64,000 nt of DNA. Origin: Rhizobium phaseoli (GTDB lineage: Bacteria > Pseudomonadota > Alphaproteobacteria > Rhizobiales > Rhizobiaceae). Shown here one piece after another: positions 1-64,000 of this stretch. The translations under genes and the position numbers were made by a program. The notes beneath the pieces were generated by a model. That model was given only the letters and a program-made list of their open reading frames with translations. It did no database searches and was not told the DNA's origin. The DNA lies in the NCBI RefSeq assembly GCF_003985125.1, contig NZ_ML133574.1, forward strand, positions 62,001-126,000. Reading direction: 5' to 3'. How positions within the stretch are numbered: position 1 is the first letter of the stretch; each line of letters starts with the position of its first letter.

Positions 1-724
1 TCGCGGTTTCCCGCAATGCGGCGACGGTCGCGACCGGGGCCTTCGTCATCGCCCAGAGCGCCAGTCCGTAAGATGCAATCGAACCCGCGCCGCCGATAAG
101 GCCGCGCCACCAGTTGCGGCGAACGTGGCGCAACACGGCCGCGCTGCCGCGCCGGGACGCCGCCCAGGCAAACAACAGGATGGGCGGCAGCAGCGACATC
201 CACAACGTATAGGAAATTGGGTTGCCTGAAAGGCGCGCGCCGATGCCGTCGACATACGTGTAGCTGGCGATGACGAAGGCATTGGCAATGGACAGCACGA
301 CGGCACGGCCGCTGCCGCGACGCGCCTCCAGAGCGAGTGTCAGAACGCCGGCTGAGATCGTCATGATGCCGGCGAGCGCGGCGCCGGAAAGGTTTTCCCT
401 GAGGACGAAACCGCTTGTCGCGGCGACCAGCAATGGCGCGCAACCACGCATCAGCGGATAGACCAGGCCGATATCGCCGGCCCGGTAGGCGGCAGCAACC
501 AGCTGGAAATAGACGAATTGCAGGATGGCCGAAGCGCCGATAAACGGCCAGGCCGCGCTTTGCGGCAATGGCAGAAATGCCAGAAAAGGCAAGGCCGATA
601 CCGCGCCGCCGGCCGAAATCAGCGCTGCATCAAGGGATTTGTCGCTTCCCGCTTTGACGATCGCGTTCCATGTTGCATGCAGCAATGCGCCGAACAAAAC
701 GAGCAGGATGACGTCGAGTGGCAA
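1..724 (-). CDS. EamA/DMT-family permease (C-terminus off the left edge)
   Basis: Inner-membrane carrier of the drug/metabolite transporter superfamily; substrate unknown. The reverse strand reads openly from about 724 to base 1. It begins PLDVILLVLFGALLHATWNA, the typical first helix of EamA proteins, and continues with alternating hydrophobic helices and short charged loops such as ALEARRGSGR. No ATG is in place. I chose the TTG at 724-722 because the family starts right at this helix and no better start lies upstream; the ribosome site is weak. The stop codon is outside the window, so about 241 residues of roughly 280-300 are visible. It stands alone here. Confidence 0.75.
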   Translation of the reverse strand, partial: MPLDVILLVLFGALLHATWNAIVKAGSDKSLDAALISAGGAVSALPFLAFLPLPQSAAWPFIGASAILQFVYFQLVAAAYRAGDIGLVYPLMRGCAPLLVAATSGFVLRENLSGAALAGIMTISAGVLTLALEARRGSGRAVVLSIANAFVIASYTYVDGIGARLSGNPISYTLWMSLLPPILLFAWAASRRGSAAVLRHVRRNWWRGLIGGAGSIASYGLALWAMTKAPVATVAALRETA

Positions 725-1193
725 TGACAGATCCGGGACAGCGGGGGAGGACAGGCGCTTCGCCCCGACGGGGCAAACTTCTGGAAAGACAACTGCGATT
801 TGCACGAAATGCAATGCCATGGTCGCGGATGCCTTGCCGTCTGCAATATCACCCTTTCAATATCCAAACAATGGCGGGTGTATCCGACAATTTTTACGTG
901 CGCGCGATATGCGTTCAATCCACGCGATCTTCTCAACTATGAGATGCTGCTAATGAACGACGGAACATATAGCGAATATACAGAGAACTAAAGGAGAAAG
1001 TACCTGGAAGGTTTTCGAGGGGATTATTCTATGTTGCTGAAATACAGATATTATTCTATAACTTTGACATACGACAAAAATAAAGCTTTTGATTGCAAAC
1101 TATCTGAAAAATCGCAGCGCGGGATTGAGCCTGCCAACATTCGCAAGCGCGAAGGGGGTAGGGCGCCTGCCGCAGTTACGGCGGCAAAAAACC
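725..1193. other. Intergenic, partly AT-rich; no gene seen
   Basis: Short overlapping frames occur on both strands, but none has a good ribosome site, a signal or a recognisable domain. From about 930 to 1110 the sequence is clearly richer in A and T than its surroundings. Both flanking genes point left, so the AT-rich part may hold the promoter of the permease gene, or it may be a remnant of transferred DNA. Confidence 0.5.
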
Positions 1194-1517
1194 TCAGAGC
1201 TGATACTGTGGAATGAACAGCATCCCGTCAAGGTTGTCTATGTTCTGACAGTTCAGAACGGGGCAGCGGGGATCATCTTTCGAGGGGATATGCGTCCACT
1301 CCGCATAGTCGGTCGCGTCGCAATAATGGCTGTTGCGGACGTAACGATCATAAAGGGGCAGACCGCGGGGAGATTGATAGCGGAAGATCACGGCGCCCTG
1401 ATTGTGGATGGCGGCGCGCACGCTGGCACAGCTCATGGTGAGGGGATTGTAGCGCGAGATTGCCAGCGCCGGCGATGCGACGAGCACGAGCATGAGGGCA
1501 AGAGCGATTTTTTTCAT
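1194..1517 (-). CDS. Small secreted protein of unknown function
   Basis: A predicted 107-residue exported protein. The N-terminus MKKIALALMLVLVASPALA is a classic Sec signal peptide with an Ala-x-Ala cleavage site. The mature part is about 88 residues and contains four cysteines (in SCASV, HYCDA and RCPVLNC), which suggests disulfides in the periplasm. I start at the ATG at 1517, not the longer frame from 1568, because the signal peptide begins there and a GAGGA ribosome site lies just upstream. No domain recognised. Confidence 0.7.
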   Translation of the reverse strand: MKKIALALMLVLVASPALAISRYNPLTMSCASVRAAIHNQGAVIFRYQSPRGLPLYDRYVRNSHYCDATDYAEWTHIPSKDDPRCPVLNCQNIDNLDGMLFIPQYQL

Positions 1518-1636
1518 CGAATCATCCTCAGAAAGTATCCGATTCATATATACGGGAAAGGCGCGCATCTGGTTTCACGCCAAAGCAAAAATCGCGCGCG
1601 CCGTGGCGAAAGACTTTCGCAAGTGGAGAAGCGGAC

Positions 1637-2065
1637 ATGAATCACGACAGCTACACGGATGATTTTCTCTCCGGCATCCTGCATTCGGTGAAGACCATCG
1701 CCCTGACCGGCGCTTCGCCCAATCCCGCGCGGCCGAGCAACGGCGTCATGGGCTATTTGCTGTCGCGCGGCTATGAGGTCATTCCGGTCAACCCGGGGCA
1801 GGCGGGTAAACAGATCCATGGCCGCACTGTCTATGCCCGGCTCGCCGACATTCCTGTGCCGATCGACATGGTCGACGTCTTTCGCGCTGCCGAATATCTG
1901 GGCGGCGTCGTCGAGGAGGCCTTAGCGCTGAGACCGTTACCAAAGGTCATCTGGGCGCAGCTGGGCGTCCGCGACGAGGCGGCTGCGGCAAAGGCGGAGG
2001 CCGCCGGCATCAAGGTAGTGATGAACCGCTGCCCGGCGATCGAATATCCCCGGCTCATTGCCTGA
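1637..2065 (+). CDS. CoA-binding (Rossmann) protein, YccU type
   Basis: A single-domain CoA_binding_2 protein of 142 residues, the normal length for the family. Near the N-terminus IALTGASPNPARPSNGVMGY forms the nucleotide-binding loop, followed by GYEVIPVNPGQAGKQIHGR, the hallmark of this family. Near the C-terminus a conserved Cys sits in MNRCPAIEYPRL. The fold is that of the CoA-binding part of succinyl-CoA synthetase, but no catalytic domain is attached and the cellular role is unknown. The ATG follows a purine-rich ribosome site. It ends about 150 bases before the sulfhydrylase gene. Confidence 0.88.
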   Translation: MNHDSYTDDFLSGILHSVKTIALTGASPNPARPSNGVMGYLLSRGYEVIPVNPGQAGKQIHGRTVYARLADIPVPIDMVDVFRAAEYLGGVVEEALALRPLPKVIWAQLGVRDEAAAAKAEAAGIKVVMNRCPAIEYPRLIA

Positions 2066-2213
2066 TCTTCATTGCCCGGTCTCATTGCTTGCGCTGCGCG
2101 CCCCCTGCAGAGACGGATTTTCCACCGAACGCCCGTGGGTTGAAACGGATCACGATTAACTTTCGTCCCGGAGAGGCTATGATCCCGCCCGTCAACAACA
2201 GCTGGAGGACGAC

Positions 2214-3497
2214 ATGGCCAAGAATGATCCGGGATTCAACACGTTGGCGATCCATGCCGGTGCGCAGCCCGACCCGGCAACCGGCGCGCGGGTAACGCCG
2301 ATCTACCAGACGACCGCTTACGTCTTCAACGATTCCGATCATGCTGCCGCACTCTTCGGCCTGCAGGCCTTCGGCAATATCTACACCCGCATCATGAACC
2401 CGACGCAGGCCGTGCTGGAGGAGCGCGTCGCAGCGCTCGAAGGCGGCACGGCGGCCCTTGCCGTCGCCTCCGGCCATGCGGCGCAGATGATTGTCTTCCA
2501 CACCATCATGCGCCCCGGCGAGAATTTCATCGCTGCCCGCAGGCTTTACGGCGGCTCGATCAACCAGTTCGGCCATGCCTTCGAGAATTTCGGCTGGCAG
2601 GTGCGCTGGGCTGATTCCGCCGATCCGGCAAGCTTCGAAAGCCAGATCGACGAGAAGACGCGCGGCATCTTCATCGAAAGCCTCGCCAATCCCGGCGGCA
2701 CCTTTGTCGATATCGCGGCGATCGCCGAGGTCGCGCATCGCAACGGCCTGCCGCTGATCGTCGACAACACGATGGCCACCCCCTATCTCATCCGCCCGAT
2801 CGAACATGGCGCCGACATCGTCGTGCATTCGCTGACGAAATTCCTCGGCGGCCACGGCAATTCCATGGGCGGCCTCATCGTCGACGGCGGCACCTTCGAT
2901 TGGTCGAAATCCGGCAATTACCCGATGCTGTCGAGCCCGCGGCCGGAATATAACGGCATGGTCCTGCACGCGACCTTCGGCAATTTCGCCTTTGCCATCG
3001 CTGCCCGCGTGCTCGGACTGCGCGACCTCGGACCGGCGATCGCTCCCTTCAACGCCTTCCTGATCCTGACCGGCATCGAAACGCTGCCGCTGAGGATGCA
3101 GCGTCACAGCGACAACGCGATCGCCGTGGCGCGATGGCTGAAGGCGCACAGCAAGATCGCCTGGGTGAATTATGCCGGCCTCGACGACGACCCGAACCAC
3201 GCCCTGCAGCAGCGCTATTCGCCGAAAGGCGCAGGCTCTGTCTTCACCTTCGGCGTCAAGGGTGGTTACGAGGCGGGCAAGACGCTGGTCGAAGGCCTCG
3301 AGCTCTTCTCCCATCTTGCCAATATCGGCGACACCCGCTCGCTCGTCATCCACCCCGCCTCGACGACGCACCGGCAACTGAGCGACGAACAGAAGACCGC
3401 CGCCGGCGCCGACCCAGACGTCGTGCGCCTTTCGGTCGGCATCGAGGACGTCAAGGACATCATCGCCGATCTCGAACAGGCGCTCTCGAAGATCTGA
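2214..3497 (+). CDS. metY: O-acetylhomoserine sulfhydrylase (aminocarboxypropyltransferase)
   Basis: PLP enzyme of the Cys/Met-metabolism family, expected to make homocysteine from O-acetylhomoserine and sulfide in the cytoplasm. At 427 residues it has the MetY length rather than the shorter MetZ/MetB length. It starts [20 protein letters not shown], has the YQTTAYVF and YTRIMNPTQ signatures, and carries the PLP lysine in [16 protein letters not shown]. The C-terminus has the [11 protein letters not shown] stretch typical of the family. The start follows a strong GGAGG. I looked for a SAM-II riboswitch in the 148-base leader and did not find a convincing one. Confidence 0.9.
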
Positions 3498-3837
3498 CTC
3501 TCCTTCGCAGCAAACGTTTGGAGTTCGCAGACTACCTTTGTCGGAGTGCAATTATAGCGGCAGCGTTTACCGTTGGCTCTGAGCGCGGAAATGCCGTGAG
3601 AGGTCGTTTGCGTCCTATCAGACCTCACGCTGACATCGGTCGCTCTCCGCCATGTGCTCCTCATCAGCGGCGAGGTGCAGTCATTACGAGTGGGAATGTC
3701 GGTCGCGGCGTGGCCAGGAGGCGAGGGAATTCCCCCTGTTTCGAAACCAAGTGCTTGGTCGAGCCCATGCCGCCCTCGCGCTCCTTATCCCGCCTCGGCG
3801 CAATTCGCCAAGAGGGAAATCCCGGCTGCTCGGGCTG
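3498..3837. other. Intergenic, no gene seen
   Basis: About 340 bases between the sulfhydrylase gene and the broken SRAP gene. Frames here are short and Arg/Ser-rich, without ribosome sites or domains. The missing C-terminal half of the SRAP gene could not be found here in any frame. Confidence 0.45.
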
Positions 3838-4201
3838 TCAGCCCGTCAACTCCAGCCATTGGAAGAAACCGCTTACCGGGATGAGGTAGCGGCGCGATTG
3901 GTAAGCGTCCTGGCATAGCTCATTCGAAGCTATATCTTCAGTCCGAGCGTGGACGAACGGCTGGCGACGCGGCCGGTCCATCCATGACGGAATGAAGCCC
4001 CAACGAGCAATGGCGATGGCAGGCTTTGGACGATCCCGCTGGCGCTCAGCGTTTTGAATGATGACATGGTACACCTCTGCGGGGGCACCGTTGTATCTCG
4101 GGAGTCGGTCGCCCAGATCGTCGACGTTACCCCCGCTTAGCTAAGCTAAAACTTTCGGCCAGCTCTTCAAACGAACGATTGATGTAGACGCGACGGCACA
4201 T
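3838..4201 (-). pseudogene. Decayed SOS-response-associated peptidase (SRAP/YedK family)
   Basis: SRAP proteins crosslink to abasic sites in single-stranded DNA through Cys2. From the ATG at 4201 the reverse strand reads MCRRVYINRSFEELAESFSL and keeps that Cys2. It then hits a stop right after a run of five G at about 4127-4132. One base over, the family sequence continues as LPRYNGAPAEVYHVII, then IARWGFIPSWMD, and ends at RRYLIPVSGFFQW plus a few residues at 3838. Intact relatives are over 200 residues and continue well past that point. The gene is therefore broken twice: a one-base frameshift in the G run and loss of the C-terminal half. Confidence 0.75.
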
Positions 4202-4336
4202 TCGAATCTTGTACATATTCCTGGGCGGCCGATCTGGCTGCCGGTGCGCCACGTCAATACATAGCGGTCTTCAGCATTTTCCAATCTCCCCTGTGGTCAT
4301 TCAGGCATTCGCCACAGATTATGGTCGCCCAGACGG

Positions 4337-4348
4337 GGGACCTAAGTC
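4337..4348 (+). promoter_or_regulatory. GGGACCTAAGTC palindrome upstream of BON gene
   Basis: The site lies 47 bases before the BON gene start at 4395. Closely related copies stand 59 and 175 bases upstream of the second BON gene on the other strand (7578-7590 and 7694-7706). The shared core is GGACCTAAGTC. This suggests a common transcription factor, whose identity I cannot name. Confidence 0.45.
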
Positions 4349-4394
4349 GGGCTGGCAACCTTACGGCCGCTGCACATATTGTTTTTGAGGCAAT

Positions 4395-4703
4395 ATGAGG
4401 TCCATGGGAGGGGCAGGGCGGAACAGGAACAAGAAAATGAAGTTTGGCCCCAACAATCATGGGGAGCACTGTCCGGAAGGCCACAGCACGGCGGCGACTA
4501 TCGCGACCATCTCGGCAACTCTTGCCGCCGATCCGGACGTTGACAGCAGCGCCGTCGAAATCAGAATGCTCGGTCCCGTCGTTCTGCTCGAAGGCTACAT
4601 AACAAAGGCCGCGGATCGCGACAAAATCATCGCGATTGCAGCGACGATCGTAGGCTGGGAAAATGTCCAGGACAGAATGTTGAGCCGCTTCCCACCGCCC
4701 TAA
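4395..4703 (+). CDS. BON-domain protein
   Basis: A 102-residue protein whose residues 32-96 form one BON domain: a start helix (TAATIATISATLAADPDVD), the strand core VEIRMLGPVVLLEGYI, then RDKIIAIAATIVGWENVQDRM. BON domains are associated with envelope stability and osmotic-shock proteins. No signal peptide is visible. The first 14 residues are rich in Gly, Arg and Lys, and an ATG at 4437 with its own AGGAA site is an alternative start. It is a paralogue of the BON gene at 7259-7519, with the same LLEGY core, and shares an upstream palindrome with it. Confidence 0.8.
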   Translation: MRSMGGAGRNRNKKMKFGPNNHGEHCPEGHSTAATIATISATLAADPDVDSSAVEIRMLGPVVLLEGYITKAADRDKIIAIAATIVGWENVQDRMLSRFPPP

Positions 4704-4777
4704 TGATGTCAGTGTGCCCGGCGCTCAATAGGACCAGGGACCAAGGTCGGGCCAAGCCCGGCACGAAGTCCCACCCG

Positions 4778-4802
4778 GGAACACTTCCTCCCTTTCCCGG
4801 TT
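4778..4802 (+). promoter_or_regulatory. Possible EcfG (general stress) promoter
   Basis: GGAAC, 16 bases, then GGTT, ending 40 bases before the DUF1236 gene at 4843. The alphaproteobacterial EcfG consensus is GGAAC-N16/17-CGTT, so one base of the -10 differs. The genes downstream are of the kind often under general stress control, but this is inference from the match alone. Confidence 0.35.
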
Positions 4803-4842
4803 CGGCCTTGAGCGGGCCTACCGCAGCAAGGAGGAAGAAAAC

Positions 4843-5142
4843 ATGAAAATCAAAGCAATAGGAATTGCCGCCGGCATCCTGGCGGCATCGGCATCCGCCT
4901 TTGCGCAGTCTACGACAGTCATTGCGACACCGCCGGAGAAGGTGGTGACCTTTGTCCAAAAGGCTCCCGCCCCGACTGAACGCGTCGTGGTGAAGGAGAA
5001 GGTTGTCGTCGGGCAGCCGCTGCCGGAAACGGTGGTCGTGACGCCAATTCCCGATGACCCGACATATGCATACGCGATCGTCAACGATGAGCGTGTGATC
5101 GTGGAGCCTTCCACGCGGAAGGTGATCCAGGTCGTCAAGTGA
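4843..5142 (+). CDS. DUF1236 periplasmic protein
   Basis: A 99-residue exported protein with a signal peptide ending ASASAFAQ. The rest is Val- and Pro-rich with repeated short strands (ERVVVKEKVVVGQPLPETVV) and a C-terminal DUF1236 stretch, YAIVNDERVIVEPSTRKVIQ. Function unknown; the family is frequent in rhizobia and bradyrhizobia. A GGAGG-type site lies before the ATG. Together with the second DUF1236 gene 99 bases downstream it looks like a two-gene unit behind the possible EcfG promoter. Confidence 0.8.
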   Translation: MKIKAIGIAAGILAASASAFAQSTTVIATPPEKVVTFVQKAPAPTERVVVKEKVVVGQPLPETVVVTPIPDDPTYAYAIVNDERVIVEPSTRKVIQVVK

Positions 5143-5241
5143 CCGACTGGCGGCTCGAGCCGCCCCTTCCAACAACAAGGGCACGCATGCACCGCACGAG
5201 AATGCGGATTGCATCGCGTGTCCAAATCTCGGAGATCGATC

Positions 5242-6069
5242 ATGAAAAGCAGCCATCTCGCCATTCTGGCCGCGGCGCTCTCGCTCGGCGTGTCGCCGCT
5301 CGCAGCGCTGCCAGCCGCAGCCCAGCAGGACACGCAGAAGAGCGGCCAGACCCAGTCCGGGTCGCAGTCTGACACACAGTCCGGCTCTAGTGCCAGCGGC
5401 AAGGGCACCGGCACCGACTGTACGCCAGACGCTTCGGGAGCCTGCCCGCAGGGCAAGGGTCAGTCATCGCAGCAGAAAGCAGGTCAAGGTTCCGACACGC
5501 AAAAGAGCGCCCAGCAACCTTCGAACGACAACACGTCGACGAGCGGAAGCGCGTCCGGGAAGTCTTCGACAGAAACCAAGCCAGGTTCGACAGACGCCAG
5601 CGGGAGCACGACTACAGAACAGAAAGCCACCACCAAGTCTGGCACTACGGACACCAGTGGCTCGGCCACCACAGGCTCGAAGAGCAGCACGCAGAATGCC
5701 AAGCCGGCTGAGGGAGCGAGCAGTGGCAGCACCACGCAAAGCGGTGATGCATCGAAGCAGTCAACCGATCAGAACGCGTCCACGACCAGCAAGGGTTCTT
5801 CCGAAACCAACGTCAACATCTCAGTCGAGCAGCAGACCGAAATTCGAACGGTGGTGAAGAAAGTTCATGTTGCTCCGGTGAAGGAAGTCGATTTCACGGT
5901 TTCTGTCGGAACGAAAATACCGAAGAAGGTCCGCCTTGAACGGCTCCCCCCGCGCGTTGTGAAGATCGTCCCGCAATACGAAGGCTACCGATTCTTCATC
6001 CTTGCGGATGGTCGGATCGTCATTGTCGATCCCGATGCGCTGACGATTGTCTACATTATCGAGGTATAA
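5242..6069 (+). CDS. Ser/Thr/Gln/Gly-rich exported protein with C-terminal DUF1236
   Basis: A 275-residue protein. I start at the ATG at 5242 because MKSSHLAILAAALSLGVSPL begins the signal peptide. Residues about 30-195 are a low-complexity spacer of Ser, Thr, Gly, Gln and Lys with irregular units such as TDTSGSATTGSKSSTQ and a single CTPDASGAC pair. The last 75 residues are folded-looking and match DUF1236, with the end LADGRIVIVDPDALTIVYII. The layout suggests a surface- or wall-spanning spacer carrying a small C-terminal domain. Function unknown. Confidence 0.78.
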   Translation: MKSSHLAILAAALSLGVSPLAALPAAAQQDTQKSGQTQSGSQSDTQSGSSASGKGTGTDCTPDASGACPQGKGQSSQQKAGQGSDTQKSAQQPSNDNTSTSGSASGKSSTETKPGSTDASGSTTTEQKATTKSGTTDTSGSATTGSKSSTQNAKPAEGASSGSTTQSGDASKQSTDQNASTTSKGSSETNVNISVEQQTEIRTVVKKVHVAPVKEVDFTVSVGTKIPKKVRLERLPPRVVKIVPQYEGYRFFILADGRIVIVDPDALTIVYIIEV

Positions 6070-6079
6070 CCGGCTGTTC

Positions 6080-6108
6080 CCCGGCGGTGTCTCTCTTTCG
6101 CCGCCGGG
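6080..6108 (+). terminator. Hairpin after the DUF1236 pair
   Basis: Perfect 8-base arms CCCGGCGG and CCGCCGGG around a 13-base loop, 11 bases after the stop at 6069. There is no T run, so it may only stabilise the 3' end or may need Rho. Confidence 0.35.
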
Positions 6109-6334
6109 ACGCAGGAGGCGTCAATGATCTCTCATGAGCAAAAACGGTCTGGCTGCCGAATACAGAAGCCACTGATCGAGGGAAAACGTTGGTAGGTCTG
6201 TTCACTAAAACCTGCTCTGCGCATAGCATCCACAAGGCATCGTCAAGTCGCTCCGCATCTTCGATTTCGCGCGGTTTGAGGGAAGCGGCCGAGCTTGGCA
6301 GCTCAGGTGGGACGTTTCCCGCGAGGTAAGGGAC

Positions 6335-6616
6335 ATGCAAAGGGTCGGTGTAATCAATTGGCGCGGCGGCAAGGATTTCGCTCCCCTGACGCTTGTAGTT
6401 GGCGGCCGAGAGAAACCCAGGCTGATCCGATCACTCCGCGAGGTTGCCGAAGTCCTCATTGTCGCCTGGCCGACAGACGATGGAGAGGAGTACATGGCTG
6501 CCGTGAAAGCGTGCCTTGATGCCATTCACGGCAATATCCCGGCCAAGGCGGCTCGCGACGCACTCATTCGCGCTGCGGAGGAAGCGGGGATTCCCGTTAT
6601 CGCGATTGCTCACTGA
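6335..6616 (+). CDS. DUF982 protein
   Basis: A 93-residue small cytoplasmic protein of the rhizobial DUF982 family. Diagnostic parts are the WP-x-x-D-G-x-x-Y motif (VAWPTDDGEEYMAAVKACLD) and the C-terminal helix KAARDALIRAAEEAGIP. DUF982 proteins are short, multicopy in rhizobia and of unknown role. The ATG follows a purine-rich AGGTAAGGG stretch. It stands between stress-type genes and shows no obvious operon partner. Confidence 0.75.
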   Translation: MQRVGVINWRGGKDFAPLTLVVGGREKPRLIRSLREVAEVLIVAWPTDDGEEYMAAVKACLDAIHGNIPAKAARDALIRAAEEAGIPVIAIAH

Positions 6617-6734
6617 TATGATAGCTCGGCCTGGTCCGCGCGTGGATCACCAGCTGACAGCTACTCTTGGACCGCGACAGACCCGGAACCATCTCAGGGC
6701 ACGACACGGATGGTGAAGAATGAGAGAAAGAGCG

Positions 6735-6980
6735 ATGAGCTATCACCGGCATGACCAGCCGCTGACATCGGAAGACTTATCAAAGTGCCAGGTAATGCTT
6801 GAAGAATTCTGCTTTGCGAACAACGTCCCGTCTCCCTCTGACGAAGCCGAGCGTGTGGCCGCCATCATCATCGAGCTATACCAGCAGGGCGTCCATGAAC
6901 TTCATCAACTGAGGCCGCTCGTAGACGGAGCGCGTGGAAAATTGGACTCAGACACATCGCCACAAGAGGCCGAGGACTGA
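6735..6980 (+). CDS. Small hypothetical protein
   Basis: An 81-residue acidic protein (86 if the ATG at 6720 is used). Residues 10-65 look like a short alpha-helical domain: LTSEDLSKCQVMLEEFCFAN, then a helix in AERVAAIIIELYQQGVHELH. Small rhizobial proteins of this kind are common, but I recognise no named domain. I prefer the ATG at 6735 for the AGAGAAAGAG in front of it. Codon use fits its neighbours. Confidence 0.6.
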   Translation: MSYHRHDQPLTSEDLSKCQVMLEEFCFANNVPSPSDEAERVAAIIIELYQQGVHELHQLRPLVDGARGKLDSDTSPQEAED

Positions 6981-7258
6981 GGGTGCTGCGCTTTCGTGTC
7001 GATTGAGTTCAACGCCTGAGAATCGCCGCCCAGCTCAATGGTGGGAACTGGCGTGTCATGTCTGTTACCTTCGCATAAAAGGACAAGGCCATGCCCAGAA
7101 TTCTAAATGCGCGCCAAATTGTTGTCTCGTCTGATCTCTCGATGAGGTGGCTCTCGCGCTCAATGGCCTTGTCGCGGAAGAGATCGCGGTGCCGGAGCGA
7201 GCTATCACCCTTCATTGAAAGTCCACGACGTCCCGGATCGAAAAACGGACAGGAACGA

Positions 7259-7519
7259 TTACTCCCGAGTAGGCGAAGTATATGCCATCTCATCTCGGTC
7301 TCGCATTCTGTCGTTCACGTTTTCCGGGCCTGCGATCAACGCGGCGATCGCCGTCGCTTTCTCCCGATCACCGTAGTCCGCCACATAGCCCTCCAGCAAC
7401 ACGCTTCTGCCGACCATACTCACAGAGATCGACGAGCTTTCCAGTTCTGGTTCCATGGACACCGCCGCCTGCACGCTCGCAAGCTGATCGTGGGCGAGGC
7501 TTTCCGGCTCGAAACTCAT
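7259..7519 (-). CDS. BON-domain protein (second copy)
   Basis: An 86-residue single BON domain: helix HDQLASVQAAVSMEPELESS, core ISVSMVGRSVLLEGYVAD, then YGDREKATAIAALIAGPENV. It is clearly paralogous to the BON gene at 4395 (LLEGY core followed by xxxDRxK). The start is well supported by AAGGAGG just upstream. Two copies of the GGGACCTAAGTCC palindrome lie 59 and 175 bases upstream. No signal peptide. Role presumably stress-linked, by family analogy only. Confidence 0.8.
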   Translation of the reverse strand: MSFEPESLAHDQLASVQAAVSMEPELESSSISVSMVGRSVLLEGYVADYGDREKATAIAALIAGPENVNDRMRDRDEMAYTSPTRE

Positions 7520-7577
7520 GGCAGTCCTCCTTCGTGATGTGAGGGAAACAGCGGGACGTCAATTTGGTTCGGGCGCC

Positions 7578-7590
7578 GGGACTTAGGTCC
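7578..7590 (-). promoter_or_regulatory. GGACCTAAGTCCC palindrome upstream of second BON gene
   Basis: Read on the reverse strand the site is GGACCTAAGTCCC, 59 bases before the BON start at 7519, about the same distance and orientation as the copy at 4337 before the first BON gene. Confidence 0.45.
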
Positions 7591-7693
7591 TAGCGATGGA
7601 TCGGCGTCAGCACGGGGAACGGCACGCTCTGCAGCGCGCGTAGTGATCGCGAAAGTGGGTCTGCAACTGACGCTCTTTGGTACGAAAGCGCAC

Positions 7694-7706
7694 GGGACCT
7701 AAGTCC
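7694..7706 (+). promoter_or_regulatory. Further GGGACCTAAGTCC palindrome
   Basis: Exact GGGACCTAAGTCC, 104 bases from the previous copy. As the core is palindromic it could act in either direction; no convincing gene starts to its right. Confidence 0.4.
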
Positions 7707-8142
7707 GGGCTATCACGCGCCCACCGACTGGCCTAGCGTCGGGTGTCCAACCCTGATGGACGATGGAAGGAAGGCGCAGTTGGTGTATGTTATCGGTCTC
7801 CTTCTGAGCCTTCCTTTCCCGGAAGCATCCTGCGTTCCGGGGCGATATAAGTCTCCTGAGTGAGAGGACGGGAACCGTAGTGACGGAGGGGCACTACCTC
7901 CCTCCTCATCGTGGAAGACAGGGGTTCGGGGTGTCCCCCGACCTCGGGGACGGCGGGAAAGTCGTTGAGCAGATGCCGGCGCAATTCGAGGGCGACGTGA
8001 TCAGGCATCCATCGGAGAATGGGTGCCGTGTCGACGTCAGGCTGAGGTCGTCGCCTGCGAACTAAGGTTTGTCGGCGATTTGGCCAGCAGAGATCGCCCA
8101 ACGATCGGGTTGTCGCTCAGACGGGTATGCGGACGGCAAGGA
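7707..8142. other. Intergenic, no supported gene
   Basis: Frames at 7790-8101 (reverse) and 7880-8065 (forward) overlap and are Arg/Pro-rich, without ribosome sites or domains. I do not call either. Confidence 0.4.
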
Positions 8143-8415
8143 CTACACAGACGGGTTACGCTTCCCAGATAGCCGTTCCCAGGCGCGACGCATCTTCTGG
8201 AGCCGTGAGGAAGTCCGCTGCCTTGCGGGAGGAACCAACATTCCGTTGCGGAAGTCGGCCAAGGCCTGGGCCTCCAACCTCGTTCTTTCGCTCGACCCCT
8301 CCCGATCGACGAGCAGCCTGCCGGTCTGATGATCGATGACCGACCACATTCCGTTTTCGAGTGCTTGTATGTCGTAGCGCTGCATGACTGAAGCCAGAGA
8401 TTGAATGCTCCACAT
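8143..8415 (-). CDS. Small hypothetical protein
   Basis: A 90-residue frame. Residues 11-40 (MQRYDIQALENGMWSVIDHQ followed by TGRLLVDREG) look like the short beta-rich domain seen in many small rhizobial proteins that begin YDI...WTV/V. The C-terminal half is basic (SSRLQKMRRAWERL). No signal peptide or named domain. An in-frame ATG at 8385 would remove the first ten residues. The ribosome site is weak for both starts, so I rate it as likely but not certain. Confidence 0.45.
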   Translation of the reverse strand: MWSIQSLASVMQRYDIQALENGMWSVIDHQTGRLLVDREGSSERTRLEAQALADFRNGMLVPPARQRTSSRLQKMRRAWERLSGKRNPSV

Positions 8416-8570
8416 CAGCCTGAAATCCCTTTGAAATCAACTGGCGCAGTGCGTTACTTGAGGCATAATTTGGTGAGATGGTGAACCTCGGATTACCCTA
8501 GAAGAACACGATCAACCGGTGTTGGCAACGAGCGGAATCACAAGCATTTCGATGGGTAGATATTTAGGGA

Positions 8571-9185
8571 TCACCGCTGGACGATCACCTGGGTTCCCGG
8601 CTGGACCATATCGTAAAGTTCCTCGACGTCCTCGCGATACATTCGAAAACAACCGCTCGAAGCGTTGGTTCCGATTGAGGAAGGGTCATTGGTTCCGTGT
8701 ATGCGCAGCAGCCCGTCGGCCAGGTAAATTGCGCGGGTTCCAAGCGGATTTGCAGGGCCAGCCTTCACGACCGCTGGAAGCCTCGGGTTCTTCTGCCGCA
8801 TGCTCGCCGTTGGCCGCCATTCGGGATGCATTCGCTTGGATACCACTCGGGTTGATCCGTACCATTGTTTGCCTTCGCGACCGACGGCAATGGGGTAGGC
8901 GAACTGCTCTCCGCTTGCTGTTGTGTAGATAAGGGTGTGCTCACGCGTCGCGATGACGATGGCTCCCCTTCCAATTCGCGTCGATGGCTCCCGTCGTTCT
9001 TGCGAAGGTTCCCGATAACCAGGTTCTGGCTCGTAGTAGGGAGGTGGGGGATACGGGCTGTAAGGGTCATCATACCCATAGCCGCCGTCGTATTCATCGT
9101 ATCCATCATACGGCGCGTAAACTTGGGCTTGGGCATGCGCCACTGTCAGGAAGAGGGCCGCAGCAAGGAGAACCAGCAATCTCAT
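8571..9185 (-). CDS. L,D-transpeptidase (YkuD), exported
   Basis: A 204-residue periplasmic enzyme expected to make 3-3 peptidoglycan crosslinks or attach proteins to the wall. It has a signal peptide MRLLVLLAAALFLTVAHAQA, then about 40 residues extremely rich in Tyr, Asp, Gly and Pro. The catalytic YkuD domain follows: IVIATREHTLIY at its start and the active site HGTNDPSSIGTNASSGCFRM with the nucleophilic Cys near residue 182. The length is usual for single-domain rhizobial YkuD proteins. It stands alone; a second, larger YkuD protein is at 61417-62673. Confidence 0.9.
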   Translation of the reverse strand: MRLLVLLAAALFLTVAHAQAQVYAPYDGYDEYDGGYGYDDPYSPYPPPPYYEPEPGYREPSQERREPSTRIGRGAIVIATREHTLIYTTASGEQFAYPIAVGREGKQWYGSTRVVSKRMHPEWRPTASMRQKNPRLPAVVKAGPANPLGTRAIYLADGLLRIHGTNDPSSIGTNASSGCFRMYREDVEELYDMVQPGTQVIVQR

Positions 9186-9327
9186 TCTTCGCCACTCGGT
9201 TGTTATAAAAGCACTATTGGTCCCAACTCTATGGCGTCATCATGGCGGACCGACCCGTTCGGGATCGCTGCGGATGCGCCGGCGACTTTGACCTGATACT
9301 CTTGCCTCCAAACAGGCGGAGTGAGCG

Positions 9328-9498
9328 ATGGGGCGTCGCCTAACCACCATTCTTTCGGCCGACGTGGCCGGCTTTAGTCACCTCATGGGGGCTGATGAAG
9401 AGCGGACGCTCGGCGCGTTTCGGGTCTGCCGCGACATCGCCGAGTTCGGCAGTGCTGTCGAGGCGGTGCGGGCCTCCGTCCAAAGCCACACCAGCTGA
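9328..9498 (+). pseudogene. Remnant of an adenylate/guanylate cyclase
   Basis: Reads MGRRLTTILSADVAGFSHLM, then GADEERTLGAFRVCRDIAEF and GSAVEAVRASVQ, ending in a stop after 56 residues. The first part is the opening of a class III cyclase domain with the first metal Asp. The sequence then jumps from the early helix straight to FGSAVEAV, which in intact members follows the GDG motif. The segment with the second metal Asp has therefore been lost by an in-frame deletion, and everything after the AVEAV helix is gone. It lies just before an intact gene of the same family. Confidence 0.7.
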
Positions 9499-9595
9499 CA
9501 GCGTTTGTTTCTCCATATCGGAAGCGGCCCAATGGACTTCGATCTAAGGCGCAAATATCATAAGCCCGTTGCCACTTCCTCGGGTAATTGCCCAA

Positions 9596-11335
9596 ATGGC
9601 CGAAGAACGCGTCAAGCGCCGTCTTGCTGCAATCGTCGTCGCGGACGTCGTTGGTTATTCGCGTTTGTTGGAGGAGGACGAGGTTACGACGCTCGCGACG
9701 CTGAAGGAGCGCCGAGCGACCATTCTCCAGCCTATCGTGCGGGCGCATGGCGGCCGTGTCGTCAAAGTGATGGGAGACGGGGTTCTCCTGGAGTTCGCAA
9801 GTGCAGTCAACGCCCTGTCAGCAGCGATCGAGTTGCAGCGGAAGATGGCGGATGCAAACACTGCCCTGCCGGAGGCGCGGCGGATCGTGTTGCGCATCGG
9901 GATCAATCTCGGCGATGTCGTCATAGACGGCAGTGATCTCTATGGCGACGGCGTCAACATCGCCGCTCGGCTCCAAAGTCTCGCCGAGCCGGGAGCGATC
10001 TATGTGGCGGCGGCCATCCGAGATCAAGTCAATCGCAAGCTTGCGCTCAGCTTCGACGATCTTGGGCCGAAGTCCTTGAAGAACATCGCTGAACCGGTTC
10101 ATGTCTATCGCCCGCTGTTTGAAACCTGGGCCACGGTTTGCGACGAAAAACCAGCCACGCTGCCCCTGCCTGCCAAGCCCTCCATTGCCGTGTTGCCGTT
10201 CACCAATATGAGTGGCGAAGCCGAACAGGAAGCGTTTGCGGACGGGTTGACGGAAGACCTGATTACCGACCTTTCGAGAAATGCCGGCTTGTTCGTCATC
10301 GCCCGCCACTCGACCTTCGCCTACAAGGGAAAATCAATCGACGTCCGCGTGATCGCACGCGACCTGGGCGTCCGCTACATCCTTGAAGGCAGCGCCCGGC
10401 GGACAGCAGGCCGAATGCGCATCAACGTCCAGCTCATCGATGCGGTTGGCGGTGGTCATCTCTGGGCCGAGCGCTTCGACCGAAGTCTCGAAGACATCTT
10501 CAGCGTTCAGGACGAGGTCATCGGCAAGATCGTCGAGGCGCTCGTTGGACAATTGGTTGAGCTGCCGCCGCGAAAACGTCCGAAGAGCCTGGAGGCTTAC
10601 GACATCTGCGTCCGAGGACGCAGCTTGATCTCATCCTTCACAAGCTTCCCGGAGGCCATTCGGGAAGCCCAAATACTGTTGGAGCGGGCGATCCTAATCG
10701 AACCGGAGTATTCGGAGGCTTCCCGCTGGCTCGCTTTCGTGCACTGGCAGCTATGGGCTCACAGCATCGAGCCCTCAGACGAGAACCGGTCCCGGGCGTT
10801 GGAGCTGGCCCGCCGGGCGGTGCAATTGGATGGGAGCGATGCCGCGGCGCGTTGGGTCCTTGGGTATTTGCTCGCTTACGAAAAGTCGTGGCCAGCGTCC
10901 GACACGGAGTTTGAGGCGGCCTTCAGGCTTGAGCCGAACAACACGGATGCCCTCGTCATGTCGTCGGAACTCGCAGTGTATGCTGGCCAGCCATTGGAAG
11001 CGATAGACACCATTTCCCGGGCACTCCGGCTGAACCCGCGCCCACCAGGCTGGTATTATTGGGAGCTTGGACTGGCCTATTACGCAGCTGGCCGATACGT
11101 GGAGGCCGTAAAGACATTGCGTATGGAGGCTACCTACCGCAGCGCCTCGCGCCGAATACTAGCTGCCAGCCTCGCCCAGCTCGGCCGAAAAGACGAGGCA
11201 ATACGCGAGGCGGCTCTTTTCATGGCGAAGACACCGAATTTCACGATTGCTCACTGGGCCGCTGCACAACCCGCTCGCGACATGGAGACGGTCCAGCGCT
11301 TTGTCGAAGGCTATCGCATGGCTGGCTTGCGGTAG
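9596..11335 (+). CDS. Adenylate/guanylate cyclase with TolB-N/FlgO-like domain and TPRs
   Basis: A 579-residue class III cyclase of the multi-copy rhizobial type. Residues 8-170 are the catalytic domain, with metal Asp17 in VVADVVGYSRLL and Asp60 in VKVMGDGVLLEF. Residues about 190-320 are the SIAVLPFTNMSGEAEQEAFA module (FlgO/TolB-N-like), ending in LWAERFDRSLEDIFSVQDEV. The rest is TPR-like helices (ARRAVQLDGSDAAARWVLGY and later repeats). No transmembrane segment is visible, so it is probably cytosolic. I start at the ATG at 9596; a TTG at 9569 would add nine residues unlike the family. Confidence 0.88.
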   Translation: MAEERVKRRLAAIVVADVVGYSRLLEEDEVTTLATLKERRATILQPIVRAHGGRVVKVMGDGVLLEFASAVNALSAAIELQRKMADANTALPEARRIVLRIGINLGDVVIDGSDLYGDGVNIAARLQSLAEPGAIYVAAAIRDQVNRKLALSFDDLGPKSLKNIAEPVHVYRPLFETWATVCDEKPATLPLPAKPSIAVLPFTNMSGEAEQEAFADGLTEDLITDLSRNAGLFVIARHSTFAYKGKSIDVRVIARDLGVRYILEGSARRTAGRMRINVQLIDAVGGGHLWAERFDRSLEDIFSVQDEVIGKIVEALVGQLVELPPRKRPKSLEAYDICVRGRSLISSFTSFPEAIREAQILLERAILIEPEYSEASRWLAFVHWQLWAHSIEPSDENRSRALELARRAVQLDGSDAAARWVLGYLLAYEKSWPASDTEFEAAFRLEPNNTDALVMSSELAVYAGQPLEAIDTISRALRLNPRPPGWYYWELGLAYYAAGRYVEAVKTLRMEATYRSASRRILAASLAQLGRKDEAIREAALFMAKTPNFTIAHWAAAQPARDMETVQRFVEGYRMAGLR

Positions 11336-11522
11336 AATCCGGCCTTCAGATTTTCGACCTTTCATAGGCGATAAGTAGATCAGTTACGAGAACGCCATTG
11401 ATAAAAACCGTGCCCCCTCGGGAACCTTGCTCCTGACTTTATCCGGTTTTAGGCAGCAAAGCGTTGTGTCGCCTCAAAACCCACCTTAATGAACTGTTAA
11501 ATTTAACGGAGCGGAGGCTCGC

Positions 11523-12593
11523 ATGCAGGAGCCCGGAGTCAGCAAGCCATTTTACCCGAACTTCAACATGGTCAGGCTCATTGCTGCCTCCATGGTTATC
11601 TTCTCGCATGCCTTCCTTATCTCGGAAAAGACCTCGGCGAACGAACCCTTCATGCGCCTGCTCGGCGAGGGCAACAATCTTGGTAAATTCGGGGTCTATG
11701 TGTTTTTCATCACGAGCGGCTTCCTCGTGACGCAGAGTGCGCAGTTCGGCAGCGTCGGTGCTTTTCTCTGGCGGCGGGCGCTGAGGATATATCCGGCGCT
11801 GGTAGTCTGCACGCTGCTCAGCGTCTACGTTTTAGGCCCCTTGTTCAGCCCGTTGGGGATCAGTGGTTACTTGCTCTCGTCGTTCCACCTGAGGACGACA
11901 GTGTATTCGGTGCTCAATCCGAACTATGGCATGGAACTGCCGAATGTGCAGTTCTATGATCCTGCAATCTCCTGGCTCGCCACCTTCATCAACGGCTCAC
12001 TTTGGACGATCAGCCAGGAAATCTTCTGCTACCTGATCCTTGCGGGATTAATGGCCATCGGGATTCTGCGAGCGCCGTTCGTGGCAATTACCCTCGCCGT
12101 GGGCGTGACCTGGGCGCTTTTCTTCGACGATCCGTGGCCAGACAGAAAGTTGATAACGGATTTCACTTTTATCGCTCCCTATTTCTTCGGCGGGTCGCTT
12201 CTCTGGTTCGTGATGGAAAAGTGGCGGCCAAATATTGTCCTGGCGTTGATTTTCGTGGCGCTCGGTGTGCTCTTCTACGTCTTTTGGCCCAAATACCTCT
12301 ATGGACCCATGTTGTTCGCCGTTCCGCTTGTCTGCATCGCGACGTCGCCGACCATACGCCTGCCGACTCTCGAGCGCGTGGGCGACGTCTCCTACGGCAC
12401 CTATCTCTATGGCTGGCCGGTGGAGCAGGTGGTGAACCATGCCCTCGGCCAGTACAGCACGCCGTGGACAGTGTTCGCCCTTTCCCTGCCGACATCGTTG
12501 TTGTTCGGTTGGCTTTCATGGCATCTGCTGGAAAAGCGTGCGCTGCGGTTGAAGCGAGCCTCATTCCTCCAGCGACAGCCTATCAGTCCGTAA
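11523..12593 (+). CDS. Membrane acyltransferase, OafA/acyltransferase-3 family
   Basis: A 356-residue integral membrane protein expected to acylate a sugar of a surface polysaccharide or glycan. It opens with [20 protein letters not shown], including the conserved R and the catalytic-type His, followed by about ten hydrophobic helices. Mid-protein SLWTISQEIFCYLILA is the usual W-T-[IL]-x-x-E motif. GTYLYGWPVEQ and the end LLFGWLSWHLLEKRAL are also typical. Single gene; the sugar substrate cannot be told from the sequence. Confidence 0.88.
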   Translation: MQEPGVSKPFYPNFNMVRLIAASMVIFSHAFLISEKTSANEPFMRLLGEGNNLGKFGVYVFFITSGFLVTQSAQFGSVGAFLWRRALRIYPALVVCTLLSVYVLGPLFSPLGISGYLLSSFHLRTTVYSVLNPNYGMELPNVQFYDPAISWLATFINGSLWTISQEIFCYLILAGLMAIGILRAPFVAITLAVGVTWALFFDDPWPDRKLITDFTFIAPYFFGGSLLWFVMEKWRPNIVLALIFVALGVLFYVFWPKYLYGPMLFAVPLVCIATSPTIRLPTLERVGDVSYGTYLYGWPVEQVVNHALGQYSTPWTVFALSLPTSLLFGWLSWHLLEKRALRLKRASFLQRQPISP

Positions 12594-12909
12594 GCGATGG
12601 TCCCATGCTCCCGGCTATTTTGATTGAAGCGTCTGGTTCCGGCAAAACAACCATCCCTCGGGCAATCGTCGGGCGCTCCTACGCCATGCCCTCCACACGA
12701 TATCCAATCGACCAGCCGCGATAGGCGCGGCCATCGCAACGATCGCGACCGTCATCTGATGTCGCCAGCCTGATTCCAGCAGGGGAGGCCAAATTGGTCG
12801 AAGTTCACGAGCGTCTCTTGGTTGAAAAGTTGAATATAGCTATGCTGCGAAAGCCCTGGAGCTGAGCAAGGGTAGGCTGCGAAGAGCGCTGAAATCGAAG
12901 AGATTCAGG
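12594..12909. other. Intergenic, no gene seen
   Basis: About 316 bases between the acyltransferase and cupin genes. Only frames that shadow the acyltransferase end reach into it. I see no terminator or clear promoter. Confidence 0.4.
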
Positions 12910-13260
12910 ATGACTGTGAGCAATTTCATCACCTTCGGCATCGATGGCATCGCCCCCGAGTTCGGCGCCCCCGAACCCGATCGGATTATCTCAGGCAACC
13001 CGCAGTTCCGCACCTGGAACCTCGAGGAGGCCGAAGGCGGCCTCTATTCCGGCATCTGGGAGGCGACGCCCGGCAAGTGGCGGATCGTTTACGAGGAATG
13101 GGAATATTTCAGCCTTCTGTCCGGCCATTCGATCGTCACGGAAGACGGCGGTGAGCCGGTTCATCTGAAGGCGGGCGACCGAATGATCTTGAAACCCGGC
13201 TTCAAGGGAACCTGGGAAGTCGTTGAAACGACTCGCAAGGACTATGTGATCAAGGTTTGA
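12910..13260 (+). CDS. Cupin_3 protein (ureidoglycine aminohydrolase-like fold)
   Basis: A 116-residue single cupin barrel. GIWEATPGKWRIVYEEWEYF and SLLSGHSIVTEDGGEPVHLKAGD are the two half-motifs of the Cupin_3 family, as found in the C-terminal part of (S)-ureidoglycine aminohydrolases. The exact substrate is unknown. An ATTCAGG purine tract precedes the ATG. Length is normal for stand-alone members. Confidence 0.82.
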   Translation: MTVSNFITFGIDGIAPEFGAPEPDRIISGNPQFRTWNLEEAEGGLYSGIWEATPGKWRIVYEEWEYFSLLSGHSIVTEDGGEPVHLKAGDRMILKPGFKGTWEVVETTRKDYVIKV

Positions 13261-13305
13261 GCAGTGGCTGCAGATCGACTGTGACCTGCGCAAAGCCAAA
13301 AACTT

Positions 13306-13345
13306 AAAGCGCGACGACAGAATCTGAAGCATTGCGACGCGCTTT
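13306..13345. repeat. Inverted repeat after the cupin gene
   Basis: Arms AAAGCGCG and CGCGCTTT surround 24 bases. It resembles the palindromic intergenic elements common in rhizobia and may also act as the transcript end of the cupin gene. Confidence 0.45.
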
Positions 13346-13546
13346 GGGCCTGTCCCGGTTTGTGGCGATTGCCGTCCGTTTCCGCTGAGATGGCCGCGTC
13401 TCCTTCCCAGATAGAAGGCTTTTGATCTATCTCGTTAAAGATATCTATATCGTCACATGCTACACCTTATCCGCAGCGCATTGCGGACATGATGTCTCCT
13501 GCGGTCCCCCAGACATGGTCTTGCAATCGATCTTTCCGGAATTTGC

Positions 13547-15676
13547 ATGTCGTCGAATCCTGCGAGTAGGCACGTTCGCACTCAAACCTCTTCCATCATT
13601 GCGACAACGGTGTGCTTCCTTCTGGTAGCCCTCGTTCTCACAGGCCTCATGGCCCATGTCGTGACAACGATGACCCGGTCGGCGAACCAGATTGACGATG
13701 CCCGGGCGAGCCGCGCTGCGCGCGCTGCAATCGCAGCCTTTGTCGCCCGGCTCGGCGCAACAACGACGGACAATGCCGTATGGGACGATGCTTTCCGTGC
13801 GGTCTCCACTCCGGGCGCCACCGATTGGGCCTATGAGAATTGGGGGAAGACCAGCGAGGACTATGCCCTTTATGATGGAGCCGTCGTGATCGGCCCGGAC
13901 CGGACTTCAATCGTTTCCGCCTATGCGAAAGGCAAGCCTTTCCAGCCGGGCGTCTTCTTCGGCGAAGCCTTTTATCGGCAGGCCAAGGTGGCGGCCGATC
14001 CGGCGCGCACGCCTTTGGTGAATTTCATCAAAACGGAAAAAGGCATCGCGCTGCTCGCATCGCAGGCAATCCAACCTTACGACGATGCCGCAGACACTGA
14101 AAAATTCAGCACGCTGAGCTTCTACAAGGAGTTTACCCAGGAGGTCCTGGACACGCTCTCGAACGAACATGAGCTCGAGGGCCTGCGCCTCGAGGCGGCG
14201 CCTAGGGCCGATTTCCTGAATACGCCGATCACCGATATGAAAGGGGCGGTCATCGGCTATCTTGTCTGGCCAAGCAAAGCGCCCGGAAGCACTGTATTTC
14301 ACCAGGTTACACCTTACGTCGCGGCCGCGATCGTCATCCTGGCGCTGTTCCTTGTCGCAGTCCTGATGGTCGGCGCGTCCGAAGCGCGGCGTTTGCGCCA
14401 GCTGGCGCAGGCAGCGCTTTACGAAGCGGGTCACGATAGTCTGAGCGGCCTGTTGAACAGACAGGGGCTGCTCAGTCTGCTCGAAGAACTGGATGATACA
14501 GCCTCTTCACCGCCGCGGCTTTATCTCGTCGACCTTGATGGCTTCAAGGCCGTCAACGACGCCTGGGGACATGCGGTCGGCGACGATCTGATCCGCCTGG
14601 TTTCGAAGGCGCTGATGGCCTGCCATCCGGAAGTCGTCGCCGCCGCCCGGCTGGGGGGCGACGAATTCGCACTGGTGCATGTTGGCCCCGCCACCTGCGA
14701 AGAGATGGAGAGGGCTATTCTGGCACTGTTTGCCGAGCCCTTTAAAATCGATGGGCGGACAATCGAAGTCGGCGCAAGCATCGGAGCTGCCACGCGCGAC
14801 GGAGACATCGAGCCCTTGGAACTGCTGCGCAGAGCCGACATGGCGCTTTATCGCGCCAAGGCAAACGGCAGAGGCCAGGCGATCGAATATGACCCCGAGC
14901 TGGACCGGGAGCGCCAGCAGGTCGCCGAGCTCGAGGCTCTGCTGAAGACTGCCATCGGCACCGGCGCGATCGAAGCCGTCTTCCAGCCTCTCGTCTCTGC
15001 CTCGACCGGCATGGTGACGGGGCTTGAAGCCCTGGCGCGCTGGCGAACACCCGCAGGCAATGTCAGTCCGGAGGTCTTCATCCCCCTTGCCGAGAGATGC
15101 GGTCTCATCGACGCGCTCGGCGTTCATATGCTGAGAACATCGATCGCACATGCCAAGACCTGGCCCGATCTGGCTCTGTCGGTGAATGTCTCGCCGGTGC
15201 AGCTGTGCAATCCGGAATTTGCGGCCGAAGTGATCTCGGTCCTGCAGGAGCTCGATTTCGACCCGAAGCGTCTGACGTTGGAGATCACCGAAGGCGTCCT
15301 GATGACAAATCCGGATCAGGCACGGCGCTCGATCGACCAGCTCAAGCGCGTCGGCATCAAATTCGCGCTCGACGACTTCGGCTGCGGTTACGCGAGCATC
15401 GGGGCATTGCGGCAGTTCGGCTTTGATCGCATGAAAATAGACCGCTCGCTCGTCTCGGCGCTCGACGAAGGCGCAAAGGGCGCCGATGTCCTTCGGGCGA
15501 CCATCTCTCTGGCGACCGCCCTGCAGATCCCGGTCACCGCCGAAGGGATCGAGACTTCCCGCCAGGCGGCGATCCTGCGGGATGCGGGCTGCGATCAGCT
15601 TCAAGGCTATCTGATCGGAAAACCCATGTCGGCGCACGACATTGCCGGCAAGCTGCAGGAAGAAGCGGCCGCCTAA
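13547..15676 (+). CDS. Membrane GGDEF-EAL protein with CHASE4-like sensor
   Basis: A 709-residue inner-membrane c-di-GMP enzyme. TM1 lies at about residues 15-40. The periplasmic part from 40 to 255 has the CHASE4-type features TTDNAVWDDAFRAV and DYALYDGAVVIGPD. TM2 is VAAAIVILALFLVAVLMVGA. The GGDEF domain has an intact active site in ARLGGDEFALVHV, and the EAL domain an intact TGLEALARWRTP with ITEGVLMTN and LDDFGCGYAS. Both cyclase and phosphodiesterase activity are therefore possible; which dominates cannot be told. Single gene. Confidence 0.92.
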   Translation: MSSNPASRHVRTQTSSIIATTVCFLLVALVLTGLMAHVVTTMTRSANQIDDARASRAARAAIAAFVARLGATTTDNAVWDDAFRAVSTPGATDWAYENWGKTSEDYALYDGAVVIGPDRTSIVSAYAKGKPFQPGVFFGEAFYRQAKVAADPARTPLVNFIKTEKGIALLASQAIQPYDDAADTEKFSTLSFYKEFTQEVLDTLSNEHELEGLRLEAAPRADFLNTPITDMKGAVIGYLVWPSKAPGSTVFHQVTPYVAAAIVILALFLVAVLMVGASEARRLRQLAQAALYEAGHDSLSGLLNRQGLLSLLEELDDTASSPPRLYLVDLDGFKAVNDAWGHAVGDDLIRLVSKALMACHPEVVAAARLGGDEFALVHVGPATCEEMERAILALFAEPFKIDGRTIEVGASIGAATRDGDIEPLELLRRADMALYRAKANGRGQAIEYDPELDRERQQVAELEALLKTAIGTGAIEAVFQPLVSASTGMVTGLEALARWRTPAGNVSPEVFIPLAERCGLIDALGVHMLRTSIAHAKTWPDLALSVNVSPVQLCNPEFAAEVISVLQELDFDPKRLTLEITEGVLMTNPDQARRSIDQLKRVGIKFALDDFGCGYASIGALRQFGFDRMKIDRSLVSALDEGAKGADVLRATISLATALQIPVTAEGIETSRQAAILRDAGCDQLQGYLIGKPMSAHDIAGKLQEEAAA

Positions 15677-15729
15677 TTTCAGGTCGGCTCGGCCTGGATC
15701 TGAATCCTGTTCTAAATCAGAGAATGGGA

Positions 15730-15773
15730 GCATGGTGTCGTCCGAAAACCGCTCACACTTTTCGGCATCATGC
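15730..15773. repeat. RIME-like palindromic element
   Basis: Interrupted palindrome with outer arms GCATGGTG / CATCATGC and inner arms CCGAAAA / TTTTCGG around CCGCTCACAC. It matches my memory of rhizobial intergenic mosaic (RIME-type) elements and sits between convergent genes. Confidence 0.6.
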
Positions 15774-15855
15774 TTCAGAAGCACGGGTCACCTGGCTGAC
15801 CCGCTAGCCGGCACGCCGCACAGATCCTTCAGTCGCCGAAGGTCAGGCCTCGGTA

Positions 15856-17100
15856 TCACCACTGCAGATCCAGCCGCTCCAACCCGTGGAAATGGTAGAC
15901 GTCCTTGACGTCAGGCGTCTTCGCCAGTCTGAGACCGGCAAGCCGCTCGAACAGGATCGGCAACACGACGTTGAGCTCCAGCCGCGCCAGCGGTGCGCCG
16001 ATGCAGAAATGGATGCCGGCGCCGAAGGAGAGGTTCGTCGCCTCGTTGCGGTCGGGCCGGAAGGCGAGGGGATCGGTGAACTTCGCCGGGTCGAGATTGG
16101 CGGCGGCGAGGATGAGGCTCACCTTGTCGCCGCGCTTGAAGGAGACGCCATCGATTTCGGCCGGTTCCAGCGCCCAACGCTGGAAGATGTGGACCGGCGC
16201 GCAGATGCGTAGCGTCTCCTCGACCGTACGCTCCGTCGTTGCCTCGTCGCGGAAGAGTTCCACCGGATCTGCGCCGCTGCCGAGGATGGTGCGCACGGAA
16301 TTGCCGATCTGGTGCACGGTCGCCTCATGGCCAGCGTTGAGCAGCACGATCGTCGTCGAGATCAGCTCTTCCTCGGTGAGATACTGACCCTTGTGCTCGG
16401 TATGGATCATGTGGGTGAGCAGATCGTCGCGCGGCTCGGCGCGGCGTTCGGCGATGACGGTCCTGACGTAATCGGAGAATTCCTTCGCCGCCCGTTCGGC
16501 CTCATCCTCCTGCTCGCGCGTGCGCCCGAACATGTACATGCGGACATAGGCATGCGACCAGGCGAGCAACTGCGGCCCCATCTCTTCGGGGATGCCGATC
16601 ATGCGGGCGATCATCGTCACCGGGATGATATCGGCAAAGGCGGAGAGCAGCTCGACCTCGCGCTTATCGGCGAAGCCGTCGATCAGCCGGTTGGCGAGTT
16701 CGGCAAGCTCCGGCTTCATCTTCTCGACATGGCGGGAAACGAAGGCACGGTTGACGAGGGTGCGCAGCCGCGTGTGCTCCGGCGGTTCGAGTTCGAGCAG
16801 GGAGTAGCGTTCGGAGAGATCGAAACTCTCAAGATGCGGCATCGGCTCGGCAAGGCCAAGCTCCTCGCGGCTGGCGATATGCAGGATCTGCCGGCCGAAG
16901 CGGCGGTCGCGCAGCAGCGCGTTCACATGGTCGTAGCCGGTGAAGAACCACTGTTTCTGCTCGGTCCAGTAGAATGTCGGACAATGAGCATGAAGGGCGG
17001 CATAGACGGCATTCGGATTGCCGTAGAAGGCGGGGTTGCGAGCGTCCAGCGAGACATGGCGGAGCGCTGGGTCGATCGAGAGAAAGGGCGGTATCGTCAT
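15856..17100 (-). CDS. Cytochrome P450
   Basis: A 414-residue soluble bacterial P450 monooxygenase. The heme-ligand loop is LSFGAGIHFCIGAPLARLEL with Cys366. The I-helix is IVLLNAGHEATVHQIGN (AGxxAT type), the K-helix ExxR lies in VEETLRICAP, and the conserved LEPPEHTRLRTLVNRAF is also present. I start at MTIPPFLSID (17100); the frame is open to 17172 but those extra residues do not look like the family. The redox partner is not encoded nearby and the substrate is unknown. Confidence 0.93.
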   Translation of the reverse strand: MTIPPFLSIDPALRHVSLDARNPAFYGNPNAVYAALHAHCPTFYWTEQKQWFFTGYDHVNALLRDRRFGRQILHIASREELGLAEPMPHLESFDLSERYSLLELEPPEHTRLRTLVNRAFVSRHVEKMKPELAELANRLIDGFADKREVELLSAFADIIPVTMIARMIGIPEEMGPQLLAWSHAYVRMYMFGRTREQEDEAERAAKEFSDYVRTVIAERRAEPRDDLLTHMIHTEHKGQYLTEEELISTTIVLLNAGHEATVHQIGNSVRTILGSGADPVELFRDEATTERTVEETLRICAPVHIFQRWALEPAEIDGVSFKRGDKVSLILAAANLDPAKFTDPLAFRPDRNEATNLSFGAGIHFCIGAPLARLELNVVLPILFERLAGLRLAKTPDVKDVYHFHGLERLDLQW

Positions 17101-17245
17101 GCCCCGAGGCTTAGCGGATTTGCTGGGCCTCGAAAAGATGCGGGTGAGGAGAGCCGGCAGGAAACAGGGCATGCCCGACCGGAGGCGCCGACGACTTTAA
17201 GATCGGAGTCTAAGCGCGGGGATTGATTCGGTTTTCATGCTGCGG

Positions 17246-18499
17246 CTAGCCGGCCCGCGACAGCGTGCCCATGCGCCGCAGCGCCTCGACCTGATCATCG
17301 ACCGTCGGCACGAGTTCGCCGGCAGTGGCGCTGGGCGTGGCCGGCGCCGGGGCCGCCGATTCCGTTTCGCCGAAGGTGACCGTGCAGTTGCGGCCGGCAG
17401 CCTTGGCGGCATAGAGCGCCCGGTCGGCGGCCGAAATCAGCTTGTCGATATTGGCATCGATCGAGGAGGCGAGCGCAATGCCGATGCTGACCGTGACCGG
17501 AACGATCGCTTCGCCGGTGGCGACGGGAAGGCGGCAGAATTCGGTGCGGATCGCTTCGGCGATCGCCTCGGCTTCCATCTGGTCCGCGACGGCGGCAAAG
17601 GCGGCGAATTCCTCGCCGCCCATGCGGCCGAAGATGTTGCCAGGAATATACTGCCGGGCCATGCGCGCAAAGGCGATGAGCACCGCGTCGCCGGCCTGGT
17701 GGCCGAAGCGGTCGTTGACGCGCTTGAAATGGTCGAGGTCGAAAAGGATCACCGCGACCTGCCGCTGTTCGCCATGGGCTCTCTCCTGGCTGGGCTCGAA
17801 ATAGCCGAGCAGGCCGCGGCGGTTGAGCACGCCGGTCAGGGAATCGGTCAGCGTCATTGTACGCAGATGCCGTTCGGAGCGTTCCATGACCAGCCGGCAG
17901 GTGAGCGCGAAGGCGATGGTGAGCAGAAAGGCGCTTGCCAGGGCCGAGACGCCGCCGAGATTGGTCGCATCGATATCGCTTGGCAGCGTCACTGCCATCG
18001 TCAGCGCCGAGCCGAAACACAGGCAGCCCTGCATGACGAACACGCCCATCAGCTTGATGCGAGTGCGCTCACGGCGCATGTCGCCGGCGGCGACCGCCAT
18101 CGCCAATGCGGTGGCGCCGGTCGCCGAAGCGAGATTGTAGAGCACGACGCGGTTTGAATAATCGGTGTTGACCCAGGGCAGGAATACCCCGGCCAGCCAG
18201 ATTGCCGGCGGCAGCAGCGCCCACCATTCGATCTTCTTGCGATCGAGCGCGAGAAAACCCGCCACCCAGGCGCTCTGGCCGAGCAGCGCGATGGCATTGC
18301 CGATCTCGACGGACACCAGGCTGGGGACCTGGCCGCGCAGCGCGATCATCGCAAAACCGATGCCGGTCAGAAGAAAGCCGAGGCCCCAATAGAGGTAGGC
18401 TTCGTTCCTGACGTTGTGGCGCCAGGCGACCAACAACACCAGAGCGAGCGTCATGGCCTCCGAACACCAGATGGCGAGACCTGTAGCGATATTGAACAC
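17246..18499 (-). CDS. Membrane diguanylate cyclase (GGDEF)
   Basis: A 417-residue protein. About six hydrophobic helices fill residues 5-210, a membrane sensor without a named domain. The GGDEF domain spans about 220-385 with LTDSLTGVLNRRGLLGYF at its start, the active-site FGRMGGEEFAAFAAV, and DRALYAAKAAGRNC near its end. GGEEF is a functional variant. No EAL domain. A c-di-GMP producer is expected. It is transcribed away from clpP, the two starts being about 400 bases apart. Confidence 0.92.
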   Translation of the reverse strand: MFNIATGLAIWCSEAMTLALVLLVAWRHNVRNEAYLYWGLGFLLTGIGFAMIALRGQVPSLVSVEIGNAIALLGQSAWVAGFLALDRKKIEWWALLPPAIWLAGVFLPWVNTDYSNRVVLYNLASATGATALAMAVAAGDMRRERTRIKLMGVFVMQGCLCFGSALTMAVTLPSDIDATNLGGVSALASAFLLTIAFALTCRLVMERSERHLRTMTLTDSLTGVLNRRGLLGYFEPSQERAHGEQRQVAVILFDLDHFKRVNDRFGHQAGDAVLIAFARMARQYIPGNIFGRMGGEEFAAFAAVADQMEAEAIAEAIRTEFCRLPVATGEAIVPVTVSIGIALASSIDANIDKLISAADRALYAAKAAGRNCTVTFGETESAAPAPATPSATAGELVPTVDDQVEALRRMGTLSRAG

Positions 18500-18806
18500 G
18501 GCAGCAACCCCTTGCCCGTCGACCTTGTCTGTTGGGCCGCATCCTTGCTGAGGAAGCTCGCCACTTCCTTAATGCTGTTGCATTGCGGCATGAATTCCAG
18601 CCGGTATCTGACGGTAGGCTTTCCGTTGGGTAAACGTATGTGAGCGTTGCCGGATGGAGTAAGCTTTCCTTCATCCTGTCATCGAGAAAAGCCGGGGGAG
18701 ATCCCGCCGGGGGCTCGCGGTCATCAGGCATTTGCGAGAAAGAGGCTGCCCACGCCAAAAGCTCGGCCGCCTTGCTCCGCCTTCTTAACGTTATCCTCAT
18801 GCGTGT

Positions 18807-18836
18807 CTTGAAGAGGAGGGCAGGGACACTCTATGT
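18807..18836 (+). promoter_or_regulatory. Likely RpoH heat-shock promoter of clpP
   Basis: CTTGAA at 18807 and CTATGT at 18831, 18 bases apart and 63 bases before the clpP start. The alphaproteobacterial RpoH pattern is CTTGAA, about 17 bases, then a C-Y-TAT-type -10. Heat-shock control of clpP would be expected. Confidence 0.5.
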
Positions 18837-18898
18837 AGGGATATGGCATTTTCTTTGATTCCCGGCGGCCGCCGGCATGACGTTGACAAAGGACGCAC

Positions 18899-19528
18899 AT
18901 GAGAAACCCAGTTGATACCGCAATGGCCCTCGTGCCGATGGTCGTGGAACAGACCAACCGCGGTGAACGCTCCTACGACATCTATTCCCGCCTGTTGAAG
19001 GAACGCATCATCTTCCTGACCGGCGCCGTCGAGGATCACATGGCGACGCTCGTCTGCGCCCAGCTGCTCTTCCTCGAGGCCGAAAACCCGAAGAAGGAAA
19101 TCGCCCTCTACATCAATTCGCCCGGTGGCGTCGTCACCGCCGGCATGGCGATTTACGATACGATGCAGTTCATCAAGCCGGCCGTTTCGACGCTCTGCAT
19201 CGGCCAGGCCGCGTCCATGGGATCGCTGCTGCTGGCCGCCGGCCACAAGGACATGCGCTTCGCCACGCCGAATTCCCGCATCATGGTGCACCAGCCCTCG
19301 GGCGGCTTCCAGGGCCAGGCCTCGGACATCGAGCGCCACGCCCGCGACATCCTCAAGATGAAGCGCCGCCTGAACGAGGTTTATGTCAAGCACACCGGCC
19401 GCACCTATGAGGAAGTTGAAAAGACCCTCGATCGTGACCATTTCATGGATGCGGACGAGGCCCAGGGCTGGGGCGTGATCGACAAGGTTCTGACGTCGCG
19501 CCTCGAGATGGAAGGCGAGCAGGCCTAG
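18899..19528 (+). CDS. clpP: ATP-dependent Clp protease proteolytic subunit
   Basis: A 209-residue serine peptidase that forms the double-heptamer chamber fed by ClpX or ClpA. Catalytic triad: Ser106 in [10 protein letters not shown], His131 in IMVHQPSGG, and Asp180 in LDRDHFM. It has the [19 protein letters not shown] substrate strand. An N-terminal extension of about 20 residues, probably a propeptide, precedes the mature core. AAAGGA precedes the ATG. Its partner clpX starts 300 bases downstream, in the usual order. Confidence 0.97.
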
Positions 19529-19626
19529 TAATTAATTGGGATGGTGTTTTTGCCGCCACAGTTCTATCTCATTTGTGATCGAACAAGGCTTTCATCTGGC
19601 GGCGAAGACGCTAATAGTAACTTTAA

Positions 19627-19654
19627 TGCTATGTTGAATTTTTATGACATAGCA
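19627..19654. promoter_or_regulatory. Perfect 8-base inverted repeat between clpP and clpX
   Basis: TGCTATGT and ACATAGCA around 12 AT-rich bases, 175 bases before clpX. There is no T run after it, so an operator or RNA hairpin is as likely as a terminator. Confidence 0.4.
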
Positions 19655-19828
19655 TTTGGCATTCGAAGGGGATTCGTTGCCGCCGGAACCTGAACATGGT
19701 TGATTGGGACCGGTTCGTAGCCCCTGAAGCCCTTCTCGGCAAAGGCTCCGGAAACGGAGTGCCGCCAGGAGCTGATAGAGTGGACCGCGATTTCGCCTTG
19801 AAATGCGGCGTGCTGGAAGGAAAATGAT

Positions 19829-21106
19829 ATGAGCAAGGTCAGCGGCAGCAACGGCGGCGACAGCAAGAATACCCTCTATTGTTCGTTCTGCGGAAAGAGC
19901 CAGCACGAAGTCCGGAAACTGATTGCCGGACCGACCGTCTTCATCTGCGATGAATGCGTCGAATTGTGCATGGACATCATCCGCGAGGAAAACAAGTCCT
20001 CGATGGTCAAGTCCCGCGACGGCGTTCCGACGCCCCAGGACATCATCAAGGTCCTCGACGAATATGTCATCGGCCAGCGCCAGGCGAAGAAGATCCTGTC
20101 GGTCGCCGTTCACAACCATTACAAGCGCCTGGCGCACGCCTCCAAGAACGGCGAAGTCGAGCTGGCGAAGTCGAACATCATGCTTGTTGGCCCGACCGGC
20201 TGCGGCAAGACCTATCTTGCCCAGACGCTTGCCCGCATTATCGACGTTCCCTTCACCATGGCCGATGCGACGACGCTGACCGAAGCCGGCTATGTCGGTG
20301 AGGACGTCGAAAACATCATCCTCAAGCTCTTGCAGGCGGCTGACTACAATGTCGAGCGCGCCCAGCGCGGCATCGTCTACATCGACGAAGTCGACAAGAT
20401 TTCGCGCAAGTCCGACAATCCGTCGATCACCCGCGACGTCTCGGGCGAGGGCGTGCAGCAGGCGCTTCTGAAGATCATGGAAGGCACGGTCGCTTCCGTC
20501 CCGCCGCAGGGCGGCCGCAAGCACCCGCAGCAGGAATTCCTGCAGGTCGATACGACGAACATCCTGTTCATCTGCGGCGGCGCTTTCGCCGGCCTCGACA
20601 AGATCATCTCCGCCCGCGGCGAGAAGACCTCGATCGGCTTCGGTGCGACCGTCAAGGCCCAGGACGACCGCCGCGTCGGCGAAGTCCTGCGCGAACTGGA
20701 GCCGGAAGATCTGGTCAAGTTCGGCCTCATCCCGGAATTCATCGGCCGTCTGCCGGTTCTGGCGACGCTCGAGGATCTCGACGAGGATGCGCTGATCCAG
20801 ATCCTGTCCGAGCCGAAGAACGCGCTGATCAAGCAGTACCAGCGCCTGTTCGAGATGGAAGACGTCGAACTGACCTTCCACGAGGACGCGCTGCGCGAAA
20901 TCGCCCGCAAGGCGATCGTGCGCAAGACCGGCGCTCGCGGTCTTCGCTCGATCATGGAGAAGATCCTGCTCGACACGATGTTCGAACTGCCGACGCTGGA
21001 AGGCGTGCGCGAGGTCGTCATCTCCGAGGAAGTGGTGCGCGGTTCGGCCCGTCCGCTTTACATCTATGCCGATCGCCAGGAAGAAAAGGCCAACGCGTCG
21101 GCGTGA
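19829..21106 (+). CDS. clpX: ATP-dependent Clp protease ATPase subunit
   Basis: A 425-residue AAA+ unfoldase of ClpXP. The N-terminal C4 zinc finger is [12 protein letters not shown] with CDECVELC. Walker A is [11 protein letters not shown], Walker [14 protein letters not shown], and sensor 2 lies in [14 protein letters not shown]. The ClpP-binding IGF loop is TSIGFGATV. Length is standard. ClpXP substrates in alphaproteobacteria include cell-cycle regulators. It has its own leader, with a hairpin at 19627, and ends at a terminator at 21132. Confidence 0.97.
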
Positions 21107-21131
21107 CCTTGGACTTTCGCACGATTCTTTT

Positions 21132-21160
21132 GGGGGCTTGCCATTGGCAGGCCCCTTTCT
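21132..21160 (+). terminator. Intrinsic terminator of clpX
   Basis: GGGGCTTGCC / GGCAGGCCCC with a 3-base loop and one G-T pair, then TTTCT, 26 bases after the clpX stop. Confidence 0.75.
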
Positions 21161-21396
21161 ATTTGAAAAACCATGCGAGGGGCTGTTAGTATTTGCGGTG
21201 GGGACCGGATATGCCTTTGCCGATGTTGTGCAAGGGTGATGCTTGGCAATGATGCGATGATCTCGTAAGCCTGTTGCTGGCGTTGTATTTTAGCCTGGTC
21301 GGAAGTGGTAAGCGCCGGTCCAGCCACGGGCTTCATAGTGTTGGCGTTCCGTTGTAATAAAGCTGTCACATCCGGGGAACGCGGGCGTTAGCGTGG

Positions 21397-21427
21397 CTTG
21401 AAAAGCGTAGTCAGAACCTCCACTTGT
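21397..21427 (+). promoter_or_regulatory. Possible RpoH promoter of lon
   Basis: CTTGAA at 21397 matches the -35. The -10 (CACTTGT at 21421) is a weak match. It sits about 78 bases before the lon start. Heat-shock control of lon is expected, but this site is only a candidate. Confidence 0.3.
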
Positions 21428-21504
21428 AGAGCCAAGTGAGAGCCGGCCGGTCCCAAGCGGCCGTGCAGAGAGCCCGGTAACGGGACGATGGAAAGGACAA
21501 AAAA

Positions 21505-23922
21505 ATGACGAAGAAAACGTCTGTAGCGAGCAGCACTGCCTACCCTGTTTTACCTTTGCGCGACATCGTGGTGTTCCCGCATATGATCGTGCCGCTGTTC
21601 GTCGGACGGGAAAAATCGATCCGTGCGCTCGAAGAGGTCATGGGCTCGGACAAACAGATCATGCTGGTGACGCAGATCAACGCCAGCGACGATGATCCGG
21701 ACCCTTCGGCGATTCACAATGTCGGCACGGTGGCCAATGTGCTGCAGCTCCTGAAGCTGCCCGACGGCACCGTCAAGGTTCTCGTCGAAGGGCGCGCGCG
21801 CGCCGAGATCGACACCTATACCAGCCGCGAGGATTTCTACGAGGCGCTCGGCCATGTGCTCGAGGAGCCCCACGACGATCCGGTCGAGCTGGAAGCCTTG
21901 TCGCGCTCGGTCGTTTCCGAATTCGAGAGCTATGTGAAGCTCAACAAGAAGATTTCCCCCGAAGTGGTCGGCGCCGCCAGCCAGATCGACGACTATTCCA
22001 AGCTCGCCGATACGGTCGCATCGCACCTGTCGATCAAGATCACCGAGAAGCAGGAGATGCTGGAAACCACCAGCGTCAAACAGCGTCTCGAAAAGGCTCT
22101 CGGCTTCATGGAAGGTGAGATCTCGGTCCTGCAGGTCGAAAAGCGCATCCGCTCGCGCGTCAAGCGCCAGATGGAAAAGACCCAGCGCGAATACTACCTC
22201 AATGAGCAGATGAAGGCGATCCAGAAGGAGCTCGGCGACGGCGAGGAAGGCCGCGACGAGATGAGCGAACTGGAAGAGCGCATCGCCAAGACCAAGCTGT
22301 CCAAGGAGGCCCGTGAAAAGGCCGATGCGGAGCTGAAGAAGCTGCGTCAGATGAGCCCGATGTCGGCGGAAGCCACCGTCGTGCGCAACTATCTGGACTG
22401 GCTGCTCGGCATTCCGTGGGGCAAGAAGTCGAAGATCAAGGCCGATCTCAACAATGCCGAAAAGATCCTCGAAGCCGATCACTTCGGTCTCGACAAGGTC
22501 AAGGAGCGCATCGTCGAATATCTGGCCGTGCAGGCCCGCGCCACCAAGATCAAGGGGCCGATCCTCTGCCTCGTCGGCCCTCCTGGTGTCGGCAAGACCT
22601 CGCTCGCCCAGTCGATCGCCAAGGCAACCGGCCGTGAGTATGTCCGCATGGCGCTCGGCGGCGTTCGCGACGAAGCCGAAATCCGCGGTCACCGCCGCAC
22701 CTATATCGGATCGATGCCCGGCAAGGTCATCCAGTCGATGAAGAAGGCCAAGAAGTCCAACCCGCTCTTCCTGCTCGACGAGATCGACAAGCTCGGCCAG
22801 GACTATCGCGGTGATCCGTCTTCGGCCTTGCTCGAGGTGCTCGATCCGGCGCAGAACTCGACCTTCATGGACCACTACCTGGAAGTCGAATACGACCTGT
22901 CGGACGTGATGTTCATCACGACGGCGAACACGTTGAACATTCCGGCGCCGCTCATGGACCGCATGGAAATCATCCGTATCGCCGGCTACACCGAGGATGA
23001 AAAGCGCGAGATCGCCAAGCGGCACCTGCTGCCGAAGGCCATCAAGGAACATGCGTTGCAGCCGGAGGAATTCTCGGTCAGCGACGACGCCCTGATGGCG
23101 ATCAGCCAGCAGTATACCCGTGAAGCCGGTGTCCGCAGCTTCGAACGGGAATTGATGAAGCTCGCCCGCAAGGCGGTGACCGAGATCATCAAGGGCAAGA
23201 CGAAGTCCGTTCACGTTACGGCCGCCAACATCGCCGATTACCTGGGTGTCCCGCGCTTCCGCCACGGCGAAGCCGAGGGCGAGGATCAGGTCGGCGTCGT
23301 CACCGGCCTGGCCTGGACGGAAGTCGGCGGCGAACTGCTGACCATCGAAGGCGGGATGATGCCGGGCAAGGGCCGCATGACGGTCACCGGCAATCTGAAG
23401 GACGTCATGAAGGAATCGATCTCGGCAGCGGCCTCCTATGTCCGCTCGCGCGCCGTCGATTTCGGTATCGAGCCGCCGATGTTCGAAAAGAACGACATCC
23501 ACGTGCACGTGCCGGAAGGCGCGACGCCGAAGGATGGCCCCTCGGCCGGTGTCGCCATGGCGACCGCGATCGTTTCGATCATGACCGGCATTCCGGTCAA
23601 CAAACACGTGGCCATGACCGGTGAAATCACCCTTCGCGGCCGTGTGTTGCCGATCGGCGGTCTCAAGGAAAAGCTGCTCGCAGCGCTTCGCGGCGGCATC
23701 AAGAAGGTGCTGATTCCGGAGGAAAACGCCAAGGACCTGGCGGAGATTCCTGACAACGTGAAGAACAGCATGGAGATCATTCCGGTCTCCCGCATGGGCG
23801 AGGTGATCAAGCATGCGCTGATCCGCCGGCCCGAGCCGATCGAGTGGGACGGCACGGTGGAAACGCCTGTGATCACATCGGTCGAAGGCCTTGATGACAC
23901 GGGCGCAACCATAGCGCATTGA
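21505..23922 (+). CDS. lon: Lon protease
   Basis: An 805-residue ATP-dependent LonA protease. Residues about 12-210 are the substrate-binding N-domain ([20 protein letters not shown]), followed by a coiled-coil region rich in [19 protein letters not shown]-like helices. The AAA+ domain has Walker [12 protein letters not shown] and [15 protein letters not shown]. The C-terminal protease has Ser680 in [13 protein letters not shown] and Lys723 in [16 protein letters not shown] as catalytic dyad. All key residues are present. It has its own leader and terminator. Confidence 0.97.
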
Positions 23923-23968
23923 GTGGCGCTTGCCACATTTATGCCCATTTGGCGCAAAAGACGCGAAA

Positions 23969-23995
23969 AGGCTGGCGGAAACGCCAGCCTTTTTT
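23969..23995 (+). terminator. Intrinsic terminator of lon
   Basis: Nine-base stem AGGCTGGCG / CGCCAGCCT with a GAAA loop, followed directly by five or more T. Confidence 0.9.
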
Positions 23996-24128
23996 GTGAA
24001 AACGTCATGGAGACGCTTGCTTTTCCTTGATTTGCAGGGCTTTTGGGTTCCCGGCGGGCCTGATGAAACCTATTCTGCGCCTAGCTTACATTTGAGTCGT
24101 TTCATACCATTTAGAAAGGGGTGGAAAC

Positions 24129-24404
24129 ATGAACAAGAATGAACTCGTGTCCGCAGTGGCCGAAAAGGCAGGACTGACGAAGTCTGACGCGGCTTCCGCT
24201 GTCGACGCGGTTTTCGACGTTGTCCAGGCTGAACTCAAGAACAAGGGCGACATCCGCCTCGCAGGGTTCGGCAGCTTCACCGTTTCTCATCGTGCCGCAT
24301 CGAAGGGCCGCAACCCGTCCACCGGCGCTGAAGTCGACATTCCGGCTCGCAACGTGCCGAAGTTCACGCCCGGCAAGGGCCTGAAGGACGCCGTCAACGG
24401 CTGA
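24129..24404 (+). CDS. hupB: HU-family DNA-binding protein
   Basis: A 91-residue nucleoid protein that binds and bends DNA as a dimer. MNKNELVSAVAEKAGLTKSD is the usual N-terminal helix pair. The signature GFGSFTVSHRAASKGRNPST covers the beta arm, and the arm Pro is in RNPSTG. The C-terminus PKFTPGKGLKDAVNG is typical. A GGGGTGG tract precedes the start. Placement behind lon is common in proteobacteria. Confidence 0.96.
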   Translation: MNKNELVSAVAEKAGLTKSDAASAVDAVFDVVQAELKNKGDIRLAGFGSFTVSHRAASKGRNPSTGAEVDIPARNVPKFTPGKGLKDAVNG

Positions 24405-24457
24405 TTTGAGATTATCCGCCAGCCGTAAACGAGACCGGCTGTGCAGGGTTTTTGAGA

Positions 24458-24490
24458 GGGGTTCGGCTTTGCCGGGCCCCTTTTCTTTTC
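24458..24490 (+). terminator. Intrinsic terminator of the HU gene
   Basis: Stem GGGGTTCGGC / GCCGGGCCCC (with two G-T pairs) around TTT, followed by TTTTCTTTTC. Confidence 0.8.
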
Positions 24491-24530
24491 GCCGCTTGCC
24501 GCATGCCAAACTTTGTTTTACGAACAGAGC

Positions 24531-24679
24531 CGTTCTCAGGGCGGGGTGAAACTCCCCACCGGCGGTAAGGGTCCCGACCCAAGCCCGCGAGCGCCTTCCC
24601 AAGTCTTGGCTAGGGAGGGGTCAGCAGATCCGGTGTGACTCCGGAGCCGACGGTATAGTCCGGATGAAAGAGAATGAGC
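24531..24679 (+). ncRNA. FMN riboswitch (RFN element)
   Basis: All conserved blocks are visible in order: CGTTCTCAGGGCGGGGTGAA, CTCCCCACCGGCGGTAA, GCCCGCGAGCGCC, GGTCAGCAGATCCGGTG, CTCCGGAGCCGACGGTATAG, and the closing GAATGAGC that pairs with GTTCTC. It lies about 90 bases before the RibN-type gene. FMN binding is expected to turn the transporter gene off. Confidence 0.96.
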
Positions 24680-24770
24680 ATGGCCGCGTGCGGGCAGGGG
24701 ACTGCCAGCCTCAGCGTGTCGTCGCCTCATGCGTCCTGATTTATGTTGGTCCCTATTCTGGATAAAAGAC

Positions 24771-25670
24771 ATGAATCAGAATTCCCTTGCAGTCTCCCAA
24801 TCCCGCGCCCTTGCCGGCGCAACCTTCATGGTGCTTGGAGGCGTGGCCTTTTCGCTCCTCAACGTCGTCACCCAGTGGCTGACGATGAAGCTCGCCTTTC
24901 CCCCGGCCTCGGCAGCCTTCTGGCAATAGGCCTTCGCCTTCCTTTTCTCCTTGCCCTTCCTGCGCAAGGCCGGCCTCTCATCGATGCGCACCAACTATCC
25001 CTGGCGGCATGTCGTGCGCGTGGTTTTTGCCGCGCTCGGCGTCGAGGCATGGGTTTCTGGCCTTGCCGCGGTGCCGATCTGGCAGGCGATTGCGCTGGTC
25101 ATGACCTCGCCCTTCTTCATCATCCTCGGCGCCCGCCTGTTCCTCGGCGAACGTGTCGGCGCCGCCCGCTGGGCGGCAACCGCTGTCGGCTTTGCCGGGG
25201 CGATGATCATCCTGCAGCCGTGGTCCGACAGCTTCACCTGGGCAGCATTGCTGCCGGTGCTTTCGGCTCTACTCTGGGGCGCCTCTTCACTGATCACCAA
25301 GAGCCTGACCGGCATTGAGAAGCCGGAGACGATCACCGTCTGGCTGCTGGTGCTGCTGACGCCGATCAACGGCGGGCTGGCGCTTGTGGCGGGTTTTGCC
25401 GTGCCGATGGGCGCGACACTTGCTCTCTTCCTTCTGGCAGGCCTCCTGACGGTTGTGGCGCAATATCTGCTGACCCTTGCCTATGCCAGCGCCGACGCTG
25501 CCTATGTGCAGCCGTTCGACGATCTGAAGCTGCCGCTCAACGTACTCGCCGGCTGGCTGTTCTTCGACTATGCGCCGGCGGGTTACCTCTGGCTGGGTGC
25601 GGCGCTCATCCTTTCCGCTTCGCTCTTCATCATGCGCAACGAGATACGCAAGGAGCGGAAACTCGCCTGA
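24771..25670 (+). pseudogene. ribN: ribN riboflavin transporter gene interrupted by an amber codon
   Basis: A DMT/EamA-type carrier behind an FMN riboswitch, matching the rhizobial riboflavin importer RibN. From the ATG at 24771 the frame reads MNQNSLAVSQSRALAGATFM and on to PPASAAFWQ, then meets TAG at 24927-24929 (codon 53). It continues in the same frame with AFAFLFSLPFLRKAGLSS to a normal end at 25670. The full length would be 299 residues. At that place a Tyr (TAT or TAC) would fit the family, so a single base change explains the stop. Downstream coding quality is intact. A TTG at 24951 could restart translation but would lose the first one to two helices. Confidence 0.85.
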
Positions 25671-25695
25671 AATTGTCAGGTACAAAATGCCGCTT

Positions 25696-25713
25696 CTGTC
25701 ATGCCTCTGTCAT
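25696..25713 (+). promoter_or_regulatory. PHO box (PhoB site)
   Basis: CTGTCATGCCTCTGTCAT: two perfect CTGTCAT repeats on an 11-base period, the rhizobial PhoB consensus, 56 bases before the start of the phytase-like gene. Confidence 0.82.
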
Positions 25714-25768
25714 GCCGGTCCCTCAGAAAATCCATTGTTTCGAATGTTCGACACACTTGGGGGATGTC

Positions 25769-27967
25769 ATGACAATTTCATCGCGCAAGGCAGCGCTTGC
25801 TGCCGTGCTTCTCGCATCCGTTGCCTTCCCGGCCGCGGCCGAACCGGTTTTCAACCGCATCGCCTCTTTCGCGGTCGCGCAGAACCTGCCTGGTGACAAG
25901 GACAAGCTCACGCCGACATCGGCCGAAATCATCACCGCGACCGACGACGGCAAGACGCTGATCTACAGCGACGGCCCGCTCGGCGCGATCGGCTTCATCG
26001 ACATCACCGACGCCAAGGCGCCGAAATCAGGCGGCGCGCTCATGATGGACGGTGAGCCGACATCGGTCACCTCGAGCGCCGGCAAGGCGCTCGTCGCCGT
26101 CAACACCTCCGAGAGCAAGGCGAAGCCCTCGGGTCGTCTGGCGATCGTCGACGTGGCGACGAAGAAGATCGAGAACACCTGCGACCTCGGGGGGCAGCCG
26201 GATTCGATCGCTCTCAACAAGGACAAGACACTCGGCGCCATCGCCATCGAAAACGAGCGTGACGAAGAGGTCAATGACGGCAAGATCCCGCAGATGCCAG
26301 CCGGCGATCTCGTCGTCTTTCAGGTCAAGAACGGCACGGTCGATTGCGGCACCATCAAGCACGTGGCGCTGACCGGTCTCGCCGGTGTTGCCCCTGAGGA
26401 CCCGGAGCCGGAATTCGTCGCCTTCAACGGCCTGAACGAGATCGCCCTGACGCTGCAGGAAAACAACGAGATCGTCATCATCGACGCCAATTCGGCTCAG
26501 GTAAAAACGCATTTCTCTGCCGGCAGCGTCGATCTTTCCGGCATCGACACCAAGCGTGACGGCGCGCTGAAATTTACCGGCGAATCCAAGGGCGTGCTGC
26601 GCGAGCCCGACGCCGTGAAGTGGCTGGACGACAACCGCCTCGTCGTTGCCAATGAAGGCGATTACCAGGGCGGCTCACGCGGCTTCACCATCTTCGACAA
26701 GACGGGCAAGCTTCTCTACGAATCGGGTGCATCCTTCGAACGCGCCGTCGCCCATATCGGCCATTATCCGGAAAGCCGGTCGGGATCGAAGGGTGTCGAG
26801 CCGGAAGGCCTCGAAGCCGCCAAGTTCGGCGACGACCAATATTTCTTCCTGCTCGCCGAGCGCGCCTCGGTCGTCGGCGTCTACAAGGATACCGGCGCCG
26901 ATCCTGAGCTCGTGCAACTGCTGCCGTCGGGCATTTCGCCGGAAGGCGGGGTAGCTATTCCTGAGCGCAATCTCTTTGCCACCGCCAACGAGCTCGACCT
27001 CGGCAAGGATGGCGGCGCGCGCTCGCATGTGATGATCTACGAGCGTGCGGAAGGCGAGAAGACCTATCCGCAGATCGTCTCCGCCGAAAAGGATGGCAAT
27101 CCGATCGCCTTCGCCGCCCTTTCCGGCCTCGCCGCCGTTCCCGGCAAGCCGGGCATGCTCTATGCCGTTAGCGACAGCGTTCTCGGCTCGCAGCCGACGA
27201 TCTATACGATCGATGCCGGCAAGAAGCCGGCAGTGATCACCGACGCTCTTGTCGTCAAGCGTGATGGCGCCCCGGCCCAGAAGCTCGACATCGAAGGCAT
27301 CGCGGTTGCCGCCGACGGTTCCTTCTGGCTGGCCTCGGAAGGCTACAGCGAGCGTCTCGTCCCGCACGCCCTCTATAACGTCAACGCCAAGGGCGACATC
27401 AAGGCCGAGATCGCCCTGCCTAGGGAATTCGCCGCCAACGAAATTCGCTTCGGTTTCGAAGGTGTCACCATTATCGGCACCGGCGACGACGCTACGCTCT
27501 GGATGGCGGTCCAGCGCGAGTGGGCTGACGACGAGAAGGGCTTCGTCAAGCTCGTCTCCTACAATCCGAAGAAGAAGGAATGGGGCGCCGTTCGCTATCC
27601 CCTCGACAAGACGGAAAGCGGCTGGGTCGGCCTGTCGGAAATCTCGGCTCAGGGCGACAGCGTCTACATCATCGAGCGCGACAACTTCGTCGGCGATGCC
27701 GCCAAGCTGAAGAAGCTCTACAAGGTGGCGATCTCGGAGCTGAAGCCCGCCAAGCTCGGCGGCGAACTGCCGGTCGTCAAGAAGACCGAAGCCCACGACT
27801 TCCTCGGCGAACTCAAGAGCGCGACCAACGGCTACGTGCTCGACAAGCTCGAAGGCTTCACCTTCGACGCCTCAGGCAAACCCTACGCCGTCACCGACAA
27901 TGACGGCGTCAGCGATTCCTCCGGCGAAACGCTGTTCTTCCCGGTTGATCTCAGCGCCACGAACTGA
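25769..27967 (+). CDS. Exported phytase-like (esterase-like) protein
   Basis: A 732-residue protein with a signal peptide (MTISSRKAALAAVLLASVAF, cleavage after AAA). Residues about 25-450 are beta-propeller-like repeats (DGKTLIYSDGPLGAIGFIDI, ENNEIVIIDANSAQVKTHFS). Residues about 460-720 match the phytase-like esterase domain: KLDIEGIAVAADGSFWLASE, RFGFEGVTIIG and VGLSEISAQGDSVYIIERDN. It probably releases phosphate from organic phosphate in the periplasm; the substrate is unproven. I start at 25769, where the signal peptide begins after GGGGGATGTC. The PHO box upstream supports a phosphate-starvation role. Confidence 0.88.
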   Translation: MTISSRKAALAAVLLASVAFPAAAEPVFNRIASFAVAQNLPGDKDKLTPTSAEIITATDDGKTLIYSDGPLGAIGFIDITDAKAPKSGGALMMDGEPTSVTSSAGKALVAVNTSESKAKPSGRLAIVDVATKKIENTCDLGGQPDSIALNKDKTLGAIAIENERDEEVNDGKIPQMPAGDLVVFQVKNGTVDCGTIKHVALTGLAGVAPEDPEPEFVAFNGLNEIALTLQENNEIVIIDANSAQVKTHFSAGSVDLSGIDTKRDGALKFTGESKGVLREPDAVKWLDDNRLVVANEGDYQGGSRGFTIFDKTGKLLYESGASFERAVAHIGHYPESRSGSKGVEPEGLEAAKFGDDQYFFLLAERASVVGVYKDTGADPELVQLLPSGISPEGGVAIPERNLFATANELDLGKDGGARSHVMIYERAEGEKTYPQIVSAEKDGNPIAFAALSGLAAVPGKPGMLYAVSDSVLGSQPTIYTIDAGKKPAVITDALVVKRDGAPAQKLDIEGIAVAADGSFWLASEGYSERLVPHALYNVNAKGDIKAEIALPREFAANEIRFGFEGVTIIGTGDDATLWMAVQREWADDEKGFVKLVSYNPKKKEWGAVRYPLDKTESGWVGLSEISAQGDSVYIIERDNFVGDAAKLKKLYKVAISELKPAKLGGELPVVKKTEAHDFLGELKSATNGYVLDKLEGFTFDASGKPYAVTDNDGVSDSSGETLFFPVDLSATN

Positions 27968-27985
27968 ATTGTGATAGACGGGATA

Positions 27986-28023
27986 AAGAAAGAGGCCGGG
28001 CGAAAGCCCGGCGTCTCTTTCTT
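27986..28023 (+). terminator. Intrinsic terminator of the phytase-like gene
   Basis: GCCGGGC-GAAA-GCCCGGC core, extended by AAGAAAGA / TCTTTCTT, giving A and T runs on both sides, so it may work in both directions. Confidence 0.85.
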
Positions 28024-28116
28024 GATGCAGAGGATCCACGGGGTGTCCGCATTCGCAGCCGGAAGGCGAAGGCATCCGACTGAAGAACATTTGCAAAGCA
28101 GAGGGCTTCGGCATGG

Positions 28117-28139
28117 ATGCTCGGGTCAAGCCCGAGCAT
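28117..28139. repeat. REP-like palindrome, copy 1
   Basis: ATGCTCGGG-TCAAG-CCCGAGCAT, perfect 9-base arms. Translated, such elements give the well-known spurious phrase GLDPSIH. Confidence 0.7.
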
Positions 28140-28251
28140 GACGGAGATTGGTGGGACGCGACGGGCAGGAGGCGAGATGCTGTAGCAATTTCAACAGCTT
28201 GCGGGTGCAGTGAAGTTGGAGTTTGGCATGGACGCCTCACCATACTCCGTC

Positions 28252-28274
28252 ATCCTCGGCCTTGAGCCGAGGAT
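28252..28274. repeat. REP-like palindrome, copy 2 (inverted)
   Basis: ATCCTCGGC-CTTGA-GCCGAGGAT. The loop is the reverse complement of copy 1, so it is the same element in the other orientation. Confidence 0.7.
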
Positions 28275-28305
28275 CCATGCTGCGGCCTCTCACGCGTGCG
28301 GGTCC

Positions 28306-28328
28306 ATGCTCGGCTCAAGGCCGCGCAT
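28306..28328. repeat. REP-like palindrome, copy 3 (one mismatch)
   Basis: ATGCTCGGC-TCAAG-GCCGCGCAT; same loop and orientation as copy 1. The rest of 28024-28404 holds no gene I can support. Confidence 0.6.
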
Positions 28329-28404
28329 GAAGGAGAGGGGCTGCCTTCAACAAGGGCGGTTCACCGATGCTTCCCACAGCCCCCAGAAAGAAGCAGCTCC
28401 GTCT

Positions 28405-29391
28405 TTACCAGCGCTGATGCACATGCGGCGCGATCAGCCGCGCGTAGATCTCGCGTGTCGCCGCCATGACATCGGCCGCAAGCGGCGCCAGATCGGCGGC
28501 GGCCGCGTTGGCTCGCGCCTGTTCGCCGTTGCGGGCGCCGGGGATCACGACGGTGACGGCGTCGCTCATCAGAATCCAGCACAGCGCGAAGGCCGCCATG
28601 GTGGCGCCGGCGGGCACCAGCTTGCGCACCTCTTCCACCGCCTGCAGGCCGACCTCGAAAGGCACGCCGGCAAAGGTTTCGCCGACATCGAAGGCTTCGC
28701 CGTGGCGGTTGAAATTGCGGTGGTCGTCGCTGGCAAAATGCGTCTCGCGGGTGATCTTGCCGGAGAGCAGGCCGCTTGCGAGCGGCACACGCGCGATGAC
28801 CGCCACGTTTTTGCGGTGTGCCTCGGCAAAGAACAGGTGGTCGGGGCGCTGGCGGAAGATGTTGTAGATGATCTGGATGCTGACGACGCCGGGATATTCG
28901 ATCGCCTTCAGCCCGTCTTCGACCTTTTCGACGCTGACGCCGTAACCTTTGATCTTGCCGGCCTTCTGCAGCGCGTCGAGACCATCGAAGACCTCGGGCT
29001 GGTAAAATACTTCGCGCGGCGGGCAGTGCAGCTGCACGAGATCGAGGGTTTCGACGGAAAGGTTCTGGAGGCTGCGGTCGATGAATCCTTCGAGATTGGC
29101 CTTGGTATAGCCGTCGGCGACGTGCGGGTTGAGCCGGCGGCCCGCCTTGGTGGCGACCATCGGACGTTCGCCGCCACGCGCCTTCAGCACGTCGGCAATG
29201 ATCCTTTCGGAGCGGCCGTCGCCATAGACGTCAGCCGTATCGATGAAGGTCATGCCGGCATCGAGGGCGGCATTCAGCGCCGCGCGCCCGTCCGCCTCGC
29301 TGATATCGCCCCAGGAGCCGCCGATCTGCCAGGCGCCGAAGCCGACATTGGTGACGGTGAAGGGCATGCGGCCGAAAGCATGGTGTTTCAT
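28405..29391 (-). CDS. Aldo/keto reductase
   Basis: A 328-residue NAD(P)H-dependent oxidoreductase of the AKR fold. The catalytic tetrad is visible: Asp and Tyr in FIDTADVYGDGRSE, Lys in PMVATKAGRR, His in LDLVQLHCPPRE. The cofactor end VVIPGARNGEQARANAAAAD is typical. The N-terminus MPFTVTNVGFGAWQIGGSWG is that of the AKR subgroup with small carbonyl substrates. The substrate is unknown. It is transcribed divergently from a cupin gene across a 145-base shared promoter region, which suggests related control. Confidence 0.92.
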   Translation of the reverse strand: MKHHAFGRMPFTVTNVGFGAWQIGGSWGDISEADGRAALNAALDAGMTFIDTADVYGDGRSERIIADVLKARGGERPMVATKAGRRLNPHVADGYTKANLEGFIDRSLQNLSVETLDLVQLHCPPREVFYQPEVFDGLDALQKAGKIKGYGVSVEKVEDGLKAIEYPGVVSIQIIYNIFRQRPDHLFFAEAHRKNVAVIARVPLASGLLSGKITRETHFASDDHRNFNRHGEAFDVGETFAGVPFEVGLQAVEEVRKLVPAGATMAAFALCWILMSDAVTVVIPGARNGEQARANAAAADLAPLAADVMAATREIYARLIAPHVHQRW

Positions 29392-29536
29392 GACGAAATT
29401 CTCCAGGTGATGAAAGATATTGGCCTATCAGCCGGGCGGCTATGCGGCAATTGCCGATCCTGGCTTGATCGGTCGCCTCGATGAAATATCGTCAGGTTAC
29501 AAGGCTTCAACCGCAATGGATGGAAAAGGAAAGATC

Positions 29537-29938
29537 ATGGAGATCAAACCCGCCGGCTCCCGCCCCTCGATGAAACCGCCGGCCGATTATTTCACCGGCG
29601 CCGTCCGCCAGGACCCGCTGATCGAGCCGCCGGCGCCGGCCCGGGTGCGGGCGACCTCCGTCACCTTCGAACCCGGCGCCCGCACGGCCTGGCATACGCA
29701 TCCGCTCGGCCAGACGCTGATCGTCACCTCAGGCAGGGGCCTTGCCCAGAGCTGGGGCGAGGAAATCCGCGAGATCCGCGCCGGCGACACCGTCTGGTTC
29801 GCGCCGGGCGAAAAACATTGGCACGGTGCCGGCCACGATACGGCGATGACGCATATCGCCATTCACGAGGCGGTGGACGGCAAGCATGTCGACTGGATGG
29901 AAAAGGTCAGCGACGCGCAATATGCCGGCGAGGCGTAA
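29537..29938 (+). CDS. Small cupin protein
   Basis: A 133-residue cupin_2 protein. Metal-binding motifs: [17 protein letters not shown] (first His pair and Gln) and [20 protein letters not shown] (second His pair). The family includes carboxymuconolactone-linked and quercetinase-like cupins of unknown substrate. I start at [10 protein letters not shown] because AAGGAAAG lies in front; the frame is open further upstream but lacks support. It is the divergent neighbour of the aldo/keto reductase gene. Confidence 0.82.
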
Positions 29939-29958
29939 GGCGCGTCACGCGAAACGGA

Positions 29959-30564
29959 TCAGAGCCGCTTCAGGCAATAGGAAAAATGCGCGTGTGATTC
30001 GACCGTCAGGAATTCGAATTGCCAGCCGTAATCCTTGCAGAATTTCGTGACCGCCTCGACGACCCCATAGACGATCGGCTTGACCGTATTGCCGGTGCAA
30101 AAATCGTGACCGGCAATGCGCCCCGTCCGCTTCACCTTCTTTTCGCAGAGCAGGAGCTCCTGCCAGGTGAGCTCGAAGGAATGGTCGGTATCGATATAGG
30201 CCCAATCGAGAAAATCATCCTCGAACTCGGCGAGCTTTTCGAGCGACGTGCCCTGCATCAGATGCAGCCGGCCGGCCTCGATCTCGGCCGCGAACTTGGT
30301 GTGGATCGAATCGAGGCCGGAGCTGTAGCGGTCCATCGACCAGGGATCGATGAGATAGAGCTGCGCCGGGCGATTCTTTTCCAGGATCTCCGCGGTATAT
30401 TCGCCGAAGGCTGCTCCCACTTCGACGACGATGCCGCCGTTCGGAATCCGGTAGAGCAGCTCGCCGCGATCCGGCAGCAGCCGGGCGTTTTCCATGTGGT
30501 GGGCGCTGAGCGGCGTGCGCGGCATGCTGGCCCTGAGCGCCTGCCTTTCTTCACGTGTCTTCAT
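29959..30564 (-). CDS. Class I SAM-dependent methyltransferase
   Basis: A 201-residue protein of the Methyltransf_24 type. The SAM loop is IVVEVGAAFGEYTAEILEKN, followed by LYLIDPWSMDRYSSG (acidic end of strand 2) and DWAYIDTDHSFELTWQELL (the family D-x-D-H-x-[YF] motif). The end, HAHFSYCLKRL, is typical. The acceptor is unknown. It converges on the cupin gene, 20 bases between the stops. Confidence 0.86.
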   Translation of the reverse strand: MKTREERQALRASMPRTPLSAHHMENARLLPDRGELLYRIPNGGIVVEVGAAFGEYTAEILEKNRPAQLYLIDPWSMDRYSSGLDSIHTKFAAEIEAGRLHLMQGTSLEKLAEFEDDFLDWAYIDTDHSFELTWQELLLCEKKVKRTGRIAGHDFCTGNTVKPIVYGVVEAVTKFCKDYGWQFEFLTVESHAHFSYCLKRL

Positions 30565-30729
30565 CTCTGATCTCGGGATTGCGGGCGGTTGACGGCCCTG
30601 ATGCGGTCTGCGGGGAACGTAGGAGCAGCGGGCCTAGATGACAACCACATGACGGGAATTTGCTTCTTTCGGACAAATCGCTAAGTTTCATTTGTGGACT
30701 GACGAAAAAGCCTCGGGAGGAGCGATTTC

Positions 30730-31089
30730 ATGAGACGCATGTGGCCTGAAGAATTCAACGCCGTTCTCAACGAAGCCGAGGAGGTGATGTTGGAATCACC
30801 CGCCGAGGCCGGCGAAGCGCCGTTGCACCGGAAGGCGCTGAAAGCGCGCATCGCCATGGAAGATTACGAGCGAATCTGGCCGCTCGCCGAGATGCGCTTC
30901 CGGCTGGGCGAGGGACAGTTCGCCGGCAGGGCCATCACGCTCATCACCACCAACCCGCACTACCATCCCTGGCATCCGAAGGATGGAGGCAGCCTCGAAT
31001 CGGTCTCGGACAGCGGCCGCCACTACAAGACGGATTATCTCGTCGTGCATTTCCTGCTCGATGACGTAAGGGAAACCTCTCCCGCCTGA
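30730..31089 (+). CDS. Conserved hypothetical protein
   Basis: A 119-residue protein that I do not recognise. It has an acidic N-terminal helical part (EEFNAVLNEAEEVMLESPAE), a middle AMEDYERIWPLAEMRFRLGE, and a C-terminal part with several His, Pro and Trp (NPHYHPWHPKDGG). No signal or membrane segment. A strong GGGAGGAG lies before the ATG. Codon use fits the chromosome, so it is very likely expressed. Confidence 0.7.
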   Translation: MRRMWPEEFNAVLNEAEEVMLESPAEAGEAPLHRKALKARIAMEDYERIWPLAEMRFRLGEGQFAGRAITLITTNPHYHPWHPKDGGSLESVSDSGRHYKTDYLVVHFLLDDVRETSPA

Positions 31090-31219
31090 CCGGCTGCCCC
31101 CGGTGTTACCGAAGGGGCGACACCGGGGCCGCTGACGCCGAGTTGATCTCTGCCCTGATGACATTGGCGGCGATATCGCTAAGCTCGCCGGAATTATCCT
31201 TGTGAAATTGGAGGTTCCC

Positions 31220-31768
31220 GTGACGGGCAATGTGCTGGATATCCCGGTCAAGACGGTGGATGGTCGTGAAACCGCGCTCAACGAATACAAGGGCAGGGTG
31301 CTGTTGATCGTCAACGTCGCCTCGAAATGCGGGCTCACGCCGCAATATGAGGGGCTTGAAAAACTCTATGGCGAAAAGCGTGAGCGCGGCTTCGTCGTCG
31401 CTGCTTTCCCCGCCAACGACTTCAAGGGCCAGGAGCCGGGCACCGACGCCGAGATCCTCGATTTCTGCACCAGCACCTACGATGTCACCTTCCCGATCTT
31501 CTCGAAGATTTCGGTCAAGGGCGAGGCCCAGCACCCGCTTTACCGGCAACTGACCAAATCCGGCGTGGAGACGACCGGCGACGGCCCGATGCGCGAGCGC
31601 CTGAAATCCCACGGCATATCAGCCGGTGACGAGGACGATGTTCTCTGGAACTTCGAAAAATTCCTGATCGGCCGCGACGGCAAGGTGGCCGCCCGATTCG
31701 CGCCTGACGTGACGGCGGATGATTCGCGGCTGGTTTCGGCCGTGGACAAGGAGCTGGCAAAGGGATGA
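31220..31768 (+). CDS. Glutathione peroxidase / thioredoxin peroxidase family
   Basis: A 182-residue cytoplasmic peroxidase. Peroxidatic Cys37 lies in NVASKCGLTPQYEGLE (Cys, not Sec); the catalytic Gln lies in FPANDFKGQEPGTDAEI and the Trp-Asn pair in VLWNFEKFLI. I start at the GTG at 31220, six bases after GGAGG; the longer frame from 31202 has no such site. It reduces hydrogen or organic peroxides, probably with thioredoxin, as most bacterial members do. Confidence 0.92.
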   Translation: MTGNVLDIPVKTVDGRETALNEYKGRVLLIVNVASKCGLTPQYEGLEKLYGEKRERGFVVAAFPANDFKGQEPGTDAEILDFCTSTYDVTFPIFSKISVKGEAQHPLYRQLTKSGVETTGDGPMRERLKSHGISAGDEDDVLWNFEKFLIGRDGKVAARFAPDVTADDSRLVSAVDKELAKG

Positions 31769-31828
31769 ATGCCCTCCGGCTGCCAGGCGAATCGGGCCGG
31801 CAATGATTTGCGATGGCGCTGAACGTCT

Positions 31829-32041
31829 TCAGATCCCAAGCACGGTCACCAGCGGCGGCGTAAAGTCCTTGAAGCCCAATCTCGGCCAGTCGCACCTCGC
31901 GTCAAATTGCGTCTTTGGTTTGTGGCGCTGGCAGTTCGGCTTCGTCTTGAATGCATAGCCAGGCAGGTTGACATAGGTGGGACTTGGCGCGCCAACGGCA
32001 ATCGCGATGCACAGTGTCAATACGGAGCAGAGAGTTCTCAT
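31829..32041 (-). CDS. Small exported protein
   Basis: A 70-residue protein with a signal peptide MRTLCSVLTLCIAIAVGAPS. The mature part is about 50 residues, basic and aromatic, with two Cys (KPNCQRHKPK and DARCDWPRLG). A strong GGAGG sits seven bases before the ATG at 32041; the longer frame from 32125 lacks this. Function unknown; no domain recognised. Confidence 0.65.
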   Translation of the reverse strand: MRTLCSVLTLCIAIAVGAPSPTYVNLPGYAFKTKPNCQRHKPKTQFDARCDWPRLGFKDFTPPLVTVLGI

Positions 32042-32329
32042 GACACCCCTCCAGGCGTGAGAAACCTTCAAGCGCGGAGACTTTCCGGGCGGCGAATATT
32101 CCCACGTTTGCCGCCCTCCATCCATTCGCCCAATCGGAGGTGGCGCGGCAGTCGGAGTAGTCCGTTTTGGTGGAGGTCTCAGACGGCGAGCGCATCAGAA
32201 TCTGCCGGACGTCACGCCTTTCTGCGCCGAAATGTCTCCTGAATCCGCACATGGGTACGAAGGAGCGCGGAGCGTCGGTTTGCGAGCCCGCGATATCGCT
32301 TAGGTACTTGACGCTGATAGGAGAAAAAA

Positions 32330-32405
32330 TGGTGGGCGATGAGAGACTCGAACTCCCGACATCCTCGGTGTAAACGAGGCGCTCTACCAACTGAGCTAAT
32401 CGCCC
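32330..32405 (-). tRNA. tRNA-Val (anticodon TAC)
   Basis: Reverse strand folds as a full cloverleaf: acceptor GGGCGAT / ATCGCCC, D-loop AGCTCAGTTGGTAGAGC, anticodon loop TTTACAC, T-arm GGGAGTTCGAGTCTC, encoded CCA. A run of T follows. Confidence 0.96.
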
Positions 32406-32819
32406 ATCGCTTGCGAAGCCGGATCGGCCTGCCGCGTTGGTGGCCGTGATCTATGCGGATCGCGGCAAAACCGCAAGAGTGTTTGTGAAGATTTTTTGAT
32501 TTTTTTGGCGGCAGTCCCTCTCTTCGCGGCGCCGATTGGGAGCGGCGGGGCTGTGGATAAAGGGGAAGGGAAGGCGGCGGGCATGTCGGCTTCGACCGTG
32601 TCGTCGGCTTCGATCGGGCGTCCGTGCCGCAGCGGCAAACGGAATTGCCGGCTTTTCGTTCTTCTCGCATGGTCTTTGCCGAAACAATTCAACGACTGTC
32701 ATGGTTTTGTCTCCAAACCTGCTTGACACTAAAAGGCGAACCCCGTAGTTAGCCGCTCATCGAAACGGGCAGCCGTTTTGGTAAGGGTGCGAAGGCATCC
32801 GGATTGCTTGAAATGAAGT
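32406..32819. other. Intergenic, no gene seen
   Basis: About 414 bases between tRNA-Val and the first tRNA-Asp. It should contain the promoters of both transcripts. Open frames here have no ribosome site or domain. Confidence 0.4.
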
Positions 32820-32896
32820 GCGGGTGTAGCTCAGTCGGTTAGAGTGCCGGCCTGTCACGCCGGAGGTCGCGGGTTCGAGCCCCGTCACTCGCGCCA
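32820..32896 (+). tRNA. tRNA-Asp (anticodon GTC), copy 1
   Basis: Cloverleaf with acceptor GCGGGTG / CACTCGC, anticodon loop CTGTCAC, T-arm CGGGTTCGAGCCCCG, encoded CCA. Confidence 0.97.
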
Positions 32897-32947
32897 TTTC
32901 AAAAGAGGCGTCAAATCGCCGCTATCCGGTTCTTCCGTCCACTATGC

Positions 32948-33024
32948 GCGGGTGTAGCTCAGTCGGTTAGAGTGCCGGCCTGTCACGCCGGAGGTCGCGG
33001 GTTCGAGCCCCGTCACTCGCGCCA
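32948..33024 (+). tRNA. tRNA-Asp (anticodon GTC), copy 2
   Basis: Identical 77 bases to copy 1, 51 bases downstream; a tandem duplication. Confidence 0.97.
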
Positions 33025-33271
33025 TTCTCTTCCGAAAGCCATGCAGTTTCCAGGGGTCAGGCATGCAGCTTGAATCAGCTTCTGCGGATTTGTCGCGACA
33101 TCGTTGCATCTGCTTGATAATGTCCGCGCGCGACGCGTCGAATTGCCTCTGTAAAAGTCTTGCGCCGGGGCTTCGGCTGCGCTAACCACGGCTTGTTGCA
33201 ACGCACGTTCGCTTGCCGGGCAATTGCCCAAATGCGCCGCCTGGCGCCTCCGGCAAGCAAGGATGAACATG

Positions 33272-33637
33272 ATGACTGAACTGCTCAGTTCCTATATTCC
33301 GATCGCTATCTTCATTGGTATCGCGCTTGTTATCGGCCTGGCGCTGCTCATTGCGCCGTTCGCCGTGGCTTTCAAAGCGCCCGATTCGGAAAAGCTCTCG
33401 GCTTACGAATGCGGCTTCAACGCTTTCGACGACGCCCGCATGAAGTTCGACATCCGCTTCTATCTCGTGTCGATCCTCTTCATCATCTTCGACCTCGAAG
33501 TCGCCTTCCTCTTCCCCTGGGCCGTTTCCTTCGGCGCCATCGGCTGGTTCGGCTTCTGGTCCATGATGGTCTTCCTCCTCGTGCTGACCATCGGCTTTAT
33601 CTATGAATGGAAGAAGGGAGCCCTGGAATGGGAGTGA
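33272..33637 (+). CDS. nuoA: NADH-quinone oxidoreductase subunit A
   Basis: A 121-residue membrane subunit of complex I with three transmembrane helices. It has the conserved loop [22 protein letters not shown] between helices 1 and 2, which contributes to the quinone channel entrance, and [20 protein letters not shown] in helix 2. I start at [10 protein letters not shown]; the frame is open to 33224, but family members start here. First gene of the operon, overlapping nuoB by 10 bases. Confidence 0.96.
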
Positions 33638-34212
33638 CCCCTGTGAGCAATCAGCCGCTCGTCGCCCAGCAGCCGAAGGGGATCATTGATCCCTCGACCG
33701 GCAATCCGATCGGCAGCAATGACGCATTCTTCGGCGAGATCAACAACGAGCTCGCCGACAAGGGTTTCCTCGTCACCTCGACCGACGAGTTGATCAACTG
33801 GGCCCGCACCGGCTCGCTGATGTGGATGACCTTCGGCCTTGCCTGCTGCGCCGTCGAGATGATGCAGCTGTCGATGCCGCGTTACGACGTCGAGCGCTTT
33901 GGCTTTGCGCCGCGCGCCTCGCCGCGCCAGTCCGACGTGATGATCGTCGCCGGCACGCTGACCAACAAGATGGCGCCCGCTCTGCGCAAGGTCTACGACC
34001 AGATGCCCGAGCCGCGCTACGTCATCTCGATGGGCTCCTGCGCCAATGGCGGTGGCTACTATCACTATTCCTATTCCGTGGTGCGCGGCTGCGACCGCGT
34101 CGTGCCGATCGATATCTACGTGCCGGGCTGTCCCCCCACGGCGGAAGCACTGCTCTATGGCGTGCTTCTGCTGCAGAAGAAGATCCGACGCACCGGCACG
34201 ATCGAACGCTAA
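33628..34212 (+). CDS. nuoB: NADH-quinone oxidoreductase subunit B
   Basis: A 194-residue subunit carrying cluster N2, the last iron-sulfur centre before quinone. The cluster Cys are in [11 protein letters not shown] (tandem Cys), [10 protein letters not shown] and [12 protein letters not shown]. The N-terminal 40 residues are the alphaproteobacterial extension. I use [10 protein letters not shown] as start: it lies within the last codons of nuoA with GGGAG upstream, which implies coupled translation. Confidence 0.97.
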
Positions 34213-34230
34213 GGGTTAAGGACAAGGCAT

Positions 34231-34833
34231 ATGAGTGAAGCCCTGACTGAGCTTGCGTCCTACCTTGGCGAAGCGCGCGGCAACCTGATCGCCGCATCGC
34301 AGTTGAAGTATGGCGAGCTGACGCTGACCGCGACGGGTGAAAACCTGATCCCGCTTCTGACCTTCCTGCGTGACGACGCCAAATGCGGTTTCGTCAATCT
34401 GATCGATATTTGCGGTGTCGACTGGCCACAGCGCGAGCTGCGCTTCGACGTCGTCTATCACTTGCTGTCGCCGAAGAGAAACCTGCGCATCCGCGTCAAG
34501 GTCGCAACCGACGAAGACACGCCCGTGCCGTCGGCTTGCGGCCTTTATCCCGGCGCCGACTGGTTCGAGCGCGAGACCTGGGACATGTACGGCGTGCTCT
34601 TCACCGGTCATCCTGATCTGCGCCGCATCCTGACCGATTACGGTTTCGAAGGTCACCCGCTGCGCAAGGACTTCCCGACCACTGGTTTCGTCGAAGTCCG
34701 CTACGACGATGCGGCCAAGCGCGTCGTTTACGAGCCGGTAGAACTGAAGCAGGAATTCCGCAACTTCGACTTCATGTCGCCTTGGGAGGGAACAGAATAT
34801 GTTCTCCCTGGCGATGAAAAAGCGAAGCAATAA
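34231..34833 (+). CDS. nuoC: NADH-quinone oxidoreductase subunit C
   Basis: A 200-residue peripheral-arm subunit (30 kDa type), separate from NuoD, as is usual in alphaproteobacteria. The signature [20 protein letters not shown] and then [20 protein letters not shown] are clear. No cofactor; it bridges NuoB, NuoD and NuoI. Confidence 0.96.
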
Positions 34834-34899
34834 ATTCAAGGCGGCTGGTGGGCTTGTGCCTGCCACTCACTGGTTATCTGAGAACGCGAGCCCATCGCC

Positions 34900-36090
34900 A
34901 TGACCGAACATAACGTCCGCAACTTCAACATCAATTTCGGACCGCAGCATCCGGCGGCGCACGGCGTTCTTCGTCTTGTCCTGGAGCTTGACGGCGAAAT
35001 TGTGGAGCGGGTTGATCCGCATATCGGACTGCTGCATCGCGGCACCGAGAAGCTGATCGAGACCAAAACCTATCTTCAGGCGGTGCCCTATTTCGATCGT
35101 CTCGATTACGTCGCGCCGATGAACCAGGAGCATGCCTATGCGCTGGCTGTTGAAAGGCTGCTCGGCATCGAGATCCCGATCCGCGGCCAGCTGATCCGCG
35201 TGCTTTATTCTGAAATCGGCCGCATCCTGTCGCATCTCTTGAACGTCACGACGCAGGCCATGGACGTCGGCGCGCTGACGCCGCCGCTCTGGGGCTTCGA
35301 GGAGCGTGAAAAGCTGATGGTGTTCTACGAACGCGCCAGCGGTTCGCGCATGCATGCCGCCTACGTTCGTCCCGGCGGCGTCCACCAGGACCTGCCGGAA
35401 AAGCTCGTGCAGGATATCGGCGACTGGTGCGATCCTTTCCTCAAGGCGCTCGACGACATCGACAACCTGTTGACCGGCAACCGCATCTTCAAGCAGCGCA
35501 ACGTCGATATCGGCGTCGTCTCGCTGGAAGATTGCTGGGCCTGGGGCTTCTCTGGCGTCATGGTGCGCGGTTCGGGCGCTGCCTGGGATCTGCGTCGCGC
35601 CCAGCCTTACGAATGTTATTCCGATCTCGAATTCGACATTCCAATCGGCAAGAACGGCGACAACTACGACCGCTACCTGATCCGCATGATCGAGATGCGC
35701 CAATCGGTGCGTATCATGAAGCAGTGCGTCAATCGCCTGCTGTCTGATGCCAAGACCGGTCCTTTCTCGTCGATCGACGGCAAGGTCGTGCCGCCGAAGC
35801 GCGGCGAGATGAAGCGCTCGATGGAAGCGCTGATTCACCACTTCAAGCTTTATACCGAAGGCTATCACGTGCCGGCCGGCGAAGTGTACGCCGCCGTCGA
35901 AGCGCCGAAGGGCGAATTCGGCGTCTATCTCGTCTCCGATGGCTCCAACAAGCCGTATCGCTGCAAGATCCGCGCCCCCGGTTACGCGCATCTGCAGGCG
36001 ATGGACTTTATATGCCGCGGCCACCAGCTTGCCGACGTCGCAGCCGTGCTCGGCTCGCTCGACATCGTCTTCGGCGAGGTAGACCGCTGA
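34900..36090 (+). CDS. nuoD: NADH-quinone oxidoreductase subunit D
   Basis: A 396-residue 49-kDa-type subunit that forms the quinone pocket with NuoB. It starts [20 protein letters not shown] with the conserved His of the quinone site, and has [11 protein letters not shown] and the C-terminal [20 protein letters not shown] with GEVDR end. Full length. The 66-base gap before it is longer than most in this operon. Its stop overlaps the next ATG. Confidence 0.97.
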
Positions 36091-36362
36091 TGCAGCGTCT
36101 GCCGCTTGCCGTCGCTCTCCTTCTTGCGGCATCCGGGGTTTCGGCCCAGGAGGCCGACACCCTCGGCACGCCGTTGGGCCACAAGGAAGTGACGCCGCCG
36201 GCGGCGCAAGCGTCCATGGGCGAGCTTTTGTCCAAGGGCTATCAGATCAAGGCTGCCATCCCGAATGGCAGCAAATTCGTCGTATTTATGCAGAAAGACC
36301 AGTCGGCCTATGCCTGCGAAATGCAGTCTTTGACCGCTTCGCGGTGTGGAACCCTAAACTGA
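36090..36362 (+). CDS. Small exported protein inside the nuo operon
   Basis: A 90-residue protein whose ATG overlaps the nuoD stop (TGATG), so it is translated as part of the operon. It has a signal peptide [20 protein letters not shown], then about 70 residues with MGELLSKGYQIKAAIPNGSK and two Cys (AYACEM and SRCGTL) that could form a disulfide. It is not a known complex I subunit. Periplasmic location next to the membrane arm suggests an accessory or assembly role, which is only inference. Confidence 0.78.
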   Translation: MQRLPLAVALLLAASGVSAQEADTLGTPLGHKEVTPPAAQASMGELLSKGYQIKAAIPNGSKFVVFMQKDQSAYACEMQSLTASRCGTLN

Positions 36363-36378
36363 CAAGGCGTGAGGAAGA

Positions 36379-37536
36379 ATGTCCGTTCGTCGATTAGCCG
36401 AAGATCAATTTCAGCCTGCCGCATTCGCTTTCAGCGATGAAAATGCGGTCTGGGCGGACAAGACGATCCAGAAATACCCCGCCGGCCGCCAGCAGTCGGC
36501 GGTCATTCCGCTGTTGATGCGGGCGCAGGAGCAGGACGGCTGGGTCACGCGCGCGGCGATCGAAAAGATCGCCGACATGCTCGACATGGCCTATATAAGG
36601 GTGCTCGAGGTCGCGACCTTCTATACGCAGTTCCAGCTGCATCCCGTCGGCACCCGCGCCCATGTGCAGGTCTGCGGCACGACGCCCTGCATGCTGCGCG
36701 GCTCGGAAGCGCTGATGTCGGTCTGCAAGAGCAAGATCCATGCCCATCCCTTCGAGCGCAACGCCGAAGGCACGCTGTCGTGGGAAGAGGTCGAATGTCT
36801 TGGCGCCTGCGTCAACGCCCCGATGGTGATGATCGGCAAGGACACCTATGAGGATCTGACGCCCGCGCGTCTCGAAGAGATCATCGATACCTTCGCCGCC
36901 GGCAATGGCGCGAGCATCAAGCCGGGCACCCAGATCGACCGCATATTCTCCGCGCCGGAAGGAGGCCCGACCTCGCTGACGACGGAAGAGCCGAAGGCAA
37001 GGACACGCGCCAAGAAGGCTGATGCAGAAGGCGTATCGGCTCCGGTTGACGCCGCTCCGGTTCCGCCCTCCGAGGCCGCCCGCCCGAAGAGCACCGATGC
37101 CGAGACCAATGCGGCTCTGAAGACGCCGGCAACGGCGCCGAAGGCTGCGGCGAAGAACGCCAAGGCAGCTCAGGAACAGCCGGTTTCCGGCACCGCGGCT
37201 GCCGAGCCGGCCCCGGCCGTCAAGGCCGAAGCCGCGGCGGCGAAGCCCAGCCTGACCGACAAGAACCGCCCGGCCGGCATCGAAAAGCCCGCCGCCCCGG
37301 ATGATCTGAAGATGATCTCCGGCGTCGGTCCGAAGATCGAGGCGACGCTGAACGAAATCGGCATCTTCACCTTCGCGCAGGTCGCAAGCTGGAAGAAGGC
37401 CGAACGCGAATGGGTCGACGGCTACCTGAACTTCCGCGGCCGCATCGAGCGCGACGACTGGGTCAAGCAGGCCAAGGCGCTCGCCAAGGGCGGCGAAGCG
37501 GAATATATCAAGGTCTTCGGCAAGAAGCCGCGGTAA
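36379..37536 (+). CDS. nuoE: NADH-quinone oxidoreductase subunit E with C-terminal extension
   Basis: A 385-residue 24-kDa-type subunit. Residues 20-180 are the normal NuoE with the [2Fe-2S] N1a ligands in CGTTPCMLRGSEAL and LGACVNAPMVMI. Usual length is about 160-240. The rest is an Ala/Lys/Pro linker (about 195-305) and a final domain of about 75 residues: DDLKMISGVGPKIEATLNEI, then RIERDDWVKQAKALAKGG. This resembles a helix-hairpin-helix domain of the so-called 5' nuclease-like type. The same domain recurs in the gene at 38854. Confidence 0.95.
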   Translation: MSVRRLAEDQFQPAAFAFSDENAVWADKTIQKYPAGRQQSAVIPLLMRAQEQDGWVTRAAIEKIADMLDMAYIRVLEVATFYTQFQLHPVGTRAHVQVCGTTPCMLRGSEALMSVCKSKIHAHPFERNAEGTLSWEEVECLGACVNAPMVMIGKDTYEDLTPARLEEIIDTFAAGNGASIKPGTQIDRIFSAPEGGPTSLTTEEPKARTRAKKADAEGVSAPVDAAPVPPSEAARPKSTDAETNAALKTPATAPKAAAKNAKAAQEQPVSGTAAAEPAPAVKAEAAAAKPSLTDKNRPAGIEKPAAPDDLKMISGVGPKIEATLNEIGIFTFAQVASWKKAEREWVDGYLNFRGRIERDDWVKQAKALAKGGEAEYIKVFGKKPR

Positions 37537-37546
37537 GAGGTGAAGC

Positions 37547-38851
37547 ATGTTACAAGATAAAGACCGCATCTTTACCAATATCTACGGCCTCAAGGACAAG
37601 TCCCTGAAGGGCGCGATGAGCCGCGGCCACTGGGACGGCACCAAGCAGATCCTCGAAAAGGGCCGTGACTGGATCATCAACGAGATGAAGGCTTCGGGCC
37701 TGCGCGGCCGCGGCGGCGCCGGTTTCCCCACCGGTCTCAAATGGTCCTTCATGCCGAAGGAAAGCGACGGCCGCCCGCATTATCTCGTCGTCAATGCCGA
37801 CGAATCCGAGCCCGGCACCTGCAAGGACCGCGACATCATGCGCCACGATCCGCATACGCTGGTCGAAGGCTGCGTCGTCGCGAGTTTCGCCATGGGCGCC
37901 AATGCCGCCTACATCTATGTGCGCGGCGAATATATCCGCGAGCGCGAGGCGCTGCAGGCGGCGATCGACGAATGTTATGACTATGGCCTGCTCGGCAAGA
38001 ACAACAAGCTCGGCTGGGACATGGACATCTACGTCCATCACGGCGCCGGCGCCTACATCTGCGGCGAGGAGACCGCGCTGCTCGAAAGCCTCGAAGGCAA
38101 GAAGGGCCAGCCGCGCCTGAAGCCGCCGTTCCCGGCCAATATGGGTCTCTACGGCTGCCCGACGACGGTTAATAACGTCGAATCGATCGCTGTGGCGCCG
38201 ACGATCCTGCGCCGCGGCGCCGGCTGGTTCTCGTCCATCGGCCGCCCGAACAATGTCGGCACCAAGCTGTTCATGCTCTCCGGCCACGTCAACAAGCCGT
38301 GCACGGTCGAAGAGGAAATGGGCATTACCTTCCGCGAACTGGTAGACCGCCATGCAGGCGGCATCCGCGGCGGCTGGGACAATCTTCTCGCCGTCATTCC
38401 GGGCGGCGCATCATGCCCGATCGTTCCGGCCAAGGACATCATTGATTGCCCGATGGATTTCGACGGCCTGCGCGGCGTCGGCTCATCTTTCGGAACGGCC
38501 GCTGCGATCGTCATGGACAAGTCCACCGACGTCATCAAAGCGATCGCCCGCATCTCCGCCTTTTTCAAGCACGAGAGCTGCGGCCAGTGCACGCCGTGCC
38601 GCGAAGGCACCGGCTGGATGTGGCGGGTGATGGAACGCATGGCCAAGGGCAATGCCCAGAAGCGCGAAATCGACATGCTGTTCCAGGTGACCAAGCAGAT
38701 CGAAGGCCACACCATCTGCGCGCTCGGCGACGCCGCCGCATGGCCGGTGCAGGGTCTGATCCGTAACTTCCGCCCCGAGATCGAAAAGCGCATCGACCAG
38801 TATACGGCCAGCGCGCTCGACCACGGCGCGGTTCTGGAGGCGGCTGAATAA
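37547..38851 (+). CDS. nuoF: NADH-quinone oxidoreductase subunit F
   Basis: A 434-residue 51-kDa subunit that binds NADH, FMN and cluster N3. NADH/FMN loops: [19 protein letters not shown] and [35 protein letters not shown] is the FMN signature. The [4Fe-4S] ligands are in [16 protein letters not shown] and the later [16 protein letters not shown]. Full length; the start lies 10 bases after nuoE. Confidence 0.97.
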
Positions 38852-38853
38852 TC

Positions 38854-39555
38854 ATGACGGACAAGGCATCCAAGAGTGGGAAGAAGGAAGAGACTGCCGA
38901 TTTCGCGGCCGGCTTCGGCCGTCTTGCCGCCGAGATGCTGGAAAACGCACAGGCAATGCCGGTGCATCCGTTGATGGCGCATCCCGCCGCAGCCTTTGCT
39001 GCTGCAACGGCGATCGGTTTCGGCTTCTCGACGCAGATGGCAGGCGCCTTTTTCGGAGCCTTCCAGAGCGCTCTGGAAACCACCGGCAAGCTTGCTGCCG
39101 CTCTCGACGACACGCCGCCGGAGGAACCGGCGCCGGAAGTCGATATCCGGCCGGAAAATATCCGCCCGACGGTCAAGGCTTTCGCCAAGCCCGTTGCGGA
39201 GAAGCCGGTTTTCGAGAAGAAGGCCGGGCCGAGACTGACGGTGGTCAAGCCCGCCAGTGCGCCGATCCAGGCAAGCGCGCCGGCGCCGGCAAGCCAGCCA
39301 AAACCGGTCGTGAAAGCAAAACCGGCGGCGCGGACTGCAAAGGCCGATGATCTCAAGCTGATCGCCGGCATCGGCCCGAAGCTCGAGCAGGTGCTGAACG
39401 CCAAGGGCGTTCGCAGCTTTGCCGAGATCGCCGGCTGGAGCGACGAGGACATCGCCCGGCTGGAGGCCGAGCTCGGTTTCAACGGCCGCATCGGCCGCGA
39501 CGACTGGACCGGCCAGGCGAAAATTCTGGCAGGGCGGGGCCGCAGAAGGAAATGA
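38854..39555 (+). CDS. Extra nuo-operon protein with the NuoE-type C-terminal domain
   Basis: A 233-residue protein starting two bases after nuoF. The N-terminal half contains FAAGFGRLAAEMLENAQAMP and a hydrophobic patch FAAATAIGFGFSTQMAGAFF that could touch the membrane. A Pro/Ala/Lys linker follows (about 85-165). The final domain, DDLKLIAGIGPKLEQVLNAK then RIGRDDWTGQAKILAGRGRR, aligns closely with the end of NuoE. Databases usually call this a predicted 5' DNA nuclease or helix-hairpin-helix protein, but no nuclease residues are evident. A complex I accessory role is my inference from position and shared domain. Confidence 0.82.
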   Translation: MTDKASKSGKKEETADFAAGFGRLAAEMLENAQAMPVHPLMAHPAAAFAAATAIGFGFSTQMAGAFFGAFQSALETTGKLAAALDDTPPEEPAPEVDIRPENIRPTVKAFAKPVAEKPVFEKKAGPRLTVVKPASAPIQASAPAPASQPKPVVKAKPAARTAKADDLKLIAGIGPKLEQVLNAKGVRSFAEIAGWSDEDIARLEAELGFNGRIGRDDWTGQAKILAGRGRRRK

Positions 39556-39778
39556 AATGTCCGGCCGGATCAATCGGCCGGAAAGAAGGGCAGATCGGCG
39601 CAGGGGCGGGGGCCTCACGCTGCAGATGCCGGTGCGGTTCCGGATCTGGAACGCGCGATAGAGAATTTGGGCGACATCAGCTGCCAGCAGGACGAAAGAT
39701 CCGGCTTGGCAATGAGACTGTTGCAAAAATAGGTTTGTTTGCCGTCTTCAGGCAAACGGGAAACAGGACTGAGCGACG

Positions 39779-41860
39779 ATGGCAAAACTGAAGATTGACG
39801 GCAACGAGATCGAAGTTCCGGATCATTTCACGCTGTTGCAGGCGTGCGAAGACGCCGGCGCCGAGGTTCCGCGCTTCTGCTTCCATGAGCGGCTGTCGGT
39901 TGCCGGCAATTGCCGCATGTGCCTTGTCGAAGTGAAGGGCGGCCCGCCGAAGCCGCAGGCTTCCTGCGCCATGAGCGTGCGCGATATCCGCGGCGGCCCG
40001 AACGGCGAACTGCCCGAGGTCTTCACCAATACGCCGATGGTCAAGAAGGCCCGCGAAGGCGTGATGGAATTCCTGCTGATCAACCATCCGCTCGATTGCC
40101 CGATCTGCGACCAGGGCGGCGAATGCGACCTGCAGGACCAGGCGATGGCCTTCGGCATCGATACCTCGCGCTACCAGGAAGACAAGCGTGCCGTCGAGGA
40201 CAAGTATATCGGCCCGCTCGTCAAGACGGTGATGAACCGCTGCATCCACTGCACGCGCTGCGTTCGCTTCACCACCGAGGTCGCCGGCATTTCCGAACTC
40301 GGCCTGATCGGCCGCGGCGAAGACGCCGAGATCACCACCTATCTCGAACAGGCGATGACCTCCGAACTGCAGGGCAACGTCGTCGACCTTTGCCCGGTCG
40401 GCGCGCTCACCTCCAAGCCCTTCGCCTTCACGGCGCGCCCCTGGGAACTGAACAAGACCGAATCGATCGACGTCATGGATGCCGTCGGTTCGGCGATCCG
40501 CGTCGATACCCGCGGCCGCGAAGTCATGCGCATCCTGCCGCGCGTCAACGAGGCGATCAACGAGGAGTGGATTTCCGACAAGAGCCGCTTCATCTGGGAC
40601 GGCCTGAAGACCCAGCGCCTCGACCGGCCCTATGTCCGGCGCGGCGGCCGCCTGCAGCCGGCGAGCTGGGCCGAGGCCTTCGGCGCCATCAAGGCTGCCG
40701 TCGGGGCCACCTCGGGCGACAAGATTGGCGCGATCGCTGGCGATCTTGCCTCCGTCGAGGAAATGTATGCGCTCTCCGAACTGGTGAAGTCGCTCGGATC
40801 GGACAACCTCGACTGTCGCCAGGATGGGACGGCACTCGATCCGTCGCTCGGCCGCGCAAGCTACCTTTTCAACCCGACCATTGCAGGCATCGACCAGGCC
40901 GACGCGCTGCTGATCATCGGCGCCAATCCGCGCTTCGAGGCGGCCATCCTCAATGCCCGCATCCGCAAGCGCTGGCGCCGCGGCAAGTTTCCGATCGGCG
41001 TCATCGGCGAGCCGGGCGAACTGCGTTACAGCTATGATTATCTCGGCGCCGGTCCCGACACGCTGAAGGATCTGGTCGATGGCACCCACGCTTTTGCCGA
41101 CGTCCTGAAGAATGCCGCCAAGCCGATGATCATCATCGGCCAGGGTGCGTTGTCGCGCACTGACGGCGCCGGCGTCCTTGCCAGCGCCGCCAAGCTTGCC
41201 GGTTCGGTCGGCGCGGTCGTCGAAGGCTGGAACGGCTTTGCCGTCCTTCATACTGCGGCCTCGCGCGTCGGCGGCCTCGACCTCGGTTTCGTGCCGGGTG
41301 CCAAGGGCGTCAACGCCGCTGAAATGCTAACGTCGATGGACGTGCTCTTCCTGCTCGGCGCCGACGAACTCGACTTCACCGCCAAGAAGGCGGGGCTGAC
41401 CGTCTATATCGGTTCGCATGGTGATAACGGCGCCCATCATGCTGACGTCATCCTGCCAGCCGCAGCCTATACCGAAAAGTCCGGCACCTGGGTCAACACC
41501 GAAGGCCGCGTCCAGATGGGCAGCCGCGCCGGCTTTGCACCGGGTGATGCCCGTGAGGACTGGGCAATTATCCGCGCCCTTTCGGACGTGCTCGGCAAGA
41601 AGCTTCCCTTCGATTCGCTGAGCGAACTGCGTGGCCGGCTCTACGCCGCTTTCCCGCATTTCGCCGCCATCGACGAGATCGCCGAAACCGATAGCGCCCA
41701 AATTGCCGCAGTTGCGAAAAAAGCCGGCAAGATGAACAAGTCAGGGTTTGCGTCGCCGGTCAAAGACTTCTATTTGACGAACCCGATAGCGCGGGCCTCG
41801 GCTGTCATGGCCGAGTGCTCGGCATTGGCCCGCAACAACTTCAAAGTCGCGGCAGAGTAA
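39779..41860 (+). CDS. nuoG: NADH-quinone oxidoreductase subunit G
   Basis: A 693-residue 75-kDa subunit. The N-terminal [2Fe-2S] domain has FCFHERLSVAGNCRMCLVEV. The His-liganded cluster N5 and CPICDQGGECDLQDQAM follow, then the [4Fe-4S] N4 ligands in NRCIHCTRCVRFTTEVAG and VVDLCPVGALTSKPFA. The C-terminal half is a molybdopterin-oxidoreductase-like fold without cofactor (LLIIGANPRFEAAILNARIR). Length is typical for alphaproteobacteria, shorter than the E. coli protein. It is preceded by a 223-base gap without a supported gene. Confidence 0.96.
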   Translation: MAKLKIDGNEIEVPDHFTLLQACEDAGAEVPRFCFHERLSVAGNCRMCLVEVKGGPPKPQASCAMSVRDIRGGPNGELPEVFTNTPMVKKAREGVMEFLLINHPLDCPICDQGGECDLQDQAMAFGIDTSRYQEDKRAVEDKYIGPLVKTVMNRCIHCTRCVRFTTEVAGISELGLIGRGEDAEITTYLEQAMTSELQGNVVDLCPVGALTSKPFAFTARPWELNKTESIDVMDAVGSAIRVDTRGREVMRILPRVNEAINEEWISDKSRFIWDGLKTQRLDRPYVRRGGRLQPASWAEAFGAIKAAVGATSGDKIGAIAGDLASVEEMYALSELVKSLGSDNLDCRQDGTALDPSLGRASYLFNPTIAGIDQADALLIIGANPRFEAAILNARIRKRWRRGKFPIGVIGEPGELRYSYDYLGAGPDTLKDLVDGTHAFADVLKNAAKPMIIIGQGALSRTDGAGVLASAAKLAGSVGAVVEGWNGFAVLHTAASRVGGLDLGFVPGAKGVNAAEMLTSMDVLFLLGADELDFTAKKAGLTVYIGSHGDNGAHHADVILPAAAYTEKSGTWVNTEGRVQMGSRAGFAPGDAREDWAIIRALSDVLGKKLPFDSLSELRGRLYAAFPHFAAIDEIAETDSAQIAAVAKKAGKMNKSGFASPVKDFYLTNPIARASAVMAECSALARNNFKVAAE

Positions 41861-41872
41861 GGGCAGGGGACC

Positions 41873-42916
41873 ATGGATTCTTTCTTTTCGACCTATGCCT
41901 TGCCGGCAATCATCATGATCGGTCAGTCGCTGCTGCTTCTGGTCTGCCTTCTCGTTTTCATCGCCTATGTGCTGCTCGCCGACCGCAAGATCTGGGCGGC
42001 CGTGCAGCTGCGCCGCGGCCCGAACGTCGTCGGTCCCTTCGGCCTGTTCCAGTCCTTCGCCGACCTTCTGAAGTTCGTCTTCAAGGAGCCGATCATTCCG
42101 GCCGGCGCCAACAAGGCGGTCTTCCTGCTTGCCCCGCTGGTGACGGTGCTGCTGGCGCTGTCCACCTGGGCGGTGGTGCCGCTCGCCGACGGATGGGTGA
42201 TCGCCAACATCAATGTCGGTATCCTCTACATCTTCGCCATCTCCTCGCTCGAGGTCTACGGCATCATCATGGGCGGCTGGGCTTCGAACTCGAAGTATCC
42301 GTTCCTGGGCGCCTTGCGCTCGGCGGCACAGATGGTCTCCTACGAAGTCTCGATCGGCTTCGTCATCGTCACCGTGCTGCTCTGCGTCGGTTCGCTGAAC
42401 CTGACCGATATCGTCAATGCACAGCACACCGGCCTCGGCACGATGCTCGGCCTGCCGGCCTCGTTCCTCGACTGGCACTGGCTGTCGCTTTTCCCGATGT
42501 TCATCGTCTTCTTCATTTCGGCGCTCGCCGAGACCAACCGTCCGCCGTTCGACCTTCCGGAGGCCGAATCGGAACTGGTCGCCGGCTTCATGGTCGAATA
42601 CGGCTCCTCGCCATACATGATGTTCATGCTCGGCGAATATGCGGCCGTCTGCCTGATGTGCGCGCTGACGACGATCCTCTTCCTGGGCGGCTGGCTGCCT
42701 CCGGTCGATATCTGGATCCTCAACTGGGTTCCCGGCATCATCTGGTTCACCCTGAAGGCTTGCCTGGTGTTCTTCATGTTCGCGATGGTCAAGGCCTTCG
42801 TGCCGCGCTACCGCTACGACCAGCTCATGCGTCTCGGCTGGAAGGTCTTCCTGCCGCTGTCGCTCGCCATGGTCATCATCGTTGCATTCGTGCTGAAACT
42901 GATGGGATGGGCTTGA
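41873..42916 (+). CDS. nuoH: NADH-quinone oxidoreductase subunit H
   Basis: A 347-residue membrane subunit with eight helices that joins the arms and lines the quinone chamber. Signatures: [20 protein letters not shown] (loop after helix 1), [20 protein letters not shown], and [20 protein letters not shown] (loop 3). All conserved acidic residues of these loops are present. Confidence 0.97.
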
Positions 42917-42956
42917 TGACGCCCGTTCTCGTTTCCGGCAAAATTGGAGGTTGAAG

Positions 42957-43448
42957 ATGGCAAGCTTGTCCAGCTCCATCAACTCGCTGTTCCTCAAGGA
43001 ATTCTTTGGCGCGTTCTTTCTGTCGATGCGCTATTTCTTCCGCCAGAAGGCGACCATCAATTACCCCTTCGAGAAGGGCCCGGTCTCTCCGCGTTTCCGC
43101 GGCGAGCATGCGTTGCGCCGCTATCCGAACGGCGAGGAACGCTGCATTGCCTGCAAACTCTGCGAGGCGATCTGTCCTGCCCAGGCCATCACAATCGAGG
43201 CTGGTCCGCGCCGCAACGACGGCACGCGCCGCACCGTGCGCTACGACATCGACATGGTGAAGTGCATCTATTGCGGCTTCTGCCAGGAAGCCTGCCCTGT
43301 TGACGCGATCGTCGAGGGTCCGAATTTCGAATTTGCGACGGAAACCCGCGAAGAGCTCTATTTCGACAAGGCGCGCCTTCTCGATAACGGAGACCGGTGG
43401 GAGCGCGAAATCGCCCGCAATATCGCGATCGACTCGCCGTACCGCTGA
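42957..43448 (+). CDS. nuoI: NADH-quinone oxidoreductase subunit I
   Basis: A 163-residue ferredoxin-like subunit with two [4Fe-4S] clusters (N6a, N6b): [14 protein letters not shown] and [15 protein letters not shown]. The N-terminal amphipathic part ([20 protein letters not shown]) anchors it to the membrane arm. The GGAGG before the ATG at 42957 fixes the start; family members begin MASLS. Confidence 0.97.
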
Positions 43449-43589
43449 TTGGGTTTAGACATGCCGCAAGGGAGCTTCGCTGCTCCGGTCGCGGTCAATA
43501 TGCACAGGAGCTTTGCCGGTCAGCCGCGCAAGGCTCTATCGGGCAGAAAAACTCCCGGCTGCCCGGGGGAAGATGAAAAAGGCACCAAC

Positions 43590-44204
43590 ATGGGTCTGCA
43601 GGCTCTATTTTTCTATCTTTTCGCCTTTGTCGCGGTGGCGTCGGCGTTCATGGTCATCTGGGCGAAGAACCCGGTTCACTCGGTTCTGTTCCTGATCCTG
43701 GTGTTCTTCAACGCGGCCGGCCTTTTCCTGCTGCTCGGCGCCGAATTCCTGGCGATGATCCTGCTGGTCGTCTATGTCGGCGCCGTCGCCGTCCTCTTCC
43801 TCTTCGTGGTGATGATGCTCGATATCGACTTCACCGAATTGAGGGCAGGGGTTCTCGAATATGCGCCGATCGGCGGGCTGATCGGGATCATTCTCGCAGC
43901 CGAGCTGATCGTCGTCATCGGCGGCAGCGTCATCTCGCCTGAGATCGCCAAGACCGTCGCCATGCCGATCCCGGCGCTGACGGAGCGCACCAATACGGCC
44001 GCCCTCGGCGACGTGCTCTACACCAATTACGTCTACTTCTTCCAGATCGCCGGTCTGGTTCTGCTGGTCGCGATGATCGGCGCGATCGTGCTGACGCTCC
44101 GGCACCGCACCAACATCAAGCGGCAGAATATCCCCAGGCAGGTTGCCCGCACGCCCGCCACCGCCGTCGAGGTGGTTTCGGTCAAGCCCGGGCAGGGCGT
44201 CTAA
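43590..44204 (+). CDS. nuoJ: NADH-quinone oxidoreductase subunit J
   Basis: A 204-residue membrane subunit with five helices, next to NuoK. It starts [20 protein letters not shown] and has the helix 3 signature [20 protein letters not shown] with the pi-bulge region. The upstream open frame from 43449 is not family-like, so I use the ATG at 43590. The 141 bases after nuoI hold no supported gene. Confidence 0.95.
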
Positions 44205-44227
44205 AGGCAGGTCAAGGAACAAAGAAC

Positions 44228-44536
44228 ATGGTCATCGGTCTTTCCCACTACCTGACGGTCAGCGCCATCCTCTTCACGCTCGGCGTCTTCGGCATCTTCC
44301 TGAACCGCAAGAACGTCATCGTCATCCTGATGTCGGTCGAACTGATCCTGCTTGCCGTCAACATCAACATGGTCGCCTTCTCCTCCTTCCTGAACGACAT
44401 CGTCGGACAGGTCTTTGCGCTGTTCATCCTGACGGTGGCGGCTGCCGAGGCGGCGATCGGTCTTGCAATTCTCGTTGTCTTCTACCGCAACCGCGGCTCG
44501 ATCGCGGTCGAAGACGTCAATATGATGAAGGGCTGA
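44228..44536 (+). CDS. nuoK: NADH-quinone oxidoreductase subunit K
   Basis: A 102-residue subunit with three transmembrane helices and the two conserved buried Glu: [20 protein letters not shown] and [16 protein letters not shown]. Part of the antiporter-like proton path. Usual length. Confidence 0.96.
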
Positions 44537-44543
44537 GTGGCTC

Positions 44544-46543
<2,000 letters not shown>

Positions 46544-46544
<1 letters not shown>

Positions 46545-48055
46545 TGACCGATTGGCCTATTCTTTCAACGGTCACCTTCCTGCCGCTCGCCGGCGTGGTG
46601 CTCCTGCTGCTGATGAACGGCGAGAGCGAGAGCGGCCGCAAGAACGTGCTGGGAATCTCGCTGATCACCACCGTCTTCACCTTCATCGTCTCGCTCGTCA
46701 TCTGGATCGGCTTCGACAATGCCAATCCGGGCTTCCAGATGGAACAGAAGTTTGACTGGCTCGGGACCGGCATCGGTTACCACGTCGGCGTTGACGGCAT
46801 CTCGATGCTGTTCGTCATCCTGTCGACCTTCCTCATGCCCTTCTGCGTGCTGGCGAGCTGGCTCTCGATCGAGAAGCGCCTGAAGGAATACATGATCGCC
46901 TTCCTCATCCTGGAAACGATGATGATCGGCGTCTTCGTCTCGCTCGATATCGTGCTCTTCTACGTCTTCTTCGAGGCGGGCCTCATTCCGATGTACCTGA
47001 TCATCGGCGTCTGGGGTGGCAAGGACCGCGTCTATGCGAGCTACAAGTTCTTCCTCTATACGCTGCTCGGCTCGGTGCTGATGCTGCTCGCCATCATGGC
47101 AATGTACTGGCAGGCCGGCACAACGGACATTACCGCGCTGCTCGCCTACAAGTTCCCGCCGGCGCTCCAGACCTGGCTCTGGCTTGCCTTCTTCGCCTCC
47201 TTTGCGGTGAAGATGCCGATGTGGCCGGTTCATACCTGGCTTCCGGATGCGCACGTTCAAGCGCCGACAGCAGGTTCGGTGATCCTGGCCGGCGTCCTGC
47301 TGAAGCTCGGCGGCTACGGTCTCATCCGCTTCTCGCTCGGCATGTTCCCGGTGGCGTCCGATTATTTCGCGCCGTTGGTCTTCGCGCTGTCGGTCATCGC
47401 CATCATCTACACCTCGCTGGTGGCGATGATGCAGGACGATATCAAGAAGCTGATCGCCTATTCCTCGGTGGCGCACATGGGCTATGTGACCATGGGCATC
47501 TTCGCCGCCAACATGCAGGGCGTTCAGGGTTCGATCTTCCAGATGCTGTCGCACGGCATCGTCTCGGGCGCGCTCTTCCTCTGTGTCGGCGTTGTCTATG
47601 ACCGTACCCATACCCGCGAGATCAATGCCTATGGCGGTCTCGTCAACAACATGCCGAAATATGCCGTAGCCATGATGGTCTTCACCATGGCCAATGTCGG
47701 GCTTCCCGGTACCTCGGGCTTCATCGGCGAGTTCCTGACGCTGATCGGCGTCTTCCGGGTCAACACCTGGGTCGCACTCTTTGCCGCCACCGGCGTCATT
47801 CTCTCGGCCGCCTATGCGCTCTGGCTCTATCGCCGGGTGATCTTCGGCGCGCTGGAGAAGGAAAAGCTGAAGGCGCTGCTCGATCTTTCGCCGCGCGAAC
47901 AGCTGATCCTCTACCCGCTGGTCGCTCTGACCATCTTCTTCGGCGTTTACCCGGCTCCGGTCTTCGATGCCACGGCCGCCTCGGTGGATCTGCTGGTCAA
48001 CAACTACACGGCCGCCGTGCACGCAGCGCAGAATATTGCGCTGTCTATGAATTGA
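46544..48055 (+). CDS. nuoM: NADH-quinone oxidoreductase subunit M
   Basis: A 503-residue antiporter-like subunit. The conserved Glu lies in [20 protein letters not shown], the Lys helix in [20 protein letters not shown] and the second Lys in [20 protein letters not shown]. Fourteen helices expected. Its ATG overlaps the nuoL stop (TGATG), consistent with coupled translation. Confidence 0.97.
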
Positions 48056-48073
48056 TGACGGGACTTATCGGAC

Positions 48074-49519
48074 ATGACCGCTGAAACAATCCTCCTCAGT
48101 CTGCATCTTTCCGTGCCGGAGCTGATCCTCGCGGTCGGCGCCCTGGTCCTGTTGATGGTCGGCGTCTTCTCAGGCGAGCGGTCGGGCCTCGTCGTCACCG
48201 GCCTCGCCATCGTGCTGCTGCTGGCTTCCGGCCTGTGGCTGCTCTTCGTGCCGGCCGAAGGCCTTGCCTATGGCGGCGTCTACATGGCCGACGGCTTCTC
48301 CCGCTTCATGAAGCTGGTGGCGCTCATCGGCTCGCTGGTCGCCCTGTTCATGACGATGGGCCACGCCCGCGAAAACCAGCTCGACAAGTTCGAGTTCCCG
48401 GTTCTGCTGGTGCTCGCGACCCTCGGCATCCTGCTGATGATCTCGGCCAACGACTTGATCTCGCTCTATCTGGCGCTGGAACTGCAGTCGCTGGCGCTCT
48501 ATGTCGTCGCCGCAATCAACCGCGACAGCCTGAAGTCGACCGAAGCCGGCCTGAAATATTTCGTCCTCGGCGCGCTTTCCTCCGGCATGCTGCTCTACGG
48601 CATGTCGCTGGTCTATGGCTTCACCGGCCATACCCATTTCGCCGAAATCGCCCAGGCGCTGTCGGTCGAGGGCGCACGGTCGCTCGGCCTCGTCTTCGGC
48701 CTGGTGTTCATCCTCGCCGGCATTGCCTTCAAGATCTCCGCCGTTCCCTTCCACATGTGGACCCCCGACGTCTATGAAGGCGCGCCGACGCCGGTCACCG
48801 CCTTCCTGGCCGCAGCCCCCAAGGTCGCCGCCATGGCGATGATGACCCGCATCGTCATCACCGCCTTCCAGCCGGTTCTCGCCGACTGGCAGCAGGTCGT
48901 CGTCTTCATCTCGATCGCTTCGATGCTGCTCGGCTCGTTTGCGGCGATCGGCCAGAAGAACATCAAACGGCTGATGGCCTATTCCTCGATCGGCCACATG
49001 GGCTACGCGCTGGTCGGCCTGGCTGCTGGCAACCAGACCGGTGTTTCCGGCGTCATGCTTTACATGGTCATCTACATGGTCATGACGCTTGGCAGCTTTG
49101 CGATCATCATGTCGATGCGCCGCAAGGACGGCACCGTCGTCGAAGACGTCTATGATCTCGCCGGTCTTTCCACGACCAACCCGTTCATGGCCGTGGTGCT
49201 GACGGCGCTGATGTTCTCGCTTGCCGGCATTCCGCCGCTCGCCGGTTTCTTCGCCAAGTATTTCGTCTTCGTCGCGGCGATCGAAGCCAAGCTTTATGCG
49301 CTGGCCATCATCGGCGTTCTCGCCTCGGTCGTCGGCGCCTATTATTACCTGCGCGTCATCAAGCTGATGTGGTTCGATGAGGCGACCGGCGAATTCGCCC
49401 GGGTTTCCGGCGCCCTGCGCCTGGTCTTCGGTCTCTCCGGTCTCTTCGTCACCGCCTATGTGCTGATCGGCGGGCCGATCGGCGGCGCGGCAGAGCTTGC
49501 CGCCGCGACGCTGTTTTAA
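48074..49519 (+). CDS. nuoN: NADH-quinone oxidoreductase subunit N
   Basis: A 481-residue antiporter-like subunit. Key parts: [20 protein letters not shown] (Glu), [20 protein letters not shown] (Lys) and [20 protein letters not shown]. Last nuo gene; its stop codon shares one base with the birA start. Confidence 0.97.
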
Positions 49520-50283
49520 TGGTTTCCGACAGACGGCGCCGGATATCGCTCGGCGATTTCAGGCACGAGGCGCTGTCGGAAACATCGTCCACCAATAGCG
49601 AATGCCTCGCCCGGGCGCGGGCGGGGGATCCCGGAAATCTCTGGGTGACGGCCGAGAGGCAGACCGGCGGCCGCGGCCGCCGTGGTCGCCTCTGGGTGTC
49701 CGAACGCGGCAATCTCTACGCTTCCCTTCTGTTGATCGACCCGGCGCCGATGGAGCGCCTCGGCTCGCTGCCGCTGGCGGTTGCCGTCGCCGTGCACCAG
49801 GCGATCCGCCAGGTGCTGCCGCCGGGCGCCGAATCGCTCGAGGTCAAATGGCCGAACGATATTCTCATCGGTCGAAAGAAGACCTGCGGCATCCTCGTCG
49901 AGGGCGAACGGTTGCCGGACGGCCGTTATGCGCTGATCGTCGGCATCGGCATCAATGTCTCGGTCATGCCGGACAATCCGCTCTATCCCGTCACCTGTCT
50001 GCGTCAGCATGCCAGCGCGGCTTCGCCGGAGGAGCTCTTCGCCCATCTCTTCGCGGCGATGGCGGATGTGCTCGATCAATGGGACCAGGGCCGCGGCATT
50101 GCCGAGATCACGGGGCGCTGGCGCACCATTGCCTGTGGCATCGGCGAAAAGATCACCGTGAATTTACCGGACCGATCGATTTCCGGCCAATTCGCCGGAA
50201 TTGATGATAATGGCTTGTTGATGCTCGATATCGGCGCTGGCAGGATCATGCCCATTGCCGCAGGTGATGTGTTTTTTGGATAG
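49519..50283 (+). CDS. birA: Biotin-[acetyl-CoA-carboxylase] ligase (class I)
   Basis: A 254-residue enzyme that attaches biotin to carboxylase carrier proteins. It has LSETSSTNSECLARARAG, the biotinyl-AMP loop TGGRGRRGRLWVSERGNLYA, and SLEVKWPNDILIGRKKTCGI with the catalytic Lys. It lacks the N-terminal helix-turn-helix of E. coli BirA, so it is a ligase only. The C-terminal SH3-like part GQFAGIDDNGLLMLDI is present. Translationally coupled to nuoN. Confidence 0.95.
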   Translation: MVSDRRRRISLGDFRHEALSETSSTNSECLARARAGDPGNLWVTAERQTGGRGRRGRLWVSERGNLYASLLLIDPAPMERLGSLPLAVAVAVHQAIRQVLPPGAESLEVKWPNDILIGRKKTCGILVEGERLPDGRYALIVGIGINVSVMPDNPLYPVTCLRQHASAASPEELFAHLFAAMADVLDQWDQGRGIAEITGRWRTIACGIGEKITVNLPDRSISGQFAGIDDNGLLMLDIGAGRIMPIAAGDVFFG

Positions 50284-50300
50284 CGGAAAAAACGAAAATT

Positions 50301-51971
50301 ATGGCGAAACAGGACGAATTGGTATTCCTGCCTCTGGGCGGCGTTGGCGAGATCGGCATGAATCTCGCTCTTTACGGCTACGGCCCGCCCGAGCATCGCC
50401 AGTGGATCATGGTCGATTGCGGCGTCACCTTTCCCGGCCCGGATCTGCCGGGCGTCGACCTCGTCCTGCCGGACATCCGCTTCCTTGCCAATGAACGCAA
50501 GAACCTCAAGGCGATCATCATCACCCATGCCCATGAAGACCATTATGGCGCGCTTGCCGATCTCTGGCCCGGTCTCAACGTGCCGGTCTTCGCCTCGGCC
50601 TTTACGTCAGGTCTGCTCGAAGCCAAGCGCAATTTCGAGAAGGCGAGGATCGGCGAAGTGCCGGTGACGCCGTTCAAGGCAGGCGACACGATCAATGTCG
50701 GCCCCTTCAGCATCGAAGGTGTGGCCGTCAACCATTCGATCCCCGAGCCGATGTCGCTGATGATCCGCACGCCGGCCGGCAACGTGATCCACACCGGTGA
50801 CTGGAAGATCGACCACGAGCCCTCGCTCGGCCCCCTGACCGATGAGACGCGGTTCCGTCAGCTCGGCGACGAGGGCGTGCTGGCCCTGATGTGCGATTCC
50901 ACCAATGCGCTGCGCGACGGTGTTTCGCCCTCCGAAAAGGATGTCTCGGAAAGCCTGCGCAAGATCATCGAAGATGCTGAAGGCCGGGTGGCGATCACCA
51001 CCTTCTCGTCGAATGTCGGCCGCATCCGCACCGTCGCCGAGGCTGCCGAGGCGGCCGGCCGCGAAGTGCTACTGCTCGGCAGTTCGCTGAAGCGGGTCGT
51101 CGACGTCGCTCAGGATATCGGCCTGATGGAGGGCGTGAAGCCCTTCATCTCCGAGGAGGAATACGGCTATATCCCGCGCGACAAGGTCGTCGTCATCCTG
51201 ACCGGCAGCCAGGGCGAAGCGCGGGCAGCCCTTGCCAAACTCTCCCGCGACGAAATGCGCAATGTAGCCTTTGCGGCAGGCGATATCGTCGTCTTTTCCT
51301 CGCGTGCCATTCCCGGCAACGAGAAGGCGATCCAGGACATCAAGAACGGCCTCGTCGAGCAGGGCGTGCACATCATCACCGATACCGAGGCGCTCGTCCA
51401 TGTTTCCGGCCATCCGCGCCGCAACGAGTTGCAGCGCATGTACGAGTGGACGCGGCCGAAGATCGTCGTGCCGGTGCATGGCGAGGCGACGCATCTGACG
51501 GCGCACAAGGAGCTTGCCGAGCAATCCGGCATTTCGATCGTCCCGCGGGTGCGCAACGGCGATATCCTGCGGCTGGCGCCCGGTCCGGTCGAGGTGATCG
51601 GCGAAGCGCCGCACGGCCGTATCTACAAGGACGGCATGCTGATCGGCGATTTCGACGAGATGGGGATCGGCGAGCGCAAGAAACTCTCCTATGTCGGCCA
51701 TGTCGCTGTCAGCATCGTGCTCGACGCGCGTTATGATATCGTAGGCGATCCCGATCTCGTCTCGATCGGCCTGCCTGTTTATGACGAGGAGGGCGATGAG
51801 ATGGAGGATACGCTCTTCGACGCGGCGATCAGCGCCATCGAAAGCATTCCGCGGGCCCGCCGCAAGGATCTGGACATGCTGCAGGAGGCCGTTCGCCGCG
51901 CCATCCGCGCCGCTGCCAACCAGAGCTGGGGCAAGAAGCCCGTCGTTACCGCCTTCGTCACCAAGGTCTGA
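50301..51971 (+). CDS. rnj: Ribonuclease J
   Basis: A 556-residue metallo-beta-lactamase/beta-CASP RNase with 5'-exo and endo activity on RNA. Zinc motif ITHAHEDHYGALADLWP, further ligands in VIHTGDWKIDHEP and LMCDSTNALRDG. The beta-CASP part has VVVILTGSQGEARAALAKLS and VHVSGHPRRNELQRMYEW. Rhizobial RNase J matures 16S and 23S rRNA ends. It starts 17 bases after birA. Confidence 0.95.
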   Translation: MAKQDELVFLPLGGVGEIGMNLALYGYGPPEHRQWIMVDCGVTFPGPDLPGVDLVLPDIRFLANERKNLKAIIITHAHEDHYGALADLWPGLNVPVFASAFTSGLLEAKRNFEKARIGEVPVTPFKAGDTINVGPFSIEGVAVNHSIPEPMSLMIRTPAGNVIHTGDWKIDHEPSLGPLTDETRFRQLGDEGVLALMCDSTNALRDGVSPSEKDVSESLRKIIEDAEGRVAITTFSSNVGRIRTVAEAAEAAGREVLLLGSSLKRVVDVAQDIGLMEGVKPFISEEEYGYIPRDKVVVILTGSQGEARAALAKLSRDEMRNVAFAAGDIVVFSSRAIPGNEKAIQDIKNGLVEQGVHIITDTEALVHVSGHPRRNELQRMYEWTRPKIVVPVHGEATHLTAHKELAEQSGISIVPRVRNGDILRLAPGPVEVIGEAPHGRIYKDGMLIGDFDEMGIGERKKLSYVGHVAVSIVLDARYDIVGDPDLVSIGLPVYDEEGDEMEDTLFDAAISAIESIPRARRKDLDMLQEAVRRAIRAAANQSWGKKPVVTAFVTKV

Positions 51972-51973
51972 TC

Positions 51974-52378
51974 ATGCTCGGCCGGGTAAACCATATCGCC
52001 ATCGCCGTCCCCGACCTGACGTCGGCGGCGGCCGCCTATCGCGACACGCTGGGCGCTGCCGTGTCGCAGCCGCAGACGCTGCGGGAACACGGCGTCACCG
52101 TGGTCTTTGTCGAATTGCCGAACACCAAGGTCGAACTGCTGGAACCGCTTGGGGAAGCCTCGCCGATCGCAGCCTTCCTCGACAAGAACCCGTCCGGCGG
52201 CATGCACCATATCTGCTATGAGGTGGACGATATCGTCGGCGCCCGGGACCGTCTGATCGAGGCGGGGGCGCGGGTGCTGGGCGACGGTCAGCCGAAGACC
52301 GGCGCACATGGCAAGCCGGTGCTCTTTCTGCACCCCAAGGATTTCTTCGGCACCCTCATCGAACTCGAACAGGCCTGA
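51974..52378 (+). CDS. mce: Methylmalonyl-CoA epimerase
   Basis: A 134-residue VOC-fold enzyme that interconverts (R)- and (S)-methylmalonyl-CoA. It begins MLGRVNHIAIAVPDL with the metal His7. GGMHHICYEVDDI supplies the second His and FFGTLIELEQA the C-terminal Glu. Two bases after the rnj stop, so co-transcribed. The substrate mutase is not in this window. Confidence 0.93.
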   Translation: MLGRVNHIAIAVPDLTSAAAAYRDTLGAAVSQPQTLREHGVTVVFVELPNTKVELLEPLGEASPIAAFLDKNPSGGMHHICYEVDDIVGARDRLIEAGARVLGDGQPKTGAHGKPVLFLHPKDFFGTLIELEQA

Positions 52379-52537
52379 GTTCAACGTCAATCGACGGGTC
52401 TCGCTGCGGCAGAGTGACCCGAGGACGGCGAAATGTATCGTTCGCTTTGAGTTGGCCGCCATTCCGCCGTATAAGAACGCCTACTCGAAACGACAGAGCG
52501 GTCGCGTTCTGTCGGCAGGATGTCACTGGGAACCATA

Positions 52538-52813
52538 ATGCTTCAGACCTTCCTTCAGGGATTCGCCGTCTACTTCATCATCTGGTGGATGACGCTTTTT
52601 GCTGTTCTGCCAATCGGCCTGCGCACCCAGGCGGAAGACGACGATATCGTGCTGGGCACCGTTCCAAGCGCGCCCACCCGCTTTCGCGCCGCCTTCGTCT
52701 TTTCGCTGACGACGCTGATCTCGGCTCTGATTTATGGCCTCTGGTATGTCTGCGACACCTATTTCGGCTGGGGCTTCGACGCCCTTCCACAACTCGGGCC
52801 TAGCTTCTATTGA
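52538..52813 (+). CDS. DUF1467 small membrane protein
   Basis: A 91-residue protein with two transmembrane helices: FLQGFAVYFIIWWMTLFAVL and FSLTTLISALIYGLWYVC. The DUF1467 signature LPIGLRTQAEDDDIVLGTVP with SAPTRFRA between them is complete. Function unknown; the family is common in alphaproteobacteria just upstream of proS. An ATG at 52520 would add six residues; GGGA before 52538 favours the shorter form. Confidence 0.9.
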   Translation: MLQTFLQGFAVYFIIWWMTLFAVLPIGLRTQAEDDDIVLGTVPSAPTRFRAAFVFSLTTLISALIYGLWYVCDTYFGWGFDALPQLGPSFY

Positions 52814-52981
52814 TGGTAGCTTTTGCTCAAACTTTGGGCAGATGTAAAATTCAATGGGAAATCAGCTTCGTCATACCGGCGTCATGCTGTTGCGGCAAAG
52901 AGCTCGCCCAACGGAATGAGAGGTTTCCGTTACGCAAGCCAGCCGGATCGTGAATGGGATGGGAAGCCGAAAAGCCAAAAA

Positions 52982-53006
52982 AAAACAAGGCTAAAAGCCT
53001 TGTTTT
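52982..53006. terminator. Bidirectional intrinsic terminator
   Basis: Perfect arms AAAACAAGGC / GCCTTGTTTT around TAAAA. The T run ends the long nuo-to-DUF1467 transcript, 170 bases after its last stop. Confidence 0.85.
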
Positions 53007-53199
53007 AAGTATCGCGTGATCTGTAACCGTTGCCGGGGCTGCGACGAGCGCGCCTAAGATCTGATCCTCCCAAGACTTGACCGCGAATTCGGCAAGAATT
53101 TAGCTTCCTGCCTGTTTTGTGAGCTAAAGCTAGCTCAAACATTGGGCTTTGTCATTAGCTTTTTTTGCATTTTTGCTACACTCTAGCAAAATATTTCTG

Positions 53200-53228
53200 T
53201 TGACAAGATTTTCGTTCAAGTCCTTATA
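53200..53228 (+). promoter_or_regulatory. Sigma-70-type promoter of proS
   Basis: TTGACA, 17 bases, CTTATA in AT-rich surroundings, giving a leader of about 165 bases before proS. Confidence 0.6.
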
Positions 53229-53403
53229 AACACGCGCTTTTTCATGCCCTTTCATTTTGCGGGCGGGAACATGCGTATCCGGGAGGCAGGCGACAGCAGT
53301 TGCGGGTTTCCTTCCCGCCGCGAAGCGGCTATGAACGCTCCCACATTCACAATATACCTTCGATTCCGTGCTCCGCGGGATCTCAACTGCTTCGGAATCC
53401 GCC

Positions 53404-54726
53404 ATGCGTCTGTCCCGTTATTTCATGCCCATCCTCAAGGAAAACCCCAAGGAGGCGGAAATCGTCTCCCACCGGTTGATGCTGCGCGCCGGCATGATCC
53501 GCCAGCAGTCGCAGGGCATCTATTCCTGGCTGCCGCTCGGCAAACGCGTGCTCGACAAGGTCAACGCCATTATCCGCGAGGAGCAGAACCGCGCCGGCGC
53601 CATCGAGCTTTCGATGCCGACCCTGCAATCGGCCGAACTCTGGCAGGAAAGCGGCCGTTACGACGCCTACGGCAAGGAGATGCTGCGCATCAAGGACCGT
53701 CAGGAACGGCCGATGCTCTATGGCCCCACCAATGAGGAGATGGTGACGGATATCTTCCGTTCCTCGGTCAAGTCCTACAAGGACCTGCCACTCAATCTCT
53801 ATCACATCCAGTTGAAGTTCCGCGACGAGATCCGTCCGCGCTTTGGCACCATGCGCTCGCGCGAATTCATGATGAAGGATGCCTATTCCTTCGATCTGAC
53901 GCGCGAAGGGGCGGAGCATTCCTATAACAAGATGTTCGCCGCCTATCTCAGAACCTTCGATCGGCTCGGCCTGCGCGCCATTCCGATGCGCGCCGACACC
54001 GGCCCGATCGGCGGCAATCTCAGCCATGAATTCATCATCCTCGCCGATACCGGCGAATCCGAGGTGTTCTGCCATAAGGACTTCGTTGGCTTCGATATTC
54101 CCGGTGAGAACACCGATTTCGACAGCGTCGAGGGCCTGAAGGCGATCTTCGACAAGTGGACCTCGCTCTATGCGGCGACTTCGGAAATGCACGACGAGGC
54201 GGCTTTCAACGTCGTTCCGGAAGGCGAGCGTCTTTCGGCGCGCGGCATCGAGGTCGGCCATATCTTCTATTTCGGCACGAAATATTCCGAGCCGATGGGC
54301 GCGAAAGTGCAGGGGCCCGATGGCAAGGAACACTTCGTCCACATGGGTTCTTACGGTATCGGCCCGACACGCCTTGTTCCCGCCATCATCGAAGCATCGC
54401 ATGACGACAACGGAATCATCTGGCCGGCCTCGGTCGCGCCCTTCGATGTCGTGGTGATCAACATGAAGGCGGGCGATCAGGCCTGCGACGATACTTGCGA
54501 GCTGATCTATGCGGCGCTGACCAAGGCCGGCAAGGACGTGCTCTACGACGATACCGACGACCGGGCCGGCACGAAATTCGCGACCGCCGATCTGATCGGC
54601 GTACCCGTCCAGATCATCGCCGGCCCGCGCGCGGTCGCCAACGGCGAGGTCGAAGTGAAGGACCGCAAGACCGGCGCCCGCGAAACGATGACCATCGAAG
54701 CGGCGATCAACAGGTTCGTGGCTTAA
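53404..54726 (+). CDS. proS: Prolyl-tRNA synthetase (short form)
   Basis: A 440-residue class II synthetase. Motif 2 is [20 protein letters not shown] and motif 3 lies in [20 protein letters not shown]. The anticodon-binding domain forms the C-terminus ([19 protein letters not shown] onwards). It lacks the roughly 180-residue editing insert of E. coli ProRS, as is usual in alphaproteobacteria. I start at [20 protein letters not shown]; upstream in-frame codons are not family-like. Confidence 0.97.
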
Positions 54727-54741
54727 GGAAACGGAGGCGAA

Positions 54742-56046
54742 ATGGCAGAGGCAGCAGTGGACCGGAGTTCAACATCCGGTTTGGGTCCGGCTGGCAAGCC
54801 ATTTTCCACCTTCGAACGTCTCGTCGCCTGGCGCTATCTGCGCGCCCGGCGCAAGGAAGCCTTCATCTCGGTCATCGCCGGATTCTCCTTCGTCGGCATC
54901 ATGCTCGGCGTTGCGACGCTGATCATCGTCATGGCGGTCATGAACGGCTTCCGGACCGAGCTCGTCTCGCGCATCCTCGGCATCAACGGCCATATGATCG
55001 TCCAGCCGTCCGATGGCCCGTTCACCGATTATACCGACCTTACCAGCCGGCTGGCTGCCGTACCGGGAGTGAAGATGGCGCTGCCTTTGGTGGAAGGCCA
55101 GGTGCTCGCCTCCGCCCAGGCCGGCGGTAGCACCGGCGCGCTGGTGCGCGGCGCCCGCGCCGAGGACCTGACCAAGCTCAAGACGATCTCCGGCAACATC
55201 AAATCCGGCGACATGGTCGGTTTTGCCTCCGGCCAGGGCGTGCTGATCGGTACCGGCATGGCCACCCAGCTCGGCCTGAGCGTCGGCGACCTCATCACCC
55301 TGACGTCGCCGGACGGTGACATTACGCCGATGGGCGTCAGCCCACGCGTCAAGTCCTACAAGATTTCCGGCCTCTTCGAGATCGGCATGTCGGAATATGA
55401 TTCCTCGATCATCTTCATGCCGCTGGAGGAATCGCAGCTCTTTTTCAATGCCGAGGGACTGGTGCAGTCGATCGAGCTCTTCGTCGATCACCCCGACGAT
55501 ATCGACGCGCTGAGATCCAAGGTCGAGGAGGCGGCAGGCCGCCAGATCAACCTGACCGACTGGCGCCAGCGCAACCAGACCTTCTTTTCGGCGCTGCAGG
55601 TCGAGCGCAACGTCATGTTCATGATCCTGACGCTGATCGTGCTGGTGGCGGCGCTGAACATCATCTCCGGCCTCATCATGCTGGTGAAGGACAAGGGCAG
55701 CGATATCGCCATCCTGCGCACCATGGGCGCCAGTGCCGGCGCGATCATGCGCATCTTCTTCATGACCGGGGCGGCCATCGGTATCGTCGGCACCATTGCC
55801 GGCGTGCTGCTCGGCGTGCTCGTCTGCGTCAACATCGAATCCATCCGTCAGTTTTTCTCGTGGATCTCGGGTGAAATAATCTTCAATCCGCAGGTCTATT
55901 TCCTCAGCCAGCTGCCGGCGGAGATGGATCTCAGCGAAACGATCTCGATCGTCGTCATGGCACTGACGCTCTCCTTCATCGCGACCATCTTCCCGGCCTG
56001 GCGCGCCTCCAGGCTCGATCCGGTGCAGGCCCTGCGCTACGAATAA
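54742..56046 (+). CDS. lolC: Lipoprotein-releasing ABC transporter permease (LolC/E type)
   Basis: A 434-residue inner-membrane permease that works with LolD to release lipoproteins towards the outer membrane. It has one helix near residues 40-70 ([20 protein letters not shown]), a large periplasmic domain and three C-terminal helices with the FtsX signature [20 protein letters not shown]. It ends [12 protein letters not shown]. Alphaproteobacteria normally have one such permease that does the work of both LolC and LolE. Confidence 0.94.
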
Positions 56047-56060
56047 GGAATGCCGCCTTC

Positions 56061-56744
56061 ATGAAACGCAACGTCGTTCTCAAGCTTACCGGCGTCGAGC
56101 GCCATTACGGGCAGGGCGATACGCTGCTCTCGATCCTGAAAGGCGCGGATTTCTCGCTGTCGAAAGGCGAGATCGTGGCCCTTGTCGCCCCCTCCGGCAC
56201 CGGCAAATCGACGCTGCTGCATGTCGCCGGCCTGCTTGAGCATCCCGATGGCGGGGAAGTCACGATCAACGGCCATGCCTGTGACGGCCTTCCCGACGGC
56301 AAGCGGACGGCGATCCGTCGCCGCGAAATCGGCTTCGTCTACCAGTTCCACCACCTGCTGCCGGAATTTTCCGCCCTTGAGAATATCATGATGCCGCAGC
56401 TGATCGCCGGGCTGTCCTGGAAGGAGGCCAGCGAGCGAGCCGGCCAGCTTCTCGATTACATGCGCATCGGCCATCGCGGCTCGCATCGTCCGGCCGAACT
56501 ATCCGGCGGCGAGCAGCAGCGCGTTGCGATCGCCCGCGCCGTCGCCAATGCGCCGACCCTGCTTCTGGCCGACGAGCCGACCGGCAATCTCGATCCAGAC
56601 ACCGCAAGCTACGTCTTTGACGCGCTGGAGGCGTTGGTGCGCCAGTCCGGCCTCGCCGCCCTTATCGCCACCCACAACCACGAACTCGCCGGCCGCATGG
56701 ATCGGCGCGTAACGATTTCGGACGGCAAGGTCGTCGATTTCTGA
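56061..56744 (+). CDS. lolD: Lipoprotein-releasing ABC transporter ATPase
   Basis: A 227-residue ATPase. Walker [22 protein letters not shown]-loop [16 protein letters not shown], signature [16 protein letters not shown], Walker [16 protein letters not shown], and the switch His in [10 protein letters not shown]. It starts 14 bases after lolC and forms the transport complex with it. Confidence 0.95.
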
Positions 56745-56786
56745 TGCATGTCGCCCGGATGTGCGCAGCGGTTGCCGGATAAAGAC
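56744..56786. repeat. RIME-like palindromic element after lolD
   Basis: Starts at the lolD stop with GCATGTCGCCCGG, centre GTGCGCAGCGG, and closes with CCGGATAAAGACA. The centre is related in reverse orientation to that of the element at 15730. Arms have diverged. Confidence 0.4.
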
Positions 56787-56838
56787 AAAGAGCGGACCCA
56801 TCAATCGACGGGTTGGAATCGACCCGCTTCCGGCTCCG

Positions 56839-57303
56839 TCAGGGGATGATCAGGCCACCGCGATAGTCGAGCGCGTAAGCCTTTCGCCCGTCGACCAGGA
56901 TGCATTCGTGACCGCTGAACCGTTCGCAGCCGCCTTCGCTGCGATCGATATAACGACCGAACGGATGGTCGAATTCCATTCCGCCGAGAAACCGATCCTG
57001 CCGATACATGGCAGAAAGCGCCGCCTTGATCACTGTGCCCGCTGCGCTGGCATCAATGAGATCGGGCGCAATGACCCAGCCGAAATAATTCATCGCCCAG
57101 ATCGGCTCGTCGGCAAACCACACCACTTCCTGTCCGGCAAAGTCGGTGCCGCCGAAATAGCTGTCGAGATAGCGCCAGTCGCCGCGCTCATAGCCGATAT
57201 CGTGAGACCCCAGCCGGCAGGGCGGACGCGGCACGCCGCCGCCGACATAACTGGCAGCTTTGGCTTCGACGACGAATTCGTTCAGCATCGCAGTCTCGGG
57301 CAT
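56839..57303 (-). CDS. DUF5680 protein with an upstream LexA box
   Basis: A 154-residue protein. It starts MPETAMLNEFVVEAKAASYV after a strong GGAGGAGGA site. The DUF5680 hallmarks are GSHDIGYERGDWRYLDSYFG, TDFAGQEVVWFADEPIWAMN and the end YALDYRGGLIIP. Function of the family is unknown; no signal or membrane segment. A perfect LexA site (57350-57364) lies 47 bases before the start and overlaps the -35 region, so the gene is probably DNA-damage inducible. It is transcribed divergently from the microprotein gene at 57587, which has its own LexA site. Confidence 0.85.
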   Translation of the reverse strand: MPETAMLNEFVVEAKAASYVGGGVPRPPCRLGSHDIGYERGDWRYLDSYFGGTDFAGQEVVWFADEPIWAMNYFGWVIAPDLIDASAAGTVIKAALSAMYRQDRFLGGMEFDHPFGRYIDRSEGGCERFSGHECILVDGRKAYALDYRGGLIIP

Positions 57304-57349
57304 AGGATCCTCCTCCTGACTCGTCAGCAGGGATATAGCAGAACGATCG

Positions 57350-57364
57350 GAACATAAACAGAAC
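57350..57364 (-). promoter_or_regulatory. LexA (SOS) box of the DUF5680 gene
   Basis: GAACATAAACAGAAC, a perfect GAAC-N7-GAAC. On the reverse strand it reads GTTC-N7-GTTC, with a CTATAT -10 about 11 bases downstream of it. Confidence 0.8.
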
Positions 57365-57529
57365 AAATGCGTTGAGCCTTTGTCATGGCGGAACGTCTCC
57401 ACGTTCTTTGCGGCATGACGGGTTTTCGAGGCCGCGGCTCGGCACCCCCAAGCCCGTCGCCGAAGCCTTCACCGAATCGTTGCATCGCAGGGTTGTTTTT
57501 CAAACGCAAGCAGAGAGAAAAGATTCCTG

Positions 57530-57558
57530 TTGACATCGGAACATAGATGGAACAAATT
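57530..57558 (+). promoter_or_regulatory. Promoter with embedded LexA box, microprotein gene
   Basis: TTGACA at 57530-57535, then 17 bases, then CAAATT as a weak -10. The LexA box GAACATAGATGGAAC (57539-57553, perfect GAAC-N7-GAAC) fills the spacer, the usual place for LexA repression. Confidence 0.8.
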
Positions 57559-57586
57559 GAAAACATAACGAGTAAAGGAGAGCCAG

Positions 57587-57673
57587 ATGACTGACATGAT
57601 CCGTGATATCGCAGCATTCACCTCCATCGCAATGTTCGTTGCCAGCTTCTCACTCATCGTCATCGCCATCTAA
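57587..57673 (+). CDS. 28-residue SOS-linked membrane microprotein
   Basis: ATG to TAA gives 28 residues: a short charged N-terminus MTDMIRD, then about 21 hydrophobic residues (IAAFTSIAMFVASFSLIVIA and a final Ile), enough for a single membrane helix with no tail. AAAGGAG lies eight bases before the ATG, so translation is well supported. A perfect LexA box sits in the promoter, about 34 bases upstream. The layout (LexA box, tiny one-helix peptide) is that of SOS-induced membrane peptides such as TisB of E. coli, but I see no sequence relation. Function unknown. Confidence 0.7.
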   Translation: MTDMIRDIAAFTSIAMFVASFSLIVIAI

Positions 57674-57789
57674 AGTTTTCAGGGGACTGCATGGTCATCA
57701 TGTGGTTCGGACGCGGGACTTCTTCTGGACATCATTGCCCTCCATGCCGACAATGCGTCCGATTCATTCGGTGATTGGGAAGGCATGTC

Positions 57790-60700
57790 ATGGCGGATAC
57801 GGTAAAGGGTTCGACGGGTGAGGCGATCGGCGGCACGCCGGGCTTCATTCACCTGAGGGTCCATTCCGCCTATTCGCTTCTCGAAGGCGCGCTGCCGCTG
57901 AAGAAGATTCTCTATAAGGCGGCCGGCGACAATCAGCCGGCCATCGCCATCACCGACACCAACAATCTGTTCGTCGCCCTCGAATTCTCGCAGAAGGCAA
58001 TGGACGACGGGCTGCAGCCGATCATTGGCTGCCAGGTCTCGATCGACATGGAAGATGGGCTGGAGACCGAAAAACGCGGCGGCCAGCAGGCGTTGGTCAA
58101 GCTGCCGTCGATCGTCCTTCTCGCCGCAACGGAGGCCGGTTACGAAAGGCTGGTCGATCTCGTCAGCCGCGCCTATCTCGGCGGCGACAGCAACCAGGCC
58201 ATTCATATCAGGGCCTCCTGGCTGGAGGAGGCTGGCACGGAAGGGCTGATCGCCTTGACCGGCGCCCTGACAGGGCCGGTCGACGCGGCGATCAGGGAGG
58301 GCCATACCGCCCAAGCCGAAGCGCGGCTGCTGATGCTGAAGCGTCTCTTCGGCGACCGGCTCTATGTCGAACTGCAGCGTCATGGCACCTACGACAAGCG
58401 GCACGAGCAGAAGATCGTCGGGCTCGCTTATGCCCACGACCTGCCGCTGGTCGCCACCAACGAGGCTTTCTTTCCGACACGCGACGATTACGACGCCCAT
58501 GATGCGCTGATGGCGGTTGCTCATAATGCCATCGTCTCCGACGACAGCCGCTTTCGTCTGACGCCGGATCATTATCTGAAGAGCCGCGCCGAGATGGCCA
58601 AGCTCTTCGCCGACCTGCCGGAAGCGCTGGAGAACACGATCGAGATCGCCAGGCGCTGCTCCTTCGTGCTGAAGACGCGGAAACCGATCCTGCCGCGCTT
58701 CACGGGTGCGACCGACGACGCCGAGGAGGCCGAACGCGCCGAGGCGGGTGAATTGCGCCGCCAGGCGGTCGAAGGGCTGGACATGCGGCTTTCGACCCTC
58801 GGCATGTCGCCAGGTTACGAGGAAAAGGATTATCGCGAGCGGCTCGAATTCGAGCTCAGCGTGATCGAACGCATGCGCTTTCCCGGCTACTTCCTGATCG
58901 TTGCCGACTTCATCAAATGGGCCAAGCAGCATGACATTCCGGTTGGTCCCGGCCGTGGTTCGGGCGCCGGTTCGCTGGTCGCCTATGCGCTGACGATCAC
59001 CGACGTCGATCCCTTGCGGTTTTCACTGCTGTTCGAGCGCTTCCTCAATCCGGAACGCGTCTCGATGCCGGACTTCGACATCGACTTCTGCCAGGACCGC
59101 CGCGAAGAGGTGATCCGTTACGTCCAGGCCAAATACGGCCGCGAACAGGTGGCCCAGATCATCACCTTCGGTTCGCTGCAGGCGCGCGCAGCACTCCGCG
59201 ACGTCGGCCGCGTACTGGAAATGCCCTACGGCCAGGTCGACAAGATCTGCAAACTTGTGCCGAACAATCCGGCCAATCCGACGCCGCTCTCCAAGGCGAT
59301 CGAGGAGGAGCCGAAGCTGCAGGAGGAAGCGGCCAAGGAGCCGGTGGTCGCGCGCCTGCTCGATATCGCCCAGAAGATCGAGGGGCTTTACCGCCATGCC
59401 TCGACCCATGCCGCCGGTATCGTCATCGGTGACCGTCCGCTGTCCAAGCTGGTGCCGATGTATCGCGATCCGCGCTCGGACATGCCGGTCACTCAGTTCA
59501 ACATGAAATGGGTGGAGCAGGCGGGCCTCGTCAAATTCGACTTCCTCGGCCTGAAGACGCTGACCGTGCTGAAGGTCGCCGTCGATTTCGTCGCCAAGCG
59601 CGGCATCAGTGTCGACCTGGCGGCCATTCCCCTGGACGACAAGAAGACCTACGAGATGCTGTCACGCGGTGAGACGGTCGGCGTGTTCCAGGTGGAAAGT
59701 GCCGGCATGCGCAAGGCGCTGATCGGCATGAAGCCGGACTGCATCGAGGACATCATCGCGCTGGTGGCGCTCTATCGTCCGGGCCCGATGGAGAACATCC
59801 CGACCTACAATGCCCGCAAGCACGGTGACGAAGAGCTGGAATCGATCCATCCGATGATCGACCACCTGCTCAAGGAAACCCAAGGCGTCATCGTCTATCA
59901 GGAACAGGTGATGCAGATCGCCCAGGTCCTGTCCGGATATTCGCTCGGAGAAGCCGATCTTTTGCGCCGCGCCATGGGTAAGAAGATTAAGGCGGAGATG
60001 GACCAGCAGCGCGAACGCTTCGTCGATGGCGCCGTCAAGAACGGCGTATCGAAGCCGCAAGCCGACAATATCTTCGAACTGCTGGCGAAGTTCGCCAATT
60101 ACGGCTTCAACAAGTCGCATGCCGCCGCCTATGCCATCGTCTCCTACCAGACGGCCTATATGAAGGCGCATTATCCGGTGGAATTCCTCGCCGCCTCGAT
60201 GACGCTCGACATGTCCAACACGGAAAAGGTCAACGACTTCCGCCAGGACGCCAAGCGCCTCGGCATCGAGGTGATCGCCCCGTCGGTGCAGACCTCCTTC
60301 CGCCAGTTCGAGACCGGCGACAACCGCATCTATTATGCGCTGGCCGCTCTCAAGGGCGTCGGCGAATCCGCCGTCGACCATATCGTCGAGGTGCGCGGCG
60401 ATACGCCGTTCGCCGGTATCGAGGATTTCTGCCTGCGCATCGATCCGCGCCAGGTGAACCGCCGCGTGCTGGAAAGCCTGATCTATGCCGGCGCCTTCGA
60501 TTGCTTCGGCACCGACCGCGCCCAGCTTTCCGCCGGGCTCGACCGCATCCTCGGCTATGCCCAGCGGGCGCAGGAAAACAAGCTGAGCGGCCAGTCGGAT
60601 ATTTTCGGCAGCACCCTGACCTCGGGGCCTGAAAAGATTGCCCTGCCGCCGTTTTCGCCCTGGCTTGCCTCGGAGCGGCTGCTCAAGGAATTTCAGGTGC

Positions 60701-61287
60701 TGGGCTTCTATCTCACGGCTCACCCGCTCGATTCCTACAGCAACATCTTGCAGAAGATGCGGGTGCAGACCTTTGCCGAGTTTTCCGCAGCGATCAAACA
60801 GGGGGCGTCCAATGCGCGTCTTGCCGGCACTGTCATCTCCAAGCAGGAGCGCAAGACCCGCACCGGCAACAAGATGGGCATCATCGTCTTTTCGGATTCG
60901 TCCGGCCAGTTCGAGGCCGTGCTGTTTTCGGAAATGCTCAACCAATACCGCGACATGCTGGAGTCCGGAAAATCCTTCCTGCTGACCGCGACCGGCGAGG
61001 AGCGGCCCGAGGGCATCGGTCTGCGCATCCAGACGATCCAGTCGCTGGAGGAAAAGTCGCTGCAGATGCAGAAGGCGCTGCGCGTCTATGTCCGCGATTC
61101 CGGGCCGCTGAAAATGGTCGCCGGCCACCTGAACGCCAAGGGCGACGGCCTGGTTTCCTTCATCGTCATCAAGGAAGAAGGCAAGCGCGAGGTCGAAGTG
61201 GCGCTGCCGGAGAAATACCGCATCACCCCGGAGATCGCCGCCGCTCTACGCGCTGCCCCCGGCGTCGTCGACGTCGAGCTGGTTTAA
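57790..61287 (+). CDS. dnaE: DNA polymerase III alpha subunit
   Basis: A 1165-residue replicative polymerase (DnaE1). The N-terminal PHP domain opens FIHLRVHSAYSLLEGALPLK. The polymerase palm has GPGRGSGAGSLVAYALTITD and the catalytic PDFDIDFCQDRREEVIRYVQ. The finger part has HAAGIVIGDRPLSKLVPMYR. The OB domain follows near residue 1010 (ARLAGTVISKQERKTRTGNK). I start at MADTVKGSTG, with GGGAAGG upstream; the frame is open five codons further. Full length and intact. Confidence 0.97.
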   Translation: MADTVKGSTGEAIGGTPGFIHLRVHSAYSLLEGALPLKKILYKAAGDNQPAIAITDTNNLFVALEFSQKAMDDGLQPIIGCQVSIDMEDGLETEKRGGQQALVKLPSIVLLAATEAGYERLVDLVSRAYLGGDSNQAIHIRASWLEEAGTEGLIALTGALTGPVDAAIREGHTAQAEARLLMLKRLFGDRLYVELQRHGTYDKRHEQKIVGLAYAHDLPLVATNEAFFPTRDDYDAHDALMAVAHNAIVSDDSRFRLTPDHYLKSRAEMAKLFADLPEALENTIEIARRCSFVLKTRKPILPRFTGATDDAEEAERAEAGELRRQAVEGLDMRLSTLGMSPGYEEKDYRERLEFELSVIERMRFPGYFLIVADFIKWAKQHDIPVGPGRGSGAGSLVAYALTITDVDPLRFSLLFERFLNPERVSMPDFDIDFCQDRREEVIRYVQAKYGREQVAQIITFGSLQARAALRDVGRVLEMPYGQVDKICKLVPNNPANPTPLSKAIEEEPKLQEEAAKEPVVARLLDIAQKIEGLYRHASTHAAGIVIGDRPLSKLVPMYRDPRSDMPVTQFNMKWVEQAGLVKFDFLGLKTLTVLKVAVDFVAKRGISVDLAAIPLDDKKTYEMLSRGETVGVFQVESAGMRKALIGMKPDCIEDIIALVALYRPGPMENIPTYNARKHGDEELESIHPMIDHLLKETQGVIVYQEQVMQIAQVLSGYSLGEADLLRRAMGKKIKAEMDQQRERFVDGAVKNGVSKPQADNIFELLAKFANYGFNKSHAAAYAIVSYQTAYMKAHYPVEFLAASMTLDMSNTEKVNDFRQDAKRLGIEVIAPSVQTSFRQFETGDNRIYYALAALKGVGESAVDHIVEVRGDTPFAGIEDFCLRIDPRQVNRRVLESLIYAGAFDCFGTDRAQLSAGLDRILGYAQRAQENKLSGQSDIFGSTLTSGPEKIALPPFSPWLASERLLKEFQVLGFYLTAHPLDSYSNILQKMRVQTFAEFSAAIKQGASNARLAGTVISKQERKTRTGNKMGIIVFSDSSGQFEAVLFSEMLNQYRDMLESGKSFLLTATGEERPEGIGLRIQTIQSLEEKSLQMQKALRVYVRDSGPLKMVAGHLNAKGDGLVSFIVIKEEGKREVEVALPEKYRITPEIAAALRAAPGVVDVELV

Positions 61288-61350
61288 TGGCGAAGCCGAA
61301 CGCCCGGGGTGAAACCGATCGCCCCGGAGGCGATGTGGATCGCCGGGGGG

Positions 61351-61413
61351 TAATGCACCTCACCGAGAGTTATGGACCTCACCCAGGGTGATACACCACA
61401 CCTGGGCTGATGG
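61351..61413. repeat. Degenerate 20-base tandem repeat
   Basis: Three rough copies on an exact 20-base period: TAATGCACCTCACCGAGAGT, TATGGACCTCACCCAGGGTG, ATACACCACACCTGGGCTGA. It lies between the convergent dnaE and transpeptidase genes. Confidence 0.4.
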
Positions 61414-61416
61414 CCG

Positions 61417-62673
61417 TCAGCCGCGGGTAATGGTGATGAAATCCGTGCCTTCGCCGGTCTCCCGGCCGAGGCCGGTATCGGAGATCGTCAGCGTCGAGCC
61501 GGGCGCGATCAGCGCGTCGATTTTGCGGCGGGTCTCGTCGGGGATGGTAATCCGGCTCAGCGAATGGGCGATCGGCTTGCCGGTGACGATCGAGCTTTCC
61601 TGATTGCTGATCCCGAGCCGCTTCATCGTCTCGCGAGAGAGATTGTTTTCGAGCGTAATGCCGAGCCAGTCCGCCGTGCCGGCCGTTTCGTCGACCGCGT
61701 GCAGGGTGAAGAAATGCGTGCCGAGCGCCAGCCCCGGATCGGCGATCGTCACCGGCGCCTCGAACACCGGCTTGAACGCCTTTCGCACCATGATGACGCC
61801 GTTCGGAGGTTCGCCTTTGCCGGCTGCGGCATAGAGCGCTTTGAGCAATGTATCGGAGACCAGGCTTTTGTCGCCGGCAAATTCCGCCGGCCGTAGCGTC
61901 TTGAAAGCCCTGATCGCCTCAACGGTCGACGGGCCGAGCAATCCGTCCGGATCTCCGGCGGAAAAGCCGAGTGCGTTGAGCAGGATCTGGATGTCGATCA
62001 CCGTCTCGCGCAGCGTGCGGCGCGTGATGAGCATGCTGATCGGCTCTGACGGCGGCTCGGCTTCACGCGTTGCAAGCGGCTGCACCATCGGCATCGGCAT
62101 GGCGGCGGTATCGTTCATCGCCACCTGCACCGGCGCCGCGGGATTGTCGGGCATGGAGGGCCGCAATTCGACATCCGAAAGCAGCGGCATTGCCGCCGGC
62201 GCATCCGGGTGGAAGAGGGTCGGATGGTCGATCGGCTGCGGCACCAGCTCGCCGTCGCTGATGATGACGGGGATGCCCGGCTCGGTCATCCCATAGAGCA
62301 TTTTCGCAAAGGCGCCGGGCATGCGCACGCAGCCGTGCGAGGCCGGATAACGCGGCACGGAATTCGATTCATGCAGGGCGATGCCAGACCAGGTCAGTCT
62401 TTGCATGAAGGGCATCGGGGCGGCCGAATAGAGATTGGATTCGTGGTATTTCTGCTTTTCGAGCACCGAGAAAATGCCGCTCGGCGTCGTGTGCCCGTCC
62501 TTGCCGGTCGAGACCTTCGAGGTCGCCACGACCTCGGTGCCGTCATAGACCGCAAGCGACTGCTTGTTCTTCGAAACGAAGATCTGCAGCGTGCGCACAT
62601 CCGCGGCAAAAGCAGGGTGCACGAGTGCGGTGGCCGACAGCAAGCCGAGGCCGAAGACGAAACGCGAGACCAT
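61417..62673 (-). CDS. L,D-transpeptidase with peptidoglycan-binding domain
   Basis: A 418-residue exported YkuD enzyme. Signal peptide MVSRFVFGLGLLSATALVHP ending AFA. YkuD domain at about 30-150: QIFVSKNKQSLAVYDGTEVV at the start and the active site ALHESNSVPRYPASHGCVRM with the catalytic Cys. After a Pro/Met-rich linker, a peptidoglycan-binding-like domain (IDIQILLNALGFSAGDPDGL, then LGPSTVEAIRAFK) follows, and a long C-terminal part with PIAHSLSRITIPDETRRKID. It crosslinks peptidoglycan in the periplasm. I start at 62673, where the signal begins. Confidence 0.9.
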   Translation of the reverse strand: MVSRFVFGLGLLSATALVHPAFAADVRTLQIFVSKNKQSLAVYDGTEVVATSKVSTGKDGHTTPSGIFSVLEKQKYHESNLYSAAPMPFMQRLTWSGIALHESNSVPRYPASHGCVRMPGAFAKMLYGMTEPGIPVIISDGELVPQPIDHPTLFHPDAPAAMPLLSDVELRPSMPDNPAAPVQVAMNDTAAMPMPMVQPLATREAEPPSEPISMLITRRTLRETVIDIQILLNALGFSAGDPDGLLGPSTVEAIRAFKTLRPAEFAGDKSLVSDTLLKALYAAAGKGEPPNGVIMVRKAFKPVFEAPVTIADPGLALGTHFFTLHAVDETAGTADWLGITLENNLSRETMKRLGISNQESSIVTGKPIAHSLSRITIPDETRRKIDALIAPGSTLTISDTGLGRETGEGTDFITITRG

Positions 62674-62769
62674 GATAACCAACCATACGCAATACTGGTC
62701 CGGCACATTATGGGACGAAGTTTAAGGAAGATTTTATAGGCTGAATGAATGGCAGCCCAGGCTCACGCT

Positions 62770-64000
62770 TTATTGATCGCGCCTGCTGCTGCCGAAGGTG
62801 TAGCCGGTCTCGACCGTGTTCTTGCCGAACTTGTCGCGCAGCTTGTCCATCGCCGCTTCGGCCGCCGCCCGCCGGCCTGACTGCCGGTCGATCAGATCGG
62901 GTGGATCGGCGCGTGCGGCATCGCCGAGATCGGTGACGCCGATTCCGATCAGGCGGAATTTCGTGCCGTCTGTCTCCTTTTCGAGCAGCTTGAGCCCGAT
63001 GCGGAAGATCCTGTCGGCCAGCTGGGTCGGGTCCTCGAGCTTGCGGTTGCGGGTGCGCGTCTTGAAGTCGGCGCTCTTCATCTTCAGCACGACCGTGTGG
63101 CCGGCGATGTCGCCTTTCTTCAGGCGCCAGGAGACCTTTTCGGAAAGATTGCGCAGGATCGGCACCAGATCGTCGTAGCGCGAGATGTCGTCGAAGAAGG
63201 TCGTCTCGGCCGAGACGCTCTTGGCGGCATCGTTGAGATGCACCTCGCGGTCGTCGATGCCGCGCGACAGGCGGGCGAGCCGCTGGCCGATGCTGCCGTA
63301 GCGGCGCATCAGGTCGTTCTCCTCCATCTGCTGCAACTGGCTGATGGTGCGGATGCCATCCGCCTCCAGCGTCGCGGCAAGGACCTTGCCGACACCCCAG
63401 ATCGTGGTGACGGGACGCGGCGCCAGGAATTCGACCGCTTCTTCGCGGCCGATGACGGAAAAGCCGCGCGGCTTCTGCAGGTCGGAGGCGACCTTGGCGA
63501 GGAATTTGCAGTAGGAAAGACCGACCGAGACGGTGATGCCGATCTCCGTTTCGACCCGGCGGGCGAATTTGGCGAGCGTGCGCGCCGGCGGGTCGTGATG
63601 CAGCCGCTCGGTGCCGCCAAGTTCCAGAAAGGCCTCGTCGATCGACAGCGGCTGCACCAGCGGCGTCAGATCCTGCATCAGCGCCCGCACCTGGCGCCCG
63701 ACCCGGACATATTTCTCCATATCAGGACGGATGACGACGGCCTGTGGGCATGCCTCCAGCGCCTTGAACATCGGCATCGCCGAGCGCACGCCGTGGATGC
63801 GGGCGATGTAGCAGGCCGTGGAGACGACGCCGCGTTTGCCGCCGCCGATGATCACGGGCTTGTCGGCAAGGTCGGGATTGTCGCGCTTCTCGACAGCCGC
63901 GTAGAAGGCGTCGCAATCGATATGCGCAAGCGTCAGCGCATAGAGCTCGCGATGGCGCACCAGACGCGGACTGCCGCAGGATACGCAACGGCGCGCCTCG
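62770..64000 (-). CDS. dinB: DNA polymerase IV (start off the right edge)
   Basis: Y-family translesion polymerase. The first metal site is [19 protein letters not shown] and the catalytic pair lies in [38 protein letters not shown] and the little-finger part [20 protein letters not shown] follow, ending [10 protein letters not shown]. The GTG at 63960 is not the real start: the frame stays open to the window edge and reads [20 protein letters not shown], a zinc-knuckle-like CxxC found in the rhizobial long form. At least 409 residues are visible. Confidence 0.93.

Follow-up and report, generated by a model that had tools for sequence, protein, structure and literature searches.

Upstream of the replicative polymerase gene dnaE1 in Rhizobium phaseoli, a reading frame of only 28 codons lies under a LexA box, which raises the question of whether so short a frame is a gene at all and, if it is, what its product would do in the SOS response. 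The frame is located in a window of 64,000 nucleotides, which is the whole stretch of DNA that was analyzed. The preliminary description of this locus, made from the sequence alone, had regarded the product as an SOS-controlled membrane peptide with a role possibly similar to that of TisB. In this article, it is proposed with good confidence, on the basis of sequence comparison, that the ORF is a divergent rhizobial counterpart of Caulobacter sidA, which would encode an SOS-induced inner-membrane inhibitor delaying septation via FtsW, FtsI, and FtsN. The elements of the locus are as follows.

56061..56744, + strand: an ORF taken to be lolD, the upstream landmark of the conserved locus.
56839..57303, − strand: DUF5680 gene (family match), which separates lolD from the microprotein gene and runs opposite to both.
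57350..57364, − strand: second LexA box (pattern scan), upstream of the DUF5680 gene and reading GTTC-N7-GTTC in that gene's direction.
57530..57535, + strand: TTGACA, candidate −35 element, read in the sequence, with TTGAC conserved in relatives.
57539..57553, + strand: LexA box GAAC-N7-GAAC, GAACATAGATGGAAC, read in the sequence and conserved.
57561..57564, + strand: possible third half-site AAAC, in the same 11-nt register as the box, indicated by conservation counts.
57574..57580, + strand: ribosome-binding site AAAGGAG, read in the sequence.
57587..57673, + strand: sidA-like ORF of 28 aa with one hydrophobic helix and its ATG at 57587, indicated by coding selection and similarity to the SidA profile.
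57674..57789, + strand: spacer of 116 nt between the microprotein ORF and dnaE1, scanned for promoters and terminators.
57790..61287, + strand: dnaE1, encoding the replicative DNA polymerase III alpha subunit (Pfam PHP, DNA_pol3_alpha, and finger).

The product of the ORF is MTDMIRDIAAFTSIAMFVASFSLIVIAI, to which no family was assigned in searches of Pfam, NCBIfam, and PHROGs, and 33 nt separate the end of the LexA box from its ATG. The box, the AAAGGAG site, and the complete hydrophobic frame upstream of dnaE, as originally read, are all borne out by the sequence, and the box and the frame also by conservation.

The microprotein ORF is confirmed as a real gene under strong coding selection. 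The DNA segment is matched in 145 of the 148 genomes of the genus, the genome of the window itself included; the exceptions are G063, G064, and G145, of which G063 has the protein at 70% identity. At all 147 genus loci read, a set collected by similarity in which some species occur twice and 16 loci come from records titled only 'Rhizobiales bacterium', the 87-nt frame is intact. The 79 distinct ORFs in the genus encode only 22 proteins, and their pairwise differences at codon positions 1, 2, and 3 amount to 6546, 2324, and 22721, respectively, so that third positions vary approximately 10 times as often as second positions. A bias toward synonymous sites, which had been suggested as a check together with conservation of the box, spacing, and helix, is likewise evident, with 77% of single-change codons being silent as against 22% expected. 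Beyond the genus, a 61-member family profile applied at E values up to 0.01 finds a match in 244 of 297 family genomes and 93 of 109 genera, a count of which part was inspected and which includes a few phage-type copies.

The LexA box alone is no evidence, since its pattern occurs near the chance level in the window (3 matches against 1.83 expected) and not far above it in the whole genome (168 matches against 133 for the reversed pattern); it is accepted as real because of its conservation across relatives. A perfect box is present at 145 of the 147 genus loci, and in other genera of the family at 75 of 85 loci, with one mismatch at 9 and no box at a single locus, L168, which is a phage-type copy. 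The idea of a LexA-boxed, single-helix membrane microprotein upstream of dnaE, as predicted from the sequence, is upheld. To check that the pattern serves as a LexA box in this genome, 11 box-like loci were viewed and five candidate genes were read, three of which carry a box upstream: an ImuA-like gene (55 bits, under the curated cut-off of 150), an SRAP gene, and an O6-methylguanine methyltransferase gene. No box was found within 130 nt of the other two candidate genes, which are presumably RuvC-like and ComM-like.

The promoter-like TTGACA of the preliminary description stands only in part: the box has TTGAC ahead of it at 144 of the 147 loci in the genus and at 57 of 85 in other genera, but no sigma-70 −10 element was found 16-18 nt after TTGACA. 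The sequence AAACATAA that follows the box (within 57554-57569) appears strongly conserved, yet contains no recognizable −10 element. The position of a third half-site, 11 nt past the second, is occupied by AAAC at 143 of the 145 genus loci with a perfect box, and in other genera by AAAC at 35 and GAAC at 15 loci (50 of 73). Such a half-site could mean stronger or cooperative repression, or it could be just a conserved part of the promoter.

The locus is an old one. Among the loci whose records are named (64 Rhizobium and 16 'Rhizobiales bacterium'), dnaE1 lies downstream in all 80, as it does in all 30 longer family loci, five of them of the genus. Where the flank was limited to about 300 nt, dnaE1 is visible in 37 of 60 loci, and lolD is seen upstream in 8 of the other 23. 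A search of the order yielded 61 genomes with a match at E values up to 0.1, of which the best 30 loci were inspected (L287 and L290-L294 being chance hits); in other families of the order, a peptide of 29-36 aa lies ahead of dnaE1 in 20 of 20 inspected loci, 15 of which have perfect boxes and 5 one-mismatch boxes. Six loci of the genus g81 (L264-L269) keep the box and the peptide with no dnaE1 match within 1.5 kb, so that the two genes are either separable or farther apart there, a finding that counts against the SidA reading.

The same place is held by sidA. The SidA model used was NCBIfam NF033228, with a curated cut-off of 35 bits. Seven control genomes match it at E values up to 1, of which the one above the cut-off is taken to be Caulobacter vibrioides and the other six are taken as noise. 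In the order containing G743, which is taken to be that of Caulobacter because of its SidA matches, 25 of 200 genomes score above the cut-off, and a representative sequence reaches 72.3 bits. Thirty SidA-type loci were fetched (25 above and 5 below the cut-off); dnaE1 is directly downstream in all 30, mostly abutting the ORF and, when its start is extrapolated, never more than about 220 nt away. Of the same 30 loci, 23 have lolD upstream and 21 have a perfect box within 110 nt. The published gene tags agree with this arrangement: dnaE1 is CC1926 (PMC1839093) and sidA is CCNA_02004 (PMC10769358), and recN carries both CC1983 and CCNA_02062, which by counting of tags puts sidA within one or two tags of dnaE1 in Caulobacter.

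The resemblance extends to the peptides themselves, since the profile of the Rhizobiaceae family (alignment A2, from which L168, a boxless locus in the same place as the phage-type copy L494, was excluded) is similar to that of SidA (A3). In a single hhalign comparison, the two profiles align with a probability of 85 and an E value of 6e-6 over residues 1-19, in 19 ungapped columns. This score was never reached in 300 trials in which the SidA columns were shuffled separately in the N-terminal part and the helix, nor by any of 20 helix rotations. The residues common to both families follow the pattern R6-[DE]7-x2-[AS]10-[FL]11-x-S13-x3-F17-V18, and the conservation profiles of the two are correlated at r=0.68, which none of 5000 permutations equaled. 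The window gene has in common with SidA a length within 28-31 aa, one hydrophobic helix, a LexA box, a position just upstream of dnaE1 and downstream of lolD, and this set of residues.

Several observations speak against the SidA reading or limit it. NF033228 matches neither the genome of the window (E up to 1) nor the window protein (E up to 10), and it hits only 3 of the 61 family members weakly, with a best E value of 0.026; the window protein is accordingly a variant, not a curated SidA member. W19 and A25, which are invariant in 18 of 18 SidA sequences, are not conserved in the rhizobial family, and the alignment does not extend past residue 19. Eleven SidA-type sequences were scored singly against the rhizobial profile, each alongside about 1000 shuffles; for three of them 10, 11, and 36 shuffles did as well, and for one 6 did. 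That three are not clearly above shuffles counts against the kinship. A conserved stripe along one face of the helix falls short of significance in the rhizobial family (p 0.11) and only just attains it in SidA (p 0.035), and because a binding surface would be expected to show one, its weakness also counts against the SidA reading. The layouts differ in two further respects: the window ORF ends 116 nt from dnaE1, while the majority of SidA ORFs run up to or into the start estimated for dnaE1, and the DUF5680 gene intervenes between the microprotein gene and lolD in the window.

The arrangement was also followed into the rest of the class. None of 230 class genomes scored above the cut-off of NF033228. 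In a sample mostly outside the order, 213 genomes were matched and 89 dnaE1 loci examined, 60 of them hand-picked from the listed matches with larger genomes favored; 88 loci could be placed, the remaining one being too short. A perfect box occurs within 450 nt upstream of dnaE1 at 20 of these 88 loci; the control patterns gave 1-2 loci (four other spacings, and the reversed pattern) or 5 (the reverse complement). A hydrophobic ORF of 24-45 aa follows the box at 16 of the 20, as compared with 2% in mononucleotide-shuffled sequence. A box and a hydrophobic microprotein thus precede dnaE1 at 16 of 88 class loci from other lineages, and the 68 loci without a perfect box indicate that the arrangement is not universal. 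Eleven syntenic peptides with no match to the SidA model were scored against the rhizobial profile, nine from outside the order and two, L270 and L302, belonging to the order but to other families. The scores of L270, L299, L302, and L386 were reached by 0 to 3 shuffles, and that of L306 is marginal (23 of 956). As relatives of SidA by sequence, L304, L390, L392, L429, L325, and L426 were rejected, their scores being no better than those of shuffles, so that for these six the link to SidA is one of box and place.

The function proposed for the rhizobial gene is modeled on that of SidA. SidA is described as an inner-membrane protein of 29 aa and as the primary inhibitor induced in the SOS response; its interaction with FtsW blocks division, and suppressor mutations map to ftsW and ftsI (PMC4211646). 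In Rhizobium, the conserved, promoter-overlapping box suggests that LexA would repress the microprotein gene, and by the known logic of the SOS response, DNA damage and RecA-driven cleavage of LexA would lift this repression. The 28-residue product would then insert into the inner membrane as a single helix and, by homology with SidA, bind the FtsW/FtsI/FtsN complex rather than FtsZ, delaying septation. One SOS transcript may also raise dnaE1, thereby tying the division brake to replication capacity. Cotranscription with dnaE1 is possible because no terminator-like site was found on the coding strand between the two genes, the only such site in the scan being on the other strand at 57595-57582. 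One promoter-like site, about the chance level (0.5 expected), lies in the spacer at 57726-57754, so dnaE1 may be read from the SOS promoter, from one of its own, or from both.

Other SOS-induced membrane inhibitors of late division, namely YneA, SosA, and ChiZ, follow the same principle in Gram-positive bacteria and mycobacteria. In a 2026 study, these proteins are modeled on FtsW, and SidA is modeled on TM7 of FtsW, without high confidence, on the side opposite to them (PMC13396833). Unlike SidA, ChiZ carries a LysM domain. YneA has one as well, and all three are larger than SidA-type peptides.

Homologous peptides are also found away from dnaE1. Several family genomes contain, at another site, a second peptide of the rhizobial family whose 85 nt of upstream sequence have no LexA box. 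A scan of viral contigs with two such second-copy peptides found 12 contigs (L495-L506), and in none of them does a perfect box occur within 150 nt upstream; one of these, L495, is equal in length to the genome contig from which the query was taken and probably identical with it. The neighbors on L495 match PHROGs for exonuclease VIII and RecT, and those on L500 match PHROGs for a repressor and an HNH nuclease. Among the genome copies, L492 lies beside an Erf gene, L494 beside a phage exonuclease gene, and L491 beside a regulator, while the neighbor of L483 has no PHROG match, and this copy is only perhaps phage-borne. The relatives without a LexA box that were counted as phage-borne are L485, L486, L491, L492, and L494. 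A profile of 11 phage-type peptides matches the rhizobial one along its full 28 columns (probability 98.6, E 1.4e-15, reached by 0 of 200 shuffles), and the seven viral-contig types alone give an E value of 1.2e-10; the similarity of the phage-type profile to SidA is weaker (probability 53). No match was obtained when an annotated phage collection was searched with two phage-type peptides, and no relative was found when viral contigs were scanned with the Rhizobium alignment A1. L488-L490 and L493 were left out of alignment A5; the first three are copies, in genome G431, of a peptide that looks related, is about 44 aa long, and has no LexA box.

The boxless homologues in phages near recombination genes suggest phage-borne division inhibitors. 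The kil gene of phage lambda sits in a comparable neighborhood of recombination genes, which makes such an inhibitor a natural hypothesis, although Kil itself is a larger protein that targets FtsZ and does not belong to the membrane peptides. A broader scenario, put forward tentatively and held with a little less than even confidence from sequence comparison, is that SidA represents an ancestral alphaproteobacterial checkpoint module, in which a LexA-controlled membrane microprotein would form one operon with dnaE1 and couple a division brake to polymerase supply, and that temperate phages of Rhizobiales took it, boxless, into their recombination regions as a host-division inhibitor, the membrane counterpart of lambda Kil.

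A different view of the locus is that translation of the ORF, not the peptide itself, tunes dnaE1 as part of its 5'-UTR. The short distance to dnaE1 and a coding strand with no terminator-like site between the two would suit such an upstream ORF, as would sORF25 of Sinorhizobium meliloti 2011, a translated sORF located by ribosome profiling in the dnaE1 5'-UTR, where sORFs are described as possible uORFs (PMC10117765). Nevertheless, the amino acid sequence is conserved with a residue pattern common to SidA, phages encode homologous peptides that are not next to dnaE1, and the six g81 loci have no dnaE1 match within 1.5 kb, so that this explanation is considered unlikely. With its place in the 5'-UTR being the same, sORF25 is probably the ortholog of the window gene, and its ribosome profiling offers indirect support for translation of the rhizobial microprotein; LexA is absent from the main text of that article, and its passages on sORF25 give no link to SidA (PMC10117765).

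The similarity to TisB that had been suggested at first implies an SOS toxin of the TisB or DinQ type, which would depolarize the membrane and promote persistence. TisB is a type I toxin, and its gene has a long structured leader and antisense RNA control. What recommends the comparison is the LexA box in combination with a single hydrophobic helix of fewer than 30 aa, both of which TisB of E. coli shares as an SOS-controlled peptide. The leader and antisense layout differ, however: the 33 nt between box and start leave no room for such a leader, and no antisense promoter-like site was found at 57300-57900, although the scan relied on a simple consensus and may have passed over promoters of other types. 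Furthermore, the gene is found in 244 of 297 family genomes and lies beside dnaE1 wherever the flank sufficed, except in genus g81. In view of the short distance from box to start, the place held in common with sidA, and the profile similarity to SidA, a division inhibitor is preferred and a TisB-like role is probably wrong, its chances being rated as distinctly poor.

Common descent with SidA need not entail a common mode of action, and the peptide might be a small accessory subunit or stabilizer of a complex of the envelope or of DNA repair. Small membrane proteins often serve as subunits of larger complexes, and the C-terminal half of the rhizobial peptide is unlike SidA, with no significant conserved binding stripe; the LexA box and the SidA locus are both retained, however, and this explanation is regarded as very improbable. 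A chance box above a spurious frame, for which the near-chance frequency of the box pattern in the window and its slight excess in the genome might speak, is already refuted by coding selection, box conservation, and distribution, and its likelihood is negligible.

The division inhibitor related to SidA remains the favored reading, and the statement that no description of the peptide was known has to be revised to the extent that SidA is a described relative and sORF25 probably an ortholog. It still holds that no description of a rhizobial or phage SidA appears among the literature matches listed. As far as the literature found shows, what is new here is how widely the locus is distributed, that it is tied to dnaE1, and that phages have copies of the peptide. 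If the reading is correct, it would give rhizobia and related bacteria a candidate for their SOS division inhibitor, suggest that one microprotein locus (box, peptide, and dnaE1) has been retained over much of a bacterial class, and make the coupling of division arrest to replication testable by one small deletion, while the phage copies would constitute a new class of phage division inhibitor directed against the membrane divisome.

The DUF5680 gene may also belong to the SOS response. This neighbor occurs on the opposite strand in 66 of the 80 named loci, 63 of which have a box within 140 nt upstream of it, and from this pattern it is probably an undescribed SOS gene.
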